Origin: Spirochaetales bacterium
Lineage (GTDB): Bacteria > Spirochaetota > Spirochaetia > DSM-27196 > SLAA01
Assembly (NCBI GenBank): GCA_007127105.1
Contig: SLAA01000009.1
Coordinates: 1-55,085, forward strand
Reading direction: 5' to 3'
Length of the DNA stretch: 55,085 nucleotides
A program made the position numbers and the translations under genes. A model generated the notes under the pieces. It did not search any database. It was given only the letters and a program-made list of their open reading frames with translations, and had not been told where the DNA came from. Below are positions 1 to 55,085 of this stretch, piece after piece. How positions within the stretch are numbered: position 1 is the first letter of the stretch; each line of letters starts with the position of its first letter.

Positions 1-994
1 AACTCGCCAGGCTACGTACCGAAACCCCATGACCTTCCAGCACAGATACCGCCTCGGCAGCCGGTGCCCCGACGTTTATGCACAGGAAGTTCGACTGCGT
101 CGGATAGTACTCCAAGCCGAGATCCTTCAATTGATGCTCGTACCACAGGCGCCCTTCATGGTTGAGCTGTAGAGATTTCTCGCGAAACGAGGAGTCCTTC
201 AGCGCGGCGACCGCAGCGGCCTGTGCGGCAAGGCCCACATTAAACGGTTGCTTGACGCAGAGGAGCTGCTGGACGAGCTCTGTTTGGCCCATTCCATATC
301 CTACTCGCAGTCCAGCCAGACCGTACAGCTTGCTGAAGGTGCGGAGTACTATGAGATTAGGAAACACTGACATGAGCTCTTTAAAGCGCGGGAAGTCCGG
401 TGAGTAGGCGTACTCGGCGTAGGCTTCATCCAGGACTACGAGCGTGTCTTCGGGAACCTGTTCAAGGAAAGCTCGGATATCGTCATGTGTCCTGAAGGTA
501 CCTGTGGGGTTGTTTGGGTTGCAGAGGAAAACAACTTTGGGATGTGGGGAACCGTCCTTGAAGGCGGAACTCATGCTCTCTAAATCGTAATGGCCGTCAA
601 GAACAGGATACTCCTTGACCAGACCGTCATAGAGCGTCGTTGCAAAACGGTACTGAGAGAAGGTCTCGGCCGCGGTAAGGACAGTCTCACCCGGATTCAG
701 AAATGCTGAGGCAATGAGCGTCATAATTTCGTCAGAGCCGTTGCCTATAATGAACTGTTCCGCACCGAGGCCGTGGTACTCGGCCAAGGCTGAGCACAAG
801 GTACTTGCTGCGCCGTCCGGGTAACGGTGAAGTGTCTCGGCAATCTCACGGTACGCAGCAACAGCGGCCGGAGAAGGGCCCAAAGGATTCTCGTTGGAAG
901 AGAGCTTCACGGTGTTGGGGGCTTGCGTTCCCGGGTGGTAAGGATTCAGACGCTCGAGCATGGCCCGGCCCTGAACGGCCTGGAGCTTACTCAT
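1..994 (-). CDS. hisC: Histidinol-phosphate aminotransferase, 3' end cut by window edge
   Basis: This is a fold-type I PLP aminotransferase, most likely HisC, which converts imidazole acetol phosphate plus glutamate to histidinol phosphate. I translated it by hand from the minus strand; it runs open to position 2. Visible motifs in order are a start MSKLQAVQ, the substrate-site run LSSNENPLGPSP, the cofactor-binding GNGSDE, the segment CNPNNPTGT, the aspartate region VVLDEAYAEY and the Schiff-base lysine in TFSKLYGLAGLRVGYG. About 331 of an expected 350-360 residues are present, so only the C-terminus is missing. The ATG at 994 overlaps the TGA of the upstream DUF3783 gene (ATGA), so translation is probably coupled. 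Other aromatic or phosphonate aminotransferases of this class share these motifs, so the exact substrate is inferred. Confidence 0.9.
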   Translation of the reverse strand, partial: MSKLQAVQGRAMLERLNPYHPGTQAPNTVKLSSNENPLGPSPAAVAAYREIAETLHRYPDGAASTLCSALAEYHGLGAEQFIIGNGSDEIMTLIASAFLNPGETVLTAAETFSQYRFATTLYDGLVKEYPVLDGHYDLESMSSAFKDGSPHPKVVFLCNPNNPTGTFRTHDDIRAFLEQVPEDTLVVLDEAYAEYAYSPDFPRFKELMSVFPNLIVLRTFSKLYGLAGLRVGYGMGQTELVQQLLCVKQPFNVGLAAQAAAVAALKDSSFREKSLQLNHEGRLWYEHQLKDLGLEYYPTQSNFLCINVGAPAAEAVSVLEGHGVSVRSLAS

Positions 995-1311
995 GGGTTT
1001 CCCTCGCCTTCTTGAGATTCCTGGGCGGCCTTGCGTGCCGCAGCAGCCTCTCTGGCGGCAAGCACCTCCGGTGGTGGATTGTTCCTGAGGTACTCATGAT
1101 CCTGCGATATGTCCACAATGAGATCGGACAGTTTCATTTGGAGCGATGTCGGAGTGGTTTTTGCAAAAATGAGATCTCGCGGACTCGAAACCGCTGAGCG
1201 CACCGCGCGCATTACCAGGTCAAGTTCCTCATTCGTGAAACCATTGAGAATGACAACCCGGTTTTCCAACTCTGGCGCTGCGTCTTGTTCCGGTGTAGTT
1301 TGGTCTTCCAT
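991..1311 (-). CDS. DUF3783 family protein
   Basis: This small soluble protein of 106 residues resembles the DUF3783 family, whose function is unknown. The recognisable core is VVILNGFTNEELDLVMRA followed by a predicted strand with LIFAKTTPTS and a helix ending HEYL. The tail is rich in Ala, Glu and Gln and is probably disordered. A longer reading frame extends to 1374, but I place the start at the ATG at 1311 because GGGAGGAG lies 7 bases upstream and the extra residues are basic and unlike the family. It overlaps hisC by four bases, so the two are probably one transcript. It lies divergently from clpB across a 213-base gap. Confidence 0.7.
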   Translation of the reverse strand: MEDQTTPEQDAAPELENRVVILNGFTNEELDLVMRAVRSAVSSPRDLIFAKTTPTSLQMKLSDLIVDISQDHEYLRNNPPPEVLAAREAAAARKAAQESQEGEGNP

Positions 1312-1445
1312 AGTGGCGCTCCTCCCGCGGTGTTTGTCACCACGCAGTTGGGTTGTGGTTTTCATGACTCGCAACGCTCACAGATTAGTCGGAACCACCA
1401 CGAGATGCAAGACGTCATAGCAGGCGTCTTATCCGGAGTCGGGCA

Positions 1446-1475
1446 TTGTCGTGAGGCCCCTTTGCTCAGTATATT
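1446..1475 (+). promoter_or_regulatory. Candidate sigma-70-type promoter of clpB
   Basis: TTGTCG at 1446-1451 and TATATT at 1470-1475 are separated by 18 bases. The element lies about 50 bases upstream of the clpB start and is the best match in the gap. I see no CIRCE inverted repeat here. A heat-shock sigma factor could also use it. Confidence 0.35.
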
Positions 1476-1524
1476 CAAGGTGTCCTCCACGCGTATCTAA
1501 CATCTCAATGAGGAGATAATCTCT

Positions 1525-4101
1525 ATGGACTACGAACGTCTAACTGTTCGGGCTGCCGAGGCCCTGCAACAAGCCACTGCAATTGCGCACCGCTATGACC
1601 ATGGCATGCTTGAGGTCGAACACGTCCTCTTAGCTCTTGTCGAGCAAAAGGATGGGGTCTTGCCACCGCTCCTCAAAAGGCTTGGCGTAGCTGAGGGACA
1701 GTTCCGCGAGGTGCTTGAGCGCAGACTCAATCAGTACCCCCGTGTCTATGGCGAGTCGGCCCAGATGCAGCTTTCCAGCAAGACTGGTCGAATGCTTGCG
1801 AAGGCGGAGTCCGAGGCCCAGGGTCTGCATGACCAGTATGTATCGGGTGAGCACATGCTGCTGGCGCTGTTGAAAGACGGCGGTGACATTGCAAAAGATC
1901 TGCAAGCGGTCGGCGTGAGTCGTGACGGACTCATGACTGCACTCAAGGCGTTACGGGGCAATAAACGGGTAGACAGCAAAGACCCGGAGGCTGGGTACGA
2001 GGTGCTCGACAAGTACTGCCGTAATCTCACAGGACTTGCACGCAACGAAAAACTTGACCCGGTCATTGGACGTGACGACGAAATCCGCCGGGTAATGCAG
2101 GTGCTTTCACGGCGCACCAAAAACAATCCTGTTCTCATTGGCGACCCGGGGGTCGGAAAAACGGCAATTGTAGAAGGCCTCGCGCGCCGCATTGTCTCGG
2201 GTGATGTCCCGGAGAGCATTAAGGAAAAAGAGGTGCTGGCGCTGGACCTCGGGGCACTTGTTGCCGGTACCAAGTTTCGTGGTGAGTTTGAGGAGCGACT
2301 CAAGGCGGTCATCAAGGAGATAACCGAGGCGGACGGCCGAATCATTCTCTTCATAGATGAGCTCCATACCATCATGGGGGCAGGTGCCGCCGAAGGCGCG
2401 GTTGATGCCTCAAACCTCTTAAAGCCCGCCTTAGCGCGCGGTGAGCTGCGCACCATTGGTGCCACCACCTTGGACGAGTATCGTAAACACATTGAGAAGG
2501 ATGCAGCCTTTGAACGGCGCTTCCAAACGGTGTATACCGGAGAGCCCTCGGTGGAGAACACGGTGGCCATTCTGCGAGGACTCAAGGAGCGCTACGAGGT
2601 TCACCATGGTGTGCGAATACGTGACGAGGCAATTATAGCCGCGGCAACCCTCTCGGACCGCTACATCACCTCCAGGTTCCTGCCGGACAAGGCTATAGAC
2701 CTCATAGACGAGGCAGCCAGCCGACTGAAAATGGAAATTGAAAGCCAGCCAATTGAACTTGACCAACTTGAACGCCGCATGCTGCAACTCAACATAGAGA
2801 AACAGGCGCTCAGCAAAGAGAGCGATGCCGCATCACGTGAGCGGCTGGGGGCTCTTGACCGTGAGCTAGATGAGGTCAAACAGCGCCACGACGCCATGAA
2901 GCTGCAGTGGCAGAATGAAAAACACGCCATTGATGAGATTCGTGAACTCAAGCAACAGCTTGAAAACTACAATCTTGAGGAAACCCGTTATGAGCGTGAC
3001 GGCAACCTGTCTAAGGCTGCCGAGATCAAGCACGGCCTTATCCCGCAGACTGAACGGAAGCTTGAAGAAAAGACAGCCGAGATTGAACGCCTCGCCGGGG
3101 AGTCTCGGCTATTGCGCGAGGAGGTATCGGAGGAAGACATAGCGCTGGTTGTGTCAACCTGGACCGGTATTCCGGTGGCCAAAATGCTGCAGTCAGACAT
3201 GCAGAAGCTCTTAACGTTGGAAGAGACGCTTGGTAGACGGGTCATTGGGCAGACAGAGGCGGTTACAGCGGTCTCGGACGCCATACGTCGCAACAAGAGC
3301 GGTATCTCGGACATCAACCGGCCCACCGGGGTCTTTCTCTTTATTGGGCCTACCGGCGTGGGTAAAACCGAGCTCGCAAAAACCCTGGCCGAGTTCCTGT
3401 TCAACGACGACAAGGCCCTTACCCGCATAGACATGAGCGAGTACATGGAAAAGCATGCCGTCTCGCGGCTCATTGGCGCGCCTCCGGGCTACGTTGGCTA
3501 TGAACAGGGTGGTCAGCTTACCGAGGTCGTCCGTCGGCGACCCTACTCAGTAATTCTCTTTGATGAAATTGAGAAAGCGCATCCAGATGTTTTCAATGTG
3601 TTGCTTCAGTTGCTTGATGAAGGGCGCCTTACCGACGGGCAGGGAAGACTGGTGGATTTCCGCAATACCATTATCATCCTTACCAGCAACCTTGGAAGCG
3701 ATCTTATTCTCCAGGCACAGGATCTGGACGCTATCCGCCCGCAGATTCAAGAGCTGTTGCACCGAACCTTCAAGCCAGAGTTCCTGAACCGGCTGGATGA
3801 GGTCATAACCTTTCACCGCCTGGATCAGGAGCAGATCCTCAAAATTGTTGATCTTGAGCTGGAACGAGTCCGGCAGCGGCTGGCAGAGAAACGCTTGCAG
3901 ATTGAGCTGAGTGATGACGCCAAGCGCTTTCTCTCGGAGATTGGTTTTGACCCGGCCTTTGGTGCCCGACCACTCAAGCGTGCTGTGCAGCACCACCTGC
4001 AGAATCCTTTAGCCAAGGCACTGCTGGCGGGTGAATTTACAGAGGGAGCAGTCATACGGGTGGAACGCGGCCCCGAGGCTCTGTCCTTCAGCACGGCATA
4101 G
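1525..4101 (+). CDS. clpB: ATP-dependent disaggregase ClpB
   Basis: ClpB is the hexameric AAA+ chaperone that, with DnaK, pulls polypeptides out of aggregates in the cytosol. The 858 residues match the family length. Domains in order are the double Clp N-domain (about 1-145), AAA+ domain 1 with Walker [10 protein letters not shown] near residue 206 and Walker [10 protein letters not shown], a long coiled M-domain (about 405-525) that separates ClpB from ClpA/ClpC, and AAA+ domain 2 with Walker [10 protein letters not shown] near 608 and Walker [17 protein letters not shown]. The C-terminal domain is complete, with [14 protein letters not shown] good Shine-Dalgarno GAGGAGAT precedes the ATG. 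It is probably monocistronic or read through into argH. Confidence 0.98.
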
Positions 4102-4144
4102 CCTGTGTGCAGGCCTGTGTGCAGGCGCATGCCTGTGTGCAGGG
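4101..4144. repeat. Cluster of three short inverted-repeat units after clpB
   Basis: The unit GCCTGTGTGCAGGC occurs at 4101-4114 and 4113-4126, and with one change at 4131-4144. Each unit is itself a hairpin with a 5-bp GCCTG/CAGGC stem and a TGTG loop. The first copy begins on the last base of the clpB stop codon. The array could fold in several ways and may stabilise the clpB mRNA end or slow polymerase. There is no T-tract, so it is not a standard terminator. Confidence 0.7.
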
Positions 4145-4209
4145 ACGGCGGCGGGGCTTGAGTGCCTCCGGGCTATCCGGCATACTCCCATGGACACAAG
4201 GAGTACAAC

Positions 4210-5580
4210 GTGGCGAAACTATGGGACAAAAACTACGACCTTGACGCCCTTATTGAGCGCTTTACGGTCGGCAATGACTATATTCTTGACCGTGAGCTAC
4301 TTCCGGCAGACTGCGTAGCAAGTGCTGCTCATGCTACCATGCTGGCCTCGGTCGGCATCATTAGCCCTAAAGATAGAGACGTACTGCTGGCAGAGCTTAC
4401 GGCCCTGCTTAAGGACTTTGATGCAGGTGAGTTCGCAATTCTTCCGGAGCATGAGGACGGCCATACCGCTATTGAGGAGCGACTCATAGATCGCCTAGGC
4501 GATGTAGGAAAGAAAATTCACACCGGGCGCTCGCGAAACGACCAGGTACTCACGGCCCAACGCCTGTACTCTCGAGGACTTCTGTGTGCAGTTACGCAGG
4601 CGGTCTGTAGCTTGGTAGAGGTGCTGTTGGAGTACGGGCGGACACACGCGCTCACGCCTATGCCCGGACGCACTCATATGCAACCCGCAATGCCGAGTAG
4701 TGTTGGACTCTGGGCCATGGCCTTTGCCGAGCAGTTGCTTGACACATGTGAGCTGCTGGACACCGCATACCGGCTCAACGACCAGTCGCCGCTTGGTGCG
4801 GCGGCAAGTTATGGTGTCCCGCTCCCTCTTGACCGCGAGCTTACTGCACGTTTGCTTGGTTTCTCCCGCGTGCAAACCAATGTGTTGTATGCCAATAACT
4901 CTCGAGGAGTTATGGAGTCCATTGTGCTGGACAGCTTTGAGCAGTTGGGGCTGTGCCTTGGCAAGCTTGCCTCGGACTGCATTACCTTCTCATTGCCAGA
5001 GTTTGGGTATTTCTCATTGCCCGACCGCCTTTGTTCTGGTTCGAGCATTATGCCCCAGAAAAAGAATCCTGACGGCTTGGAACTGGTGAGGGCCAAGACC
5101 GCCACGTTGTCCGGCCAGGCCCAGAGCGTGAAGAACGTCATTCGCGCACTCCCTTCTGGATACAACCGGGATTTTCAGGAAACAAAGGCACCACTCATTC
5201 ATGGCGGCCGCACTATTCTGGACTGCACAGCAGTAATGCAGCTGACAATGGAGTCGCTTGAGGTGAATACAGACGCCCTGGCGGCCGGTTTTGGCCCGGA
5301 AATCTACGCCACCGACAAGGCCATTGAACTGGTACAAGGTGGGATGAGCTTTCGTGATGCGTATCGCAAGGTTGCGGCTGAGATTGACCAAATGGAAGAT
5401 CGCAGCCCCACCGAGTCGCTCCTCTCACGGAAGCATCTGGGCAGTCCAAACAATCTTGATGTAGAAGGGTCGGCCACACGCCTGTCGGCCTACCGGGCCA
5501 CCGCCGCCGAACGAGCGGTGGTGCTGAATGAAATTGGCCGGAGTCTACTCGGGTACGAAACGGTCATCTTTCGCCCATAG
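4210..5580 (+). CDS. argH: Argininosuccinate lyase
   Basis: ArgH splits argininosuccinate into arginine and fumarate, the last step of arginine synthesis, as a cytosolic homotetramer. The 456 residues match the family. The fumarase/aspartase superfamily signature GSSIMPQKKNPD lies at about residue 277, and HTGRSRNDQV and MPGRTHMQPA are the other two conserved blocks that build the active site. I place the start at GTG 4210 because AAGGAG sits 7 bases upstream and the protein then begins AKLWDKNYDLD as ArgH proteins usually do. The frame is open back to 4162, which would add 16 residues that overlap the leader. No other arg gene is beside it. Confidence 0.96.
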   Translation: MAKLWDKNYDLDALIERFTVGNDYILDRELLPADCVASAAHATMLASVGIISPKDRDVLLAELTALLKDFDAGEFAILPEHEDGHTAIEERLIDRLGDVGKKIHTGRSRNDQVLTAQRLYSRGLLCAVTQAVCSLVEVLLEYGRTHALTPMPGRTHMQPAMPSSVGLWAMAFAEQLLDTCELLDTAYRLNDQSPLGAAASYGVPLPLDRELTARLLGFSRVQTNVLYANNSRGVMESIVLDSFEQLGLCLGKLASDCITFSLPEFGYFSLPDRLCSGSSIMPQKKNPDGLELVRAKTATLSGQAQSVKNVIRALPSGYNRDFQETKAPLIHGGRTILDCTAVMQLTMESLEVNTDALAAGFGPEIYATDKAIELVQGGMSFRDAYRKVAAEIDQMEDRSPTESLLSRKHLGSPNNLDVEGSATRLSAYRATAAERAVVLNEIGRSLLGYETVIFRP

Positions 5581-5609
5581 GCAGGAGCATGGCAGTCGTG
5601 GGGGCTAGG

Positions 5610-6491
5610 TCAGGCGTCCGACGGTGCAACGCGGCGCATAGCCGAGTAGACAATCATGGCTACCACTGTGAGTATGTAGGGTAGGCTCAGGAGAAGCGTG
5701 CCGGGAATCTGAAGCACCCCCTGGGCCGCGACCGAGACGCCCTCGGCCAGGGCGAAACATAAGGCCGCAATGAGAACCCCCACCGGCCGCTTGTAGCCAA
5801 GATAAATGGTCACCAGCGCTATCCAGCCTCGGCCAGCGCTCACGTTCGGTAGATACACACCCAGGCGCAGCGCCAGCAGACTTCCGGCCAGCCCCGCCCC
5901 CATCCCAGAAATGAGCAGCGCCGCGCGCCGGTACCGATCCGGATTAAGGCCTACCGCTCGCAAAGTTTCAGGATTCTTGCCGGTGCTTCTGAGTCGCAGA
6001 CCAAAGGCCGTGCGGCGCAACACGAACCCCGCCAGCAACACCGCTGGCACGGTCAAATACACCCCAAAACTATGTCCAAAGAGTATCTGGTCAAGGAGCG
6101 GAAACCCAGTTTCCACACCTACAAACAGTCCGGGCATACGGGGGACATTTGGGAGTCTCAGCACGCCTTTGGTGCCGAACATCGCGCTCGAAAGAAAAGG
6201 AATAGTGCCCGCCGCCAACAAGTTAATGGCAAGTCCGACAATAAAAATATTCGCCCGCATCCGAATACCCACAAAGTAGAACAGATAGGCCAGCAAAAGA
6301 CCCGCAAGCAGGCCTCCAAGCATTCCGGCCAGAATGCTCCCGGTCAGCGAGGCGGTCACAATTGCAGCAAAGGCACCGGCGAGCATCATGCCCTCAAGAG
6401 CTATGTTCAAGACGCCAGCCAGCTCAGCAAAGAGCCCGCCCAGTCCGGCGAGCAGCAAAGGAGCCATAACCTCAATAGCGTAGTAAATCAC
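5610..6491 (-). CDS. BMP-type ABC transporter permease (second subunit)
   Basis: This 293-residue protein is an integral membrane permease of the branched-chain amino acid/ribose permease superfamily (BPD_transp_2), as found in NupQ/YufQ-type nucleoside importers. It has about eight to nine hydrophobic helices and the family motif near GMMLAGAFAA, with LRSTGKNPETLRAVGLNP forming the coupling-helix region that contacts the ATPase. Its start ATG overlaps the stop of the upstream permease (ATGA at 6488-6491). It is the last gene of a four-gene importer operon and converges on argH with a 29-base gap in which I see no terminator. Confidence 0.9.
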   Translation of the reverse strand: MIYYAIEVMAPLLLAGLGGLFAELAGVLNIALEGMMLAGAFAAIVTASLTGSILAGMLGGLLAGLLLAYLFYFVGIRMRANIFIVGLAINLLAAGTIPFLSSAMFGTKGVLRLPNVPRMPGLFVGVETGFPLLDQILFGHSFGVYLTVPAVLLAGFVLRRTAFGLRLRSTGKNPETLRAVGLNPDRYRRAALLISGMGAGLAGSLLALRLGVYLPNVSAGRGWIALVTIYLGYKRPVGVLIAALCFALAEGVSVAAQGVLQIPGTLLLSLPYILTVVAMIVYSAMRRVAPSDA

Positions 6492-7558
6492 GCGGAGCCT
6501 CCTCGGAAAAGAAGGCGTATACTCCGGCCTACTCGGGTGCTTATACCAAGTTTTGGCAGGACACTCGCGGTGACAAAAAGAAATATGACTGCGCGGATAA
6601 TTGTTCCAAGCTCAAAGGTGAAGTCGGTGTGTAACATGGCAATTCTCGCACCCGACTCAAGGTAAGCAAAAGCCGCTGCCGCCGGAACCACACCAAGCGG
6701 ATGTCGTTTTGCAATGAGCGCAACTGCAATTCCGTTCCAGCCGAGGCCTGCGGTGAAGCCCACCAGAGTTGCGTAGTGTGTTCCATACACAAACAGGCCC
6801 CCGGCAAGTCCATGGAGTGCACCCGAGACAAGCATAGGAAAAACAATGTAGGCACCGGTGTGTATGCCACCGTAACGGGCAAACTGGCGGTTGAGTCCGC
6901 TCAGACGCCATTCATAGCCGCGTACCGTCCGGAAGAGCGCGACATAGGCGGCGGCAAGTAAGAGCAACGCAATGATAAGCGTAGGGTTAAGCTGAGAGGG
7001 TGCGAGCAAGCGGGGAAGTCTGAAAGCAAGCGGTACCCGCTCGGTAGTAAGTAAATTGCTCGCCTGGTCGTTAAGGGGGCCGACGATCAAGTAGTCGACA
7101 ATGGGAATACTGGCAGAGGCTATGAGGAACGAGGTAATGAGTTCATCAGTGTCCCATAAGTGGCGAAACAACCCCGAAAGCCCCGCAATGACCGCGCCGG
7201 TGAACACCCCCACCAGGAGTGCAATGGGTAGGCCAAGCAGCGCTGGCAAGGATGCCAAGGCTATTCCAGCAACAGTCGCAGTCAGCGCCGAAACATAGAC
7301 CTGCCCTTCGCCCCCCAGATTAAAAACGCCAGCCCGAAACGCAACCGCCATTCCCAGTCCAGTAATGGACAGCATAGAAAAAACGTTCAGCATGTTGCCC
7401 AGGTAAAATCTGTTAGAAAAGGGGCCTATGAAGAAGGCTCGTACTGCTGCGTATGGAGTGCTGCTCACCGAGATCAGGAGAAGCACCGTAAGCAGAAGTG
7501 CAGCACCAATTGTCGCAACCGCAACCTGCATGCGGCTATCCGGTTGAGATTGGCTCAT
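6488..7558 (-). CDS. BMP-type ABC transporter permease (first subunit)
   Basis: This 356-residue integral membrane protein is the larger permease of a nucleoside/simple-sugar importer, of the NupP/YufP type. It has an N-terminal helix, the family block FNLGGEGQVYVSALTATV and a cytoplasmic coupling loop with LNRQFARYGGIH. It would form a heterodimer with the permease encoded just downstream, as is usual for BMP systems. Both its start and its stop are embedded in ATGA overlaps with its neighbours, so all three genes are translationally coupled. Its substrate cannot be read from sequence; nucleosides are the usual cargo of BMP systems. Confidence 0.9.
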   Translation of the reverse strand: MSQSQPDSRMQVAVATIGAALLLTVLLLISVSSTPYAAVRAFFIGPFSNRFYLGNMLNVFSMLSITGLGMAVAFRAGVFNLGGEGQVYVSALTATVAGIALASLPALLGLPIALLVGVFTGAVIAGLSGLFRHLWDTDELITSFLIASASIPIVDYLIVGPLNDQASNLLTTERVPLAFRLPRLLAPSQLNPTLIIALLLLAAAYVALFRTVRGYEWRLSGLNRQFARYGGIHTGAYIVFPMLVSGALHGLAGGLFVYGTHYATLVGFTAGLGWNGIAVALIAKRHPLGVVPAAAAFAYLESGARIAMLHTDFTFELGTIIRAVIFLFVTASVLPKLGISTRVGRSIRLLFRGGSA

Positions 7559-9183
7559 TGTCCGGGCTCCTTGGAGGAGTCATGGTTGTGATCTTCCGGC
7601 GCCGCAAGAGACATCTCCGACTCTATTCCCAACATCAAACCACCAATAGTGTCTCGCACACGATCGCTGCCATGAAGTGTCCGCGCAAAACTGCCTTTGT
7701 ACATTACCACAATTCGGTCGGCCAGACTGAGGATCTCGTCGATGTCGGAAGATATCAGGATAATTCCCACACCCTCCGCAGACAGGCGCAGAATCTCGTC
7801 ATGCACACGTTGTGAGCTTCGGAAATCAAGGCCCCAACTAGGTTCGGAGAACACCACCACCGGACTGTTCTGGGACAACTCACGGGAGAGAATAACCTTC
7901 TGCATATTGCCACCTGAAAGTGTATGCATTGGTTTTCCCAGCACCGCGGTAATGCCAAACTTTTGTTGGAGGGCAGCGGAAAAGCTTGCGCTTGCACGTC
8001 TGTTCAGCAGCCCTCCACGACCAAACCGTTTGCGTTCCAGGAGAATCATGTTGTCCTCAACAGTTGAGGACAGGCTCGCCCCACGCATGAGGCGGTCGGT
8101 AGGAATGTAGGCAAGTCCAAGCTTGCGAAAGACTCGTGGAGTGTAGCGGGTTGGAAGATTACCCTGTATACGCACCTCGCCTGAGCTGGGTTCGGCGGAG
8201 CCCGACAGAATGTCTTCTATATACTCCAGCCCATTCTCTCGGATGCCGGTAATCCCTAAGATTTCGCCGGGATAGAGCCTCAAGTCCAGGTTTTCCAGGA
8301 GCATGCGCCCGCGCCGGACAAGGCTGACCTTAAGCAGCTCAAAAACCGGTTGAGCCGGATCAACAGCCCTCAGGGAAGGAGGGGGCGATGTTTGTTGGGC
8401 AGCCGTCGCCGGGTCCTGCTGGTCGGTTAAAGGGGTGCGGGCCGTAGTTCCGGAGTCACGCCGCGCAAAGCTAAACCTTCTGTCAGATTCGCTCCGCTGG
8501 CAGTCTTCACCGATCATGAGTGATGAAAGCTCACCGGGATTCGTGTCGGCGGTTAACAGAGTTCTGACTACTCTCCCATGCCGCATAATGGTAATGCGGT
8601 CCGAAATTTCCATGACCTCCCGTAGTTTATGAGTTATCAGAACCACCGCCCGCCCGTCGTTCCGCAGATCACGCATCATGCCAAAGACCAATGCGGTTTC
8701 GTGGTCGCTACACGGGGCGGTTGGTTCGTCGAGAATGAGGATGTCGGGGTTATGAAGCAAGGCACCAAGTATGGCTGCTAGCTGGGCCTGGGCAGCCGAG
8801 AGCCTTTCGGCCCGCATCCGAGGTTCAACCGGAAAGGCGTAGCGGCCAGCAAGCGCGGAGAAGCGTCGAGCAGCTGCGTCCTGGTCTATCATTCCCCAGC
8901 GTGTGCGGGGCTCAATCCCCAGAAAAAGGTTCTCCCAAACCTGATGTTGGGGAATAAACTGCGGATGTTGCTGCACCAGTCGGCACACCTTTCCCGCGTC
9001 CGACTTCACTTCACCGTCATACTCAGGCAGGAGGCCGGCCGCAATTTTCATGAGGGTAGACTTTCCAGCCCCGTTCTCACCGATTAAGGCGTGAATCTCA
9101 CCCGCGTGCAGTGCCAGAGACACATCTCTCACCGCAAGGACATCATTCTCGAGATATCTTTTGGTGATGTGTCTGAGTTCCAT
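7555..9183 (-). CDS. BMP-type ABC transporter duplicated ATPase
   Basis: This 542-residue protein has two tandem ABC ATPase domains, like MglA, RbsA and NupO. Domain 1 has an intact Walker A GENGAGKST (about 34-42) and Walker B ILILDEPTA, but its signature is LSAAQAQ rather than LSGGQ. Domain 2 has a degenerate Walker A region GITGIRENG without the lysine, and an intact signature LSGGNMQK. The one canonical site would therefore be built from the domain 1 Walker motifs and the domain 2 signature, which is normal for this family. A Pro/Thr/Gln-rich linker of about 50 residues (roughly 235-285) joins the two halves. The gene lies three bases after the lipoprotein gene. Confidence 0.93.
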   Translation of the reverse strand: MELRHITKRYLENDVLAVRDVSLALHAGEIHALIGENGAGKSTLMKIAAGLLPEYDGEVKSDAGKVCRLVQQHPQFIPQHQVWENLFLGIEPRTRWGMIDQDAAARRFSALAGRYAFPVEPRMRAERLSAAQAQLAAILGALLHNPDILILDEPTAPCSDHETALVFGMMRDLRNDGRAVVLITHKLREVMEISDRITIMRHGRVVRTLLTADTNPGELSSLMIGEDCQRSESDRRFSFARRDSGTTARTPLTDQQDPATAAQQTSPPPSLRAVDPAQPVFELLKVSLVRRGRMLLENLDLRLYPGEILGITGIRENGLEYIEDILSGSAEPSSGEVRIQGNLPTRYTPRVFRKLGLAYIPTDRLMRGASLSSTVEDNMILLERKRFGRGGLLNRRASASFSAALQQKFGITAVLGKPMHTLSGGNMQKVILSRELSQNSPVVVFSEPSWGLDFRSSQRVHDEILRLSAEGVGIILISSDIDEILSLADRIVVMYKGSFARTLHGSDRVRDTIGGLMLGIESEMSLAAPEDHNHDSSKEPGQ

Positions 9184-9185
9184 CT

Positions 9186-10247
9186 TTAGTTAGCGCCTGG
9201 TATAGCGAACTCCATCGGCTCGTCCATAAGACGCTGCATGAGGTCCGCATGCCGCGCGCGCACATCCTCCGGAACATACTCAATATAGTTGGGGTCTTGA
9301 TCGTCAAACCTTACATAACCGTCGGCAACGCCAAGCACCTCGCCAACACCAAACTCCAGCGAGCCTTCAATAGCCTCAAGGGTGCGTTCATATGCTGCCT
9401 GATCAAGCTTGACCAATGAGCTCCCAATTACTACGCCTGGGCCATGGTGAAAGCCAGATGAGTCGAACCACAGTACATAGGCGTTACGGTCGCGAGCGGT
9501 TGCAATCACCCCCTGATTTCCACCGCCTGCTATACTCAAAATGACATCGACACCGCGATCAAGCATGCTATTGGCAAGATCGGCCGCCCTACCAGCATCG
9601 AACCAGTTTCCTAGAACGCGGAAGTCCAGCTCAATATCAGTGTTCACCGCTTGAGCACCTTCCAGAAACGCGGGCCGAATTACTTGATTCATCATGGGGT
9701 ATTCCTGACCGGCAAGCAAACCAATGCGGAGTGCATCGTTGCTGTCCGGCATACCGCCTGTGGTTACCAGACCGGCAAAGTAACCGTTCAAGTATGCCTG
9801 CTCACGTTGGTTAAACATGACCGTTCGTAGACGCGGGTTGCCCTCCCAGTAGCCGTCAAGTACCAGGAAGTGTTGCTCTGGAAAACTCTGTGAGACCTCA
9901 TTGACAATTTCGGGCAGAGATGGGTTTGAACTCACAATGAGGTCATAGCTTCCGGTTGCCGCCAGAGAGGTAATTCCACCGGCCCACTCGGCCTGGTTAA
10001 AGCCGCCCTCAACAATGCGCACAGTCGCATTCCCGGACTCATCAACTGCCCGACGAACACCTTCAACCAGCATCTCATAGGTTGGGCTTCCTTCAACAAC
10101 ACCGGGGACAAATACAGCAACAGAGTAGGGGCGGTCAATTGCGGCGTCCTCGGCCGGGGCACAACCCAGCAAGAGCGTTGACAGTAGGACAATCAGTGCG
10201 CCGTAGAGCAGAGATATTTGGGTGCGGCGTATTCGCGTGCGTACCAT
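9186..10247 (-). CDS. BMP family substrate-binding lipoprotein
   Basis: This 353-residue protein is the ligand-binding component of the importer, of the basic membrane protein family (BmpA/PnrA/NupN). It has a basic N-terminus, a hydrophobic signal segment and a lipobox LLLGC with the lipidated Cys at residue 29. The mature part shows the periplasmic-binding-protein layout, including DLIVSSNPSLPEIVNE, HFLVLDGYWEG and the hinge-strand segment VDVILSIAGGGNQGV typical of BMP proteins. PnrA of Treponema pallidum binds purine nucleosides, so nucleosides are a reasonable guess here. AAGGAGG precedes the ATG. As the promoter-proximal gene it probably gives the most protein of the operon. Confidence 0.93.
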   Translation of the reverse strand: MVRTRIRRTQISLLYGALIVLLSTLLLGCAPAEDAAIDRPYSVAVFVPGVVEGSPTYEMLVEGVRRAVDESGNATVRIVEGGFNQAEWAGGITSLAATGSYDLIVSSNPSLPEIVNEVSQSFPEQHFLVLDGYWEGNPRLRTVMFNQREQAYLNGYFAGLVTTGGMPDSNDALRIGLLAGQEYPMMNQVIRPAFLEGAQAVNTDIELDFRVLGNWFDAGRAADLANSMLDRGVDVILSIAGGGNQGVIATARDRNAYVLWFDSSGFHHGPGVVIGSSLVKLDQAAYERTLEAIEGSLEFGVGEVLGVADGYVRFDDQDPNYIEYVPEDVRARHADLMQRLMDEPMEFAIPGAN

Positions 10248-10319
10248 GGAGGCCTCCTTAAGAATCCTTTGCAGTCTACATGATAAGGGCGGTGGCTTTC
10301 AAACCTCATTTGCTCGATA

Positions 10320-10348
10320 TTGACCGCATGTAGTGACTGTGGTATGAA
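10320..10348 (+). promoter_or_regulatory. Candidate promoter of the FGGY kinase
   Basis: TTGACC at 10320-10325 and TATGAA at 10343-10348 are 17 bases apart, giving a likely transcript start about 40 bases before the kinase. It lies in the 147-base gap between the divergent kinase and BMP lipoprotein genes. No clear matching promoter was found for the minus strand. Confidence 0.45.
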
Positions 10349-10394
10349 AGCCGCATGCACAAAGTAGTGAAAGTGATCGGCTTCGGGGTACGGA

Positions 10395-11801
10395 GTGAGT
10401 GAACCGCGAGTTCTTGGAATTGATATTGGAACATCAGCCATAAAGGCAGGGTGCATAACTCCAGACGGCACACTTGTATCGTCGTCGGGAGAACGAATTA
10501 TTGGGTACCCATCACAAATTCATAGCTGGGATGCTCAGGCGTGGTCACGCACTCTCTCCCGACTTCTGTCACGCTTACCGGAACGTGACCAGATATCGGC
10601 GGTGGTGGTAAGCGGCAATGGACCGACCGTGGTTGCCATGAACAAGGCGGGGGAAGCACTGCAGCCTAGTCTCTTGTGGCTCGATCCTCGCGAGGTTAGG
10701 CTCCCGGATACGAACAGCTATTTTCTTCCAAAGGTCTCCTGGCTTTACAAACATATTCCTCTCCTGCGACGGAAAGTGAAGTACTTCATAGGCTGTCCGG
10801 AGTACCTTAGCTTTCAGTTAACCGGAGAGGCGGTCACAACGACACCCGGAGAAGAGTTCAGCAAGTACATCTGGACGCCTGAGGAAATTCGAGCCTATGA
10901 TCTAAACCCCTCACTCTTCCCCCCTTTCGTGAAGCCTGGTGAGTTTGTTGGAAGAGTTCTTCCACAAGCAGCCGTCGAGTTTGGACTGCCAGAACGCATT
11001 CCGGTGTTCGCTGGAGGCTCGGACTTTCTCATGAGTCTCATAGGCACCGCGACCCTTCAACCGGGCCGCACCTGCGACCGAGCAGGAACATCGGAAGGCA
11101 TTAATTACTGCTCGGCGGATAAGGTGCAGGATAGCCGGTTGCGCTGTCTGCCTCACGCCATGGACGGCTACTATAATATTGCTGGAATTCTTAGTTCAAC
11201 CGGAAGGCTTTTCGAGTGGTTCCGCGAGATATCTGGGCAAAGCAATACACGCTATGACACCATGCTGGAAGAAATTCGTGCTATTGCCCACACGAGCTCC
11301 TACCCCTGGTTCTTTCCATCAATAAAACACGGTGCTACGTGGGAGTTCAGTCGCGGGATGTTTGTTGAGCTTGGTGCAGAGCACGGGCCAGCCGAGATGG
11401 GGCGGGCGGTTGTTGAGTCCATAGGTTTCGCGGTACGCGAGTCCATGGAAATTCTGGAAGAGAACGACTGCCTTATCGATACAGTTTGCGGCTGCGGAGG
11501 CCAGGCAAAGAACTCTATTTGGACGCAGATGAAGGCAGATATCTGCGGGAAGGCCATAGAGGTGCCGGTCATTCAGGATGCGGAACTCGCCGGCTGCGCA
11601 GCTGCGGGTTTTGTTGGTCTCGGACACTACGCCTCTATACCGACTGCCGCCGAAAACATCGTCAAGATCCACGCACGCTACGAACCTCGCCCCGAGGAGC
11701 ATGAGCGCTACACTGAGCGCTACAATCGCTACCGCGAGGTATACTCACGCTTCCGAAGCGCTGCGGCAGATGTACTGCCGGGACGTTCCGACAGTCCCTG
11801 A
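10395..11801 (+). CDS. FGGY-family carbohydrate kinase (xylulokinase-like)
   Basis: This 468-residue protein is a sugar kinase of the FGGY/xylulokinase group. The N-terminal phosphate-1 motif is VLGIDIGTSAIKAG, WLDPREVR sits at the sugar site, and the C-terminal half has the adenosine-site segment VCGCGGQAKNSIWTQMKAD. GGSDFLMSLIGT covers the region of the catalytic aspartate. The GTG start at 10395 is the first in frame; GGAG lies too close to be a convincing ribosome site, so the start is uncertain. It is divergent from a BMP importer, which suggests it phosphorylates the imported sugar or the sugar of an imported nucleoside. The exact substrate is not known. Confidence 0.88.
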   Translation: MSEPRVLGIDIGTSAIKAGCITPDGTLVSSSGERIIGYPSQIHSWDAQAWSRTLSRLLSRLPERDQISAVVVSGNGPTVVAMNKAGEALQPSLLWLDPREVRLPDTNSYFLPKVSWLYKHIPLLRRKVKYFIGCPEYLSFQLTGEAVTTTPGEEFSKYIWTPEEIRAYDLNPSLFPPFVKPGEFVGRVLPQAAVEFGLPERIPVFAGGSDFLMSLIGTATLQPGRTCDRAGTSEGINYCSADKVQDSRLRCLPHAMDGYYNIAGILSSTGRLFEWFREISGQSNTRYDTMLEEIRAIAHTSSYPWFFPSIKHGATWEFSRGMFVELGAEHGPAEMGRAVVESIGFAVRESMEILEENDCLIDTVCGCGGQAKNSIWTQMKADICGKAIEVPVIQDAELAGCAAAGFVGLGHYASIPTAAENIVKIHARYEPRPEEHERYTERYNRYREVYSRFRSAAADVLPGRSDSP

Positions 11802-11874
11802 GTTTGTGCTCAGGAATAAAGCGTTGTTTCCACTCACGGTGCGTTGTATATTTGAACCCAGAGTGAGGCAAACA

Positions 11875-12306
11875 GTGTTTTTTTTCGGGCCACTGGCAAT
11901 GCTATTCCCCTTTCTCGTCGTACTCATTATGGTGCGGCTGGCATCGTCATTGTTCTTCCAGGGAGAGCAAGGGCGCCCGCGCGGCTCGTATGATGCACGA
12001 AGAACGCTGTTCCCAGAGTATTACCAGAGGCTTGGTAGCAGTAGCACGGACTCACAAGCACGGGTGTTTCAGGCAGCCCGTAAACTGGGAGGAAGGCTGA
12101 CGGTTTCGGATGTAGTTATCGAACTCGGTATAGGTATTGAAGAGGCGGAGCAAATGCTCAGTTCAATGGTGGACAGTAGCCGTGTTCGGGTAGATGTGAG
12201 CGAACACGGTTTGCTTGTGTATGACTTCCCGGAGGTCCGCGCCCGCCTGAGTGCCGACCGCGGCGACCAAACAAATCAACAAGGCGGTACAGACCTACGA
12301 AGTTAA
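11875..12306 (+). CDS. Membrane-anchored winged-helix protein of unknown role
   Basis: This 143-residue protein begins with one hydrophobic helix (about residues 2-26, rich in Phe, Leu and Val), then a short linker and a C-terminal domain that looks like a winged helix: ARVFQAARKLGGRLTVSDVV, a second helix with IGIEEAEQMLSSMV, and a final strand HGLLVYDFPEV. Such domains occur in many membrane-anchored bacterial proteins and need not bind DNA. The frame is open back to 11578 inside the kinase gene; I chose GTG 11875 because GAGG lies 6 bases upstream and the helix then forms the N-terminus. It converges on the glnE-like gene, and the two stop codons share the same TTAA at 12303-12306. Confidence 0.65.
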   Translation: MFFFGPLAMLFPFLVVLIMVRLASSLFFQGEQGRPRGSYDARRTLFPEYYQRLGSSSTDSQARVFQAARKLGGRLTVSDVVIELGIGIEEAEQMLSSMVDSSRVRVDVSEHGLLVYDFPEVRARLSADRGDQTNQQGGTDLRS

Positions 12307-15300
12307 GCCTGACCGGGCTTCTGCGGTACCTCTGTGCTCACATCTCTCTCGGCTAAGACTGCTTCATAGATGCTATGCACCTCCTCGGTAATGTGCCGCA
12401 CATAGGATGAGAAGCCTTCGTTGGCGTTCATATCGTTGGATGCACGCAACGCAAGTGCATCTCGTTCTGCACCTTCCGACGGCAGCGTGTGCACCTGCCG
12501 GTCATGAAGAACCTGGAGTAGATGCTCAATACGGCGTAGAAAAATGTAGTGTCGCGACAGTGTGGCGGCTTGGTGCTGGGTTAACAGGTCTTTGGTGGTT
12601 AAGAGCTGTATAGCCTGCAGGGTGTTGCCGGTGTGGAGCTTGTCATCTGCGTGGAGGGCGCGCATTTGGAGAAACTGTACGGCAAACTCAATGTCCCGAA
12701 TGCCGCCAATCCCAGACTTAATATTCCATTCTTCGGGTGGCAACTCCGAGATCGAGGTCTCACGCATGAAGCGAATATTATCTGCCAGTTTCTCGGACAG
12801 TCCCGCCTCCGACATCAGCGGCCGAACCTCATGGAGAAACTCCCAACCAAGTTCAAGATCTCCGGCAACTGGGCGTAGCTTGAGCAGTGCCTGATGCTCC
12901 CATAGACCGGCGGAACTCCGATAGTACCGAAGTAGGGTCTCGCGCCGGTACACAAGCGGCCCGGAGTTACCAAAAGGTCTCAGTCGCAGGTCGACCCTAT
13001 ACAGATAGCCGTCGGCCGTGAAGTCGCTCAGATCCGCTCGTAAACGTTGCATGATTTTGGAAAAAAGGCGCTCCTCACGATCACTGTGGGCATCCGGACC
13101 GCTGCCTTCGGGACGATATACGCCAAGCAGGTCGATGTCGGAGCTATAGTTCAACTCGCGTCCGCCAAGCTTGCCGAATGCAAGGACCACAAAATCCTTA
13201 CTGCGGTTTTGCTCGGCAGGGGGTCGTTCGAGCCAAATCGCATCCAACAAAAAGGCCAGGAGGGTATCGGCTAAATTTGAGAGATCGCGACAAACGTCCG
13301 ACAACTCAGCATGCAAACAGATGTCACGTGTACCAATTCGCAGAATTTCGCGCCTGCGAAAGACACGCGTCAGGCGTAGCCGTTCAGCATGGTCCGCCGC
13401 AGCGGCGGTGAGCTGATCTAAATCCGCCTTAAGTTGCTTTCGCGATCGGGTTACCCCTACCAGGGCCGGATCGGTAACGTAGTCAAAAAAGCTGGGATTT
13501 CGAATCAGCGTGTCCGCCAGGAACTGGCTGCCTGCAAAGATCGAGACCAGAATCTCTAGTCGTTTCGGCTGTTGCAGCAGACGGTCAAAGTGATCCTTCG
13601 GTGATGCGGTCTGCGAAACAAAGCGCTCCCAGTTGTTGAGGGCCATATCTGGATCGGGACAGTGTTGAAGCGTGTCCCAAGCAAGGATCGAGAGCGTCGC
13701 AAATGCGTAGCGTTGGTCATCGCTACCCGATAGCGCGTCGAGGTTTGCGAGCGCTCGCGTTTCGTCCTTGAAGTTTGCCTGGTTCAGAACCTTCAGGTAC
13801 CGTTCGCGCGCCGGGGGAGGGGTAAGTATGAGATCAGCAACGGTACCTACCGCGTCTCGGGGAAGAAGGCGCCCTTCGAGCTGGCTTTCTACAAAGGAGC
13901 GCACCGTAGCCGTCTTGGTCTCAAAATCCAGATGGAGCCGGCGTGCCGCACTAAGTTCTTCGCCAGGGCTGTATCCGCAACGGCCCGCTAGGTGGGCGTA
14001 CTCGGGCGAGTCAACGACTGGAAGGAACAAGTCGCGTGCGTTGCCACGCAGCATTCGCAGTCCGTTGATCACGGTTCGGAGAAACCTATATGCGCTAATG
14101 AGGTGTTCGGCCTCGGTCGCGCTGATTGTCCCAGTATCACTGAGAATACGTAGTGCAGCATGTATTCCGGGCTGACGGAGGTCGGGATTAGAGCGTCCGT
14201 AGCGGATCTGCAGAATCTGGACACTGTATTCCAGGTCAACCAGGCCGCCGGGACTAAATTTTGCGTTCAATCGCCCAGGTTCGGATTTTTCTTGAATTTG
14301 CAGATGTCTCAGGTCGGCTATTTCGCCAAGATCTATGCTCTCACCAGCATACACCAGGTCGTCACGCAGGCGTAGCACCTGCCGCCCCAGGGCCTGGTCG
14401 CCACAGAGAAATCGCATGCGTACCAGTGCAAGTTTCTCATAGCTGTGAGCCTCGTTACGATAGTAGGTAAGAAACTGCGCCAGACTTGCCGCAATAGGGC
14501 CAGCATTGCCATGTGGACGCAGCCTAAGATCTATCTGAAAAATACCTTCACGCTTGGCTTGAATGCAGGAGACGGCCTCACTAAAGAACCGAACAAAGAA
14601 CTCGGTGTTCTCAATCGGGTCGGCGCCATCGGTACGTCCTACATCGCTGTAGACAAAAAGAAGTTCAATATCAGAGGCGTAGCCGAGGGCTTCTCCTCCC
14701 ATTTTTCCAAGTCCAAAAACCGCGTAGGGTACCTGAATCCCGGCCACGGTGCGTGGAACTCCGTATCTTTGTCGCAGCTCATGCCACGCAAGCTCCAGCG
14801 CGGATTCCACGACCAGTTCCGCCAATGCAGTGAGGCGTGAACTCAGAAAAAAGAAGTCAAGATCCTTGCGCAATATGTGATCAAGGTCTATGCGATAGTT
14901 CTCCTGATCCTTAAATCGGTTAAGCGCTTTCACCTTTGTCTTGTAGTCGTGTGCCTCGTCCAGTTTGGCCTTGAGTTCGAATGCGAGTTGGGAGGGGTCG
15001 GTACTGTACATCCGCGTGTCCGAGTCACCCGCCAGAAGGGGGATAAGATTCTCGGACTGGAGCCGCAAAAAGTCCTCCCACAGATAGTCGCTGGCCCCCA
15101 ACAACCGGGCTAAATCGGCCAACACCTTGTCGTTGAGCAACAAGGGCTTAAGGTTGCCTCGTCTATGCGATTCAAGGACATCGGTGAGAAGAGTCTCGAA
15201 ACGGAGAAGCGCGGTGTAAGGGTCAGGGGCGTGATCCAAAAAGAAGGTGAACTGCTTGGTGAAGAGCGCCGACAGCTTAAGGTGATCAAGCAACTCGCGA

Positions 15301-16226
15301 TCCAGTGCCTCTCCGTTCGGACGAGCGAGCAAGAAACGGTCTTCTATTCGTTGACCGTGTGTGTGTATTTCAACACGTTCAACCGAGACATCGTGAAGTA
15401 CGAATGCCGTACTCAAGGCATAGAGAAAAAACGGGGTATCCTCGGAGACAATGCGCAGCTGCGTTCCACCTTCTGCAGAGCGATGATCGGTGACCTCTAT
15501 AGGATTCAGAGCGGCATGCTCCGGAACTCGCGTTCGAGCAATAGCCTCAGCGACCATGGAGTTAACCCGTTTCTTCACTTCGTCAAACTGTGATCCCTGT
15601 GCAATTTGATTATAGAGATGAGTAAACTCCTTCGTAAGCTTCTCTTCGAACTCGGCCGCGGTATAGCCTTCCAGATGCCCTCTAAAGGTATCAAGAATGA
15701 TCCGTCTGGACTTCTGCTCGTCCATAACCGCAAAGCCTCCACCATAACTGCGGCGGCGAAGGCGACGACGCTTTTCATGAACAGTTTCAGGTTCGTCTGG
15801 GGTCGCAGAAGGACCGTACTCCACCGATGTATGGATTTCACCAGAGCTAATGTTTAGCCCAAAGGCCCCGAGTAAGCCACAGAGCAGCGAGAACTCACCA
15901 GGATAATCGTACGCGACAATTGTGACCTCATACAGTGCCTGCCGTTTGTCTTCATCGTTGTCATCGTTTTCGCCGCCGTGATCATGTGCCTGGTTCTCAT
16001 CTGCCGTATAGGAACCGCTAAACGCATCAGTTGCCGTGACATTGACACATGGCTTGAGACTCGTGAGAAAGCATCCAAGCAATCGACATCGGAGGCGATG
16101 GTCGTTGTAGGTGAAGGATCGATAGTAGTAGTCGGGGAATGCACTGAGATAGAATTGCAGGTGCTCAGCTGCTATGTCAGGCTCATCTCTATGGAGACGA
16201 CTCAGGTCAGGGTTTGTAAGTTCCAC
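12303..16226 (-). CDS. glnE: GlnE-like glutamine synthetase adenylyltransferase with GlnD-like ACT N-terminus
   Basis: GlnE adenylylates and deadenylylates glutamine synthetase. This protein has 1307 residues against 946 in E. coli. Residues 1-95 resemble the region ahead of the GlnD ACT domains, followed by two ACT-like segments at about 99-135 (VTIVAYDYPGEFSLLCGLLG) and 257-300 (RVEIHTHGQRIEDRFLLA). The first nucleotidyltransferase domain (GLGKMGGEALGYASDIE at 505-521) resembles the C-terminal, adenylylating half of E. coli GlnE. The second (FGKLGGRELNYSSDID at 1017-1032, later LRRIEHLLQ and HTLPS) resembles the N-terminal, deadenylylating half. The order therefore looks swapped. The first site reads SDIE where SDxD is usual. 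The GTG start lies 20 bases after a terminator T-tract and has no clear ribosome site, so the start is uncertain. Confidence 0.88.
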   Translation of the reverse strand: MELTNPDLSRLHRDEPDIAAEHLQFYLSAFPDYYYRSFTYNDHRLRCRLLGCFLTSLKPCVNVTATDAFSGSYTADENQAHDHGGENDDNDEDKRQALYEVTIVAYDYPGEFSLLCGLLGAFGLNISSGEIHTSVEYGPSATPDEPETVHEKRRRLRRRSYGGGFAVMDEQKSRRIILDTFRGHLEGYTAAEFEEKLTKEFTHLYNQIAQGSQFDEVKKRVNSMVAEAIARTRVPEHAALNPIEVTDHRSAEGGTQLRIVSEDTPFFLYALSTAFVLHDVSVERVEIHTHGQRIEDRFLLARPNGEALDRELLDHLKLSALFTKQFTFFLDHAPDPYTALLRFETLLTDVLESHRRGNLKPLLLNDKVLADLARLLGASDYLWEDFLRLQSENLIPLLAGDSDTRMYSTDPSQLAFELKAKLDEAHDYKTKVKALNRFKDQENYRIDLDHILRKDLDFFFLSSRLTALAELVVESALELAWHELRQRYGVPRTVAGIQVPYAVFGLGKMGGEALGYASDIELLFVYSDVGRTDGADPIENTEFFVRFFSEAVSCIQAKREGIFQIDLRLRPHGNAGPIAASLAQFLTYYRNEAHSYEKLALVRMRFLCGDQALGRQVLRLRDDLVYAGESIDLGEIADLRHLQIQEKSEPGRLNAKFSPGGLVDLEYSVQILQIRYGRSNPDLRQPGIHAALRILSDTGTISATEAEHLISAYRFLRTVINGLRMLRGNARDLFLPVVDSPEYAHLAGRCGYSPGEELSAARRLHLDFETKTATVRSFVESQLEGRLLPRDAVGTVADLILTPPPARERYLKVLNQANFKDETRALANLDALSGSDDQRYAFATLSILAWDTLQHCPDPDMALNNWERFVSQTASPKDHFDRLLQQPKRLEILVSIFAGSQFLADTLIRNPSFFDYVTDPALVGVTRSRKQLKADLDQLTAAAADHAERLRLTRVFRRREILRIGTRDICLHAELSDVCRDLSNLADTLLAFLLDAIWLERPPAEQNRSKDFVVLAFGKLGGRELNYSSDIDLLGVYRPEGSGPDAHSDREERLFSKIMQRLRADLSDFTADGYLYRVDLRLRPFGNSGPLVYRRETLLRYYRSSAGLWEHQALLKLRPVAGDLELGWEFLHEVRPLMSEAGLSEKLADNIRFMRETSISELPPEEWNIKSGIGGIRDIEFAVQFLQMRALHADDKLHTGNTLQAIQLLTTKDLLTQHQAATLSRHYIFLRRIEHLLQVLHDRQVHTLPSEGAERDALALRASNDMNANEGFSSYVRHITEEVHSIYEAVLAERDVSTEVPQKPGQA

Positions 16227-16246
16227 CGTTTTATCATCGTGTTAAT

Positions 16247-16283
16247 AAAAAAAAAGCGCAAGGGTACCGAAGTACCCTTGCGC
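16247..16283 (-). terminator. Strong intrinsic terminator between glnB and glnE
   Basis: On the minus strand a perfect 12-bp stem (right and left arms at 16272-16283 and 16256-16267) closes a C-UUCG-G tetraloop and is followed by nine U residues (16247-16255). It lies 36 bases after the glnB stop and ends 20 bases before the glnE start. It should end most amtB-glnB transcripts. Confidence 0.93.
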
Positions 16284-16319
16284 GGCTTTCGTCGATCGAA
16301 AGCACTCGCGGCCGGTAGA

Positions 16320-16661
16320 TTACCCGATCGCGTCCGTTCCTTTTTCTCCGCTTCGGATGCGAATCACATCGTCTAGCGGCATGACAAATATCTTTCCGTC
16401 GCCAATCTCGCCGGTACGAGCGCCACGAATGATCGCGTCGATAGTGGGTTGAACGAAATCAGGATTCACTGCAATTTCCAGGCGAGTCTTCTTCAGAAGA
16501 TTTACCTCAATCTCGACCCCACGGTACGACTCGCTGTACCCCTTTTGCTGTCCACATCCCATTGCGTTTGTGACCGACATCTTAAAGATTCCGGACTTGT
16601 ACAACTCTTCCTTCACCTCGTTCAGCTTATGCGGCTGAATGTATGCAATAATCAATTTCAT
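16320..16661 (-). CDS. glnB: PII nitrogen regulatory protein lacking the T-loop tyrosine
   Basis: PII proteins are trimers that sense ATP/ADP and 2-oxoglutarate and bind AmtB and other targets. The 113 residues align without gaps to E. coli GlnB through the T-loop, with [17 protein letters not shown] at 37-53 and the C-terminal signature [11 protein letters not shown]. Lys40, Gly41, Tyr46 and Arg47 are kept. Position 51, the uridylylated Tyr in enterobacteria, is Ile, and position 49, the Ser phosphorylated in cyanobacteria, is Val. It therefore has neither known T-loop modification site. It sits 18 bases after amtB, the standard pairing, and is followed by a strong terminator. I use the symbol glnB, but glnK would fit the context equally well. 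Confidence 0.95.
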
Positions 16662-16679
16662 CGCTTTTTCCTCCGCGGC

Positions 16680-18023
16680 TTACATGTTGCTGAAGATCTG
16701 GAATCCACTGTAGGACTCCATTCCGTGCTCGCTAATATCCAGTCCCATAAGCTCTTCGGTTTCACTCACACGGAGCTTCTTAGCAGCCTTGAGTACACTA
16801 AAGAGTGCAAAGGCTGTTCCCATGGTCCAAGCCATTACCGCTACGACACCAATTAACTGTATCACGAGCTGACCAACTCCACCGCCAAAAAACAAACCCA
16901 CTACGTCGGGATCATTGACGCCGTTCGCAAAGAGCCCGACTGCCAGGGTTCCCCAGATGCCGCATACGCCGTGCACCGAAACCGCACCAACCGGATCATC
17001 TACGTGGAGCACCTTATCAATGAACTCAACCGAAGCAACTACCAGAATACCACCCAGGAAGCCGGTCAATATGGACATTCCCGCACCTATAACCCAGGTA
17101 CCGGCGGTGATACTGACCAAACCGGCAAGCGCACCGTTGAGTGCCATACTTGGGTCAGGCTTGCCAAACCACTTCCAGGAGGTGAACATTGCACCAACGG
17201 CTCCTGCTGCAGCAGCCAGCGTAGTTGTTACGGCCACATGCGCTATGTCAAGATCGGTACCCGACAAGGTGCTACCACCGTTAAATCCGTACCAACCAAA
17301 CCACAGGATGAATACACCCAATGCGGCAAGCGGGATGTTATGACCAGGAATTGCCTTAACCGAGACCTTGCCACCCACCTTGGTATACTTGCCACGCCGG
17401 GCGCCAATGACTACCGCACCTGCAAACGCGGCCCATGCGCCAACCGAGTGAACGACGGTTGAACCGGCAAAGTCGTGAAAACCCATTTCGCCAAGCCAGC
17501 CGCCGTCGGCCCAGATCCAGTGCCCGGAAATGGGGTAGATCAACGCGGTAATAACCACACTGTACATGAGATAACCTGCGAACTGTGTTCGCTCGGCCAT
17601 AGCACCAGATACGATGGTTGCAGCGGTAGCTGCGAACACTACCTGAAACATCCAGTCGCGATACAGAATATAGTCTGCACCGGCCAGGAAGAACTCGCTG
17701 CCGCCGATAAAACCACCAACAGAAACGCCGTACATGAGCGCCCAACCAACTGCCCAGTAGGCTATCGCGCCAACCGAGAAATCCATGAGGTTTTTCATGA
17801 TAATATTGCCTGCGTTTTTTGCTCTGGTGAGACCCATCTCCACCATTGCGAAACCCGCCTGCATAAAAAATACCAATGCCGCTGCAACGATCAGCCAAAT
17901 CATGTCAAAGGCTTCGCTGTACAACGCAAGGGTTTCCTCGATCGCCATCTCCTGAGCAAAGGCGCTTCCGCCTCCTAACAGCAGGCCAATAACGACCATA
18001 ACCGGAACCACTGTCTTTTTCAT
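16680..18023 (-). CDS. amtB: Ammonium transporter AmtB
   Basis: AmtB is a trimeric inner-membrane channel for ammonium. The 447 residues begin with a cleavable signal peptide ending SAFAQ, as in E. coli AmtB, followed by about eleven transmembrane helices. Recognisable family blocks are [20 protein letters not shown], the helix with [20 protein letters not shown] containing the first conserved pore histidine region, [12 protein letters not shown] and [14 protein letters not shown] with the second. The start is preceded by GAGGAGG. A consensus sigma-54 promoter lies 43 bases upstream and the PII gene follows 18 bases downstream, so AmtB and PII should be induced together under nitrogen limitation, with PII blocking the channel when nitrogen returns. 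Confidence 0.97.
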
Positions 18024-18065
18024 GGTTCGTAATCCTCCTCGCGAAAATATTATTGACCTAAGGGT

Positions 18066-18081
18066 TGCAATAATGGTGCCA
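18066..18081 (-). promoter_or_regulatory. Sigma-54 (RpoN) promoter of amtB-glnB
   Basis: Read on the minus strand the site is TGGCACCATTATTGCA, a perfect match to TGGCAC-N5-TTGCA, with GG (-24) and GC (-12) exactly 10 bases apart. The predicted start is near 18055, about 30 bases before the amtB ATG. The divergent context and the adjacent sigma-54 activator gene support function. Confidence 0.92.
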
Positions 18082-18129
18082 AGACAAGAATGTATGGAAA
18101 TATAATCTTCAAAACATTGCGGTGTATAT

Positions 18130-18237
18130 AATTACTAAAAACGACGTCTCGGTTAAGAAAAGTTACAACCAGCACGCAAAAGGGTTTGCGGCTATCTAAA
18201 GCTACATTTCCGTGGGTAAATTAACTAAAAACAACAC
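18130..18237. repeat. Direct repeat in the amtB upstream region
   Basis: A near-identical A-rich motif occurs twice: ATTACTAAAAACGACG near 18131-18146 and TTAACTAAAAACAACACG near 18221-18238, about 90 bases apart. They lie 50-160 bases upstream of the sigma-54 promoter, where enhancer sites for an activator would be expected. I find no TGT-N10-ACA NifA box. Their role is a guess. Confidence 0.35.
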
Positions 18238-18282
18238 GCAGGTTGGCTTGAAGGTTTTGCTTGGGTGGAGTGAAGAGGGCTT

Positions 18283-18303
18283 AGGGCGCGCTATCCGCGC
18301 CCT
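18283..18303 (-). terminator. GC-rich hairpin at the end of the sigma-54 activator gene
   Basis: The arms AGGGCGCG and CGCGCCCT form an 8-bp stem with a 5-base loop and overlap the stop codon of the activator gene. No U-tract follows on either strand, so termination is doubtful; it may protect the mRNA end or limit read-through into the amtB control region. Confidence 0.35.
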
Positions 18304-19853
18304 TTGTAGTGTCGGGGATCAATATCATGCTTGTTAACGCGAAGTCCCATGACTCGTTCGGTGACCCCCAGGAGCCTTGCCGCCTTCGCCATGTTGCCCT
18401 TGGTCGACTTTAGCGCATCTAGCAGCAACTCACGTTCTATGTTGTTGAGCGACTCATCAAGTGTCCCGCGCAGGCGCGTGTCGGTTGACTCGGCAGATTG
18501 AAGAGTCGGTGGTAAATGATGGGAATGAATGACTTCATCTACCGAAAGCAAGACCGCGCGCTCAATGCAGTTTTCCAACTCACGGACATTTCCTGGCCAG
18601 TGGTAGTTCATGAGGAGGTCAATAGCAGGAGTAGAGATCCGGCGAATGGCCCGGTGGTTCTGGGCAGCATATTTATCAATAAAGTGGTCGGAAAGCAGCA
18701 AGATGTCGCTCTTGCGATCTCGCAGGGGAGGTATATGAATGGGGAATACGTTGAGGCGGTAGTAGAGATCCTCACGAAAGGTGTTGGTTTCCATGAGCTG
18801 TTCCAGGTTTCGGTTGGTGGCCGCAATCACTCGCACATTCGTTCGCACGGTTTCGTTACCACCAACGCGTTCAAACTCGCGCTCCTGCAGCACCCGAAGC
18901 AGCTTGATTTGGGTAGCGGGCGAAAGATCACCGATCTCATCCAAGAAGATTGTACCGCCGTTAGCCGACTCAAAGCGTCCTTTGCGGCTGGAGATAGCTC
19001 CGGTGAAGGATCCTTTTTCGTGTCCAAACAACTCGCTCTCGATAATGGTTTCGGGTAGAGCCGCGCAGTTGACCTTTATGAACGGCTTGGTTTCGCGAAG
19101 TGAATTATAGTGAATTGCATGCGCAACTAACTCTTTGCCGGTTCCGCTTTCGCCCCGTATCAACACGGTGGCCTCACTCTTGGACACCTGGGCAATCATG
19201 TCAAAGACGTTCTGCATCGCCTTAGACTTGCCAATTATGTTCGTTGGTTGGAACTTGGCCCGCAGTTCCTCCTGCAGGCGAGTATTCTCCCGCAGCAGTT
19301 GTTCCCGCTCTTCCATTACGCTCTGGCGTATCTTCACGGCTTGTGCAATGAGCGAAGCCGCCACCGACAGCACCCGCACATCATCTCGCAGGGCAGACTC
19401 CCCAGCAAACTCACGGTCAATGCTGAATGCGCCGATCGTCTCGTTGCCAATCTTTATGGGCACACAGATAAAAGAGATATCCTGATACTGCTTGGTCTTT
19501 CGTGCTCCAGTTCGGTTAAGAAACTCAGGATCATCGGCTATGCGGGGTATGATGGAGGCTGTACCGGTTTCAACTACTCTGCCGGTTACCCCTTCGCCCA
19601 AGCGGTAGCGTCCCTTTTGTCGTTGCGGTTCCGAAAGACCATACGCAGCCTCTATCGAGATATCGCCAGTGCGCCGATTCAAAAGGGTTATAGTGCCCCT
19701 CAACATACCTAAATGGTCTGTCACGGCCTTCAGAACCGGCTGCAACACCTGTTTAATATCCAGGCTCTGATCCAACAGCTGGCTAATCTCAAAGAGCAGT
19801 GAGAGCTCTTCAAACTTGCCACGATACTCTACCTCACTCGGCGAATCAGGCAT
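18291..19853 (-). CDS. NifA-type sigma-54-dependent transcriptional activator
   Basis: This 520-residue protein is an enhancer-binding activator: an N-terminal GAF domain (about 15-165), a short coiled linker, an AAA+ domain (about 200-430) and a C-terminal Fis-type helix-turn-helix ([20 protein letters not shown]). Walker A is [13 protein letters not shown], Walker [10 protein letters not shown], and the sigma-54-contacting loop reads GSFTGA in place of GAFTGA. The layout and the ending of the HTH resemble NifA, but the NifA interdomain cysteine motif is absent and no nif gene is nearby. It lies directly upstream of a sigma-54 promoter for amtB, so it is probably the local nitrogen activator, with the GAF domain sensing a metabolite or PII. 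GGAG lies 8 bases before the ATG at 19853; a GTG one codon upstream is possible. Confidence 0.92.
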
Positions 19854-19938
19854 CACCTACACTCCAGCGATTCTCTGTCATGGCGCTAATGTACACAAGA
19901 ACGCCTTGAATGACAATCAGCCCTACCAAAAGGTCGGG

Positions 19939-21738
19939 TTAAAGCATTATGCCTTCATCGATGTTATCCTCGAGCACCCCTTCGTAAATGATCTTTTCGT
20001 CTCCATCAATGCTTACAAACTGCGACTCCTCGAGGGTCTCGTACACTCCGGCGATGTCCGCAATTGCAACAAGCCCTCTCACGTCGGTTGTAAGAATATC
20101 CAGGTCGGCCGGAACTGCCTCTTCAATCACAATGGCGTTTAATCGTGGGAGAAGCTGCCGGAGATTCTCCTGCCAGGTACGGGTAACCAGTATCTGTCGG
20201 TCACCGAATCCAAGCTTGCTCGCTGCCTCATAAGGATGATCCGCCTTGACTATCTTTCCAGAGACACGCTTACCAGAACCTTGGTTACCTCGGGCAATAA
20301 TGTTCCCCATAAAATGCACCTTAATGGTATTAAGCATGAGTGGAGAGTGAACCGGAATGCCGGCAGCGGTCACTACCTTGTCTAGTTTTTGTATATACTT
20401 GTGCTTCAGAGCCAGTCGCAAGGCGTTTTGGATCATGACTTCGGAGTCACGAACAAAGTCCGAAAGGATTGGGAATATTCCCCAGTTGAGCAGCAGTTGA
20501 CGCTGAACAACTGCCGATGTAGTCACCGCTACAATATTCTGTCGGGGGCGATACTTGCTGAGTATACGGGGACTGTTCCCATGCAAGGTCGGTGTCACAA
20601 TCGCTGCTGCGTCTATGTCGGTGGCCGTAAGATACGCAGCCTTTGCAACTGAGTGCCCAATATCACTGGTTGCCCGATGAAAGCTGAAGTACTCCAAGCA
20701 ACGCTCGTGGTACTCATTGGAGTTTTCAACCTCTATTGCAATGCGATGCAGCGTCTCCACCGAACGGATTGGGTACTTTCCACTTGCAGTTTCTCCGGAC
20801 AGCATCACGGCGTCCGTACCATCAAAGATTGCGTTCGCAACGTCGGTTAACTCTGCTCGTGTGGGGTTAGGGTTGTAGATCATGGAGTCGAGCATTTGCG
20901 TGGCGGTAATGACCGGCTTGTTCAGCCTGTTGCATTTAGAAATGATTCGCTTCTGCGCCAGAGGGATCTGCTCGGTTTCCAGCTGTACACCAAGGTCGCC
21001 ACGAGCAATCATAATTCCGTTCGATACTCGGATAATCTCATCAATGTTGTCGAGGCCTTCCTGATCCTCAATCTTGGCAATAATCTGTACATGGGAGGCG
21101 TTTACTGTAGCCAGCAACTCCTGAATCGTAATGATATCTTCAGGTTTGCGAATGAAGGAAGCCGCAATAAAATCAATTCCCTGCTCCACGCCGAAGAGAA
21201 TGTCGTCCCGGTCTTTTTCTGTGATAGCCGGTAGTGAAGTCTTTACTCCTGGAACGTTAACGTTCTTGCGACTTCCAAGCAAACCGCCGTTTTCGACAAT
21301 GCAATGAATTTCTGTGCCTTCAATCCGAACCACTCGAATGTCTAGTAAACCGTCAGCAATAAATATGTGTCCGCCGGGCTTCACCTCACGCGGCAAGGCG
21401 TCGTAGCTCACCGAAATCCGGTGTTCATCGCCCTCAATCTGCTCAGTAGTCATGATGATCTCGGCACCCTTGTGGAGGGTAACCGTGCCGCCGTCGGCTA
21501 TTTTGCCAGTTCTAATTTCGGGGCCTTTGGTGTCAAGCATGATCGCCGCCGGTATACCGGTCTCTTCTGACGCCTGCTTCACCATGTCCATTCGATTCTT
21601 CTGTTCGGCATGATTTCCATGAGAGAAGTTGAGCCTTGCAATGTTGAGGCCAGTTGTAATCAACTCCTTCACCATTTCATAGTCGTCAACCGCCGGGCCG
21701 AGAGTTGCTACTATACGAGTCTTTCTAAGTCTGTGCAT
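19939..21738 (-). CDS. pyk: Pyruvate kinase with extra C-terminal domain
   Basis: Pyruvate kinase makes ATP and pyruvate from phosphoenolpyruvate in the last step of glycolysis. Residues 1-470 are the usual A, B and C domains: start RKTRIVATLGPA, substrate block ARLNFSHG, the active-site lysine segment IIAKIEDQEGLDNIDEI, MIARGDLGVQL and MLSGETASGKYP. The total of 599 residues exceeds the usual 470 because of a C-terminal domain of about 120 residues like the phosphohistidine (PEP-utiliser) swivel domain added to Bacillus-type enzymes; the catalytic TSH motif of PEP synthase is not seen. AAAGGA precedes the ATG, and an AT-rich stretch upstream probably holds the promoter. Confidence 0.97.
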   Translation of the reverse strand: MHRLRKTRIVATLGPAVDDYEMVKELITTGLNIARLNFSHGNHAEQKNRMDMVKQASEETGIPAAIMLDTKGPEIRTGKIADGGTVTLHKGAEIIMTTEQIEGDEHRISVSYDALPREVKPGGHIFIADGLLDIRVVRIEGTEIHCIVENGGLLGSRKNVNVPGVKTSLPAITEKDRDDILFGVEQGIDFIAASFIRKPEDIITIQELLATVNASHVQIIAKIEDQEGLDNIDEIIRVSNGIMIARGDLGVQLETEQIPLAQKRIISKCNRLNKPVITATQMLDSMIYNPNPTRAELTDVANAIFDGTDAVMLSGETASGKYPIRSVETLHRIAIEVENSNEYHERCLEYFSFHRATSDIGHSVAKAAYLTATDIDAAAIVTPTLHGNSPRILSKYRPRQNIVAVTTSAVVQRQLLLNWGIFPILSDFVRDSEVMIQNALRLALKHKYIQKLDKVVTAAGIPVHSPLMLNTIKVHFMGNIIARGNQGSGKRVSGKIVKADHPYEAASKLGFGDRQILVTRTWQENLRQLLPRLNAIVIEEAVPADLDILTTDVRGLVAIADIAGVYETLEESQFVSIDGDEKIIYEGVLEDNIDEGIML

Positions 21739-21808
21739 TTCGATATTCCTTTATCCTATTGGGTTCACTTAAATATATATATGTTATTCTCGGTTTCGTG
21801 TAGGTGTC

Positions 21809-22267
21809 TTACTCGATTTCCTCAATTTTCGGGTCGAGGAGGACACGATACTCGGCCTCAGAAATGGTTTCTTCCTCCGGCTGTTCTTCTCTCATGTCAT
21901 CAATGCTGTCTTGAATTACTGTTAAACTGTAGCGGTGAGTTGTAAGGAGTTCCGAGTAACGAGATTTTTGGGAAGCGAGTGCGGTCGAAAAAGCATTCTC
22001 AGATCCCGTCATGGTGGAGAGGCAGTCAACAAAGAGTCTTTCGGTACGTAACAGAGCGCGTAGGTAGGTCAATCTGCCATGAACCATGCCGTGGTCACCT
22101 AGGCTCAGGCCAAGCTTTGTAAGCGTTTTGTCCAGAAAAACAATGTCTGCGTGAACCTTAGCCGCAAAAAATTCAGGGTCAAGCTCTAAACTCAGAGCCC
22201 AGTTGAGTGCCTTGATAAGCGTCGCGAGATAGAAAAAGTCGTCCTCGTAATTGACCTGAAGCGACAT
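21809..22267 (-). CDS. Hypothetical protein, mostly helical
   Basis: I do not recognise this 152-residue soluble protein. It is rich in predicted helix, with DDFFYLATLIKALNWALSLE near the N-terminus and an acidic C-terminus. The frame is open to 22390, but the added 41 residues look non-coding, and GGAGG lies 10 bases before the ATG at 22267, so I start there. It is divergent from the rpsF operon across 123 bases and follows pyk's promoter region on the same strand. There is no signal peptide or membrane segment. Confidence 0.6.
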   Translation of the reverse strand: MSLQVNYEDDFFYLATLIKALNWALSLELDPEFFAAKVHADIVFLDKTLTKLGLSLGDHGMVHGRLTYLRALLRTERLFVDCLSTMTGSENAFSTALASQKSRYSELLTTHRYSLTVIQDSIDDMREEQPEEETISEAEYRVLLDPKIEEIE

Positions 22268-22295
22268 AGGCGTCGAACCTCCGATGCCCGGTGCC

Positions 22296-22325
22296 TTGAC
22301 AGGGTCGATGTCTACATGATACGTT
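22296..22325 (+). promoter_or_regulatory. Candidate promoter of the rpsF operon
   Basis: A perfect -35 TTGACA at 22296-22301 is followed after 18 bases by TACGTT at 22320-22325. This places the transcript start about 60 bases before rpsF. The -10 is weak, which fits a promoter subject to growth control. Confidence 0.45.
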
Positions 22326-22390
22326 CCCCAGACCTCTTTCCTGCATCTACATCGAGGTGCAGGCAAACCGGACCATGAGGAGGATACCAC

Positions 22391-22672
22391 ATGAGGACAT
22401 ACGAGGCAATGTGCGTGTTCCGTGCAGAAGATGAGATCTTCAAGCGCGGAAAGGACGTCGTACGCGAGGAGCTTGTTAAGCTTGGCGCGTCAATAGTTAA
22501 AGAAGAAGATATGGGGCAACGAACCTTAGCGTATCCCATCGACAATTCCCACCAGGCTCACTATTTCTATTATGTGGCCCAGATGGAGCCGTCAAAGGCC
22601 AACCAAACCGAAGACGCTCTGCGACTCAAGACGGAGTTGCTGCGTTTTATGATGGTTCGGCGGGACGACTAA
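22391..22672 (+). CDS. rpsF: 30S ribosomal protein S6
   Basis: S6 binds S18 and 16S rRNA in the platform of the small subunit. The 93 residues match the family, with the start MRTYEAMCVFR and the core segment YPIDNSHQAHYFYYVAQM. There is no glutamate-rich tail. A strong GGAGG lies 9 bases before the ATG. It is the first gene of an operon in which ssb and rpsR follow, the common bacterial order. Confidence 0.96.
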   Translation: MRTYEAMCVFRAEDEIFKRGKDVVREELVKLGASIVKEEDMGQRTLAYPIDNSHQAHYFYYVAQMEPSKANQTEDALRLKTELLRFMMVRRDD

Positions 22673-22674
22673 TC

Positions 22675-23121
22675 ATGACTGATCTCAATCACGTCGGAAT
22701 AATTGGGCGACTGACTCGCGATGCGGAGCTCAAGTATACGAACTCCGGCGCGGCGGTCTGCCAGTTCTCGGTGGCCAATAACTATCGCAAGAAGAGCGGT
22801 GAGCAGTGGGTTGACGAGGTCAACTACTTCGATGTCGTTCTGTTCGGCAAATCTGCCGAGGCAATTAGTCGCTACCTGAGTAAGGGTAAACAGGTCGGGG
22901 TCGAGGGCCAGCTTCGTCAGAATCGCTGGGAACAGGACGGTCAACGCCGGAGCAAGGTTGAGATATTCGCAAGCAATGTTCAGCTACTCGGAGGACGCAC
23001 CGAAGGCGGTGGAGGAGATCGTGACCGGGGTTCCGGTTTTGCTGAACCCTCATCTGGCCCAGGTGGCGCTCCGGACTCATCATCCGGCCCGGCCGATTTC
23101 GAGGATGATGTACCGTTCTAA
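22675..23121 (+). CDS. ssb: Single-stranded DNA-binding protein
   Basis: SSB coats single-stranded DNA as a tetramer and recruits replication and repair enzymes through its C-terminal tip. The 148 residues have an OB fold (about 1-105) starting [19 protein letters not shown], with [22 protein letters not shown] in the middle, a Gly/Ser/Pro-rich linker, and the acidic tip EDDVPF. It starts two bases after rpsF and is probably translated from the same mRNA. Confidence 0.96.
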
Positions 23122-23138
23122 TTCTTGGAGGAAATACT

Positions 23139-23633
23139 ATGTCTACTGAAGATACAAACACAACAAATGAAGAGCCGACTCCGGCGGCAGCGCCAGCTGA
23201 AGGTGGCGCAGAAGGCAGTCCTCGCGACGCAACACCAGATCGAGCACCCGCTCGCGAGGGTGGATATCGTGGTAGTGGAGACGGAGGCGGATACCGTGGT
23301 GGTGGCGGCGGCGAAGGCGGCGGCTACCGTGGTCGACGTCCCCGGGACGACGACGATGACGGCGGTCGAGACCGTGATCCTCGCGGAGGACGCGGAGGAC
23401 GACCAGGCGGTGGAGCAGGCGGCGGACGTGCCTTTTTTCGTAAGAAAATTGACAAGATCAAGGCGCACAATCTCGTTATTGACTACAAACACCCAGAGGT
23501 TCTCCGCCGTTTTGTGACCGAGAAAGGCAAAATTTTGCCACGCCGAATCACCGGCACCTCTGCAAAAAACCAGCGCCGCTTGGTCCGTGAAATCAAGCGG
23601 GCTAGGGCTATTGCGCTGTTGCCGATCGGATAA
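23139..23633 (+). CDS. rpsR: 30S ribosomal protein S18 with long Gly/Arg-rich N-terminal extension
   Basis: S18 pairs with S6 on the 30S platform. The normal S18 core occupies about residues 98-164, with KPEVLRRF-like [21 protein letters not shown] and the ending [18 protein letters not shown]. Zinc-binding cysteines are absent, so it is the zinc-free form. The first 97 residues are extra: an Ala/Glu/Pro-rich start, three GGYRG repeats, a run of five aspartates and RGG-like segments. This part is surely disordered. S18 usually has 70-95 residues, so 164 is unusual. TTGGAGGAAATACT supports the ATG at 23139; no better start exists near the core. Confidence 0.95.
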
Positions 23634-23645
23634 CCGATCAGGCTC

Positions 23646-24617
23646 ATGCAACTACGCTTGGGAGGAAACAGAGATAACATAGGCCCGGTGCTTACTGGGT
23701 TGCTGTCGGCCCTGTTTTACCAGCTCGGATTTGTGCTGTTTCTATTCTTGGTGCCGCTTCAGGTGCTATTTGAGAGGAAGGGCGAACGACCCTTCCTTGT
23801 CGCGAGCATTGCGGCTTGGACAGCAATAACGCTGGTGCGTTTGTTCGAGCTGCGACGAATGGAGGCCCTGGCGGGGCTCGGAGCCCTTTCAGGCATAGAC
23901 ATAGCCGTTCCGGCTGTCTTTCTGTTTGGGCTGTGGGTGATGAACAGTCGTCACCCACAACTGCCGAGTACCCTGTACCGGCTTCTGCTGTCTATGCTTG
24001 TGTGTGTCGTCGTTCTGGTTCCAGGCGCACTTGTTCTGCTCTCACATGAGGGAGCTCGCGGTCTGGTGACCGAACAGTTTCGCATGGTATACGACAGCAT
24101 TGTGAGCGCCGGGGGTGGTGTAGCAGTTATAACCTTCGAGGAGTTTCTGTCCATGTCGGGAAACTTCCTGGCGTCCAGTTTTGCGTTCATGTATCTTGTG
24201 GTACTGAGTTCAAACTGGGTGTTAGGTAAGGTAATTGGAAGCGGCGCAGAAAGGGCATTGGCCCTCCGCGCACTGGTACGTTTCCAGGTTCCGTTGCAGT
24301 TAACATGGCCAGCGCTTTTTTCGTGGGCAGGAATGCTATTCTCACTGCTGCTCCCCTTGGGGCCGTTGCGTTTTGTTGTTTGGAATGCCGGATTAACGGC
24401 TCTTCTACTGTACGGTGTGCAAGGAATAGCTATAATCAGGCATGGCTTTGAAAAGAGGAATCTGAGCCGTGGCGCACGGACACTATTTGTTGGTGCCATG
24501 GTGTTGAGCCTGATGATCCCAGGGTTCAATATTCTTGTTCTAATAGGGGTGCCACTTTTGGGTATCTCGGAACTATGGATCAACTATCATAGGTTTGAAG
24601 GAGCGGAACAACCATGA
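23646..24617 (+). CDS. DUF2232-type integral membrane protein
   Basis: This 323-residue protein has about eight hydrophobic helices and the general look of the DUF2232 (YybS-like) family, which is often found between rpsR and rplI. Its function is unknown; some relatives resemble transport components. It has a polar N-terminus of about 15 residues, a helix-rich first half, and a basic loop near KRNLSRGARTL. The start at 23646 has only a weak AGG upstream. It ends in a four-base ATGA overlap with rplI, so the two are coupled. Confidence 0.75.
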   Translation: MQLRLGGNRDNIGPVLTGLLSALFYQLGFVLFLFLVPLQVLFERKGERPFLVASIAAWTAITLVRLFELRRMEALAGLGALSGIDIAVPAVFLFGLWVMNSRHPQLPSTLYRLLLSMLVCVVVLVPGALVLLSHEGARGLVTEQFRMVYDSIVSAGGGVAVITFEEFLSMSGNFLASSFAFMYLVVLSSNWVLGKVIGSGAERALALRALVRFQVPLQLTWPALFSWAGMLFSLLLPLGPLRFVVWNAGLTALLLYGVQGIAIIRHGFEKRNLSRGARTLFVGAMVLSLMIPGFNILVLIGVPLLGISELWINYHRFEGAEQP

Positions 24618-25309
24618 AGGTCATTCTACAGCAAGATGTGAATAATCTCGGAGAAGAGGGCGACGTAATTGCCGTAGCCGATGGTTACGGACGAAATTTT
24701 CTGCTGCCGCGCAAGCTGGCGGTAATGCACAATGCATCCAACCTGGCTCTCCTTGAAGCCCGACGGAAGGGAATTGAGAAGAGAAAAGAGCAGAAGAGGC
24801 AGGACGCCTTAAGCCTCAAGCAACGGCTTGAGAGCGAAGAGCTTGTCATTACCATGAATGCTGGTGCTAACGGCAAACTCTTTGGATCGGTTACCTCAGC
24901 TACGATCATGGAAGCGCTCGAAAAAGTCGGCCTCACCATTGAGAAGAAGCGAATTGAGGTGCCGGAAAACACAATCAAGACCACCGGTAATTTCACGGTA
25001 CGCATTCGTCTCTACGGAAACGAAGATGCAGACCTGACGGTATCGGTACGGCCTGACAGTAAGTCGCCTGCGGTTGGCGGTGAGGCACAAGCGGCCCAAC
25101 CAAGTAAGGCACGTGAGCCGGAACCTGCTGTTGCCCCGGTTGCAGATGAGATTGATACCGAAGCGAGTGGTGAGGTTGAAACCGAGGCTGAACCAGAGGT
25201 TGAAACCGAGGCTGAAGCTGATGTCGAAACCGAGGCGGTGGCCGAGACCGAAGCGTTAGCTGAGGAAAGCGCAGACGCCTCTGACGAAGAATTGGAGGAG
25301 AAGGAGTAG
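24614..25309 (+). CDS. rplI: 50S ribosomal protein L9 with acidic repeat tail
   Basis: L9 binds 23S rRNA near the L1 stalk and helps keep the reading frame. Residues 1-148 are a complete L9: MKVILQQDVNNLGEEGDVIAVADGYGRNFLLPRKLA, the long connecting helix, and the C-terminal domain with KLFGSVTSATI. The remaining 83 residues are an added tail rich in Glu, Ala, Thr and Val with a repeated VETEAE motif and no aromatic residue. The usual length is about 148. The tail is encoded by an in-frame direct repeat at 25172-25216 and nearby degenerate copies. The start overlaps the upstream gene. Confidence 0.95.
   Translation: MKVILQQDVNNLGEEGDVIAVADGYGRNFLLPRKLAVMHNASNLALLEARRKGIEKRKEQKRQDALSLKQRLESEELVITMNAGANGKLFGSVTSATIMEALEKVGLTIEKKRIEVPENTIKTTGNFTVRIRLYGNEDADLTVSVRPDSKSPAVGGEAQAAQPSKAREPEPAVAPVADEIDTEASGEVETEAEPEVETEAEADVETEAVAETEALAEESADASDEELEEKE
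25172..25216 (+). repeat. In-frame 24-base tandem repeat in the L9 tail
   Basis: A 21-base block (25172-25192) encoding EVETEAE recurs perfectly at 25196-25216 with a 3-base spacer, and a third, diverged copy follows from 25223. The repeats keep the reading frame, so the tail could lengthen or shorten by slippage without breaking the gene. Confidence 0.75.
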
Positions 25310-25339
25310 GGCGCCGTTCGCGACGCACTACCTATTCTC

Positions 25340-26680
25340 ATGGACCAAAACACGCAGGATCTCAAGACACCGCCCTATAATCACGAAGCTGAGATTGCAA
25401 CGCTTGGTGCGGTGCTCTTGGATCCTGACTGTCTGTCTCGTCTCCAACAAAGCCTGAGAGCGGAAGATTTCTACCGAGCTGCACACCAGCGTGTCTTTCA
25501 GGCTATTCACCTCCTCTCCGAAAAGGGAGAGGAAATTGACCTCATTACACTTACCCATGCACTCAAGGCCGCTGGCGATTTGGATCGCGTTGGAGGAGCT
25601 GGGTTCATTTCTTCCCTGACGACGGCCGTGCCGAGTTCCGCCAATGTGGAGTATTACGCCAAGATCGTCAGAGAGCTTAGCATCAGGCGTCGATTGCTTC
25701 GAATATCGCAGGAAATCATACAAGAGGCGAATGACCCCGGACAGGAGTCGCGCGCAGTAATTGAGTCTGCCGAGAAGCGTATTTTTGAGTTAACGGCCGA
25801 GAACCTCAGTGAGGGGTATCGAAAGGCTGGAGACATCATAAGTAAGACGGTTGAGTCTATTGAGCAGCTCTATCGAAACAAGGATAGTTATACGGGAGTC
25901 CCCTCTGGACTCGCAGCGCTCGACAGCATGCTTTCCGGCTTCCAGGACTCTGAGTTCATTGTCATTGGCGCCCGGCCTTCTGTTGGTAAGACCGCATTTG
26001 CCTTAACGGTCGCTGCAAATGCGGCGATACGGTCCAAAATACCGGTTGGTTTCTTCACACTGGAGATGGCGGATCATCATCTCATGCAGCGCTTGATTGC
26101 AAGCGAGGCACGTATTTCCTCACAGACTATACGCACCGGTATGCTTCGAGCGTCGGACTTCAAGAGTCTTACCGATGCTGCAGGCCTCATCTATGATGCT
26201 CCTTTGTGGATCAACGACACTCCGAACATCTCACTTCTTGATCTTCGAGCACAGGCGCGGCGTATGCGTAGCCAGGAAGATGTGAAGATTATCTTTGTTG
26301 ACTATCTCACCCTCGTTACACCAGAGGACACCCGGATTCCGCGCCATGAGCAAATAGCGGCAATTTCGCGGTCCTTAAAAGCTCTGGCGCGGGAGTTGCA
26401 GATCCCCATTGTTGCGCTCTCTCAGGTGAGTCGTGACTCAGAGGGCAAGAGACCAACCCTTGCCAGTATCCGTGAGTCCGGTTCTATCGAGCAAGATGCC
26501 GATGTTGTGTTATTCTTACACCGCGAACGCGGTATAGAACACGAAAACACCGACGATATGAACGTGGTCGAGACCGAGTTGATCATTGCGAAACAACGTA
26601 ACGGCCCTGTCGGAACGGTGAAGATTGCGTTTGTACCTCGGTACACGCGGTTTGAGGCGTATGCTGGGCATTCAATGTAG
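25340..26680 (+). CDS. dnaB: Replicative DNA helicase DnaB
   Basis: DnaB is the hexameric 5'-3' helicase of the replication fork. The 446 residues comprise the N-terminal helical domain (about 10-110, starting PPYNHEAEIATLGAVLL), a linker, and the RecA-like domain with Walker A GARPSVGKTAFAL near 213, Walker B IIFVDYLTL, and the conserved SQVSRDSEGKRP and RESGSIEQDADVV segments. There is no intein. It follows rplI by 30 bases, an order common in bacteria, and is probably in the same operon. Confidence 0.97.
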   Translation: MDQNTQDLKTPPYNHEAEIATLGAVLLDPDCLSRLQQSLRAEDFYRAAHQRVFQAIHLLSEKGEEIDLITLTHALKAAGDLDRVGGAGFISSLTTAVPSSANVEYYAKIVRELSIRRRLLRISQEIIQEANDPGQESRAVIESAEKRIFELTAENLSEGYRKAGDIISKTVESIEQLYRNKDSYTGVPSGLAALDSMLSGFQDSEFIVIGARPSVGKTAFALTVAANAAIRSKIPVGFFTLEMADHHLMQRLIASEARISSQTIRTGMLRASDFKSLTDAAGLIYDAPLWINDTPNISLLDLRAQARRMRSQEDVKIIFVDYLTLVTPEDTRIPRHEQIAAISRSLKALARELQIPIVALSQVSRDSEGKRPTLASIRESGSIEQDADVVLFLHRERGIEHENTDDMNVVETELIIAKQRNGPVGTVKIAFVPRYTRFEAYAGHSM

Positions 26681-26736
26681 CTGCTCACAGGCAGAAGCAT
26701 GAGTGAAGGTAGCGAGAATTGTGGGAGGGCAGTAGA

Positions 26737-27030
26737 GTGAGTCTTATTGATCAGTTCAGACTTGAAGATCTTGTAAATGAGTCGGAGCGACTGGTTCTTG
26801 ATGAACTAGAAGCACAGCTGCAGGCCAATACCGATCCGGAGCTGTGCAGCTCTACAGAGTGTGTCCTGGACATGGCCGCTTACGCGCTGAACGCAGTTCG
26901 TCCCATGTACAGGGTCAACCTTATGGGACGGATTTATGCAAACGCGGTATCCGACGAACAACGGACGGAGATCAAAGAAGCGGTGGCAAAGGCAATACAG
27001 AAAGTGCGTCTGAATCCTCCATTGGAATAG
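26737..27030 (+). CDS. ComFB-domain protein
   Basis: This 97-residue soluble protein resembles the late competence protein ComFB family. The family features are the helical LVNESERLVLDELE segment, a cysteine pair spaced ELCSSTEC, then LDMAAYALNAVRP. ComFB-like proteins have been linked to nucleotide second messengers in some bacteria, but I cannot tell that from this sequence. The GTG at 26737 is preceded by GGGAGGG; an upstream TTG at 26719 would place that ribosome site inside the gene. It converges with the next gene, leaving only six bases between stops. Confidence 0.72.
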   Translation: MSLIDQFRLEDLVNESERLVLDELEAQLQANTDPELCSSTECVLDMAAYALNAVRPMYRVNLMGRIYANAVSDEQRTEIKEAVAKAIQKVRLNPPLE

Positions 27031-27036
27031 AAGCTC

Positions 27037-29148
27037 TCAGGGTTCATGACTTGCTGGTAAGGCTGGTAAGGGCAGGCGGAAGCGAGTTAGAGTTGCTGGG
27101 TATTGAGCATCTGGCTGCGTTCGCTCGGAAACCAGAACAAGGTAGTCCTCGGGTACCGCTCCAGCGGAGAGTAGGAACTGTTGGTTCGGGGTAATTGCCG
27201 CCCAGGCTCGGTCGCGAAAAAGATACAGTGTGAGCAGCTTCTCTGCCTTACTTGCCGAGTAGAAGGAAACCGCGCCACTGCGGTGAATTGTGTACACCAG
27301 ATCGCCATAGACGCCAAGATCCACATAGAACTCATCTCCAGAATCCACAGCAAGCTTGCCCGAGTGGTTCCATACCTGAATGCGACCAGTTGCGGGTAAT
27401 GCCCATATCGTGTCGGTGCCAGGCACGGCAGCAAGTCGCGCGCTCCAGTCCGCGCCAAGAGTCCTATAGAGGTTCTCATGAACCGAGAAGCCGGGGCCAC
27501 TCCACCGATCCAGTCGTGTGTAGAGCATTCCCGATGTGCTCTGCTCTAGGCCGAGGGCGTAGAGGGATCCTGTTTCGTCCGAGAAAACAATGTCGGTGGT
27601 GATAAATGCCGGAGTTGCAAGAGGTACCGTCTCTCCGGTACTGGGATCTATATGTACCAAGGTCCGTCCTGAACCGGCGGCGGAGTTGGTCCCAATTGAG
27701 AGTCCATGTACCGGATGATATGCGTACGCGGAAATCTCCGATGCGCTGTGGGTGTACTCAACCATGCCCAAGGCTGGATCCCAGAGCAGAACCTGGCCAG
27801 CCTCGGTTTCTATGAGAATGCGGTCCATTGCGACCTGATGCCCAACAATAGCGCTATCGAAATCGTACAGGGAAGCTGAAATTGTGGAATCTTGCTCAGT
27901 CCTGAGCTGATACAGATGTGGTTTCGGGAGGTCGGTACGTCTGAACCATAGTTTTCCTAGGAGTGCTCCATGAACTGTATACTCACCCTCGGGCGGAAAA
28001 CTGAGGAAGCTCTCGGAGAGGCTGCGCAAAGAAAGTCCAAGATCAGTAGTTGAAGCCGAAACCAAGCCGGAGAACTGTAGAAATGTATCATCTGCCTGAA
28101 GATACAGTTGCCCCCCGGAGTATGCAATTCCGTTAACCGGAAGTCGTCGATCTGAGGAGAGTATTCGTGGATAGCGGCTTTGCGCAAAGTAGTAACTGAG
28201 CGTACCGTCCTTGGAGGCAACCAGAGACTTGCCATCGAAGAACGCTACGAGAACCGGTGGACGGTTGAGTTCACGTAGCAGTTGTTCTCTTTCCTGCAGT
28301 CGATTCTCGTGTATGTACCAGGTGCGATAGTAATAGCGGCCGTTTTGCTGGTGAACAACAGCTATGTCGGAGTTACGTTCATTTACCGCGATGGAGCGAA
28401 TACTGGGAATACCAACACGGTCAAGAACACCGCCGCGAAGTATGTCTACCAGAAGGAGGTCGGAGCCACGTTGAGCTACCGAGAGTCGCCTGTTTGGCAG
28501 AATAGTCAAGTTCTCTAAGTGCGACTCGGAGTTCACGGTCTGGAGTACGCGCCCGTCTTCAATGTTGTAGTATGTGAAGCGCCCGTTGCCGGGTGTGTAG
28601 GCCATAAGCGTCGCTTCAGAACCCGACACCGTGAAGTAGCTCGCTATACCGGTCCGCTGTACGCCATGATCAAGCACCTCTCCAGTCTCTGGCGAGACAA
28701 TGACTACGCTGTTGAGGCTCTCAATAGTGAAAACCAGGAAGCTACCATTTGGCGAGTAGGCCATGCTGAGCGGCTCTGTCTGCAACTCGGTGCGGAAAAC
28801 CTTTCTTCCTGTATCCCAGTTCCAAACCGAGAGTACCGGCCGTGATGAACCGGAGTTTTCTATAACTGCGGCATGGGGGAGGCTGGGGTGCAGTGTTAAG
28901 TGACTCAAGGCGCGTGGAGATACGCTGTGCACTCGCAGGAGACTGGGTCGTACCGTGCTCCATACGCGAATAGAGCCATCTTCACCGGCTGTAACGACTC
29001 GATCTTGGTTCGGCGCGTGGACAACCGAGCGCACCTCACCCCAGTGCCCTGTGGTAGGGTACAAAAGATCTTGCTCGGAGAGTCCGTCAGCGCTCTGCGG
29101 AACTCCCAGGAGAATGAAGAACAGAGCAAGAATTGCGAAGCATTTCAC
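27037..29148 (-). CDS. Exported beta-propeller (WD40-like) protein
   Basis: This 703-residue protein has a signal peptide (KCFAILALFFILLGVPQSADG) and then WD40-like repeats: VRSVVHAPNQDRVVTAGEDG followed by SIRVWS, then VLSVWNWDTGRKV, SPETGEVLDHG and others across the whole length. It may form one large or two propellers in the periplasm or on the surface. There is no lipobox or membrane anchor. It starts 14 bases after rseP, so it is the last gene of the rpsB-rseP operon. It may be a scaffold for envelope work done by its neighbours, but its function is unknown. The start is a GTG with AAGGA about 10 bases upstream. Confidence 0.75.
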   Translation of the reverse strand: MKCFAILALFFILLGVPQSADGLSEQDLLYPTTGHWGEVRSVVHAPNQDRVVTAGEDGSIRVWSTVRPSLLRVHSVSPRALSHLTLHPSLPHAAVIENSGSSRPVLSVWNWDTGRKVFRTELQTEPLSMAYSPNGSFLVFTIESLNSVVIVSPETGEVLDHGVQRTGIASYFTVSGSEATLMAYTPGNGRFTYYNIEDGRVLQTVNSESHLENLTILPNRRLSVAQRGSDLLLVDILRGGVLDRVGIPSIRSIAVNERNSDIAVVHQQNGRYYYRTWYIHENRLQEREQLLRELNRPPVLVAFFDGKSLVASKDGTLSYYFAQSRYPRILSSDRRLPVNGIAYSGGQLYLQADDTFLQFSGLVSASTTDLGLSLRSLSESFLSFPPEGEYTVHGALLGKLWFRRTDLPKPHLYQLRTEQDSTISASLYDFDSAIVGHQVAMDRILIETEAGQVLLWDPALGMVEYTHSASEISAYAYHPVHGLSIGTNSAAGSGRTLVHIDPSTGETVPLATPAFITTDIVFSDETGSLYALGLEQSTSGMLYTRLDRWSGPGFSVHENLYRTLGADWSARLAAVPGTDTIWALPATGRIQVWNHSGKLAVDSGDEFYVDLGVYGDLVYTIHRSGAVSFYSASKAEKLLTLYLFRDRAWAAITPNQQFLLSAGAVPEDYLVLVSERTQPDAQYPATLTRFRLPLPALPASHEP

Positions 29149-29162
29149 CTACGATATCCTTT

Positions 29163-30521
29163 TCAGCGCCCGGATAGGAAGAGTATATCGCTAAACAGGG
29201 CGAAACCAATGAGTGACAGAATTAAAACAGTCCCAACCATTTGGTACCGGTAAACGAGCTTGGGACTAAGCTCCCTCCGAACTATCATTTCAAAGAGGAA
29301 TAACAGAATCTGGCCCCCGTCGAGCGCGGGAATAGGAAGAAGGTTCATAATGAACAGCGCGATACTCAGCAGACTTAGGAAGTTAAACAGCGCCACCATT
29401 CCTGCCGACAGTCCAACCGCAAAACCCTCGCTCGCCACCTCACCAACAAGGTAGGTAATTCGTACCGGACCCGCAATAGCTTGTTGGAGATCAACACCGC
29501 TAAACAGAAGCCCTAAGCTTCGAAAATACAACTGAGTCGTTCGGAGAGTTTCCTCAAACCCGCGCCCAATTGCCGCGATTGGGCCGAGGTTGGGAGAAGG
29601 CAGTGACAGCGGTTGAAAAGCTACTCCAATTTCGCGAGTACCATCCTCCCGTTCGGTGGGAGTAACTCTCAGTTCCTCCCGGCTTCCGTCTTGCCGTTCA
29701 ATGAGTAGCTCAGCCGGTCCACGTCCCTGATTAAGAACACTGCTCAAAGCAATAGAGTGTGCTACTTCTTGACCATTAGCAGCAATGATGCGGTCACCAG
29801 GTCGTATACCAGCAAGATGGGCTCCGGATCCATCACGAATAGAACCGACGACCGGTTCAATCCATGGAAAGATTCCGATCTGTCCAGCCCCACTTGCTGG
29901 GTCAAGGCGCGGTGTCACTGAAACGCGCAGTTGTTGTCCGTTGCGCTCGACGTGGAGACTTAGCTCGGTGTTTGGGCGGGTTACAATGCTCTGTTGTATG
30001 TCACGATACGATTCAACAGCCCTGTCATTAATGGCGACGATTCTGTCGCCAGATTGAAGCCCAGCACTATCCGCAGGCATCTCGGATACCTGACTGTCGT
30101 ACTCGGATACCAGAACAACTCGATTCTCAAAGCTCTGAACCGTAAACCCGACGAACCAAACAATGCTCAGTACCAGAACGGAAAAAACTACGTTCATGAA
30201 CGGACCTGCCGCCGCAACGAATATCCGTTTCCAGGGTTGTGCAGCGTAGAAACTACCGCGTTCCTTAGGAATGGTGGGAGAGTCTTGTTCCAACGCGGTC
30301 GTCAGCATTTCCTCCCCCCGCATCTTGCAGTAGCCGCCGAAGGGGAATACCGATAAACGGTACTCGGTTTCACCCCATTTCCGCCCTATGAGTTTGCGAC
30401 CCCAACCAATGGAAAAGGCTTCAACGCGTATTCCAACAGCTTTCGCTGCTGCAAGGTGTCCGAGTTCATGGAAAAACACAACTATTCCCAGGCCTATGAG
30501 GCCAATCACGATGTTCATCAT
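29163..30521 (-). CDS. rseP: Site-2 membrane metalloprotease RseP
   Basis: RseP cleaves transmembrane segments of anti-sigma factors and remnant signal peptides. The 452 residues show the zinc motif HELGH at 18-22 in the first helix, two PDZ domains (about 130-215 and 220-305, each with a GDRI core such as LQSGDRIVAINDRAV and IRPGDRIIAANGQEV), and the C-terminal active-site segment LLPIPALDGGQIL near 395. All catalytic residues are present. Two adjacent ATG codons begin the gene; GGAAA lies upstream. In many bacteria dxr lies between cdsA and rseP; here it does not. Confidence 0.96.
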   Translation of the reverse strand: MMNIVIGLIGLGIVVFFHELGHLAAAKAVGIRVEAFSIGWGRKLIGRKWGETEYRLSVFPFGGYCKMRGEEMLTTALEQDSPTIPKERGSFYAAQPWKRIFVAAAGPFMNVVFSVLVLSIVWFVGFTVQSFENRVVLVSEYDSQVSEMPADSAGLQSGDRIVAINDRAVESYRDIQQSIVTRPNTELSLHVERNGQQLRVSVTPRLDPASGAGQIGIFPWIEPVVGSIRDGSGAHLAGIRPGDRIIAANGQEVAHSIALSSVLNQGRGPAELLIERQDGSREELRVTPTEREDGTREIGVAFQPLSLPSPNLGPIAAIGRGFEETLRTTQLYFRSLGLLFSGVDLQQAIAGPVRITYLVGEVASEGFAVGLSAGMVALFNFLSLLSIALFIMNLLPIPALDGGQILLFLFEMIVRRELSPKLVYRYQMVGTVLILSLIGFALFSDILFLSGR

Positions 30522-30548
30522 ATGGGTTTCCTTTTTGGGCCTTGACCT

Positions 30549-31400
30549 TTAGAGAAATACAAAAAGATACAAGTAGTAGAAAAGCGGCGCAGCAAAAATC
30601 ACAGAGTCTGCGGAATCAAGAAGGCCACCACGCCCGGGAATCAGTTGTCCCGAGTCCTTGGTAAGAGTACCACGTTTGAGCGCAGATTCAACGAGATCGC
30701 CCAGAATTGCCGTTGCGCCAATTGCGGCACCAAAGAATATGCGAGCCGCCAAGCCTCCGGGAAACAGCCCCGGTCGGAGCCACTCCGCAATGACGACGAC
30801 CAGAGGAGATGTAAGAAAGCCCCCGGCAAAGCCAACGAGAGACTTGTTAGGACTAACGGCGAGCACCTTGCGACTGTTGCGGCCAAACAGCATTCCGGAA
30901 GCGTAGGCCATGCTGTCATTCAGGAATACTATGCAAAAGAAGGCGGCAAGCAGTTCGGTAGCACGAGGTAGGGTAGTGATTCTCGTGGCAAAAGATATGA
31001 AGAATCCGGGGTAGATCAACAAGGTCACCAGGGAAGTAAGGTGACCTACCACCTTATCAAACTCGGCCTGATTCTTACGTAGCACCTGAGTGGCAAAGAT
31101 CAATGAAACCGCCGTAACTAGGGTGAAAACCGGCGCCTCGGGAGGAAGCACTCCTATCACTACCAACCACGTGACCCCCGGCAACAGCACTCCCACGAGC
31201 GCAGCACGTAGTACCTCGCTTCTATACCCCTTTTGCTTCTTCTCGATGAGGAGTGAGGCTTCAACGGTACAAATGGCTGAGGCAAGGATTGCAATAATAT
31301 TGAAACCCACGTGGTGTGGCTCGGCAAACAGAACCACAACTCCAACAAGAAGCGGTAGCCCAATAAGAAATACAAGCAGTCGCTTCTGGATGTTAGTCAT
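30549..31400 (-). CDS. cdsA: Phosphatidate cytidylyltransferase
   Basis: CdsA makes CDP-diacylglycerol from phosphatidate and CTP, the branch point of phospholipid synthesis. The 283-residue integral membrane protein has about eight helices and the C-terminal family signature region ALKRGTLTKDSGQLIPGRGGLLDSADSV, with the metal-binding Asp pair. The N-terminal helix region resembles the family only in hydrophobicity. Its start overlaps the uppS stop by four bases (ATGA), and rseP follows after 27 bases. Confidence 0.93.
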   Translation of the reverse strand: MTNIQKRLLVFLIGLPLLVGVVVLFAEPHHVGFNIIAILASAICTVEASLLIEKKQKGYRSEVLRAALVGVLLPGVTWLVVIGVLPPEAPVFTLVTAVSLIFATQVLRKNQAEFDKVVGHLTSLVTLLIYPGFFISFATRITTLPRATELLAAFFCIVFLNDSMAYASGMLFGRNSRKVLAVSPNKSLVGFAGGFLTSPLVVVIAEWLRPGLFPGGLAARIFFGAAIGATAILGDLVESALKRGTLTKDSGQLIPGRGGLLDSADSVIFAAPLFYYLYLFVFL

Positions 31401-32164
31401 TTAGTTCCGCCATAGTTGCGTTTTCGTGCTTTAAAGTCCGCTATAGCCGCGACCAGGTCGGCGCCTTCCCAATCAGGCCAAAGCTTGTCCGAAAAGTACA
31501 ACTCGGAGTAGGCCGATTGCCACAGTAAGAAATTACTGATTCGATGGTGCCCGCCGCTACGAACAATGAGGTCGGGGTCTGGAAACTCCGGAAGGTCAAG
31601 ATATTCCCGAAACTCCTGCTCAGACTGCACAGGTTTGTCCAGATTGTCTTTCAGATACCTGTTAAAGGCTCGAACAATCTCGTCTCGTCCACCGTAGTTG
31701 ACCGCGATATTTACCGTTATTCCGTCGTATTGCCGAGTATCGCCGGTGACCGCGGCAATTTCTTTCCGCACCGCTTTCGGCAAACCAGACAGGTCCCCGC
31801 TGTGGTACAACCGAATTCGGTTGTCTCTATAGAAGTCATACTGGTCGCGCAAATTCCGTGCCACCAGCTGCATGAGAAACTCAACCTCGGTTGGGGCTCT
31901 TTTCCAGTTCTCGGTAGAAAACGAATACAGGGATACGTACTGTACCCCCTCATCTGCCGCAGCGAGTATCACTCGCTTTACCGCTTCTATTCCGGCCTGA
32001 TGACCTTTGGTGCGAGGCATGTTTCGCGCCGTCGCCCACCGGCCATTACCGTCCATGATAATTCCGATATGAACTGGTGGAGCTCCGCTTGAGGCACTCT
32101 CGGCACCTGCTTGGAGTTTGTCCTGCTGCAATTCCTCAGGCGTGTCGTCGCTCAGTGACTCCAT
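31397..32164 (-). CDS. uppS: Undecaprenyl diphosphate synthase (cis-prenyltransferase)
   Basis: UppS builds the C55 lipid carrier for peptidoglycan from FPP and IPP. The 255 residues carry HIGIIMDGNGRWA, with the catalytic Asp, then YVSLYSFSTENWKR and the C-terminal DLIVRSGGHHRISNFLLWQSAYSELYF with the conserved Arg-Ser-Gly-Gly block. About 30 extra N-terminal residues rich in Ser, Glu and Gln precede the core. The ATG at 32164 shares one base with the frr stop; a GTG one codon earlier would overlap it by four. Confidence 0.96.
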   Translation of the reverse strand: MESLSDDTPEELQQDKLQAGAESASSGAPPVHIGIIMDGNGRWATARNMPRTKGHQAGIEAVKRVILAAADEGVQYVSLYSFSTENWKRAPTEVEFLMQLVARNLRDQYDFYRDNRIRLYHSGDLSGLPKAVRKEIAAVTGDTRQYDGITVNIAVNYGGRDEIVRAFNRYLKDNLDKPVQSEQEFREYLDLPEFPDPDLIVRSGGHHRISNFLLWQSAYSELYFSDKLWPDWEGADLVAAIADFKARKRNYGGTK

Positions 32165-32718
32165 CACACTTCCAGGATTTCCTTCTCCTTGGCTGCGAGA
32201 GCTGCATCTACCTTCTCTACGAACGAGTCGGTCAGTTTCTGCACCTCATCCTCACCTCGTTTAACGTCGTCCTCGGTGATCTCACCGTCTTTTTGGGCCT
32301 TTTTCAGTTGATCGTTCGCATCTCGTCGAATGTTTCGAATGGCGATACGTGCCTGTTCGGCCGTATTTTTGGCCATCTTGACAATCTCTTTTCGTCGCTC
32401 TTCCGTGAGTGGCGGAATATTGATGCGGATTACTTTTCCGTCGTTACTTGGATTGACCGAAAGCTCGGACTTCTGAATGGCTTTCTCAATGGCCCCAATT
32501 ACTGACTTATCCCACGGCTGAATGACAACCAACCGTGCCTCGGGCACCGAAACCGTGGCCACCTGATTCAAGGGAGTAGGCTCGCCGTAATAATCAATTC
32601 TAATCTTGTCGAACAAGGCGGCAGAGGCGCGGCCACTGCGAATGGCCGCAAACTCATCCACCATCGTACCGACGGATTTCTGCATGCGCTCTTCAGCGTC
32701 AAGAATGGTCTCTTCCAT
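32164..32718 (-). CDS. frr: Ribosome recycling factor
   Basis: RRF, with EF-G, splits post-termination ribosomes. The 184 residues match the family. The coiled domain I and the hinge are clear: FAAIRSGRASAALFDKIRIDYYG near the start, VIRINIPPLTEERRKEIVKMAK in domain II, and RRDANDQLKKAQKDGEITEDDV. GGGAG lies upstream of the ATG. It lies between tsf and uppS, as in treponemes. Confidence 0.97.
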   Translation of the reverse strand: MEETILDAEERMQKSVGTMVDEFAAIRSGRASAALFDKIRIDYYGEPTPLNQVATVSVPEARLVVIQPWDKSVIGAIEKAIQKSELSVNPSNDGKVIRINIPPLTEERRKEIVKMAKNTAEQARIAIRNIRRDANDQLKKAQKDGEITEDDVKRGEDEVQKLTDSFVEKVDAALAAKEKEILEV

Positions 32719-32745
32719 GCTGTGTCTCCCGCGGTTAACTCTGCT

Positions 32746-33594
32746 TTACTCGGTCTCTTCCCCGGTCTTCATGTAGCGATACTCTTGTACCGTCACGGTT
32801 CCACCAAGGCTCTTTCCTAAGTCTGCCGCCACCTGGGCAACCGAACGTTTATCATCTTTAACAAAGGGTTGTTCCAGCAGACAGATCTCAGAAAAGTGTT
32901 TCTTCATCTTACCGGAAACGATGCCTTCGAGAACTTTTTCCGGCTTACCGAGCGAACGAGCTTGGGTCATGAATATGTCCTTCTGCTCGTTGACATAGGC
33001 CTCGGGAACCTCCTTCTCGTTCAAGTAGGTTGGGCCGAATGCCGCCACATGTAGTGCTGTGTCAAACGCAAATTGGCGAAGTTCGTCGTTTTTCACAAGG
33101 GCTGGTTCGGAAACGACTACCTTGACCAGTACCCCTACCGAACCGCCATCGCCATGTACATAGTCTACCACAAGACTGTTGGCATCTACGGTCAGGAGCT
33201 CACAACGGCGCAAAGCCATGTTCTCCTTAATGGTGCTAATGGCATCATTGAGCCACTCGGTAAAGCGGGCGTCATCAGGCGCAACTCCGTTGTCTACAAT
33301 CTCTGCAGCCATTTTGTTGCCCAGTTCAATGAACTGGGTGTTGCGAGCGACAAAGTCGGTCTCGCACGATAGCTCAAGTAGACCGGCACGTTCGGAACCG
33401 ACACGCGCAAAAACACGTCCTTCGTTCGTTGCGCGACCACCGCGTTTAGCGGCGGCAGCCAGGCCAAGCTCCTTCAAATGCTTCTCGGCGGTGGCAAAAT
33501 CTCCGCCAGCCTCGGCCAATGCTTTCTTGCAGTCCATCATTCCTGCACCGGTTTTATCTCGCAGCTTCTTTACATCTGCGGCCTTTATCTCCAT
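32746..33594 (-). CDS. tsf: Elongation factor Ts
   Basis: EF-Ts is the nucleotide exchange factor of EF-Tu. The 282 residues begin with the UBA-like domain KKLRDKTGAGMMDCKKALAEAGGD, followed by the core with ELSCETDFVARN, the segment that contacts EF-Tu. AGGAGG precedes the ATG. It follows rpsB by 65 bases containing a weak GC stem and a T-rich run on the minus strand, which may modulate read-through. Confidence 0.97.
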   Translation of the reverse strand: MEIKAADVKKLRDKTGAGMMDCKKALAEAGGDFATAEKHLKELGLAAAAKRGGRATNEGRVFARVGSERAGLLELSCETDFVARNTQFIELGNKMAAEIVDNGVAPDDARFTEWLNDAISTIKENMALRRCELLTVDANSLVVDYVHGDGGSVGVLVKVVVSEPALVKNDELRQFAFDTALHVAAFGPTYLNEKEVPEAYVNEQKDIFMTQARSLGKPEKVLEGIVSGKMKKHFSEICLLEQPFVKDDKRSVAQVAADLGKSLGGTVTVQEYRYMKTGEETE

Positions 33595-33659
33595 TGGTCT
33601 AGTCCTCCTGGATGTTCCATTAAAAAAATAAACGAGCCCTATGTCCGTTGCCCTCGAGC

Positions 33660-34679
33660 CTATTCCTCGTAGAGCTTATCTTCGTCGATGCCAGCTTCGT
33701 CGGCAACTTCGTGGGCACGGGTACCTTTGCTGTAGTCAGGCGCGGTTTTGTTGTCCTCCGGCTGATAGTTGGAGTAGTCCTCGGCGGTGAAGCCTTCTTC
33801 TTCCTCGACGACCTCTTCTTTTTTCACGGCTGATTTCTCGGCTGCTTCCTTTTCGGCGGTCACAGCAGCCACATCAGCTACTGGAGCGGTCTCAATATCC
33901 ACCGTGGTGGCTGCTGCTGCTGCTGCGTCAGCTTCAGGAGCTCCTTCCTGTACTACATCGTCCTCGTCGTGCATGCTCTCGATAACTTCAAGTCCAATCT
34001 CGTTATCGGCCTCAATAACCGCCTTTGAGATGATCTGGGTAAATAGGGAGATCGCGCGAATTGCGTCGTCGTTACCGGGAATAGGGTAGTCAATACCTTC
34101 AGGATTACAGTTGGTGTCAACCACAGCAACAATGGGAATGCCCATTCGTCGTGCCTCGGCAACAGCGATCGCTTCCTTTCGGGTGTCAATAATGAACACG
34201 ATACCAGGCGGCTCCTTCATTTCCTTGATTCCGCCGAGATTGCGTTGCATTCGAGATTTTTCTTTGTCTATGCGGGCAATTTCTTTCTTGGTGAGGCTTT
34301 CGTAGGTGCCGTCGACTTCCATTTTCTCAAGCTTTTTGAGGCGAAAGAGACTCTTCCGAATGGTTGTGAAGTTGGTGAGCATTCCGCCAAGCCAACGGTT
34401 ATTGACGTAGAACATGCCGCAGTGCTGAGCTTCGCGCTCAATGGCTTGTTGTGCTTGCTTTTTTGTTCCAACAAACAGAACGGTCTTGTTTGCAAGAACT
34501 GTCTGACGCACCGCGTCGTAGGCAACCTTAATTGCTGTAATGGTTTTCTGGAGATCAATAATATGAATGCCGTTGCGCTCTGCAAAAATGTACGGCTTCA
34601 TACGAGGATCCCAGCGCTTGGTCTGATGACCAAAATGTACACCTGACTCTAACAGGTTCTTCATGGTGACTACTGCCAC
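33660..34679 (-). CDS. rpsB: 30S ribosomal protein S2 with long acidic C-terminal tail
   Basis: S2 sits on the back of the 30S subunit and is needed for S1 binding. I start at the GTG at 34679, since GGAGGAGAAT lies just before it and the protein then reads [22 protein letters not shown]; a longer frame reaches 34718. Residues 1-225 are normal S2, including [19 protein letters not shown] and the [19 protein letters not shown] loop. The remaining roughly 110 residues are low complexity: an Ala run, many Glu and Lys, and an acidic end DEDKLYEE. The total of 339 compares with 230-260 usually. Confidence 0.95.
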
Positions 34680-34783
34680 ATTCTCCTCCTCATTGCGATC
34701 AAGCCTTCTTGACCACATCCTTCTCTGTTTCTCGTGCGGGTTAGACCCGACGGAAGATTATCCACATTCGGTGGTGACTGAGC

Positions 34784-35401
34784 TTAAGACCAGTTGCCGA
34801 TGCGGAAATGATTGGCACGTAGAATAGAGCAAATACGATGAATAGGCAAGCCCATCACGTTGGGAAATGAACCGTGGACCGAGCGAACAAAGGCTGCGGC
34901 TGATCCTTGAATCTTATATGCACCGGCAGCATCGGCCCAGTCGGAGAAAGAAAGGTAAAGTTCGATTTCGGACTCACCGAGCGGTTCAAAACTCACCGGA
35001 GTGCTCTCAATGTCGGCCTCGGCCAGACCTAAGGCTGGGCACAGCAGCGCGAATCCGGTAATGACGGTGTGGTCTGTGCCTTGAAGCAGTGACAAATACT
35101 CACGAGCTTGATGTATGTCCTGCGGCTTTCCCAGCACACGGTCACGAAGCACAACCACGGTGTCTGCTCCAAGAAACCAGTAACGAGATCCTGCGTTCGG
35201 TGTCGAGACCATTTGTTGTTCTGCAGCGCTTGCCTTTTCATATGCCAGGCGCTTGACGAATGCATTGGGTGTCTCGGCAGGGTACTGCACCTCAGGTATA
35301 TGAGTGGGGCATACAATATGAGGAATGCCAACTTGGTGAAGCAGCTCCCTTCGACGAGGACTTGCCGAGGCCAGTACCAGGCGATCCACAAGAGTGCTCA
35401 T
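34784..35401 (-). CDS. maf: Maf family nucleotide pyrophosphatase
   Basis: Maf proteins hydrolyse non-canonical or canonical nucleoside triphosphates such as dTTP, UTP or m7GTP. The 205 residues have the phosphate-binding motif LVLASASPRRRELL near the N-terminus, the conserved FVKRLAYEKA, GADTVVVL with the catalytic Asp, and the final GLPIHRICS region. Which subfamily (YhdE or YceF type) is not clear. The ATG overlaps the DUF4321 stop by four bases, so the two are coupled. Confidence 0.93.
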   Translation of the reverse strand: MSTLVDRLVLASASPRRRELLHQVGIPHIVCPTHIPEVQYPAETPNAFVKRLAYEKASAAEQQMVSTPNAGSRYWFLGADTVVVLRDRVLGKPQDIHQAREYLSLLQGTDHTVITGFALLCPALGLAEADIESTPVSFEPLGESEIELYLSFSDWADAAGAYKIQGSAAAFVRSVHGSFPNVMGLPIHRICSILRANHFRIGNWS

Positions 35402-35637
35402 AGTCTTCTATATACCAGGAATCCAGTGGGGATTCCCAGGAGCGTTCCGGGATTTATGCGCACATACAGCTGTATAACACCGATATCGAACCCTACAGGG
35501 CCTGCCTGTAGAGATAGATTCAAGCCAGCTACATGAACGATTCTTTCCATAAGGTCCCAGCCGAGTGTGCCAACGAGGCAGGCCAGCAGCAGAACCTTTA
35601 TGAGGACGGTGCGATTAGTTTTGTTTGAAGCTCTCAC
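35398..35637 (-). CDS. DUF4321 small membrane protein
   Basis: This protein of about 79 residues has one strong transmembrane helix (VLIKVLLLACLVGTLGWDLM) and a C-terminal hydrophobic segment LLGIPTGFLVYRR. The GLNLSLQAGPVGFDIGVIQL portion and its place next to maf match the DUF4321 family of Firmicutes and other bacteria. Its role is unknown. The frame is open to 35685, but a consensus promoter occupies 35646-35673 and leaves the GTG at 35637 as the likely start, almost at the transcript 5' end. Confidence 0.7.
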   Translation of the reverse strand: MRASNKTNRTVLIKVLLLACLVGTLGWDLMERIVHVAGLNLSLQAGPVGFDIGVIQLYVRINPGTLLGIPTGFLVYRRL

Positions 35638-35645
35638 GAAGCTGG

Positions 35646-35673
35646 ATTGTAACGAGCACCCACCTTCTGTCAA
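35646..35673 (-). promoter_or_regulatory. Sigma-70-type promoter of DUF4321-maf
   Basis: On the minus strand TTGACA (35668-35673) and TACAAT (35646-35651) are 16 bases apart, a near-perfect vegetative promoter. The predicted start is about two bases before the GTG of the DUF4321 gene, giving a leaderless or almost leaderless mRNA. Confidence 0.7.
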
Positions 35674-35685
35674 GGTGCAACTCAC

Positions 35686-35714
35686 TTGACAGCGGGTCCC
35701 TGTGCAGCTACTGT
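35686..35714 (+). promoter_or_regulatory. Sigma-70-type promoter of the tRNA-Arg gene
   Basis: TTGACA at 35686-35691 is followed after 17 bases by TACTGT at 35709-35714. The expected start near 35721 is about 35 bases before the tRNA. It is back to back with the DUF4321 promoter, the two -35 boxes being 12 bases apart. Confidence 0.6.
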
Positions 35715-35755
35715 TGCAGTGCCTTGTGTCGGACTCAATCCGAGACTGTTTGCCA

Positions 35756-35828
35756 GGGCGCGTAGCTCAGTGGATAGAGCATCGGCCTCCGGAGCCGAGG
35801 GTCGGGCGTTCGAATCGCCCCGCGCTCA
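35756..35828 (+). tRNA. tRNA-Arg (anticodon CCG)
   Basis: The 73-base cloverleaf folds fully: acceptor GGGCGCG with CGCGCTC (one G-U pair), D arm GCTC/GAGC, anticodon stem TCGGC/GCCGA with loop CTCCGGA giving anticodon CCG for codon CGG, and T arm GGGCG TTCGAAT CGCCC. The discriminator is A. CCA is not encoded and must be added by the tRNA nucleotidyltransferase. Confidence 0.97.
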
Positions 35829-35938
35829 TAATCAACTCTCGCATTGGCGTGCAAACGCAAGACCTGTAAGCACCTTGAGTTGGCGTTGAGTTCACAAGCG
35901 AACCGGAAATATTCAGCACATGTTCGCGGGAGTGTAGA

Positions 35939-36958
35939 ATGTCCACAACAGCGGGGTCGGTACGTGAATACGTTATAAAAATAATTAATGGAATGGCTCT
36001 TGGCCTTTTCGCCTCACTCATTATTGGTCTGATCCTGAGGCAGATTGGTGACTATACAGGTCTGGCCTTGCTGGTGAGCCTGGGAAGCACCGCGCAACTC
36101 ATGATGGGGCCAGCCATTGGCGCCGGTGTGGCATTTGGTGTTGGGGCTACTGGGCTTGGTATGTTTGCTTCAGTGGTAACCGGAGCTATTGGAGCCGGTA
36201 CTGTCGTGCAGACCGCCGCCGGTGCCGGGGTAATCATAGGTGAACCCGTTGGCGCTTTGGTCGCGGCCTGGGTTGGGGCGGAAGCCGCCAAGTTCATAAG
36301 CGGTCGGACGAAACTAGACGTTATTCTGGTACCCGCTGGCACCATTGTGCTGGGCGGGGCCGCAGGAGTGTTCGTCGGCCCTGCAGTGGCGACACTCATG
36401 ACGGCTCTTGGTGGCTTCATTAACTTATTGACGGGTCTGTATCCCTTGCCCATGGGAGTTCTCGTTGCGGTTACCATGGGCAGTATTCTCACGCTTCCCA
36501 TAAGTAGCGCTGCGCTTGCAATATCCCTTGGGCTAGAAGGCTTAGCTGCAGGCGCCGCAACAATTGGTTGCTCGACACAGATGATTGGCTTTGCCGTCAT
36601 CAGTTTCCGTGACAACGGTATAGGTGGTTCACTGTCGCAAGGCATTGGCACGTCTATGCTGCAATTTCCAAATATCGTCCGAAAGCCTCAAGTGTGGCTC
36701 CCGGTGTTGTTGGCATCGGCGGTGATCGGGCCTCTTTCGACGGTGGTCTTCCGAATGGAGAACAGTCCCATTGGAGCTGGCATGGGAACGAGTGGACTGG
36801 TGGGACAGATAGCAACGCTGGAGGTCATGGGCACCGCAGTACTGCCTCAGGTGCTTCTGCTTCATTTTGTTCTTCCCGCGCTGCTCACTCTTGGGTTTGC
36901 CACGCTCTTGCGGCGTCGTGGTCTCATCCTTGAAGGGGATCTCAAACTGGATGTATAG
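35939..36958 (+). CDS. Stand-alone PTS EIIC-like membrane protein
   Basis: This 339-residue integral membrane protein resembles the PTS_EIIC_2 family: about ten helices rich in Gly and Ala, with conserved MGPAIGAGVAFGVGA, AAGAGVIIGEPVGALVAA and FRMENSPIGAGMGTSGLVG. These proteins lack the A and B domains of true phosphotransferase systems, and none is encoded here, so ordinary sugar PTS uptake is unlikely; transport or sensing of an unknown ligand is possible. GGGAG precedes the ATG. It ends one base into a possible GTG of the next gene, so it is probably co-transcribed with the c-di-GMP phosphodiesterase. Confidence 0.82.
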   Translation: MSTTAGSVREYVIKIINGMALGLFASLIIGLILRQIGDYTGLALLVSLGSTAQLMMGPAIGAGVAFGVGATGLGMFASVVTGAIGAGTVVQTAAGAGVIIGEPVGALVAAWVGAEAAKFISGRTKLDVILVPAGTIVLGGAAGVFVGPAVATLMTALGGFINLLTGLYPLPMGVLVAVTMGSILTLPISSAALAISLGLEGLAAGAATIGCSTQMIGFAVISFRDNGIGGSLSQGIGTSMLQFPNIVRKPQVWLPVLLASAVIGPLSTVVFRMENSPIGAGMGTSGLVGQIATLEVMGTAVLPQVLLLHFVLPALLTLGFATLLRRRGLILEGDLKLDV

Positions 36959-37001
36959 TGTATGCGGCCATGATGGATCGGAATCCCGTGGAGGGAACGA
37001 G

Positions 37002-37043
37002 ATGCAACAAACGAAAGGGGAGCCGGTCGCTCAGTATGAATGA
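37002..37043 (+). CDS. Possible 13-codon leader peptide
   Basis: An ATG at 37002 has an ideal ribosome site (GGAGGGAACGAG) and opens a frame MQQTKGEPVAQYE that stops at 37041-37043, overlapping the ATG of the EAL gene at 37036. It may load ribosomes for the downstream gene. It could also be chance. Confidence 0.3.
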   Translation: MQQTKGEPVAQYE

Positions 37044-38619
37044 CAACGCCGAAACACTACCTCATCTCAACACCGTGTTCGAGGCTATTGCGAGCCGCGA
37101 TGATCTGTCGAGTGATCTGCGTAAGAGCCTTGTCGAACTATGGGGCGCTCATAAGGAAACTCAGCACCTGCTTGTCCAGGCTCGATCCGACATCGCCCTA
37201 CTCTCCGACCGGGTGCTTGAGAAGGAACGCCGCGAAAAAAAGCTTGAGAGCCAACTGCTCTATAACCGAAAGAGCGGTCTTCCGAACCATTTTGTGCTTG
37301 ATAATGACCTAACCGGGATCATTCGTGAAGCAGTCGTTGCAGCGCACCCACGCACCATAGCGGTCATGATTGTGGCTCTCGATGAGGCCTATGAAATGGC
37401 GCACAAGGCGCTCGATCGGCAGTATACGGACTGGATTATTTACGAATGTGCTGGACGGTTACAGGACATCCTGCCAGCAAACGCCCGACTCTACCACACT
37501 CGTGACAACGAGTTTGTGCTGCTTCTGGTAGGGGTCGATCCCTTAATCAATCTATCGGCTTACGCTGAGCGAGTTCGAGAAACACTCGGGGACAACTTCA
37601 AGTTTCCCGAGTACACGGTACGTATTGGATGTCTGATTGGAAGCGCCGTATTTCCGCGTGATGGAGCTAACAAGACACAGGTCTTACGGAGCGCGGATAT
37701 TGCCCTCAACACAGCCAAGCACCTGCAAAAGTCATATCTTGAGTTTCGTCCAAACATGCAAAGCCAGGCAATTGAAAAGATGGAGCTGCAGGACGCAATT
37801 ATTCGAGCTCTTGAGGAACAGTCAATCGCCGAAATCAGTCGACAGTTTTCCCTGTTTTTTCAACCGTATTTTGCAGTCAGTAGGGGTGAAGCGGGTGGCC
37901 TGTGTTCGCGACTTATTGGTGCTGAGGCACTTATTCGCTGGGAGCACCCGACGAGAGGCCTTGTTGATCCCTGCCGTTTTATTCCGGTCGCCGAGGAGAG
38001 CGGACTCATTATCCCTATAGGTAGTTGGACCTTGTTTCGTGCTGCCGAGCATCTCTCGGAATGGGCGGAACTGGGGCTCAACGAGCTGAGCGTTTCGGTC
38101 AATCTATCTCCCAGGCAGTTTAAGGATCCCAATCTGGTGGAAAACGTTACCAAGGCGCTTGGTCGCAGCAAAGCATCTCCAACGCGTTTCCGCCTGGAGA
38201 TTACCGAGGGGAGTGTCATGGACGACCTTGATCAAGGCCTGCGCAAGCTCCACAAAATATCCCAGCTTGGTGTCGAAATTGTCATTGACGACTTTGGCAC
38301 CGGCTACTCGTCGCTCAACTATCTACGTCGACTTCCCATCCAAGGGATCAAACTTGACAAGAGCTTCATCGACGAAGTCCTCACCAGTAGTCATACCCAA
38401 GGGATAATTCGTGCGGTCTTGCACATGGCGGAGGACATGGGAATAGAGGTAGTCGCCGAAGGCGTAGAGAGCTTCTCACAGGCAGATTACCTTGCGAGTA
38501 TCGCTTGTCCTGTTGTCCAGGGCTACTACTTTGGCAAACCCTTACAGGCGGATTCCTTTAAGAGATTCGCAGAGAAGAATTACGGTAGTACAGTAGCACA
38601 TTCCGAGAAAAACCACTAA
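37036..38619 (+). CDS. EAL-domain c-di-GMP phosphodiesterase with degenerate GGDEF
   Basis: This protein of 527 residues has an N-terminal coiled coil (about 20-75), a degenerate GGDEF domain in which the signature is RDNEF, and a C-terminal EAL domain. The EAL motifs are intact: GAEALIRWEHP, NLSPRQF, LEITEG, VIDDFGTGYSSLNYL, GIKLDKSFI and VVAEGVE, so it should hydrolyse cyclic di-GMP, while the GGDEF half is probably a GTP sensor or inert. No membrane segment is seen. The frame is open to a GTG at 36958; I prefer the ATG at 37036, which is coupled to a short leader frame. Confidence 0.9.
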   Translation: MNDNAETLPHLNTVFEAIASRDDLSSDLRKSLVELWGAHKETQHLLVQARSDIALLSDRVLEKERREKKLESQLLYNRKSGLPNHFVLDNDLTGIIREAVVAAHPRTIAVMIVALDEAYEMAHKALDRQYTDWIIYECAGRLQDILPANARLYHTRDNEFVLLLVGVDPLINLSAYAERVRETLGDNFKFPEYTVRIGCLIGSAVFPRDGANKTQVLRSADIALNTAKHLQKSYLEFRPNMQSQAIEKMELQDAIIRALEEQSIAEISRQFSLFFQPYFAVSRGEAGGLCSRLIGAEALIRWEHPTRGLVDPCRFIPVAEESGLIIPIGSWTLFRAAEHLSEWAELGLNELSVSVNLSPRQFKDPNLVENVTKALGRSKASPTRFRLEITEGSVMDDLDQGLRKLHKISQLGVEIVIDDFGTGYSSLNYLRRLPIQGIKLDKSFIDEVLTSSHTQGIIRAVLHMAEDMGIEVVAEGVESFSQADYLASIACPVVQGYYFGKPLQADSFKRFAEKNYGSTVAHSEKNH

Positions 38620-38630
38620 ACTTTACTCCT

Positions 38631-39212
38631 ATGCTTAAGCTTGACCATCGGTTTGCCGCACGCTTCACAAGGCGAAGCAGCTCTCTCTTTCATAATGAAC
38701 AGCGGCTTGAACTCATAGCCTTTCTTGGCGGTTTGTGTTTGTTTTTCTCTACCATCGAGTATTTGTTCCCGAAACCAGTGCCGTTCTTTCGTCTTGGACT
38801 GGCTAATCTGCCCATCCTCATTACCTTGGATATTCTGAGTCCAGGTTCGGTCTTTCTTCTGGTGTTTCTCAAGGTACTGGGACACGGACTCATCAACGGC
38901 ACTCTTGCGTCCTATGTGTTTCTTTTCTCAATTTCCGGTAGCTTTGCTAGTGCCATTGTCATGCTAGCCGCTCATAGAATAGGTGGGAAGCGAATAAGTC
39001 TTGTAGGTGTAAGCGTCTTTGGTGCCATTGCAAGTAATATCGTGCAGATTACTCTCTCAGTAACCTTCATTTTCGGGCAAACCGCCTGGGTAATTGCACC
39101 ATTGTTTATTGGTCTCGGTGTCAGCAGCGGGGTACTGGTTGGTCTCTTCGCAGAAAAGCTTCGCGAAAAATCGCGTTGGGTAGCGGGAGTTAGGCAGCTC
39201 AATGTCTCGTAA
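38631..39212 (+). CDS. Gx transporter family membrane protein
   Basis: This 193-residue protein has five to six helices and the signature of the Gx transporter family, once named heptaprenyl diphosphate synthase component I: EYLFPKPVPFFRLGLANLPI, LGHGLINGTLASYVFLFS, and GAIASNIVQITLSV. Family members are thought to be small-molecule transporters, perhaps S components of ECF systems; the substrate is unknown. The start has no good ribosome site. It overlaps the next gene by 11 bases. Confidence 0.8.
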   Translation: MLKLDHRFAARFTRRSSSLFHNEQRLELIAFLGGLCLFFSTIEYLFPKPVPFFRLGLANLPILITLDILSPGSVFLLVFLKVLGHGLINGTLASYVFLFSISGSFASAIVMLAAHRIGGKRISLVGVSVFGAIASNIVQITLSVTFIFGQTAWVIAPLFIGLGVSSGVLVGLFAEKLREKSRWVAGVRQLNVS

Positions 39213-39834
39213 AACACACACCAATCCGTTTTTGAAGGCAAATTTTGCAGCAACTCATCTCTTTCTGACCGGCGGCCTGATCATTCCAGCCTTTCTCTTC
39301 CAGGACAACTTAATGGTTCGAGTAACTCAGGTACTGCTGTTTGCAGCCCTGGCGACATTTGCTGGTAAGCGCATTAAATGGAACTACTTCCTGGTTATGG
39401 TTGGTTCCATTACCGCCTTCAATCTGCTGCAACCCCTGGGTGAGGTTATTCTTCGGGTCGGACCCTTTGCCATTACTCGTGGTGCGCTCAATCAAGGACT
39501 CGAGAAGGGTTTCACCATTGTCGGACTCGTGTTTATCTCGCTGTTTTCTATACGACCTGATCTTCGACTCCCTGGTCGAGTTGGTGGACTCGTAGCGCGA
39601 GTGTTTTTCTACTTCGAACGGATTATTGAAGGCAAAAAGAACATAGAAGCGCGGCGGTTGATAGAGAGTATCGATACAATACTCATGTCGATATACACAC
39701 CTGGGCAGACTCAACTGTCGGGCGGTGAGGCGAGCTTCGCCGAGGCAGGTCGGACTACCTGGGTGGGAGCTGCCTGCATGTTCGTCCTTGTGTTTTTGAA
39801 CTGGAGTGCTCTCTTTCTTGTTGCGCCGGTCTAG
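39202..39834 (+). CDS. Hypothetical membrane protein
   Basis: I do not recognise this 210-residue protein with confidence. It has about five helices: LFLTGGLIIPAFLF, VLLFAALATFAG, NYFLVMVGSITAFNLLQP, FTIVGLVFISLFS and a last one at the C-terminus (ACMFVLVFLNWSALFLV). Between the fourth and last is a basic cytoplasmic stretch with FYFERIIEGKKNIEARR. The overlap with the Gx family gene suggests that the two form a complex; a T-component-like role in an ECF transporter is a guess. Confidence 0.65.
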   Translation: MSRKTHTNPFLKANFAATHLFLTGGLIIPAFLFQDNLMVRVTQVLLFAALATFAGKRIKWNYFLVMVGSITAFNLLQPLGEVILRVGPFAITRGALNQGLEKGFTIVGLVFISLFSIRPDLRLPGRVGGLVARVFFYFERIIEGKKNIEARRLIESIDTILMSIYTPGQTQLSGGEASFAEAGRTTWVGAACMFVLVFLNWSALFLVAPV

Positions 39835-39887
39835 AGGTCTGCACCAACGCAGCTTGTGAGCAAAACCAATCTGAGGACGTATACAAC

Positions 39888-40577
39888 ATGAGCAACGAGA
39901 TTCTTTGGGTACTATTGGCGGCAGTCAACTTCGTGGCAATCCTTGTGGTGTACCGGTACTTTGGTGCTCCCGGGCTTTTTGCCTGGATGGTGCTGGCCGC
40001 CGTAACCGCAAATGTCCAGGTAGTGAAGACCGTCGAAATATTTGGCTTAACCGCCACACTCGGCAATATCGTTTATGCTAGTTCTTTTCTAGCGACGGAC
40101 ATTTTGAGTGAGAATCATGGTGCCGCAACCGCGCGTAGGGGTATTGCCATTGGGTTTGTTGGGATTGTCTTTTTTACGGTTGCTATGCAGTTGGCGCTGC
40201 TCTTTGAACCGGCTGCGGAGGACTTTGCGCACAGTGGAATGGCGGCTATCTTCTCTATCTTACCTCGGATCACGGTGGCCAGCCTGGTTGCCTATCTTGT
40301 TTCACAGCTCCACGATGTCTGGGCTTTTGCACTGTGGAAACGTAAATTTCCCAGCACCCGCTACCTGTGGTTGCGCAACAACATGAGTACTATGGTAAGT
40401 CAGTTTATGGACAGCATAGTCTTTACAAGCATAGCTTTCCTCGGCGTGTTCAGTGCTCGCATCTTTCTGGAAATTCTGCTTACAACCTATCTGCTCAAGC
40501 TTGTGGTAGCGGCGCTTGACACCCCATTTCTCTACATCGCGCGCCGGTGGTCAGACAAGGAAAAGATTCCCTCCTGA
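39888..40577 (+). CDS. VUT/YhhQ-family queuosine precursor transporter
   Basis: This 229-residue protein with about six helices resembles the VUT family (YhhQ in E. coli), which imports preQ0/preQ1 or queuine for tRNA modification. Family marks include ATLGNIVYASSFLATDILSE, where the acidic segment lies in a helix, VSQLHDVWAFALWKR, and LRNNMSTMVSQFMDSIVF. GAGGAC lies 9 bases before the ATG. A partner EcfT or tgt gene is not visible here. Confidence 0.88.
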   Translation: MSNEILWVLLAAVNFVAILVVYRYFGAPGLFAWMVLAAVTANVQVVKTVEIFGLTATLGNIVYASSFLATDILSENHGAATARRGIAIGFVGIVFFTVAMQLALLFEPAAEDFAHSGMAAIFSILPRITVASLVAYLVSQLHDVWAFALWKRKFPSTRYLWLRNNMSTMVSQFMDSIVFTSIAFLGVFSARIFLEILLTTYLLKLVVAALDTPFLYIARRWSDKEKIPS

Positions 40578-40621
40578 GAGCACCTCGCATGTATGGGTTA
40601 GTCTATGTGCGCTAAGCGGTC

Positions 40622-41398
40622 TTACTCTTTCCAGGGGAAAATCATGTTTCGTAGCGTTCGCGGGCCGACCCGCTCCTTCTCTTCTTGAAGCAGCTCTGCC
40701 CAGGGTATTTTGGAAGGCTTGGTGCCGGGGTTTGCTTCCAGATAGTCATACTTTTTGAGTCTCAGTTTAAACGCGACATGCACCCAGATGAGAATTCCGA
40801 TGAAGCCTGGCATGAGGAAGGCGGTAAAGACCGACACAAGCAAAATGAGAAAAGAGCCAAAGCCCAGGAATACCGAGAATGCCGTATTGTCAAAAAACAC
40901 AGCAAATGATTTACGGACAATGATCTTGAAACGTCCCGCCAGTCGAGCTCGAATGGGGAAGTAGTACTGACTTGTGAGCAACCAGGTGAGACTGCCCCAG
41001 AACAAGAATACCATTGCAAAGGTACCGACTACGTTGTCCATGCCCGCGTAAACGGGAAATCCAACCACAATAAGAAACATGAGAAAGAGGTAGAGTCCGC
41101 CAAAGGCCAAGCTTTGCTTCCAGCTTACGGCGATATACTCCCGAAGGTTTTCTAGTTCCACACTTTGATAATCTGTGATGTCGCGTACGAAGAAAGACAG
41201 TGTACCAACAATCACCATTACCAGGAGGAAACCGAGCACAAACACAAGGAGCGCTGGCTCAGGCGCTACAGAAGCGAGCCGAGGCGGAATAATGATTGGT
41301 ACCGCTGCCACAATCAGTATGAGGAGATTACCTATGAGCAACCACAGAAGATTGTCCCAGCAATCGAAAAACCATTTCTTCAGTAAGAATAATATCAT
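40622..41398 (-). CDS. Hypothetical membrane protein
   Basis: This 258-residue protein has about five to six hydrophobic helices separated by short loops and a basic tail of about 50 residues (KLRLKKYDYLEANPG and on). I do not recognise the family; the N-terminus KKWFFDCWDNLLWLLIGN has a look seen in DUF624-like proteins, which is not enough for a call. GAAGG precedes the ATG. It converges on the VUT gene and lies 36 bases downstream of the esterase gene, so the two may share a transcript. Confidence 0.6.
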   Translation of the reverse strand: MILFLLKKWFFDCWDNLLWLLIGNLLILIVAAVPIIIPPRLASVAPEPALLVFVLGFLLVMVIVGTLSFFVRDITDYQSVELENLREYIAVSWKQSLAFGGLYLFLMFLIVVGFPVYAGMDNVVGTFAMVFLFWGSLTWLLTSQYYFPIRARLAGRFKIIVRKSFAVFFDNTAFSVFLGFGSFLILLVSVFTAFLMPGFIGILIWVHVAFKLRLKKYDYLEANPGTKPSKIPWAELLQEEKERVGPRTLRNMIFPWKE

Positions 41399-41434
41399 GA
41401 CTGCCTTCGGATTATACTGTTGAGTTGTGCGAGG

Positions 41435-42289
41435 TCAAGCCTCAGTGATGCGTCCATGATGGAAATCAAGCCGTTCAATGAGGTAATCAAGAACTTCATC
41501 GCGCGCCGTGCCGTTTAAGATAACATGTTCATTGGTGTCAAAGACGCGTAGCGCATGATCCGCGCTACGGAGTGAGTGGCGAATTCGCGCTTGTACCGAT
41601 ATCGGCACGGTTGGGTCGTTAGCAGCAAGCAGGGTAGTACTCGGGCATTTTATGTGAGGCAAGGCTGACCGCGCAGCACGCTGAAGTCGGTACAACTCTC
41701 CACCGCCACGTACCCACCGACGTGAACGATACTCCCTTGCGAGTGCACGAAACTCTGGCTTGATGTTATCGGGATTGTAAGAACCGCTATAGCTTTTCAC
41801 GAACCTCCCCAGAATAGGCGTAAATGGGAGGAAGCGCTGGTTCACTTCCAGGGCTGGGGCGCACATTACCAGGGCGTGAGTCTTCAAGGCTGAGGCCATC
41901 AGCACCGCGATCAAGGCGCCCATGGAAAGCCCGACCAGGCTCACCGATGAAGACTGGGCCCGCAGGTCGAGGTAGGCATCTAGAGAGCGCCGCATCCAGT
42001 CGTCAGCGCCGCTAACCGAGAAGTCGGCACCGCCGGTACCGTGGCCGGGTAGGCGCGGTACCGACACCGTATAGCCGGCATCGCATATTCGGTGGGCGGC
42101 ATACTTTAACTCACCTGGGTTGCCGGTGAATCCATGAAGCATAAGAACCGCAGGTCGCTGCGTGACGTCAGCGCCAACTGAGCTTACACATGATGGGTTT
42201 GCACCCTGCAGATGCATAATCGGTAGTGCAACAGAGTCTACTTTGCATTCAGCCACGGCATTTAGAATGCCTGAGAACTCGTGCTTCAT
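41435..42289 (-). CDS. Alpha/beta hydrolase, carboxylesterase-like
   Basis: This 284-residue protein is an alpha/beta hydrolase close to small carboxylesterases and monoacylglycerol lipases. It has the oxyanion-loop motif LMLHGFTGNPGE, the nucleophile elbow LVGLSMGAL with the catalytic Ser, a likely acid in AANDPTVP, and the catalytic His in NEHVILNG. No signal peptide is seen, so it is cytosolic. GGTGGAATT lies before the ATG. The substrate is unknown. Confidence 0.88.
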   Translation of the reverse strand: MKHEFSGILNAVAECKVDSVALPIMHLQGANPSCVSSVGADVTQRPAVLMLHGFTGNPGELKYAAHRICDAGYTVSVPRLPGHGTGGADFSVSGADDWMRRSLDAYLDLRAQSSSVSLVGLSMGALIAVLMASALKTHALVMCAPALEVNQRFLPFTPILGRFVKSYSGSYNPDNIKPEFRALAREYRSRRWVRGGGELYRLQRAARSALPHIKCPSTTLLAANDPTVPISVQARIRHSLRSADHALRVFDTNEHVILNGTARDEVLDYLIERLDFHHGRITEA

Positions 42290-42401
42290 AATTCCACCAG
42301 ACTAACCAAGGAACTGGTTTTTGAACACCCGCTGTAAGCGGTTTTCCAATACCACTATGAGGCTGTTGTGCACACCCGCGCAGCACACGACAATATTGGC
42401 A

Positions 42402-42737
42402 GTGGCGCCTGAAGATATTCCAGACGTTCGTCGTATACTCGCGGAGAACGTACGCAAACAACGAAAACAACTCGGCATGTCGCAGTTCCAACTCGCCGAA
42501 CGGTGTGGAATATCAGCGAGCTTCATTGGCGAAATTGAAACCTCAAAAAAGTATCCCTCGGCCGAGACCTTAGCACTCCTCGCCCACGCTTTGGGACTAG
42601 CTCCCTATCAGTTGTATCTGGAAGGCTCAGACTGGGAGGTGCATGATCGCTACGAGTCTCTCAGACGATTGTATCGTGATATGAAGCACAAGCTGAATAA
42701 GCAACTCGACGAGTCCTTCTGGGACAGCCTTCAATAG
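42402..42737 (+). CDS. XRE-family transcriptional regulator
   Basis: This protein of about 111 residues carries one Cro/C1-type helix-turn-helix (VRKQRKQLGMSQFQLAERCG, then FIGEIETSKKYPS) and a C-terminal helix rich in Lys and Arg. The start is uncertain: the frame is open to 42321 and there is no ribosome site before any candidate. I choose the GTG at 42402, since a possible promoter (TTGTGC-N17-GACAAT) ends just before it. It diverges from the esterase gene and may regulate neighbours or itself. Confidence 0.75.
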   Translation: MAPEDIPDVRRILAENVRKQRKQLGMSQFQLAERCGISASFIGEIETSKKYPSAETLALLAHALGLAPYQLYLEGSDWEVHDRYESLRRLYRDMKHKLNKQLDESFWDSLQ

Positions 42738-42790
42738 CGCCCCTGTTCTCCGCCTGGCCTACAAACATCTGCAATTGTCAGCGTAACGGC

Positions 42791-42818
42791 TTGAAAAAGA
42801 CGGCTTGATGAGAATAAT
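42791..42818 (+). promoter_or_regulatory. Candidate promoter of the ankyrin gene
   Basis: TTGAAA at 42791-42796 and AATAAT at 42813-42818 are 16 bases apart, placing the start about 14 bases before the TTG start codon. Confidence 0.4.
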
Positions 42819-42838
42819 GGAGACGTGGGGAATAAAAG

Positions 42839-43822
42839 TTGAAGGTCGGTGTCTTCTTTCGGAAAGCGCCGCGGACTCAAGTAGAAAAAATCCTTTATGG
42901 ATTGCGGGATAACTCAATAGCCGCTACCGCTTACCGTATGGGAAGTACCTGGCGGGATCTAAACGGGAACGAAATTTCCCAGCACTTTTCGGAGATTACC
43001 CATCTGGTGTTTTTTGTCTGGATAGGTGCTCAACCCGGCGCCTTCGAAACAGAGCATGTAAGCGCAGATACCACAACAGCTACCGAGCATGAATATTCAA
43101 GCTCCTGGCTGGCCTTTCTTAGCGGTTACAGCTTGGGCCGTGAGGTACCAAGCTATCTGCTTACAGATATAGACCAAACTCCTCCGGCATTCCTCTCCAG
43201 CTTGTCCAGTCTGCAGTCTACAGATGAGCTTGTAGCGGAGCTGGCCCAGCAAAAGGTATTGTTCGAGCAGAGTAGCATAGTTGAGCGGGCTCGCTTCGAA
43301 CTTGCAGAGGAGGGGATAGGTCTCAACGATAACAATTTGGCCACCTGCGTCTCGGAGGGTGATGAAACTGCGGTACGGAACTTCCTTCGCATGGGATTTA
43401 GCCCGAATACGGCGAACTCCGACGGCGTGCCTCTTCTGTCGCTGGCGGTCCGTCGGCGAAACAGTAGTTTGGTACGCCTCTTAATTGATGAAGGAGCGCG
43501 AGTGAACTCAGTAGCCGAAGACCGAGGCACAAGTCCACTGATGGAGGCCGCAGGTCATGGTGAGCTACCGTATGTACGTTTGCTGCTTGAGCGAGGTGCG
43601 GATCTCCACCAACAGAGCAAGACCGGTCAGAATGCTCTCATTCTAGCCGCCTCGGAAGGTCATGCCGATGTCGTGGAGGAGTTAGTCAAGTATGGGCCAA
43701 ACCTTGACGTGGTCGACAGCCTGGGTATGACTGCGCTACGCTATGCTAAGCTCTTCGGATATCAGGAGATGGCATCTATCCTGGAAGATGCGGCGGTGCT
43801 TGACATCGGCGCAGCCCAATAA
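42839..43822 (+). CDS. Ankyrin-repeat protein
   Basis: This 327-residue soluble protein has an unfamiliar N-terminal domain (about 1-165, starting KVGVFFRKAPRTQ) and a C-terminal array of four to five ankyrin repeats: DGVPLLSLAVRRRNSSLVRL, GTSPLMEAAGHGELPYVRLL, GQNALILAASEGHADVVEEL and a last LGMTALRYAKLFG. It has no signal peptide. The start is a TTG with GGGG about 9 bases upstream. Bacterial ankyrin proteins mediate protein contacts; the partner here is unknown. Confidence 0.85.
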   Translation: MKVGVFFRKAPRTQVEKILYGLRDNSIAATAYRMGSTWRDLNGNEISQHFSEITHLVFFVWIGAQPGAFETEHVSADTTTATEHEYSSSWLAFLSGYSLGREVPSYLLTDIDQTPPAFLSSLSSLQSTDELVAELAQQKVLFEQSSIVERARFELAEEGIGLNDNNLATCVSEGDETAVRNFLRMGFSPNTANSDGVPLLSLAVRRRNSSLVRLLIDEGARVNSVAEDRGTSPLMEAAGHGELPYVRLLLERGADLHQQSKTGQNALILAASEGHADVVEELVKYGPNLDVVDSLGMTALRYAKLFGYQEMASILEDAAVLDIGAAQ

Positions 43823-43834
43823 TAGCTTGTGAAC

Positions 43835-44641
43835 ATGGCCCAGTCGGACTCGTTACACCTGTTTCACCTCTATCTTCCCGGGGGTCGACCTAGTTTTTTT
43901 CATGACCTAACAGGGGCTATCCACACCCCCGAGCGTATCGCCCACAACGAGCTGCGTGCTTACTACGGTCGTGATCCCGACCCACCGGAAGTGGCCGAGT
44001 TCCGTAAAGAGCTTCACCATACAATAGCACATGCGGTTCGGCGAGAATGCGCCGACGCCGGATTCCCCCTCCGATTTGTTTTGTCGTCGGCTGCCTTCCT
44101 CGCTGGGTTTCTTATACTGAGTCTGTTTTTCCGCTTTACCCCTCTGCCCATTAAACTCGTAACCGCAGTTTTGACAGGCATGGCAACATACCTTTTCATT
44201 CTGAGAAGGAAGTGTGGTGGTGAAGGCGTCAAGGATCGTGTTGAGGGGCTCTGCGGGCGCCTGGACGCTGTTGTCTTTCGTGAAAGCAGCTTCATTGGTG
44301 CTGTCGAGGAGTACCTGGACAGCTTAGCAAATATGCCCACCGATCAAATGATGTCTCATGCGATACATGGTGACAAGCGACTTCCGTCGGACTCTGAGCT
44401 TGGCCCACCGTTATGCAGGTACATAGAACAACGCAGACGGTCTCGAATTCCAGAGCGACTGTACCGAAAACTGCTTCGCGCTAAGCGACTAAGTGATCGA
44501 GACTGGGTGACTCTTCAGTCCAGATGCGATGCCGACTACTTTCCACCTGAGCTGCTGGCATTGCTGCTCTATTTCAAACTCCACCACAACTACTCGGATA
44601 TAACTTGTTCATCTAAACGGATTGACTCCAGCTCTCGTTGA
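43835..44641 (+). CDS. Hypothetical protein with two central membrane helices
   Basis: This protein of about 268 residues is not one I recognise. The N-terminal 80 residues are polar, then two hydrophobic helices (FVLSSAAFLAGFLILSLFF and LVTAVLTGMATYLFIL) and a basic C-terminal part of about 140 residues with many Arg and Leu. A GTG two codons earlier is also possible. It follows the ankyrin gene by a few bases, so the pair may act together at the membrane. Its last 52 bases overlap the end of the UPF0164 gene on the other strand. Confidence 0.6.
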   Translation: MAQSDSLHLFHLYLPGGRPSFFHDLTGAIHTPERIAHNELRAYYGRDPDPPEVAEFRKELHHTIAHAVRRECADAGFPLRFVLSSAAFLAGFLILSLFFRFTPLPIKLVTAVLTGMATYLFILRRKCGGEGVKDRVEGLCGRLDAVVFRESSFIGAVEEYLDSLANMPTDQMMSHAIHGDKRLPSDSELGPPLCRYIEQRRRSRIPERLYRKLLRAKRLSDRDWVTLQSRCDADYFPPELLALLLYFKLHHNYSDITCSSKRIDSSSR

Positions 44642-45846
44642 ATGCGGAGACTCTCGGATGCTGTCTCCGCAATCTCGCGGGCGGGCGTAAACGCGGGGTC
44701 TAACTCGGACGCATCACTGGCTAACTCAACAGCGGTCTCAAGCCTGCCCTCGGCAAAAGCGACAACAGCGTCGAGATAGAGTTCCTCAGCCTCGGCGCGA
44801 CGCAGGCTCCGCCCACGGTCGCCAAAATTAAAGGCAGCCTCAACACTAAAACGGTCAACGGCGCCGAGCTGCGTAGTAAGATCGAGCGTATAGTTTGCGG
44901 TCAGCCGTACGCGGCTCAGTTCTACCGATGCACCCAGGGTGGTACGTGGATTGGCCCCGCGATAAAGAAATCCGGTTTGAATGGAAAAGAAATGAGTTAC
45001 CTGCAAAGCGCTCCCTACGCCAAATCCGGGATACTCGGCGGGTAAGTCACTAAAGGGTTGTATCGGATAGAGGAGATCAAAGGACAGTAACCACGGTCGC
45101 ATGGGCTTATAACCAATACCAGCAGTAACCACGGTCGGAAGGGGTTCATCCAGTACCGGTGGACCGAGGTTCCGTAGACTCAGCCCCAGGGAAAGGTTTC
45201 GTTCCCGGGCATGATAAAACTTAAGAAAGTTAAACCGTGTCAGCACCCCGAAATCGCCCATAAATCCCAAGCCTGACTGGCCGGGCTCAATTACTTCCGG
45301 AACGTGGCGGTAACCCGCCTTGAGGTTGGCGCCGACCGCAATACCTTCAAAGTAGAAATCGTGAAGAAATCGATATGAAAGATTAATACCGGTCATTCCT
45401 TCAATGTAGCGTATGGCGTTTACCTGGTCGCCGTAACGGTCGTACTCGGTAAAGGGAACATGGATAAGTTTAGAGGCAGCGCCGAAGCCCAGGTTATTTC
45501 GGCGACTGGTATAACTCAGGCCCTCAAGATTGGCATCAGCAATGAGGTTGTTGTGAAACAACGCAAGCTCGGTGTATCGTAGCATTGCTGAGGCAGCAGG
45601 ATTGGCGTCGAAGTAACCTGCGTCGTCCGCAACCGCTGTGTACGCAGTGCCCATGCCCTCATAACGTCCGCCAATAGGAATGAGGAGCACCGGCAGGGTA
45701 GTGAGTCCGGTGCGTTCGGCGCCAGCAAGGCCAAAAATCTTGGTTAGATCTGCGTATGTGTCAGCGACAGTGTCCGCGCGTGCCCCGAGCGGAAAGGAGA
45801 GCAGGAGGCAGCTAATAGTTAAGGCGTACACGACAATTTTTTTCAT
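44590..45846 (-). CDS. UPF0164 family outer-membrane protein (FadL-like)
   Basis: This 418-residue protein belongs to the UPF0164 family known from Treponema, whose members look like FadL fatty-acid channels. It has a signal peptide ending GARAD, then LIPIGGRYEGMGTAYTAVADDAGYFDANPAAS, the typical N-terminal plug block, and alternating strands expected of a beta-barrel (NLGFGAASKLI, GINLSYRF, VTAGIGYKPM). A C-terminal helical region of about 70 residues (LRRAEAEELYLDAVVAFAEG) resembles a TPR and is not part of the barrel. A similar mix is found in spirochaetal relatives. It is a marker of the phylum. Confidence 0.87.
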   Translation of the reverse strand: MKKIVVYALTISCLLLSFPLGARADTVADTYADLTKIFGLAGAERTGLTTLPVLLIPIGGRYEGMGTAYTAVADDAGYFDANPAASAMLRYTELALFHNNLIADANLEGLSYTSRRNNLGFGAASKLIHVPFTEYDRYGDQVNAIRYIEGMTGINLSYRFLHDFYFEGIAVGANLKAGYRHVPEVIEPGQSGLGFMGDFGVLTRFNFLKFYHARERNLSLGLSLRNLGPPVLDEPLPTVVTAGIGYKPMRPWLLSFDLLYPIQPFSDLPAEYPGFGVGSALQVTHFFSIQTGFLYRGANPRTTLGASVELSRVRLTANYTLDLTTQLGAVDRFSVEAAFNFGDRGRSLRRAEAEELYLDAVVAFAEGRLETAVELASDASELDPAFTPAREIAETASESLRIQRELESIRLDEQVISE

Positions 45847-46003
45847 GCAGGTTCAGGCTAAATATATCATTGTCGGAGATAACGATCCAGTTACCTATAC
45901 AATCCCGTAGTTATTATCGGTAGATTCACAGCAGAATGTATTTCTGCCGAGATTTAAAGTACAATTGAAGAAGAAACAAGTTGGCCACACGGGAGTCCGG
46001 AGA

Positions 46004-49000
46004 GTGTCCCGAGCCGAATGGGCAAAAAGAAGCAAGTATCGCCTCGTTCTCTTTTCTGGATTTTTGTTACTCCAGATCGTGGGGGTCCTGTCTGCACCGC
46101 AGTGGAGTTTCGCTCGTGGAACTCGTGAGGACCCTATCGACGAGGCAAGAAGCCTTATCGACGCAAGGCGTCACAACGATGCCATGCTTATTCTACAGGA
46201 AATAGTGCGGCGCCAACCTGAACGGATAGATGAAGTTGAGAAACTTCTTCGCGAGATTCGTGGATTCCGCACCGAGTACAACCAACTCTTCTCTGAACTC
46301 CTGCTGCACATCTCAACGAACCCCGAGGATCTTGAGCGTACATTTGCCCTCATCTCCGCAATGGAGGCCTTGGACGAGCATCCTAACCCGCGAGTGCGGG
46401 AGCAGATCGCGCAGTCACGCATCATAGCACAACTCGCCTATGACCGGCGCATTGCCGAACGTTTACGCAGCGAGGCTCGTGCACTCATTGCAGAAAACCG
46501 TCATGACGAGGCTGCACAGCGTTATCTTGAGGGTTTTGCGCTGCAACAACCGGAGTTTGAGGGCCGGGGATACAGCGATATTTTCCAGAACGAAGTGCGG
46601 CAGATTCGGGGCGAAACACGCAGTCTTGTAGCCCAGTTCGTACAGTTGCGAACGGACTTTTTGCGTACGGGCGAGGACTTGGCAACTGCTTTGACGACCC
46701 CAACCGTCCCGGGCGAACGCAGCAGGTTGTACGCTACATGGATAGACGAAGCGGCTCGGATACAAAACCTGGAGGAGGAGCTTCGGGGACTTTCTGAACG
46801 ATTGATTGTGGCACGCGACTCGGTGGAACTGGAGTTTCCGGAGGATCCTATTGACTGGCACCTCAATATTCTCCGGTTTATGCTCGGTGAGACAGTGCAT
46901 GACACTGAACGAGACGGAATATACGGCGCATTTGCACGTCAAATTGATGACTACGTCTACGCGACGACGGCCGCTGTACGCGAGCATGTATCCAACCTTA
47001 ATCAGGAGGCCGATACCGCGCTCATTGAGGGCAGACTCGGTCGAGCTCAGTCTGAGTATGAAAATATTGCGGAAATCACCGAGTATGGGACCCGACTTGT
47101 GTTTGTGGCATCACGGGTTGAGCCGGTTGATATACCAGAACCGAACCTTGCCGCCGAGCTTATCAGAGAACACGGTCGCAACGAGTTTGCTTTGAGTTTT
47201 TCTGAGTACAGCCGAGCCGCCGAACGCGCCCAGGCGGTTGGTGCACTCACTGCGGCTCGGCAACATCTTGAACTTGCACCTGTTCAGGATCCTGCCTTGG
47301 ACTGGGAACGTAGAGCGGAGCTCCAGAGTTCGCGCGTGAGTTTTAGCAATACCCTCGGCCGTTGGAGCAGCACCGCGATTGCGCTGGAAAATAACTTTGA
47401 TCTCCCACCTGAGCTCGATGAGTACCAGCGTGCTACGGCACAGCTTCACAGCGAGCTGCTGCAGGAGCTGCGAGACTCGGAACTGAGTTGGATGTTTAAC
47501 CTGGTCGAGGAGTCGTATGCCGCCATAGAAGAGCCATACCTGGGACTCTTGGCATCGGTGGAGGAGGGCGAGACCCTCCTGTCCGGTATCCCCTTAGAAG
47601 GACAGGTCATTGAGGACGACGATGACCAGATTCTGGCTCGATACCCTGATCGTGCGCTTGATGTCTTAGTTCCGACTGAACTGAGCATGACGGCGCTCGA
47701 AGAGCGCTTGCTTGGGTACCTGGAGGCCTACGCGGATGAGCCCGATTTCATTCGGCAAGACCTCACTTTTGAGGAGCGTGTACGAGAACACGAACTTCTC
47801 TTGGCACGGCTTCGGGCCACACAGCTACAGGTCGCTTCTCTCATCGAGACATCCGAGACCGATATTGTTCGTGCGGCTGAACTGAACCAGGAAGGAGAGG
47901 CTCTTATTTCGCAGACAGAAGGCGCTATTCAGCAGCTTAGGGTTCCTGCGGCTCAGTCGCTTTGGAATGAGGCACGAGATCGTTTCTATGACTCACTCGC
48001 CCTACAAGAGAACAATGCCATAAGGGCACGCGTCGAGGATCTCGCTGTGTCTCTTGGTGCTCGGATACAGGACGCGGCAAACGAACTTGTGGTACAAAGA
48101 GTACGCGAATTGATAGATGATGCAGAAGATCTCTACAACCGAGAGGAATTCCTGACGGCACAAGAAATGCTGAATGAGGCAAGCGAACTGTGGGCTCAAA
48201 CCAACGTTGAGGACAACATCGAAATAACACGTCTAACACGACTGGTGAACGCCGCGCTAACTTTTGAGAATGAACGCTCAATTGTGGAAACGGACCCGCT
48301 CTTTCCCGTGCTTGGCAGCTATCTCAGTCTCGCGCAGGACGACTTTAGCCGTGCTCGCACGCTGGTTTCCCAAGGGAGTCACCAGCAGGCCCAAGCGCAT
48401 TTGGCACGGAGTGAGCAGAATCTGGAGAACGTTATCGCTCTGCGCCCCTTCAACTGGGAGGCCAAGGTGCTGATCCTTCGGATAGAGGAGCTCCGGGATA
48501 CCGATAATTTTGACGCAATTTTTGAGCGCCGCTTTAACGAAGTGGTAGAAAACCGAAGACCGGACAACGCGCTCGAAACCTTGTCCGACCTGCAGGTACT
48601 CAAGGAGATAAAGCCGAACTACCCCGGTATCGACCGACTGATTGCAGAGTTGGAGATTGAGTTGGGGCTACGCCCGGATCCAGTCACTCAGGCGCGCGCA
48701 CAACGCTCCAACCAGCTGTATCGTCAAGCAACTCAAGTGGCTGGTGGCGGTATTGCACAGGACCGCGCTGCAATAGGTCTGCTTGAAGAGGCTGTTTCGC
48801 TGAACCCGGGCAATAGAGATGCGCGATTACTGCTTGACACCCTGCGTATTCGCACCGGCGGGCAGGCAACGGTGGCGCTTTCATCTACAGATGAACAACA
48901 GTTCCGTCGTGCCGAGCAACTGTTTATTCAAGGCAGCGTCGCGCAGGCTTTCGGCATTGTTGAACGTCTCTTACAGGATGAGTCTAATCAGGGATATCCA

Positions 49001-49048
49001 CCACTGCTCGATTTACGACGGCGCATAACCTCGCGCTTGGGTGTGTAA
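46004..49048 (+). CDS. Large exported repeat-rich helical protein (TPR-like)
   Basis: This protein of 1014 residues has a hydrophobic N-terminus (RLVLFSGFLLLQIVGVLSAPQWSFA) that is a signal peptide or anchor, then a long helical body rich in Glu, Arg and Leu. Several TPR-like repeats show ARSLIDARRHNDAMLILQEI near the N-terminus, DAEDLYNREEFLTAQEMLNEA in the middle and AEQLFIQGSVAQAFGIVERL at the end. I know no function. I place the start at GTG 46004 because GGGAG lies 8 bases upstream; an earlier TTG at 45965 has no such site. Its stop overlaps the next ATG by one base (TAATG), so the receptor downstream is translationally coupled and the two probably form a complex in the periplasm. Confidence 0.75.
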   Translation: MSRAEWAKRSKYRLVLFSGFLLLQIVGVLSAPQWSFARGTREDPIDEARSLIDARRHNDAMLILQEIVRRQPERIDEVEKLLREIRGFRTEYNQLFSELLLHISTNPEDLERTFALISAMEALDEHPNPRVREQIAQSRIIAQLAYDRRIAERLRSEARALIAENRHDEAAQRYLEGFALQQPEFEGRGYSDIFQNEVRQIRGETRSLVAQFVQLRTDFLRTGEDLATALTTPTVPGERSRLYATWIDEAARIQNLEEELRGLSERLIVARDSVELEFPEDPIDWHLNILRFMLGETVHDTERDGIYGAFARQIDDYVYATTAAVREHVSNLNQEADTALIEGRLGRAQSEYENIAEITEYGTRLVFVASRVEPVDIPEPNLAAELIREHGRNEFALSFSEYSRAAERAQAVGALTAARQHLELAPVQDPALDWERRAELQSSRVSFSNTLGRWSSTAIALENNFDLPPELDEYQRATAQLHSELLQELRDSELSWMFNLVEESYAAIEEPYLGLLASVEEGETLLSGIPLEGQVIEDDDDQILARYPDRALDVLVPTELSMTALEERLLGYLEAYADEPDFIRQDLTFEERVREHELLLARLRATQLQVASLIETSETDIVRAAELNQEGEALISQTEGAIQQLRVPAAQSLWNEARDRFYDSLALQENNAIRARVEDLAVSLGARIQDAANELVVQRVRELIDDAEDLYNREEFLTAQEMLNEASELWAQTNVEDNIEITRLTRLVNAALTFENERSIVETDPLFPVLGSYLSLAQDDFSRARTLVSQGSHQQAQAHLARSEQNLENVIALRPFNWEAKVLILRIEELRDTDNFDAIFERRFNEVVENRRPDNALETLSDLQVLKEIKPNYPGIDRLIAELEIELGLRPDPVTQARAQRSNQLYRQATQVAGGGIAQDRAAIGLLEEAVSLNPGNRDARLLLDTLRIRTGGQATVALSSTDEQQFRRAEQLFIQGSVAQAFGIVERLLQDESNQGYPPLLDLRRRITSRLGV

Positions 49049-52000
49049 TGCGATATCGGTTGCGAACTTTGCTACTAAGTCTGGTGCTTCTCTGCGCTGG
49101 CCTTTTGCTCTATGGGCAGGAGCCTTTGTTCTTTGAGGCCCCGCGCGTCATTTCCACCGACAACGCCCGTTTTCCGGAGGTTGTAAACGACAACAACCGG
49201 GCCTTGGTCTTTTACCAGGAGGTGGTCCGGAGTAATGCCCAAGAGGGCCAGATCTACATTTCTGCAATGCAGAGCAACGACGGACGTTCATGGTTTCCAC
49301 GTCGACGCGTGATTGGCCCCATTGAGTTCCAGCGCGAAAGCGCCCCCCTCGTTTTTTCTGCCGAAATCACTCCCAATGGAGATGTGTTTCTTGCCGTCGC
49401 TGCCGAAGCGACCGCAATTCACCTCTACAGAAGTACCGACGCTGGCATTAACTTCAACCGAGTCGCGACACTCGAGTCCGACACAACGGTCGTCTCACCA
49501 CGCCTAAGTGTACGTGCAGACGGCGGAATGCTTTTATTCGTCAGTCAGAATATTGGTGCCGTGCAGAGTATTCTGTATAGCTATTCCTCGCCCGACGGCT
49601 CATGGAGCGAGTTCTTCACACTGGAGGACGATCCCCAACTGGGATTAAACTTTCTCCCAAGTCATACAGGCTACAACGGTAGAGACTATGTTGTTTTCCA
49701 AGGAATTAATCCCGCACAGCGTATCACCTATCAGCTTTACTCCAAGTACAGCGACGACGGTGGGCGTAGCTGGAGTCCGGCCCGACGCATAACTACCTTT
49801 CACAGTGAAGGCGAGGCTCAGAACGCAGACGCCTATGACAACCAGCGTGTACACCTGGAGCGGATCCCGGAGGGCGTCGCTATTGCTTGGGAGCGTCGGC
49901 TAAGCGGTACAAACACCCAAATTTTCTACTCCACGCTCAATGAACAGGGCCTCTTGAGCAACGAAGGTGAGGCGGTTACGAGCCGCCTCACCAACGACAG
50001 TTTCCCTCGAATTCTCGTGCATCGAAATGAGGTCATCCTAAGCTGGTTCGATAGTCCTCAAGGAAACAGCCGGGTGTACATAGCGCGTCGTGACGGTGCG
50101 TTCTGGCAGGGACGTGTCGTGAGCCAGGGGATTTCGGTCTCGCGATTCGGACGCCCCTTTAGTTTTCGTGGACGTATGCACATGTTTTGGCAAGGACGAC
50201 GTACCGCGGACGCGACGAATCTGGTCTATTTGGAACCGGACCAACATGTTGATCCTCCGCGTCCGGTGGCCCGAAACTTTCCGGCAGGTGGGCGGTCTCG
50301 CACCTCCCGCATGGATGTAGCTTGGACGCCTGCTCCAGATGCCTCAGGGATCCGAGCCTACAACTATGTGGTAAGTCAAAACCCTAATGCTCCGGTGGCG
50401 CGTATCCCACGGTATAACGCCTCGGTGCAGGAGGCCTCTGTTACGGTAGATCAAGATGGCGACTGGTTTTTCCGCATCGTAGCGCAGGACAACGCGGGCA
50501 ACTGGAGCGAACCTGCAACCATTTCATACACCCGCGTAACGCGGCCTCCGGATCCGCCCTCCTTTGCAGATGTCCCAATGGATGAAGGCAATTTTCTCCT
50601 CAGCAATACCTTTCGAATTAACTGGCAACCTCAGGAAGACGAGTCGGTGATTGCCGGTTACTCTGTTCGTTTGCAACGAATAGGCCCGGTCGGACTTCCA
50701 ATAGATGATCCCGAGCAGCTTCGCCTTGTGCCACCACCGCCCTCGGTTAACGCTCGTGAGCCGCTTATCTCACGCACAAATGTGGATAACGGCACATGGG
50801 CACTTCAGGTTGCGGCGATTGACGATGTCGGCAATGTAGGCGAACCAGAGACACTGATATTCCGCACCAATAGATACATTCCGGTCACCGAGATTTGGAA
50901 CGTTTCGACGACTCGCGATCGCCTGGGTAGGTATGCTCTGAGCGTTACTGGACGGGGTTTCACGGCTGACGGCACCATAAGCGAGGTTGTTCTGGACCGC
51001 ACCGGAGAGCCTCCGTACGACTATGTCTTCCGTTCCGCTCAGGACGCCTTCTCGGTTCTCAGTAACGGTCGTATTGAGGGCCCCCTTATAGACCTTGTGG
51101 AAACCGGAGCATATCGAGTTGGGCTGGTTCATACGAACCGCGGGGTTCGCTTCAGCTCTACGACCGTGCAGCTGGAAGAGGCTGGTACGGTCACCTTTGG
51201 TGACTTCTCTGGTCGATATATCCCAAGCTATTTGCGGCGTGAGAGCGCACAGCGGCTCATCCCAATTGAGACTTTACTGGGCAGCCTTGCTGCGTTGTTA
51301 GTCGCGTTCGTTGTCGTGGTGTCGGGAACTCGCATGGCCTCTCTGGCTGCCGAAGGTCGGCTGCTGGATTTGGAGGTTAAGGCGCTCATTACCGGCACCT
51401 CTCTACCGCCCCAAAAGAAGAAGGAGATACTACGCGCGATGAAACTAAACATTTGGGGACTGCGTTTTAAGTTTGCGGTTTTTGTGGTAGTTCTAGTTGT
51501 AGCCGTTGTGGTCATGGTAGCGTACTTCCTCGGTTCCGCGGCGCTTGAAAGACAAGAAGATATCCTTGCGCGTGGACTGGAACAACGGGTTGAGGTTCTT
51601 CTGGACAGCCTAGTGACCCAGTCATCACAGCTTCTGGATGCGCCGCAACAGAACACCATTGAACTGGCTGGACTTACCCGCCAGTCCGGGATCATGGATG
51701 AGGTTCAATACATAACGATAACTGGCTCAGGTTCTGCTGCAGCAGATTTTGACCATATCTGGGCGACAAACGACCCAGTTATTCTTGAGTATGGCACTGA
51801 GGACTCGGAAGCCGCTCCGGGGCGAGCTATTCGGCCGGACTTGAGTACCGAAATCTATCAACCGGCCGGTGGGTCAAGGATCATTGACGTCATTAGTGAC
51901 GAGGTACCTGAGCTTGAGGCACAGATCAACGAACGGGCGCGGGCGGAGCTGGGAAATATCCCGGAGCAGATTGACCAGTTTACAGACCGTATTAGTGAAC

Positions 52001-53679
52001 TCGTTCTTATTGGCACTCCACAAGCAGAGGCCGAACTAGAAGAGATTGACCGAACACGTCAGGAGCTTGAGGGGCGGGTAGCAGATGTGCTTGCAGCAAT
52101 TGGCGATGCCTTCTTTAGCTATCCTGAGTTTGACTCATCGAACCTCAGCCGTGAGAATACCGAGTACCTGTTCTACAAACCGGTACTGTTCCGGGCGGTA
52201 GGCGAGTCCGGTCCGGACGCTCGCTATTTCCGTGGCATGGTACGAATGGGGGTTTCGACCGAGCTGATTCTTGAGGACATTGCGGAGGCCACTCGCGAGT
52301 TAATTATCACAACAGTGTTCGTTGCGGCGGCCGCGTTGCTCGCTGGTATCATTGGTGCCTTTCTGCTCGCAACCATTGTTGTAATCCCAATTAAGCGGCT
52401 CGTCGCCGGTGTGGAAGTCATCCGTGACACTGAGGACAAGGCCCAGCTCGAACATCATTCCATAAAAGTCACCTCGCGTGACGAACTGGCCGCCTTGGCG
52501 AACACCATTAACTCAATGACTCACGGTTTGGTGGAGGCGGCAAAAGCGAACAAAGACCTTACCCTCGGTAAGGAGGTTCAAAAGCGCTTCATTCCGCTTG
52601 AACCAGCGGCTAACGGAGAAAAGCAAACGACCGGCGCCACCGATCTACCCCAGATCGAGTTCTTTGGGTACTACGAAGGGGCAAAGGGCGTGTCTGGTGA
52701 CTACTATGATTATCAGAAGCTGGACGATGAGCATTTTGCCATTATCAAGTGTGATATCGCAGGCAAGGGTGTTGCTGCTTCACTGATTATGGTTGAGGTT
52801 GCAACAATTTTCTTAGACCACTTCAAGAACTGGAAACTGAAGCCATCTGGACTCAAACTTGAGCCCCTCGTTATCCGAATAAACGACCTCATTGCGGAAC
52901 GAGGATTCCAGGGCCGATTCGCAGCCTTTACAGTTGGTATCCTTAACATTGAGACCGGAAAAATTGTGTTAGCCAATGCTGGTGATAATCAACTGCATCT
53001 GTACCGAGCCCAAAAGGGGACGACCGAACAGTTAAGTATGGACAAAACCCCAGCCGCCGGTGTGTTTTCCAGCGACGACATGCCAATACGCTTTCCGGAG
53101 TACTATTTGACGCTCGAAACCAATGACGTGCTGGTGTTTTTCACTGACGGAATTGAGGAGTCAAAACGGGTGTTTCGTGATGAAAACGAGAACCTGTATA
53201 CCATTACCGAGTCAGATGTGGAGAGCAAGCGTGTTCGCGCTGACATCCTGCCGGGCCAGGGAGATGAAGAGTTTGGTATTCCGCGTATCCATGAAATTCT
53301 TGACGCCGTCGGACACAAGAGACCCTATAGGTTGTCCCAAGAGCTTTCAGATGAGCAGCTGGACTTTGCCTTTGACCAGTGTCCCTATACGGCACGAGAT
53401 TTCACTATGGCACTGGTGGCGGTTGAGAAAATATTCCGCTGCTACAAGCCAAAAAACCCCGGCAAGGACGACGTCGTTAAGATAGATAAAGTCGTTGACG
53501 ACTACCTGGCCAAGTATTTTGCACAGTACGCGCAGTATTTTGGCGCTAAGGTGAGCACCGAGGGTGGTCAGGACCGGGCAGTCGCACTGAGAGAGGACGC
53601 CTTTTATCGTTACTATAGTGCTCTGCAGGAAGATGAACAGTATGATGATCTAACGGTGTTGATGATTCGTAAGAAGTGA
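49048..53679 (+). CDS. Receptor PP2C phosphatase with beta-propeller ectodomain
   Basis: This 1543-residue protein begins with a signal peptide (LLLSLVLLCAGLLLYGQ). Residues 25-410 form a sialidase-like beta-propeller with Asp-box repeats such as SNDGRSWFP and YSDDGGRSWSP. Residues 415-625 look like two fibronectin/Ig-like domains, and 630-720 like an IPT-type domain. A helix at about 740-760, a second at 808-830, an external sensor region of about 250 residues, a third helix near 1084-1110, and a HAMP domain follow. From about 1185 to the end is a PP2C/SpoIIE phosphatase: GDYYDY, KCDIAGKGVAASLIM, FFTDGIEES and a final DDLTVLM. The region between DG and DDLT is about 170 residues, far longer than usual. 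Its target, perhaps an anti-sigma antagonist, is not in the window. Confidence 0.85.
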   Translation: MRYRLRTLLLSLVLLCAGLLLYGQEPLFFEAPRVISTDNARFPEVVNDNNRALVFYQEVVRSNAQEGQIYISAMQSNDGRSWFPRRRVIGPIEFQRESAPLVFSAEITPNGDVFLAVAAEATAIHLYRSTDAGINFNRVATLESDTTVVSPRLSVRADGGMLLFVSQNIGAVQSILYSYSSPDGSWSEFFTLEDDPQLGLNFLPSHTGYNGRDYVVFQGINPAQRITYQLYSKYSDDGGRSWSPARRITTFHSEGEAQNADAYDNQRVHLERIPEGVAIAWERRLSGTNTQIFYSTLNEQGLLSNEGEAVTSRLTNDSFPRILVHRNEVILSWFDSPQGNSRVYIARRDGAFWQGRVVSQGISVSRFGRPFSFRGRMHMFWQGRRTADATNLVYLEPDQHVDPPRPVARNFPAGGRSRTSRMDVAWTPAPDASGIRAYNYVVSQNPNAPVARIPRYNASVQEASVTVDQDGDWFFRIVAQDNAGNWSEPATISYTRVTRPPDPPSFADVPMDEGNFLLSNTFRINWQPQEDESVIAGYSVRLQRIGPVGLPIDDPEQLRLVPPPPSVNAREPLISRTNVDNGTWALQVAAIDDVGNVGEPETLIFRTNRYIPVTEIWNVSTTRDRLGRYALSVTGRGFTADGTISEVVLDRTGEPPYDYVFRSAQDAFSVLSNGRIEGPLIDLVETGAYRVGLVHTNRGVRFSSTTVQLEEAGTVTFGDFSGRYIPSYLRRESAQRLIPIETLLGSLAALLVAFVVVVSGTRMASLAAEGRLLDLEVKALITGTSLPPQKKKEILRAMKLNIWGLRFKFAVFVVVLVVAVVVMVAYFLGSAALERQEDILARGLEQRVEVLLDSLVTQSSQLLDAPQQNTIELAGLTRQSGIMDEVQYITITGSGSAAADFDHIWATNDPVILEYGTEDSEAAPGRAIRPDLSTEIYQPAGGSRIIDVISDEVPELEAQINERARAELGNIPEQIDQFTDRISELVLIGTPQAEAELEEIDRTRQELEGRVADVLAAIGDAFFSYPEFDSSNLSRENTEYLFYKPVLFRAVGESGPDARYFRGMVRMGVSTELILEDIAEATRELIITTVFVAAAALLAGIIGAFLLATIVVIPIKRLVAGVEVIRDTEDKAQLEHHSIKVTSRDELAALANTINSMTHGLVEAAKANKDLTLGKEVQKRFIPLEPAANGEKQTTGATDLPQIEFFGYYEGAKGVSGDYYDYQKLDDEHFAIIKCDIAGKGVAASLIMVEVATIFLDHFKNWKLKPSGLKLEPLVIRINDLIAERGFQGRFAAFTVGILNIETGKIVLANAGDNQLHLYRAQKGTTEQLSMDKTPAAGVFSSDDMPIRFPEYYLTLETNDVLVFFTDGIEESKRVFRDENENLYTITESDVESKRVRADILPGQGDEEFGIPRIHEILDAVGHKRPYRLSQELSDEQLDFAFDQCPYTARDFTMALVAVEKIFRCYKPKNPGKDDVVKIDKVVDDYLAKYFAQYAQYFGAKVSTEGGQDRAVALREDAFYRYYSALQEDEQYDDLTVLMIRKK

Positions 53680-53710
53680 AGTGCAAGGCCTGCAACGCCG
53701 ATAAACTAGC

Positions 53711-54325
53711 ATGAAACGAGTGTCAGTACCGGCATTATTTGTGCTTTTCCTTGGGTTATCGTTACCGTTGATGGCGGCCCCGTTCTTTCAGTATTACGAC
53801 TGGGAGTCAACCGAGCCGATTGTGGCCTTCCCTGAGCATCACAGGCTACGAAGCTTTGTCATAGAAACCGAAGGCTTGCATGAGCGGCGCATGATCGAGC
53901 GTTCGCTTTTCTGGGGGCGTGGCGGAACGCGCCTCGAGAGCGTAAAGGCTGAGCTTAGGGACGAGGACATCCTTCTGCTCTTCTCTACCAGGAGCGAAAC
54001 CGCGGCGGGGCTGTCGTTGTATCTCTACATCTACCCCAATCGTGATGTTGATGCTTCGGAGTTCACGGTAGAGATTCCGGTTTCCGAAAGCTCCGGCCCT
54101 GTGGTGCTTTGGAGTGTCTACCGGGAGGAACCTCGGGTAGTTGGAAGTTATCTGCGCCGAGCCTTCTATGTTGAAGCAAGAATTCCCTTGGCGAGCTTAC
54201 CCTCGGATCTTGGTGAAATCCCCTTCGACGAGCTCTCACTTGACCTGCGGAGTTCGTACTTCGATGGTGGGCGACATGAAGAGTTTCACCACGCAACGAT
54301 TTTTCCCGGTCAGCTGTCGTTCTAA
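53711..54325 (+). CDS. Hypothetical exported protein
   Basis: This 204-residue protein has a signal peptide (VPALFVLFLGLSLPLMAAP) and a mature part rich in predicted strands, including LSLYLYIYPNRD and LSLDLRSSYFDGG. I do not recognise a family, though the pattern resembles carbohydrate-binding-type beta sandwiches. It starts 31 bases after the receptor phosphatase gene and is probably in its operon. No clear ribosome site precedes the ATG. Confidence 0.65.
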   Translation: MKRVSVPALFVLFLGLSLPLMAAPFFQYYDWESTEPIVAFPEHHRLRSFVIETEGLHERRMIERSLFWGRGGTRLESVKAELRDEDILLLFSTRSETAAGLSLYLYIYPNRDVDASEFTVEIPVSESSGPVVLWSVYREEPRVVGSYLRRAFYVEARIPLASLPSDLGEIPFDELSLDLRSSYFDGGRHEEFHHATIFPGQLSF

Positions 54326-54345
54326 CTTGAAGGTGTAAGCACAAC

Positions 54346-54690
54346 ATGAAAGAGGCACGATTCTTCTGCGAACACTGTGGAAAGGAAGTCAAGGCCAGCG
54401 CACGGGTGTGTACCCATTGTGGAAGCTTCTTCTCGGCGGTGCGCTGCCCCAAATGCTCCTTTTCCGGCGCAGGTGAGTTATTCCTTCATGGCTGCCCACG
54501 ATGTGGCTATGCAGGAGGCGCCGGTGACACAGATCAGATAGAAACAGCCTTCGAATTCAGCCTTGACTCGCCGAGCAAGCGACGCAACTCCGGTTCCGGA
54601 ATACAACTGCCTCCCTGGTTTTACTTTGTCGTAATTGGCGTATTGGGCCTGAGCTTTGTTGTGCTTGTGCTCATTTATCTGAATCTTTGA
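54346..54690 (+). CDS. Zinc-ribbon protein with C-terminal membrane helix
   Basis: This 114-residue protein carries four CxxC knuckles (CEHC, CTHC, CPKC and CPRC), which would form two zinc ribbons, then a polar linker of about 25 residues and a C-terminal helix YFVVIGVLGLSFVVLVLIYL that anchors it. Such proteins are common and mostly uncharacterised. GAAGGTG precedes the ATG. It is probably the last gene of the receptor operon. Confidence 0.75.
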   Translation: MKEARFFCEHCGKEVKASARVCTHCGSFFSAVRCPKCSFSGAGELFLHGCPRCGYAGGAGDTDQIETAFEFSLDSPSKRRNSGSGIQLPPWFYFVVIGVLGLSFVVLVLIYLNL

Positions 54691-54761
54691 AGCTTCAGGC
54701 AGGGATGACTACAGTTCAAAGCCATCTTTGGAGCGTCCGTACTTCCACAGGATAGAGCCCA

Positions 54762-55085
54762 CTAGTACAATACGCCCAGGCCGACCGACGCAAAACCAGT
54801 TTGAGACCTGCCTGGCAGGTAGTCAACACCGGTAGCTGCATGTACAAACATAACCGTTCCCGGAATGAGTAGCTGCACCTCTGCGACAACTGTATCGGGA
54901 AGGCTTCTTTTGAATGGATCCTCTTGCAGGTCAGTTCGGCTCGCCCAACTGAGAGCAGCGCTCAGATACCCGATATCGACCGTCAGAGCAAGGCGCGCGG
55001 CAAAAAACAGCAGAAAAGCATCGGAGGCATCTCGTGTATATGCGGGACGAGGGTACGCTGAACCAAATTCCGGCGCGGCCCGCAG
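54762..55085 (-). CDS. C-terminal part of a probable outer-membrane protein, cut by window edge
   Basis: I translated 107 residues by hand from the minus strand; the frame is open to the last base and stops at TAG 54762-54764. The fragment has alternating strands, for example AARLALTVDIGYLSAALSWA and VVAEVQLLIPG, and ends TGFASVGLGVLY. A final aromatic residue and amphipathic strands suggest a beta-barrel. The family is not recognised. It converges on the zinc-ribbon gene. Confidence 0.6.
   Translation of the reverse strand: MRAAPEFGSAYPRPAYTRDASDAFLLFFAARLALTVDIGYLSAALSWASRTDLQEDPFKRSLPDTVVAEVQLLIPGTVMFVHAATGVDYLPGRSQTGFASVGLGVLY

Follow-up and report, generated by a model that had tools for sequence, protein, structure and literature searches.

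How does a bacterium set the adenylylation of glutamine synthetase (GS) when its GlnE-like enzyme appears to carry a piece of GlnD? The question is raised by a 55,085-nucleotide stretch of DNA (hereafter, the window; GenBank contig SLAA01000009.1) from a Spirochaetales bacterium whose genome, G000, is a metagenome-assembled genome (MAG) of 264 contigs that is 90% complete. In E. coli, the C-terminal half of GlnE adenylylates GS and the N-terminal half de-adenylylates it; PII favors the first activity and PII-UMP the second (PMC12409994). E. coli GlnE is itself also allosterically regulated by glutamine (PMC5448240). GlnD senses glutamine, probably by means of its ACT domains (PMC3173338; PMC4285133). 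An initial annotation of the window had proposed a GlnE-like protein with a GlnD-like N-terminus, exchanged catalytic halves, and no need for PII-UMP, so that the roles of GlnD and GlnE would be merged.

Domain composition and range of the protein

The gene occupies positions 12303..16226 of the window on the minus strand and is an open frame of 1307 aa with a GTG start. The start is supported by relatives, which conserve both P6 and the helices of the N-terminus. The two nucleotidyltransferase domains noticed at first were recovered by Pfam, which gives two GlnE matches (PF03710, 2.8e-104) and two GlnD_UR_UTase matches (PF08335); the Pfam ACT match is weak and sub-threshold (residues 256-303). 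All three NCBIfam GlnE models score below their cut-offs (487 bits with a cut-off of 625, 467.5 with 487, and 403.6 with 724), and the NCBIfam GlnD model TIGR01693 matches only residues 92-318 (E 8.8e-16, 57.3 bits with a cut-off of 519). Judged by its sequence, the protein is a bifunctional GS adenylyltransferase/adenylyl-remover, with predicted catalysis, of a variant type that reads [GlnD sensor tail]-[adenylylating (AT) half]-[adenylyl-removing (AR) half]. We call it ACT-GlnE.

A scan of genome contigs revealed 116 relatives, 80 of which were kept. With few exceptions these are full-length, at about 1200-1380 aa, and 78 full-length sequences were aligned. They come from Spirochaetota, Verrucomicrobiota/Lentisphaerota/Kiritimatiellia, some Desulfobacterota (Deltaproteobacteria-type MAGs), and several candidate phyla; an isolate, Alkalispirochaeta alkalica, and genomes assembled in one contig are among the sources. 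In G149, the closest genome, GlnE is 92% identical to the window protein. ACT-GlnE is a real and widespread GlnE variant, and its anatomy is well supported. A search of open-access PMC literature found no paper on a GlnE with ACT domains or reversed half order, and as far as this search shows the variant is undescribed.

Residues 14-321 (15264..16187, minus strand) correspond to the C-terminal tail module of GlnD, which comprises both ACT domains, their linker, and the helices that follow the HD domain. We compared an alignment of 72 ACT-GlnE N-termini with the GlnD proteins fetched using HHalign. The match covers GlnD positions 670-906, which hold these elements (233 columns, probability 99.6, E 1.9e-23). 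The ACT part alone gives E 6.1e-21, and profile comparison found nothing convincing in the remainder of GlnD. At the level of profiles this shows the N-terminus to be homologous to the GlnD tail, as the initial annotation had suggested. The insert between the ACT domains (residues 187-236, window 15519-15668) resembles the GlnD segment just after the HD domain in a second HHalign alignment (E 1.7e-7), which hints at an internal rearrangement of the tail.

The AlphaFold2 (AF2) model of residues 1-335 (pLDDT 85.5, pTM 0.84) has ACT-type strand-helix patterns at residues 98-185 (ACT1, 15672..15935, minus strand) and 255-327 (ACT2, 15246..15464, minus strand). ACT1 is interrupted by an insert: strand-helix-strand at 98-133 is followed by the insert after the second strand, and the arrangement resumes at 176-185. 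The ACT-like segments expected at about 99-135 and 257-300 are therefore well placed, the model having ACT1 from residue 98 and ACT2 at 255-301, and the first 320 residues do contain the ACT pattern. Pfam ACT matches occur in 53 of 72 relatives. Conserved residues are D107, G117, G129, and T133 in ACT1 and D263, T264, P265, F267, T289, and D296 in ACT2; the acid that starts the ACT loop, T at the ends of strand 2, and several residues of ACT2 hardly vary across many phyla. The glycine of the beta1-alpha1 ligand loop is kept in 34/77 relatives in ACT1, where the window protein has it, and in about 2/78 in ACT2, where the window protein has Phe. By this glycine the pair does not qualify as an ACT amino-acid sensor.

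The best Foldseek PDB match of the N-terminal model is the large mycobacterial NAD-glutamate dehydrogenase (NAD-GDH, 180 kDa), which also gives a weak HMMER match (E 0.012). We rejected an origin of the N-terminus from this enzyme: a profile comparison with eight GDHs gives E 0.0045, far weaker than the 1.9e-23 for GlnD, which is thus the closer kin.

GlnD, PII and the control of the enzyme

ACT-GlnE lies among other minus-strand genes in the window. These encode a NifA-like sigma-54 activator with GAF-AAA-Fis composition (18291..19856; TIGR01817, 569.9 bits, over the cut-off), the ammonium transporter AmtB (16680..18023, identified with Pfam/NCBIfam), and a GlnK-like PII protein (16320..16661, found by domain search and alignment). 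Codon 51 of PII (16509..16511, minus strand) encodes Ile in the T-loop in place of the Tyr that is uridylylated. Three other frames of the window may be mentioned: a very large one of 1543 aa that combines BNR-like repeats with a SpoIIE phosphatase (49048-53679, plus strand); an adjoining 1027-aa frame with no Pfam match at 1e-6 (45965-49048, plus strand); and a 703-aa protein with WD40-type beta-propeller matches beside an M50 protease frame (27037-29148).

The 90% complete MAG of the window has no full-length GlnD match. Control of GlnE by GlnD through PII-UMP requires both glnD and Tyr51 of PII. Since the genome has no glnD and the neighboring PII has no Tyr51, such control is very unlikely in this organism, in line with the initial proposal that PII-UMP is not needed.

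Presence of GlnD, scored at E <= 1e-30, was counted in even samples of three phyla, including the center genomes. The architecture of GlnE was assigned with HMMs for most ACT members and three long canonical frames, and otherwise from frame length and domain spacing. Among Spirochaetota, GlnD is present in 0/8 genomes with ACT-GlnE versus 5/8 with canonical GlnE (G011, with a fragmentary GlnE, and G070, with a sub-threshold GlnE match, are omitted). The corresponding numbers are 3/5 versus 51/53 in the Desulfobacterota-type sample and 1/11 versus 11/11 in the Verrucomicrobiota-type sample. Pooled, they amount to 4 of 24 ACT-GlnE versus 67 of 72 canonical-GlnE genomes (Fisher 2e-12, not corrected for kinship). 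Three genomes of one spirochaete genus (G039, G044, and G064, about 1.8 Mb each) have no GlnD and a GlnE of canonical length whose second-domain match is weak or absent, possibly a degenerate AT half.

The sampled genomes with both ACT-GlnE and GlnD include G274, G332, and G458. Among 50 ACT-GlnE genomes (49 relative loci and G000), nine have full GlnD, and all nine are titled Deltaproteobacteria, Desulfobacterales, or Desulfatiglandales. As several Desulfobacterota thus have ACT-GlnE alongside full GlnD, and any PII fetched from them has Tyr51, ACT-GlnE is not simply a GlnD replacement and is not tied to GlnD loss. In the fetched PIIs of glnD-less genomes position 51 is mostly I/V/T/S/L/E, and in those of glnD-bearing genomes it is Tyr. 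Four PIIs depart from this pattern: L177 and L178 carry a WRGxEY loop, and L196 and L206 are divergent.

The reading that we favor, with moderate confidence, is that a GlnE of the form [GlnD tail]-AT-AR is a direct glutamine sensor with no need of PII-UMP. The ACT pair would bind glutamine, or a nitrogen signal close to it, and act on the directly joined AT half. High glutamine would switch AT on, leading to adenylylation of the conserved GS tyrosine; at low glutamine AR would be favored, and GS would be released by phosphorolysis. No PII-UMP would be made in these cells because GlnD is missing and PII lacks Tyr51, and the unmodified PII encoded in the cluster with ACT-GlnE may add a 2-oxoglutarate or energy signal. 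Direct glutamine control of ACT-GlnE is likely on this evidence. That the ACT pair binds glutamine is an inference, and the poor retention of the ligand-loop glycine is the weak point of this step. The presence of full GlnD in some ACT-GlnE genomes also counts against direct sensing.

The enzyme may be the same, with the same exchange of halves, and yet be controlled by unmodified PII responding to 2-oxoglutarate and ATP/ADP, the ACT pair being structural, serving dimerization, or binding another amino acid. The poorly kept glycine would be explained in this way, and the amtB-glnK-glnE cluster of the window and its nearest relatives is consistent with it; many PII proteins are unmodified and still regulate their targets (PMC4285133). 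However, PII lies within 3 kb of ACT-GlnE in only 6/81 loci, 5 of the 34 glnD-less ACT-GlnE genomes have no PII match, and the near-invariance of ACT residues over many phyla is more than a spacer needs. We consider PII control possible but unlikely, and prefer direct sensing of glutamine.

Order of the halves and the target of the enzyme

The first nucleotidyltransferase half (about residues 330-790, 13857..15239, minus strand) is AT-like and the second (about residues 822-1294, 12345..13763, minus strand) is AR-like. HMMs specific to each half were built from the canonical AR and AT halves of 11 named species. The first half of the window protein scores 249 bits with the AT HMM versus 210 with the AR HMM; the second scores 310.7 with AR versus 304.5 with AT, a small margin. 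All 78 relatives have a first half that prefers AT, and 72 of them have a second half that prefers AR, again with small margins. Scored separately, then, the first half does not go with AR, nor the second with AT.

Phylogenetic trees separate canonical AR and the second halves from canonical AT and the first halves with support of 100/98, 100/94.7, and 99/95. The AU test of the unswapped arrangement gives p 0.079, 0.042, and 0.034 in the three datasets, and the evidence for the swap from the tree alone is good but not overwhelming. A quick all-inclusive tree agrees with the swap, except that actinobacterial AT halves (the C-terminal ones of Tsukamurella and Nonomuraea GlnE, L175 and L176) fall on the AR side, owing either to a long branch or to a duplication history of their own. 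For this reason the careful trees were run without the actinobacterial halves, as well as without other long branches; their rows were chosen after the first tree had been seen. Counting AR-versus-AT motifs was abandoned as a test: only 9 columns discriminate at 70%, and they are split. The motifs that the initial annotation quoted for the swap thus could not settle it.

Three relatives of 1227-1239 aa (L253, L254, and L272, from genomes G390, G470, and G540) read AR-[GlnD tail]-AT. This form occurs in 3/6 genomes of one order, which belongs to the phylum of L019 and is not the order of the window organism. Their leading half prefers AR over AT by 43-64 bits, the tail lies at about residues 491-802, and the trailing half is best matched by the HMM of window-type first halves (about 376-381 bits). 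In a tree, the trailing halves of L253 and L254 form the sister group to first halves of the window type (100/100). By sequence, AR-[GlnD tail]-AT is a natural circular permutation of [GlnD tail]-AT-AR. Given this sister relation of the half that follows the tail, the tail and AT travel as a unit; this unit, constant in both architectures, behaves as one cassette.

Long-branch attraction in a standard AR-AT GlnE whose halves have diverged would also make the order look reversed. This would fit the AU p of 0.079 in one dataset and the second-half preference for AR of only 6 bits in the window (6/78 relatives prefer AT), both of which also count against the favored reading as a whole, together with the ambiguous motif columns and the actinobacterial halves, which show that the split is not universal. 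It conflicts with three careful trees with bootstrap of 99-100, with the AU values of 0.042 and 0.034, and with the permuted relatives, where the half after the tail is of the window-type first kind (with the sw1 HMM it scores 376 bits and the other half 127) and the leading half prefers AR by the 43-64 bits given above. We regard an unswapped GlnE as quite improbable. Trees, half-specific HMMs, and permuted relatives together show, at the sequence level, that AT precedes AR in ACT-GlnE, as was first proposed.

Both halves keep their catalytic acids. The AT-like half has D519-x-E521 (14664..14672, minus strand) and the third acid D566 (14529-14531); the AR-like half has D1030-x-D1032 (13131..13139, minus strand) and D1079 (12990-12992). 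All six residues are kept in 78/78 relatives. The second acid of the first active site is Glu; a DxE motif agrees with the h-D-h-[DE]-h pattern that is general in the nucleotidyltransferase superfamily. An AF2 model spanning residues 95-1294 (pLDDT 87.7) matches the structures of the two E. coli halves (3k7d and 1v4a).

A GS with a motif of the LDK(D/N)IYDLPPEE type round the adenylylated tyrosine was found for 29/30 relative loci, and glnA lies within 3 kb in 24/81 loci, in nearly every case as the immediate same-strand neighbor of glnE. The 90% complete MAG of the window itself yielded no GS domain, though it encodes a GS modifier. This counts against the favored reading and is probably a gap in the assembly; the near relative G149 has a GS with the adenylylation motif. 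The missing GS and the GlnD tail might suggest a GlnD-like role with PII or another protein as the target instead of GS. This is very improbable, given that PII lacks Tyr51, the GlnD uridylyltransferase (UTase) and HD domains are missing, and a GS with the tyrosine occurs in nearly all relatives, including the nearest, and often with glnA adjacent. The chance that the 1307-aa frame is an assembly or gene-fusion artefact of the 264-contig MAG is negligible: the 78 full-length relatives from independent assemblies, isolate and one-contig genomes among them, exclude a fusion by misassembly.

Comparison with known systems

A GlnD-like ACT pair outside GlnD is known from plant ACR proteins (PMC3173338), which have no nucleotidyltransferase domains; the ACR9 ACT model weakly matches 11/72 ACT-GlnE members. 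The large NAD-GDH resembles ACT-GlnE in its N-terminal ACT region and is a different enzyme. GlnD shares the post-HD helices and tandem ACT domains of its C-terminus; in ACT-GlnE this tail precedes the AT half, and the GlnD-type UTase and HD domains are absent. Since only the sensor tail of GlnD is present, the idea that the roles of GlnD and GlnE are merged in one protein does not hold.

With E. coli-type GlnE, ACT-GlnE shares two nucleotidyltransferase halves with catalytic acids and preceding helical domains, and the genomes of its relatives encode a GS with the modified tyrosine. It differs in having AT first and AR last, in the additional GlnD tail of about 320 residues at the N-terminus, in Asp-x-Glu in the AT-like half, and in falling, in the window, below all the NCBIfam GlnE cut-offs. 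Because E. coli GlnE is already regulated by glutamine, glutamine sensing by GlnE is not new in kind; the new element is the GlnD tail as its carrier.

The bicyclic GlnD-PII-GlnE-GS cascade of E. coli is a textbook case of covalent signalling. A large bacterial group appears instead to run one cycle, with the sensor of the first cycle carried on the enzyme of the second, and the permuted relatives point to the tail with AT as the functional cassette. Belief and doubt are for us evenly balanced on the broadest statement: that the GlnD tail fused to AT, in two permuted forms, is a one-protein nitrogen switch that in many phyla reduces the GlnD-PII-GlnE cascade to a single glutamine-sensing cycle, with loss of GlnD and PII Tyr51. 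The joint loss of GlnD and PII Tyr51 offers a natural experiment for gauging the contribution of the upper cycle.
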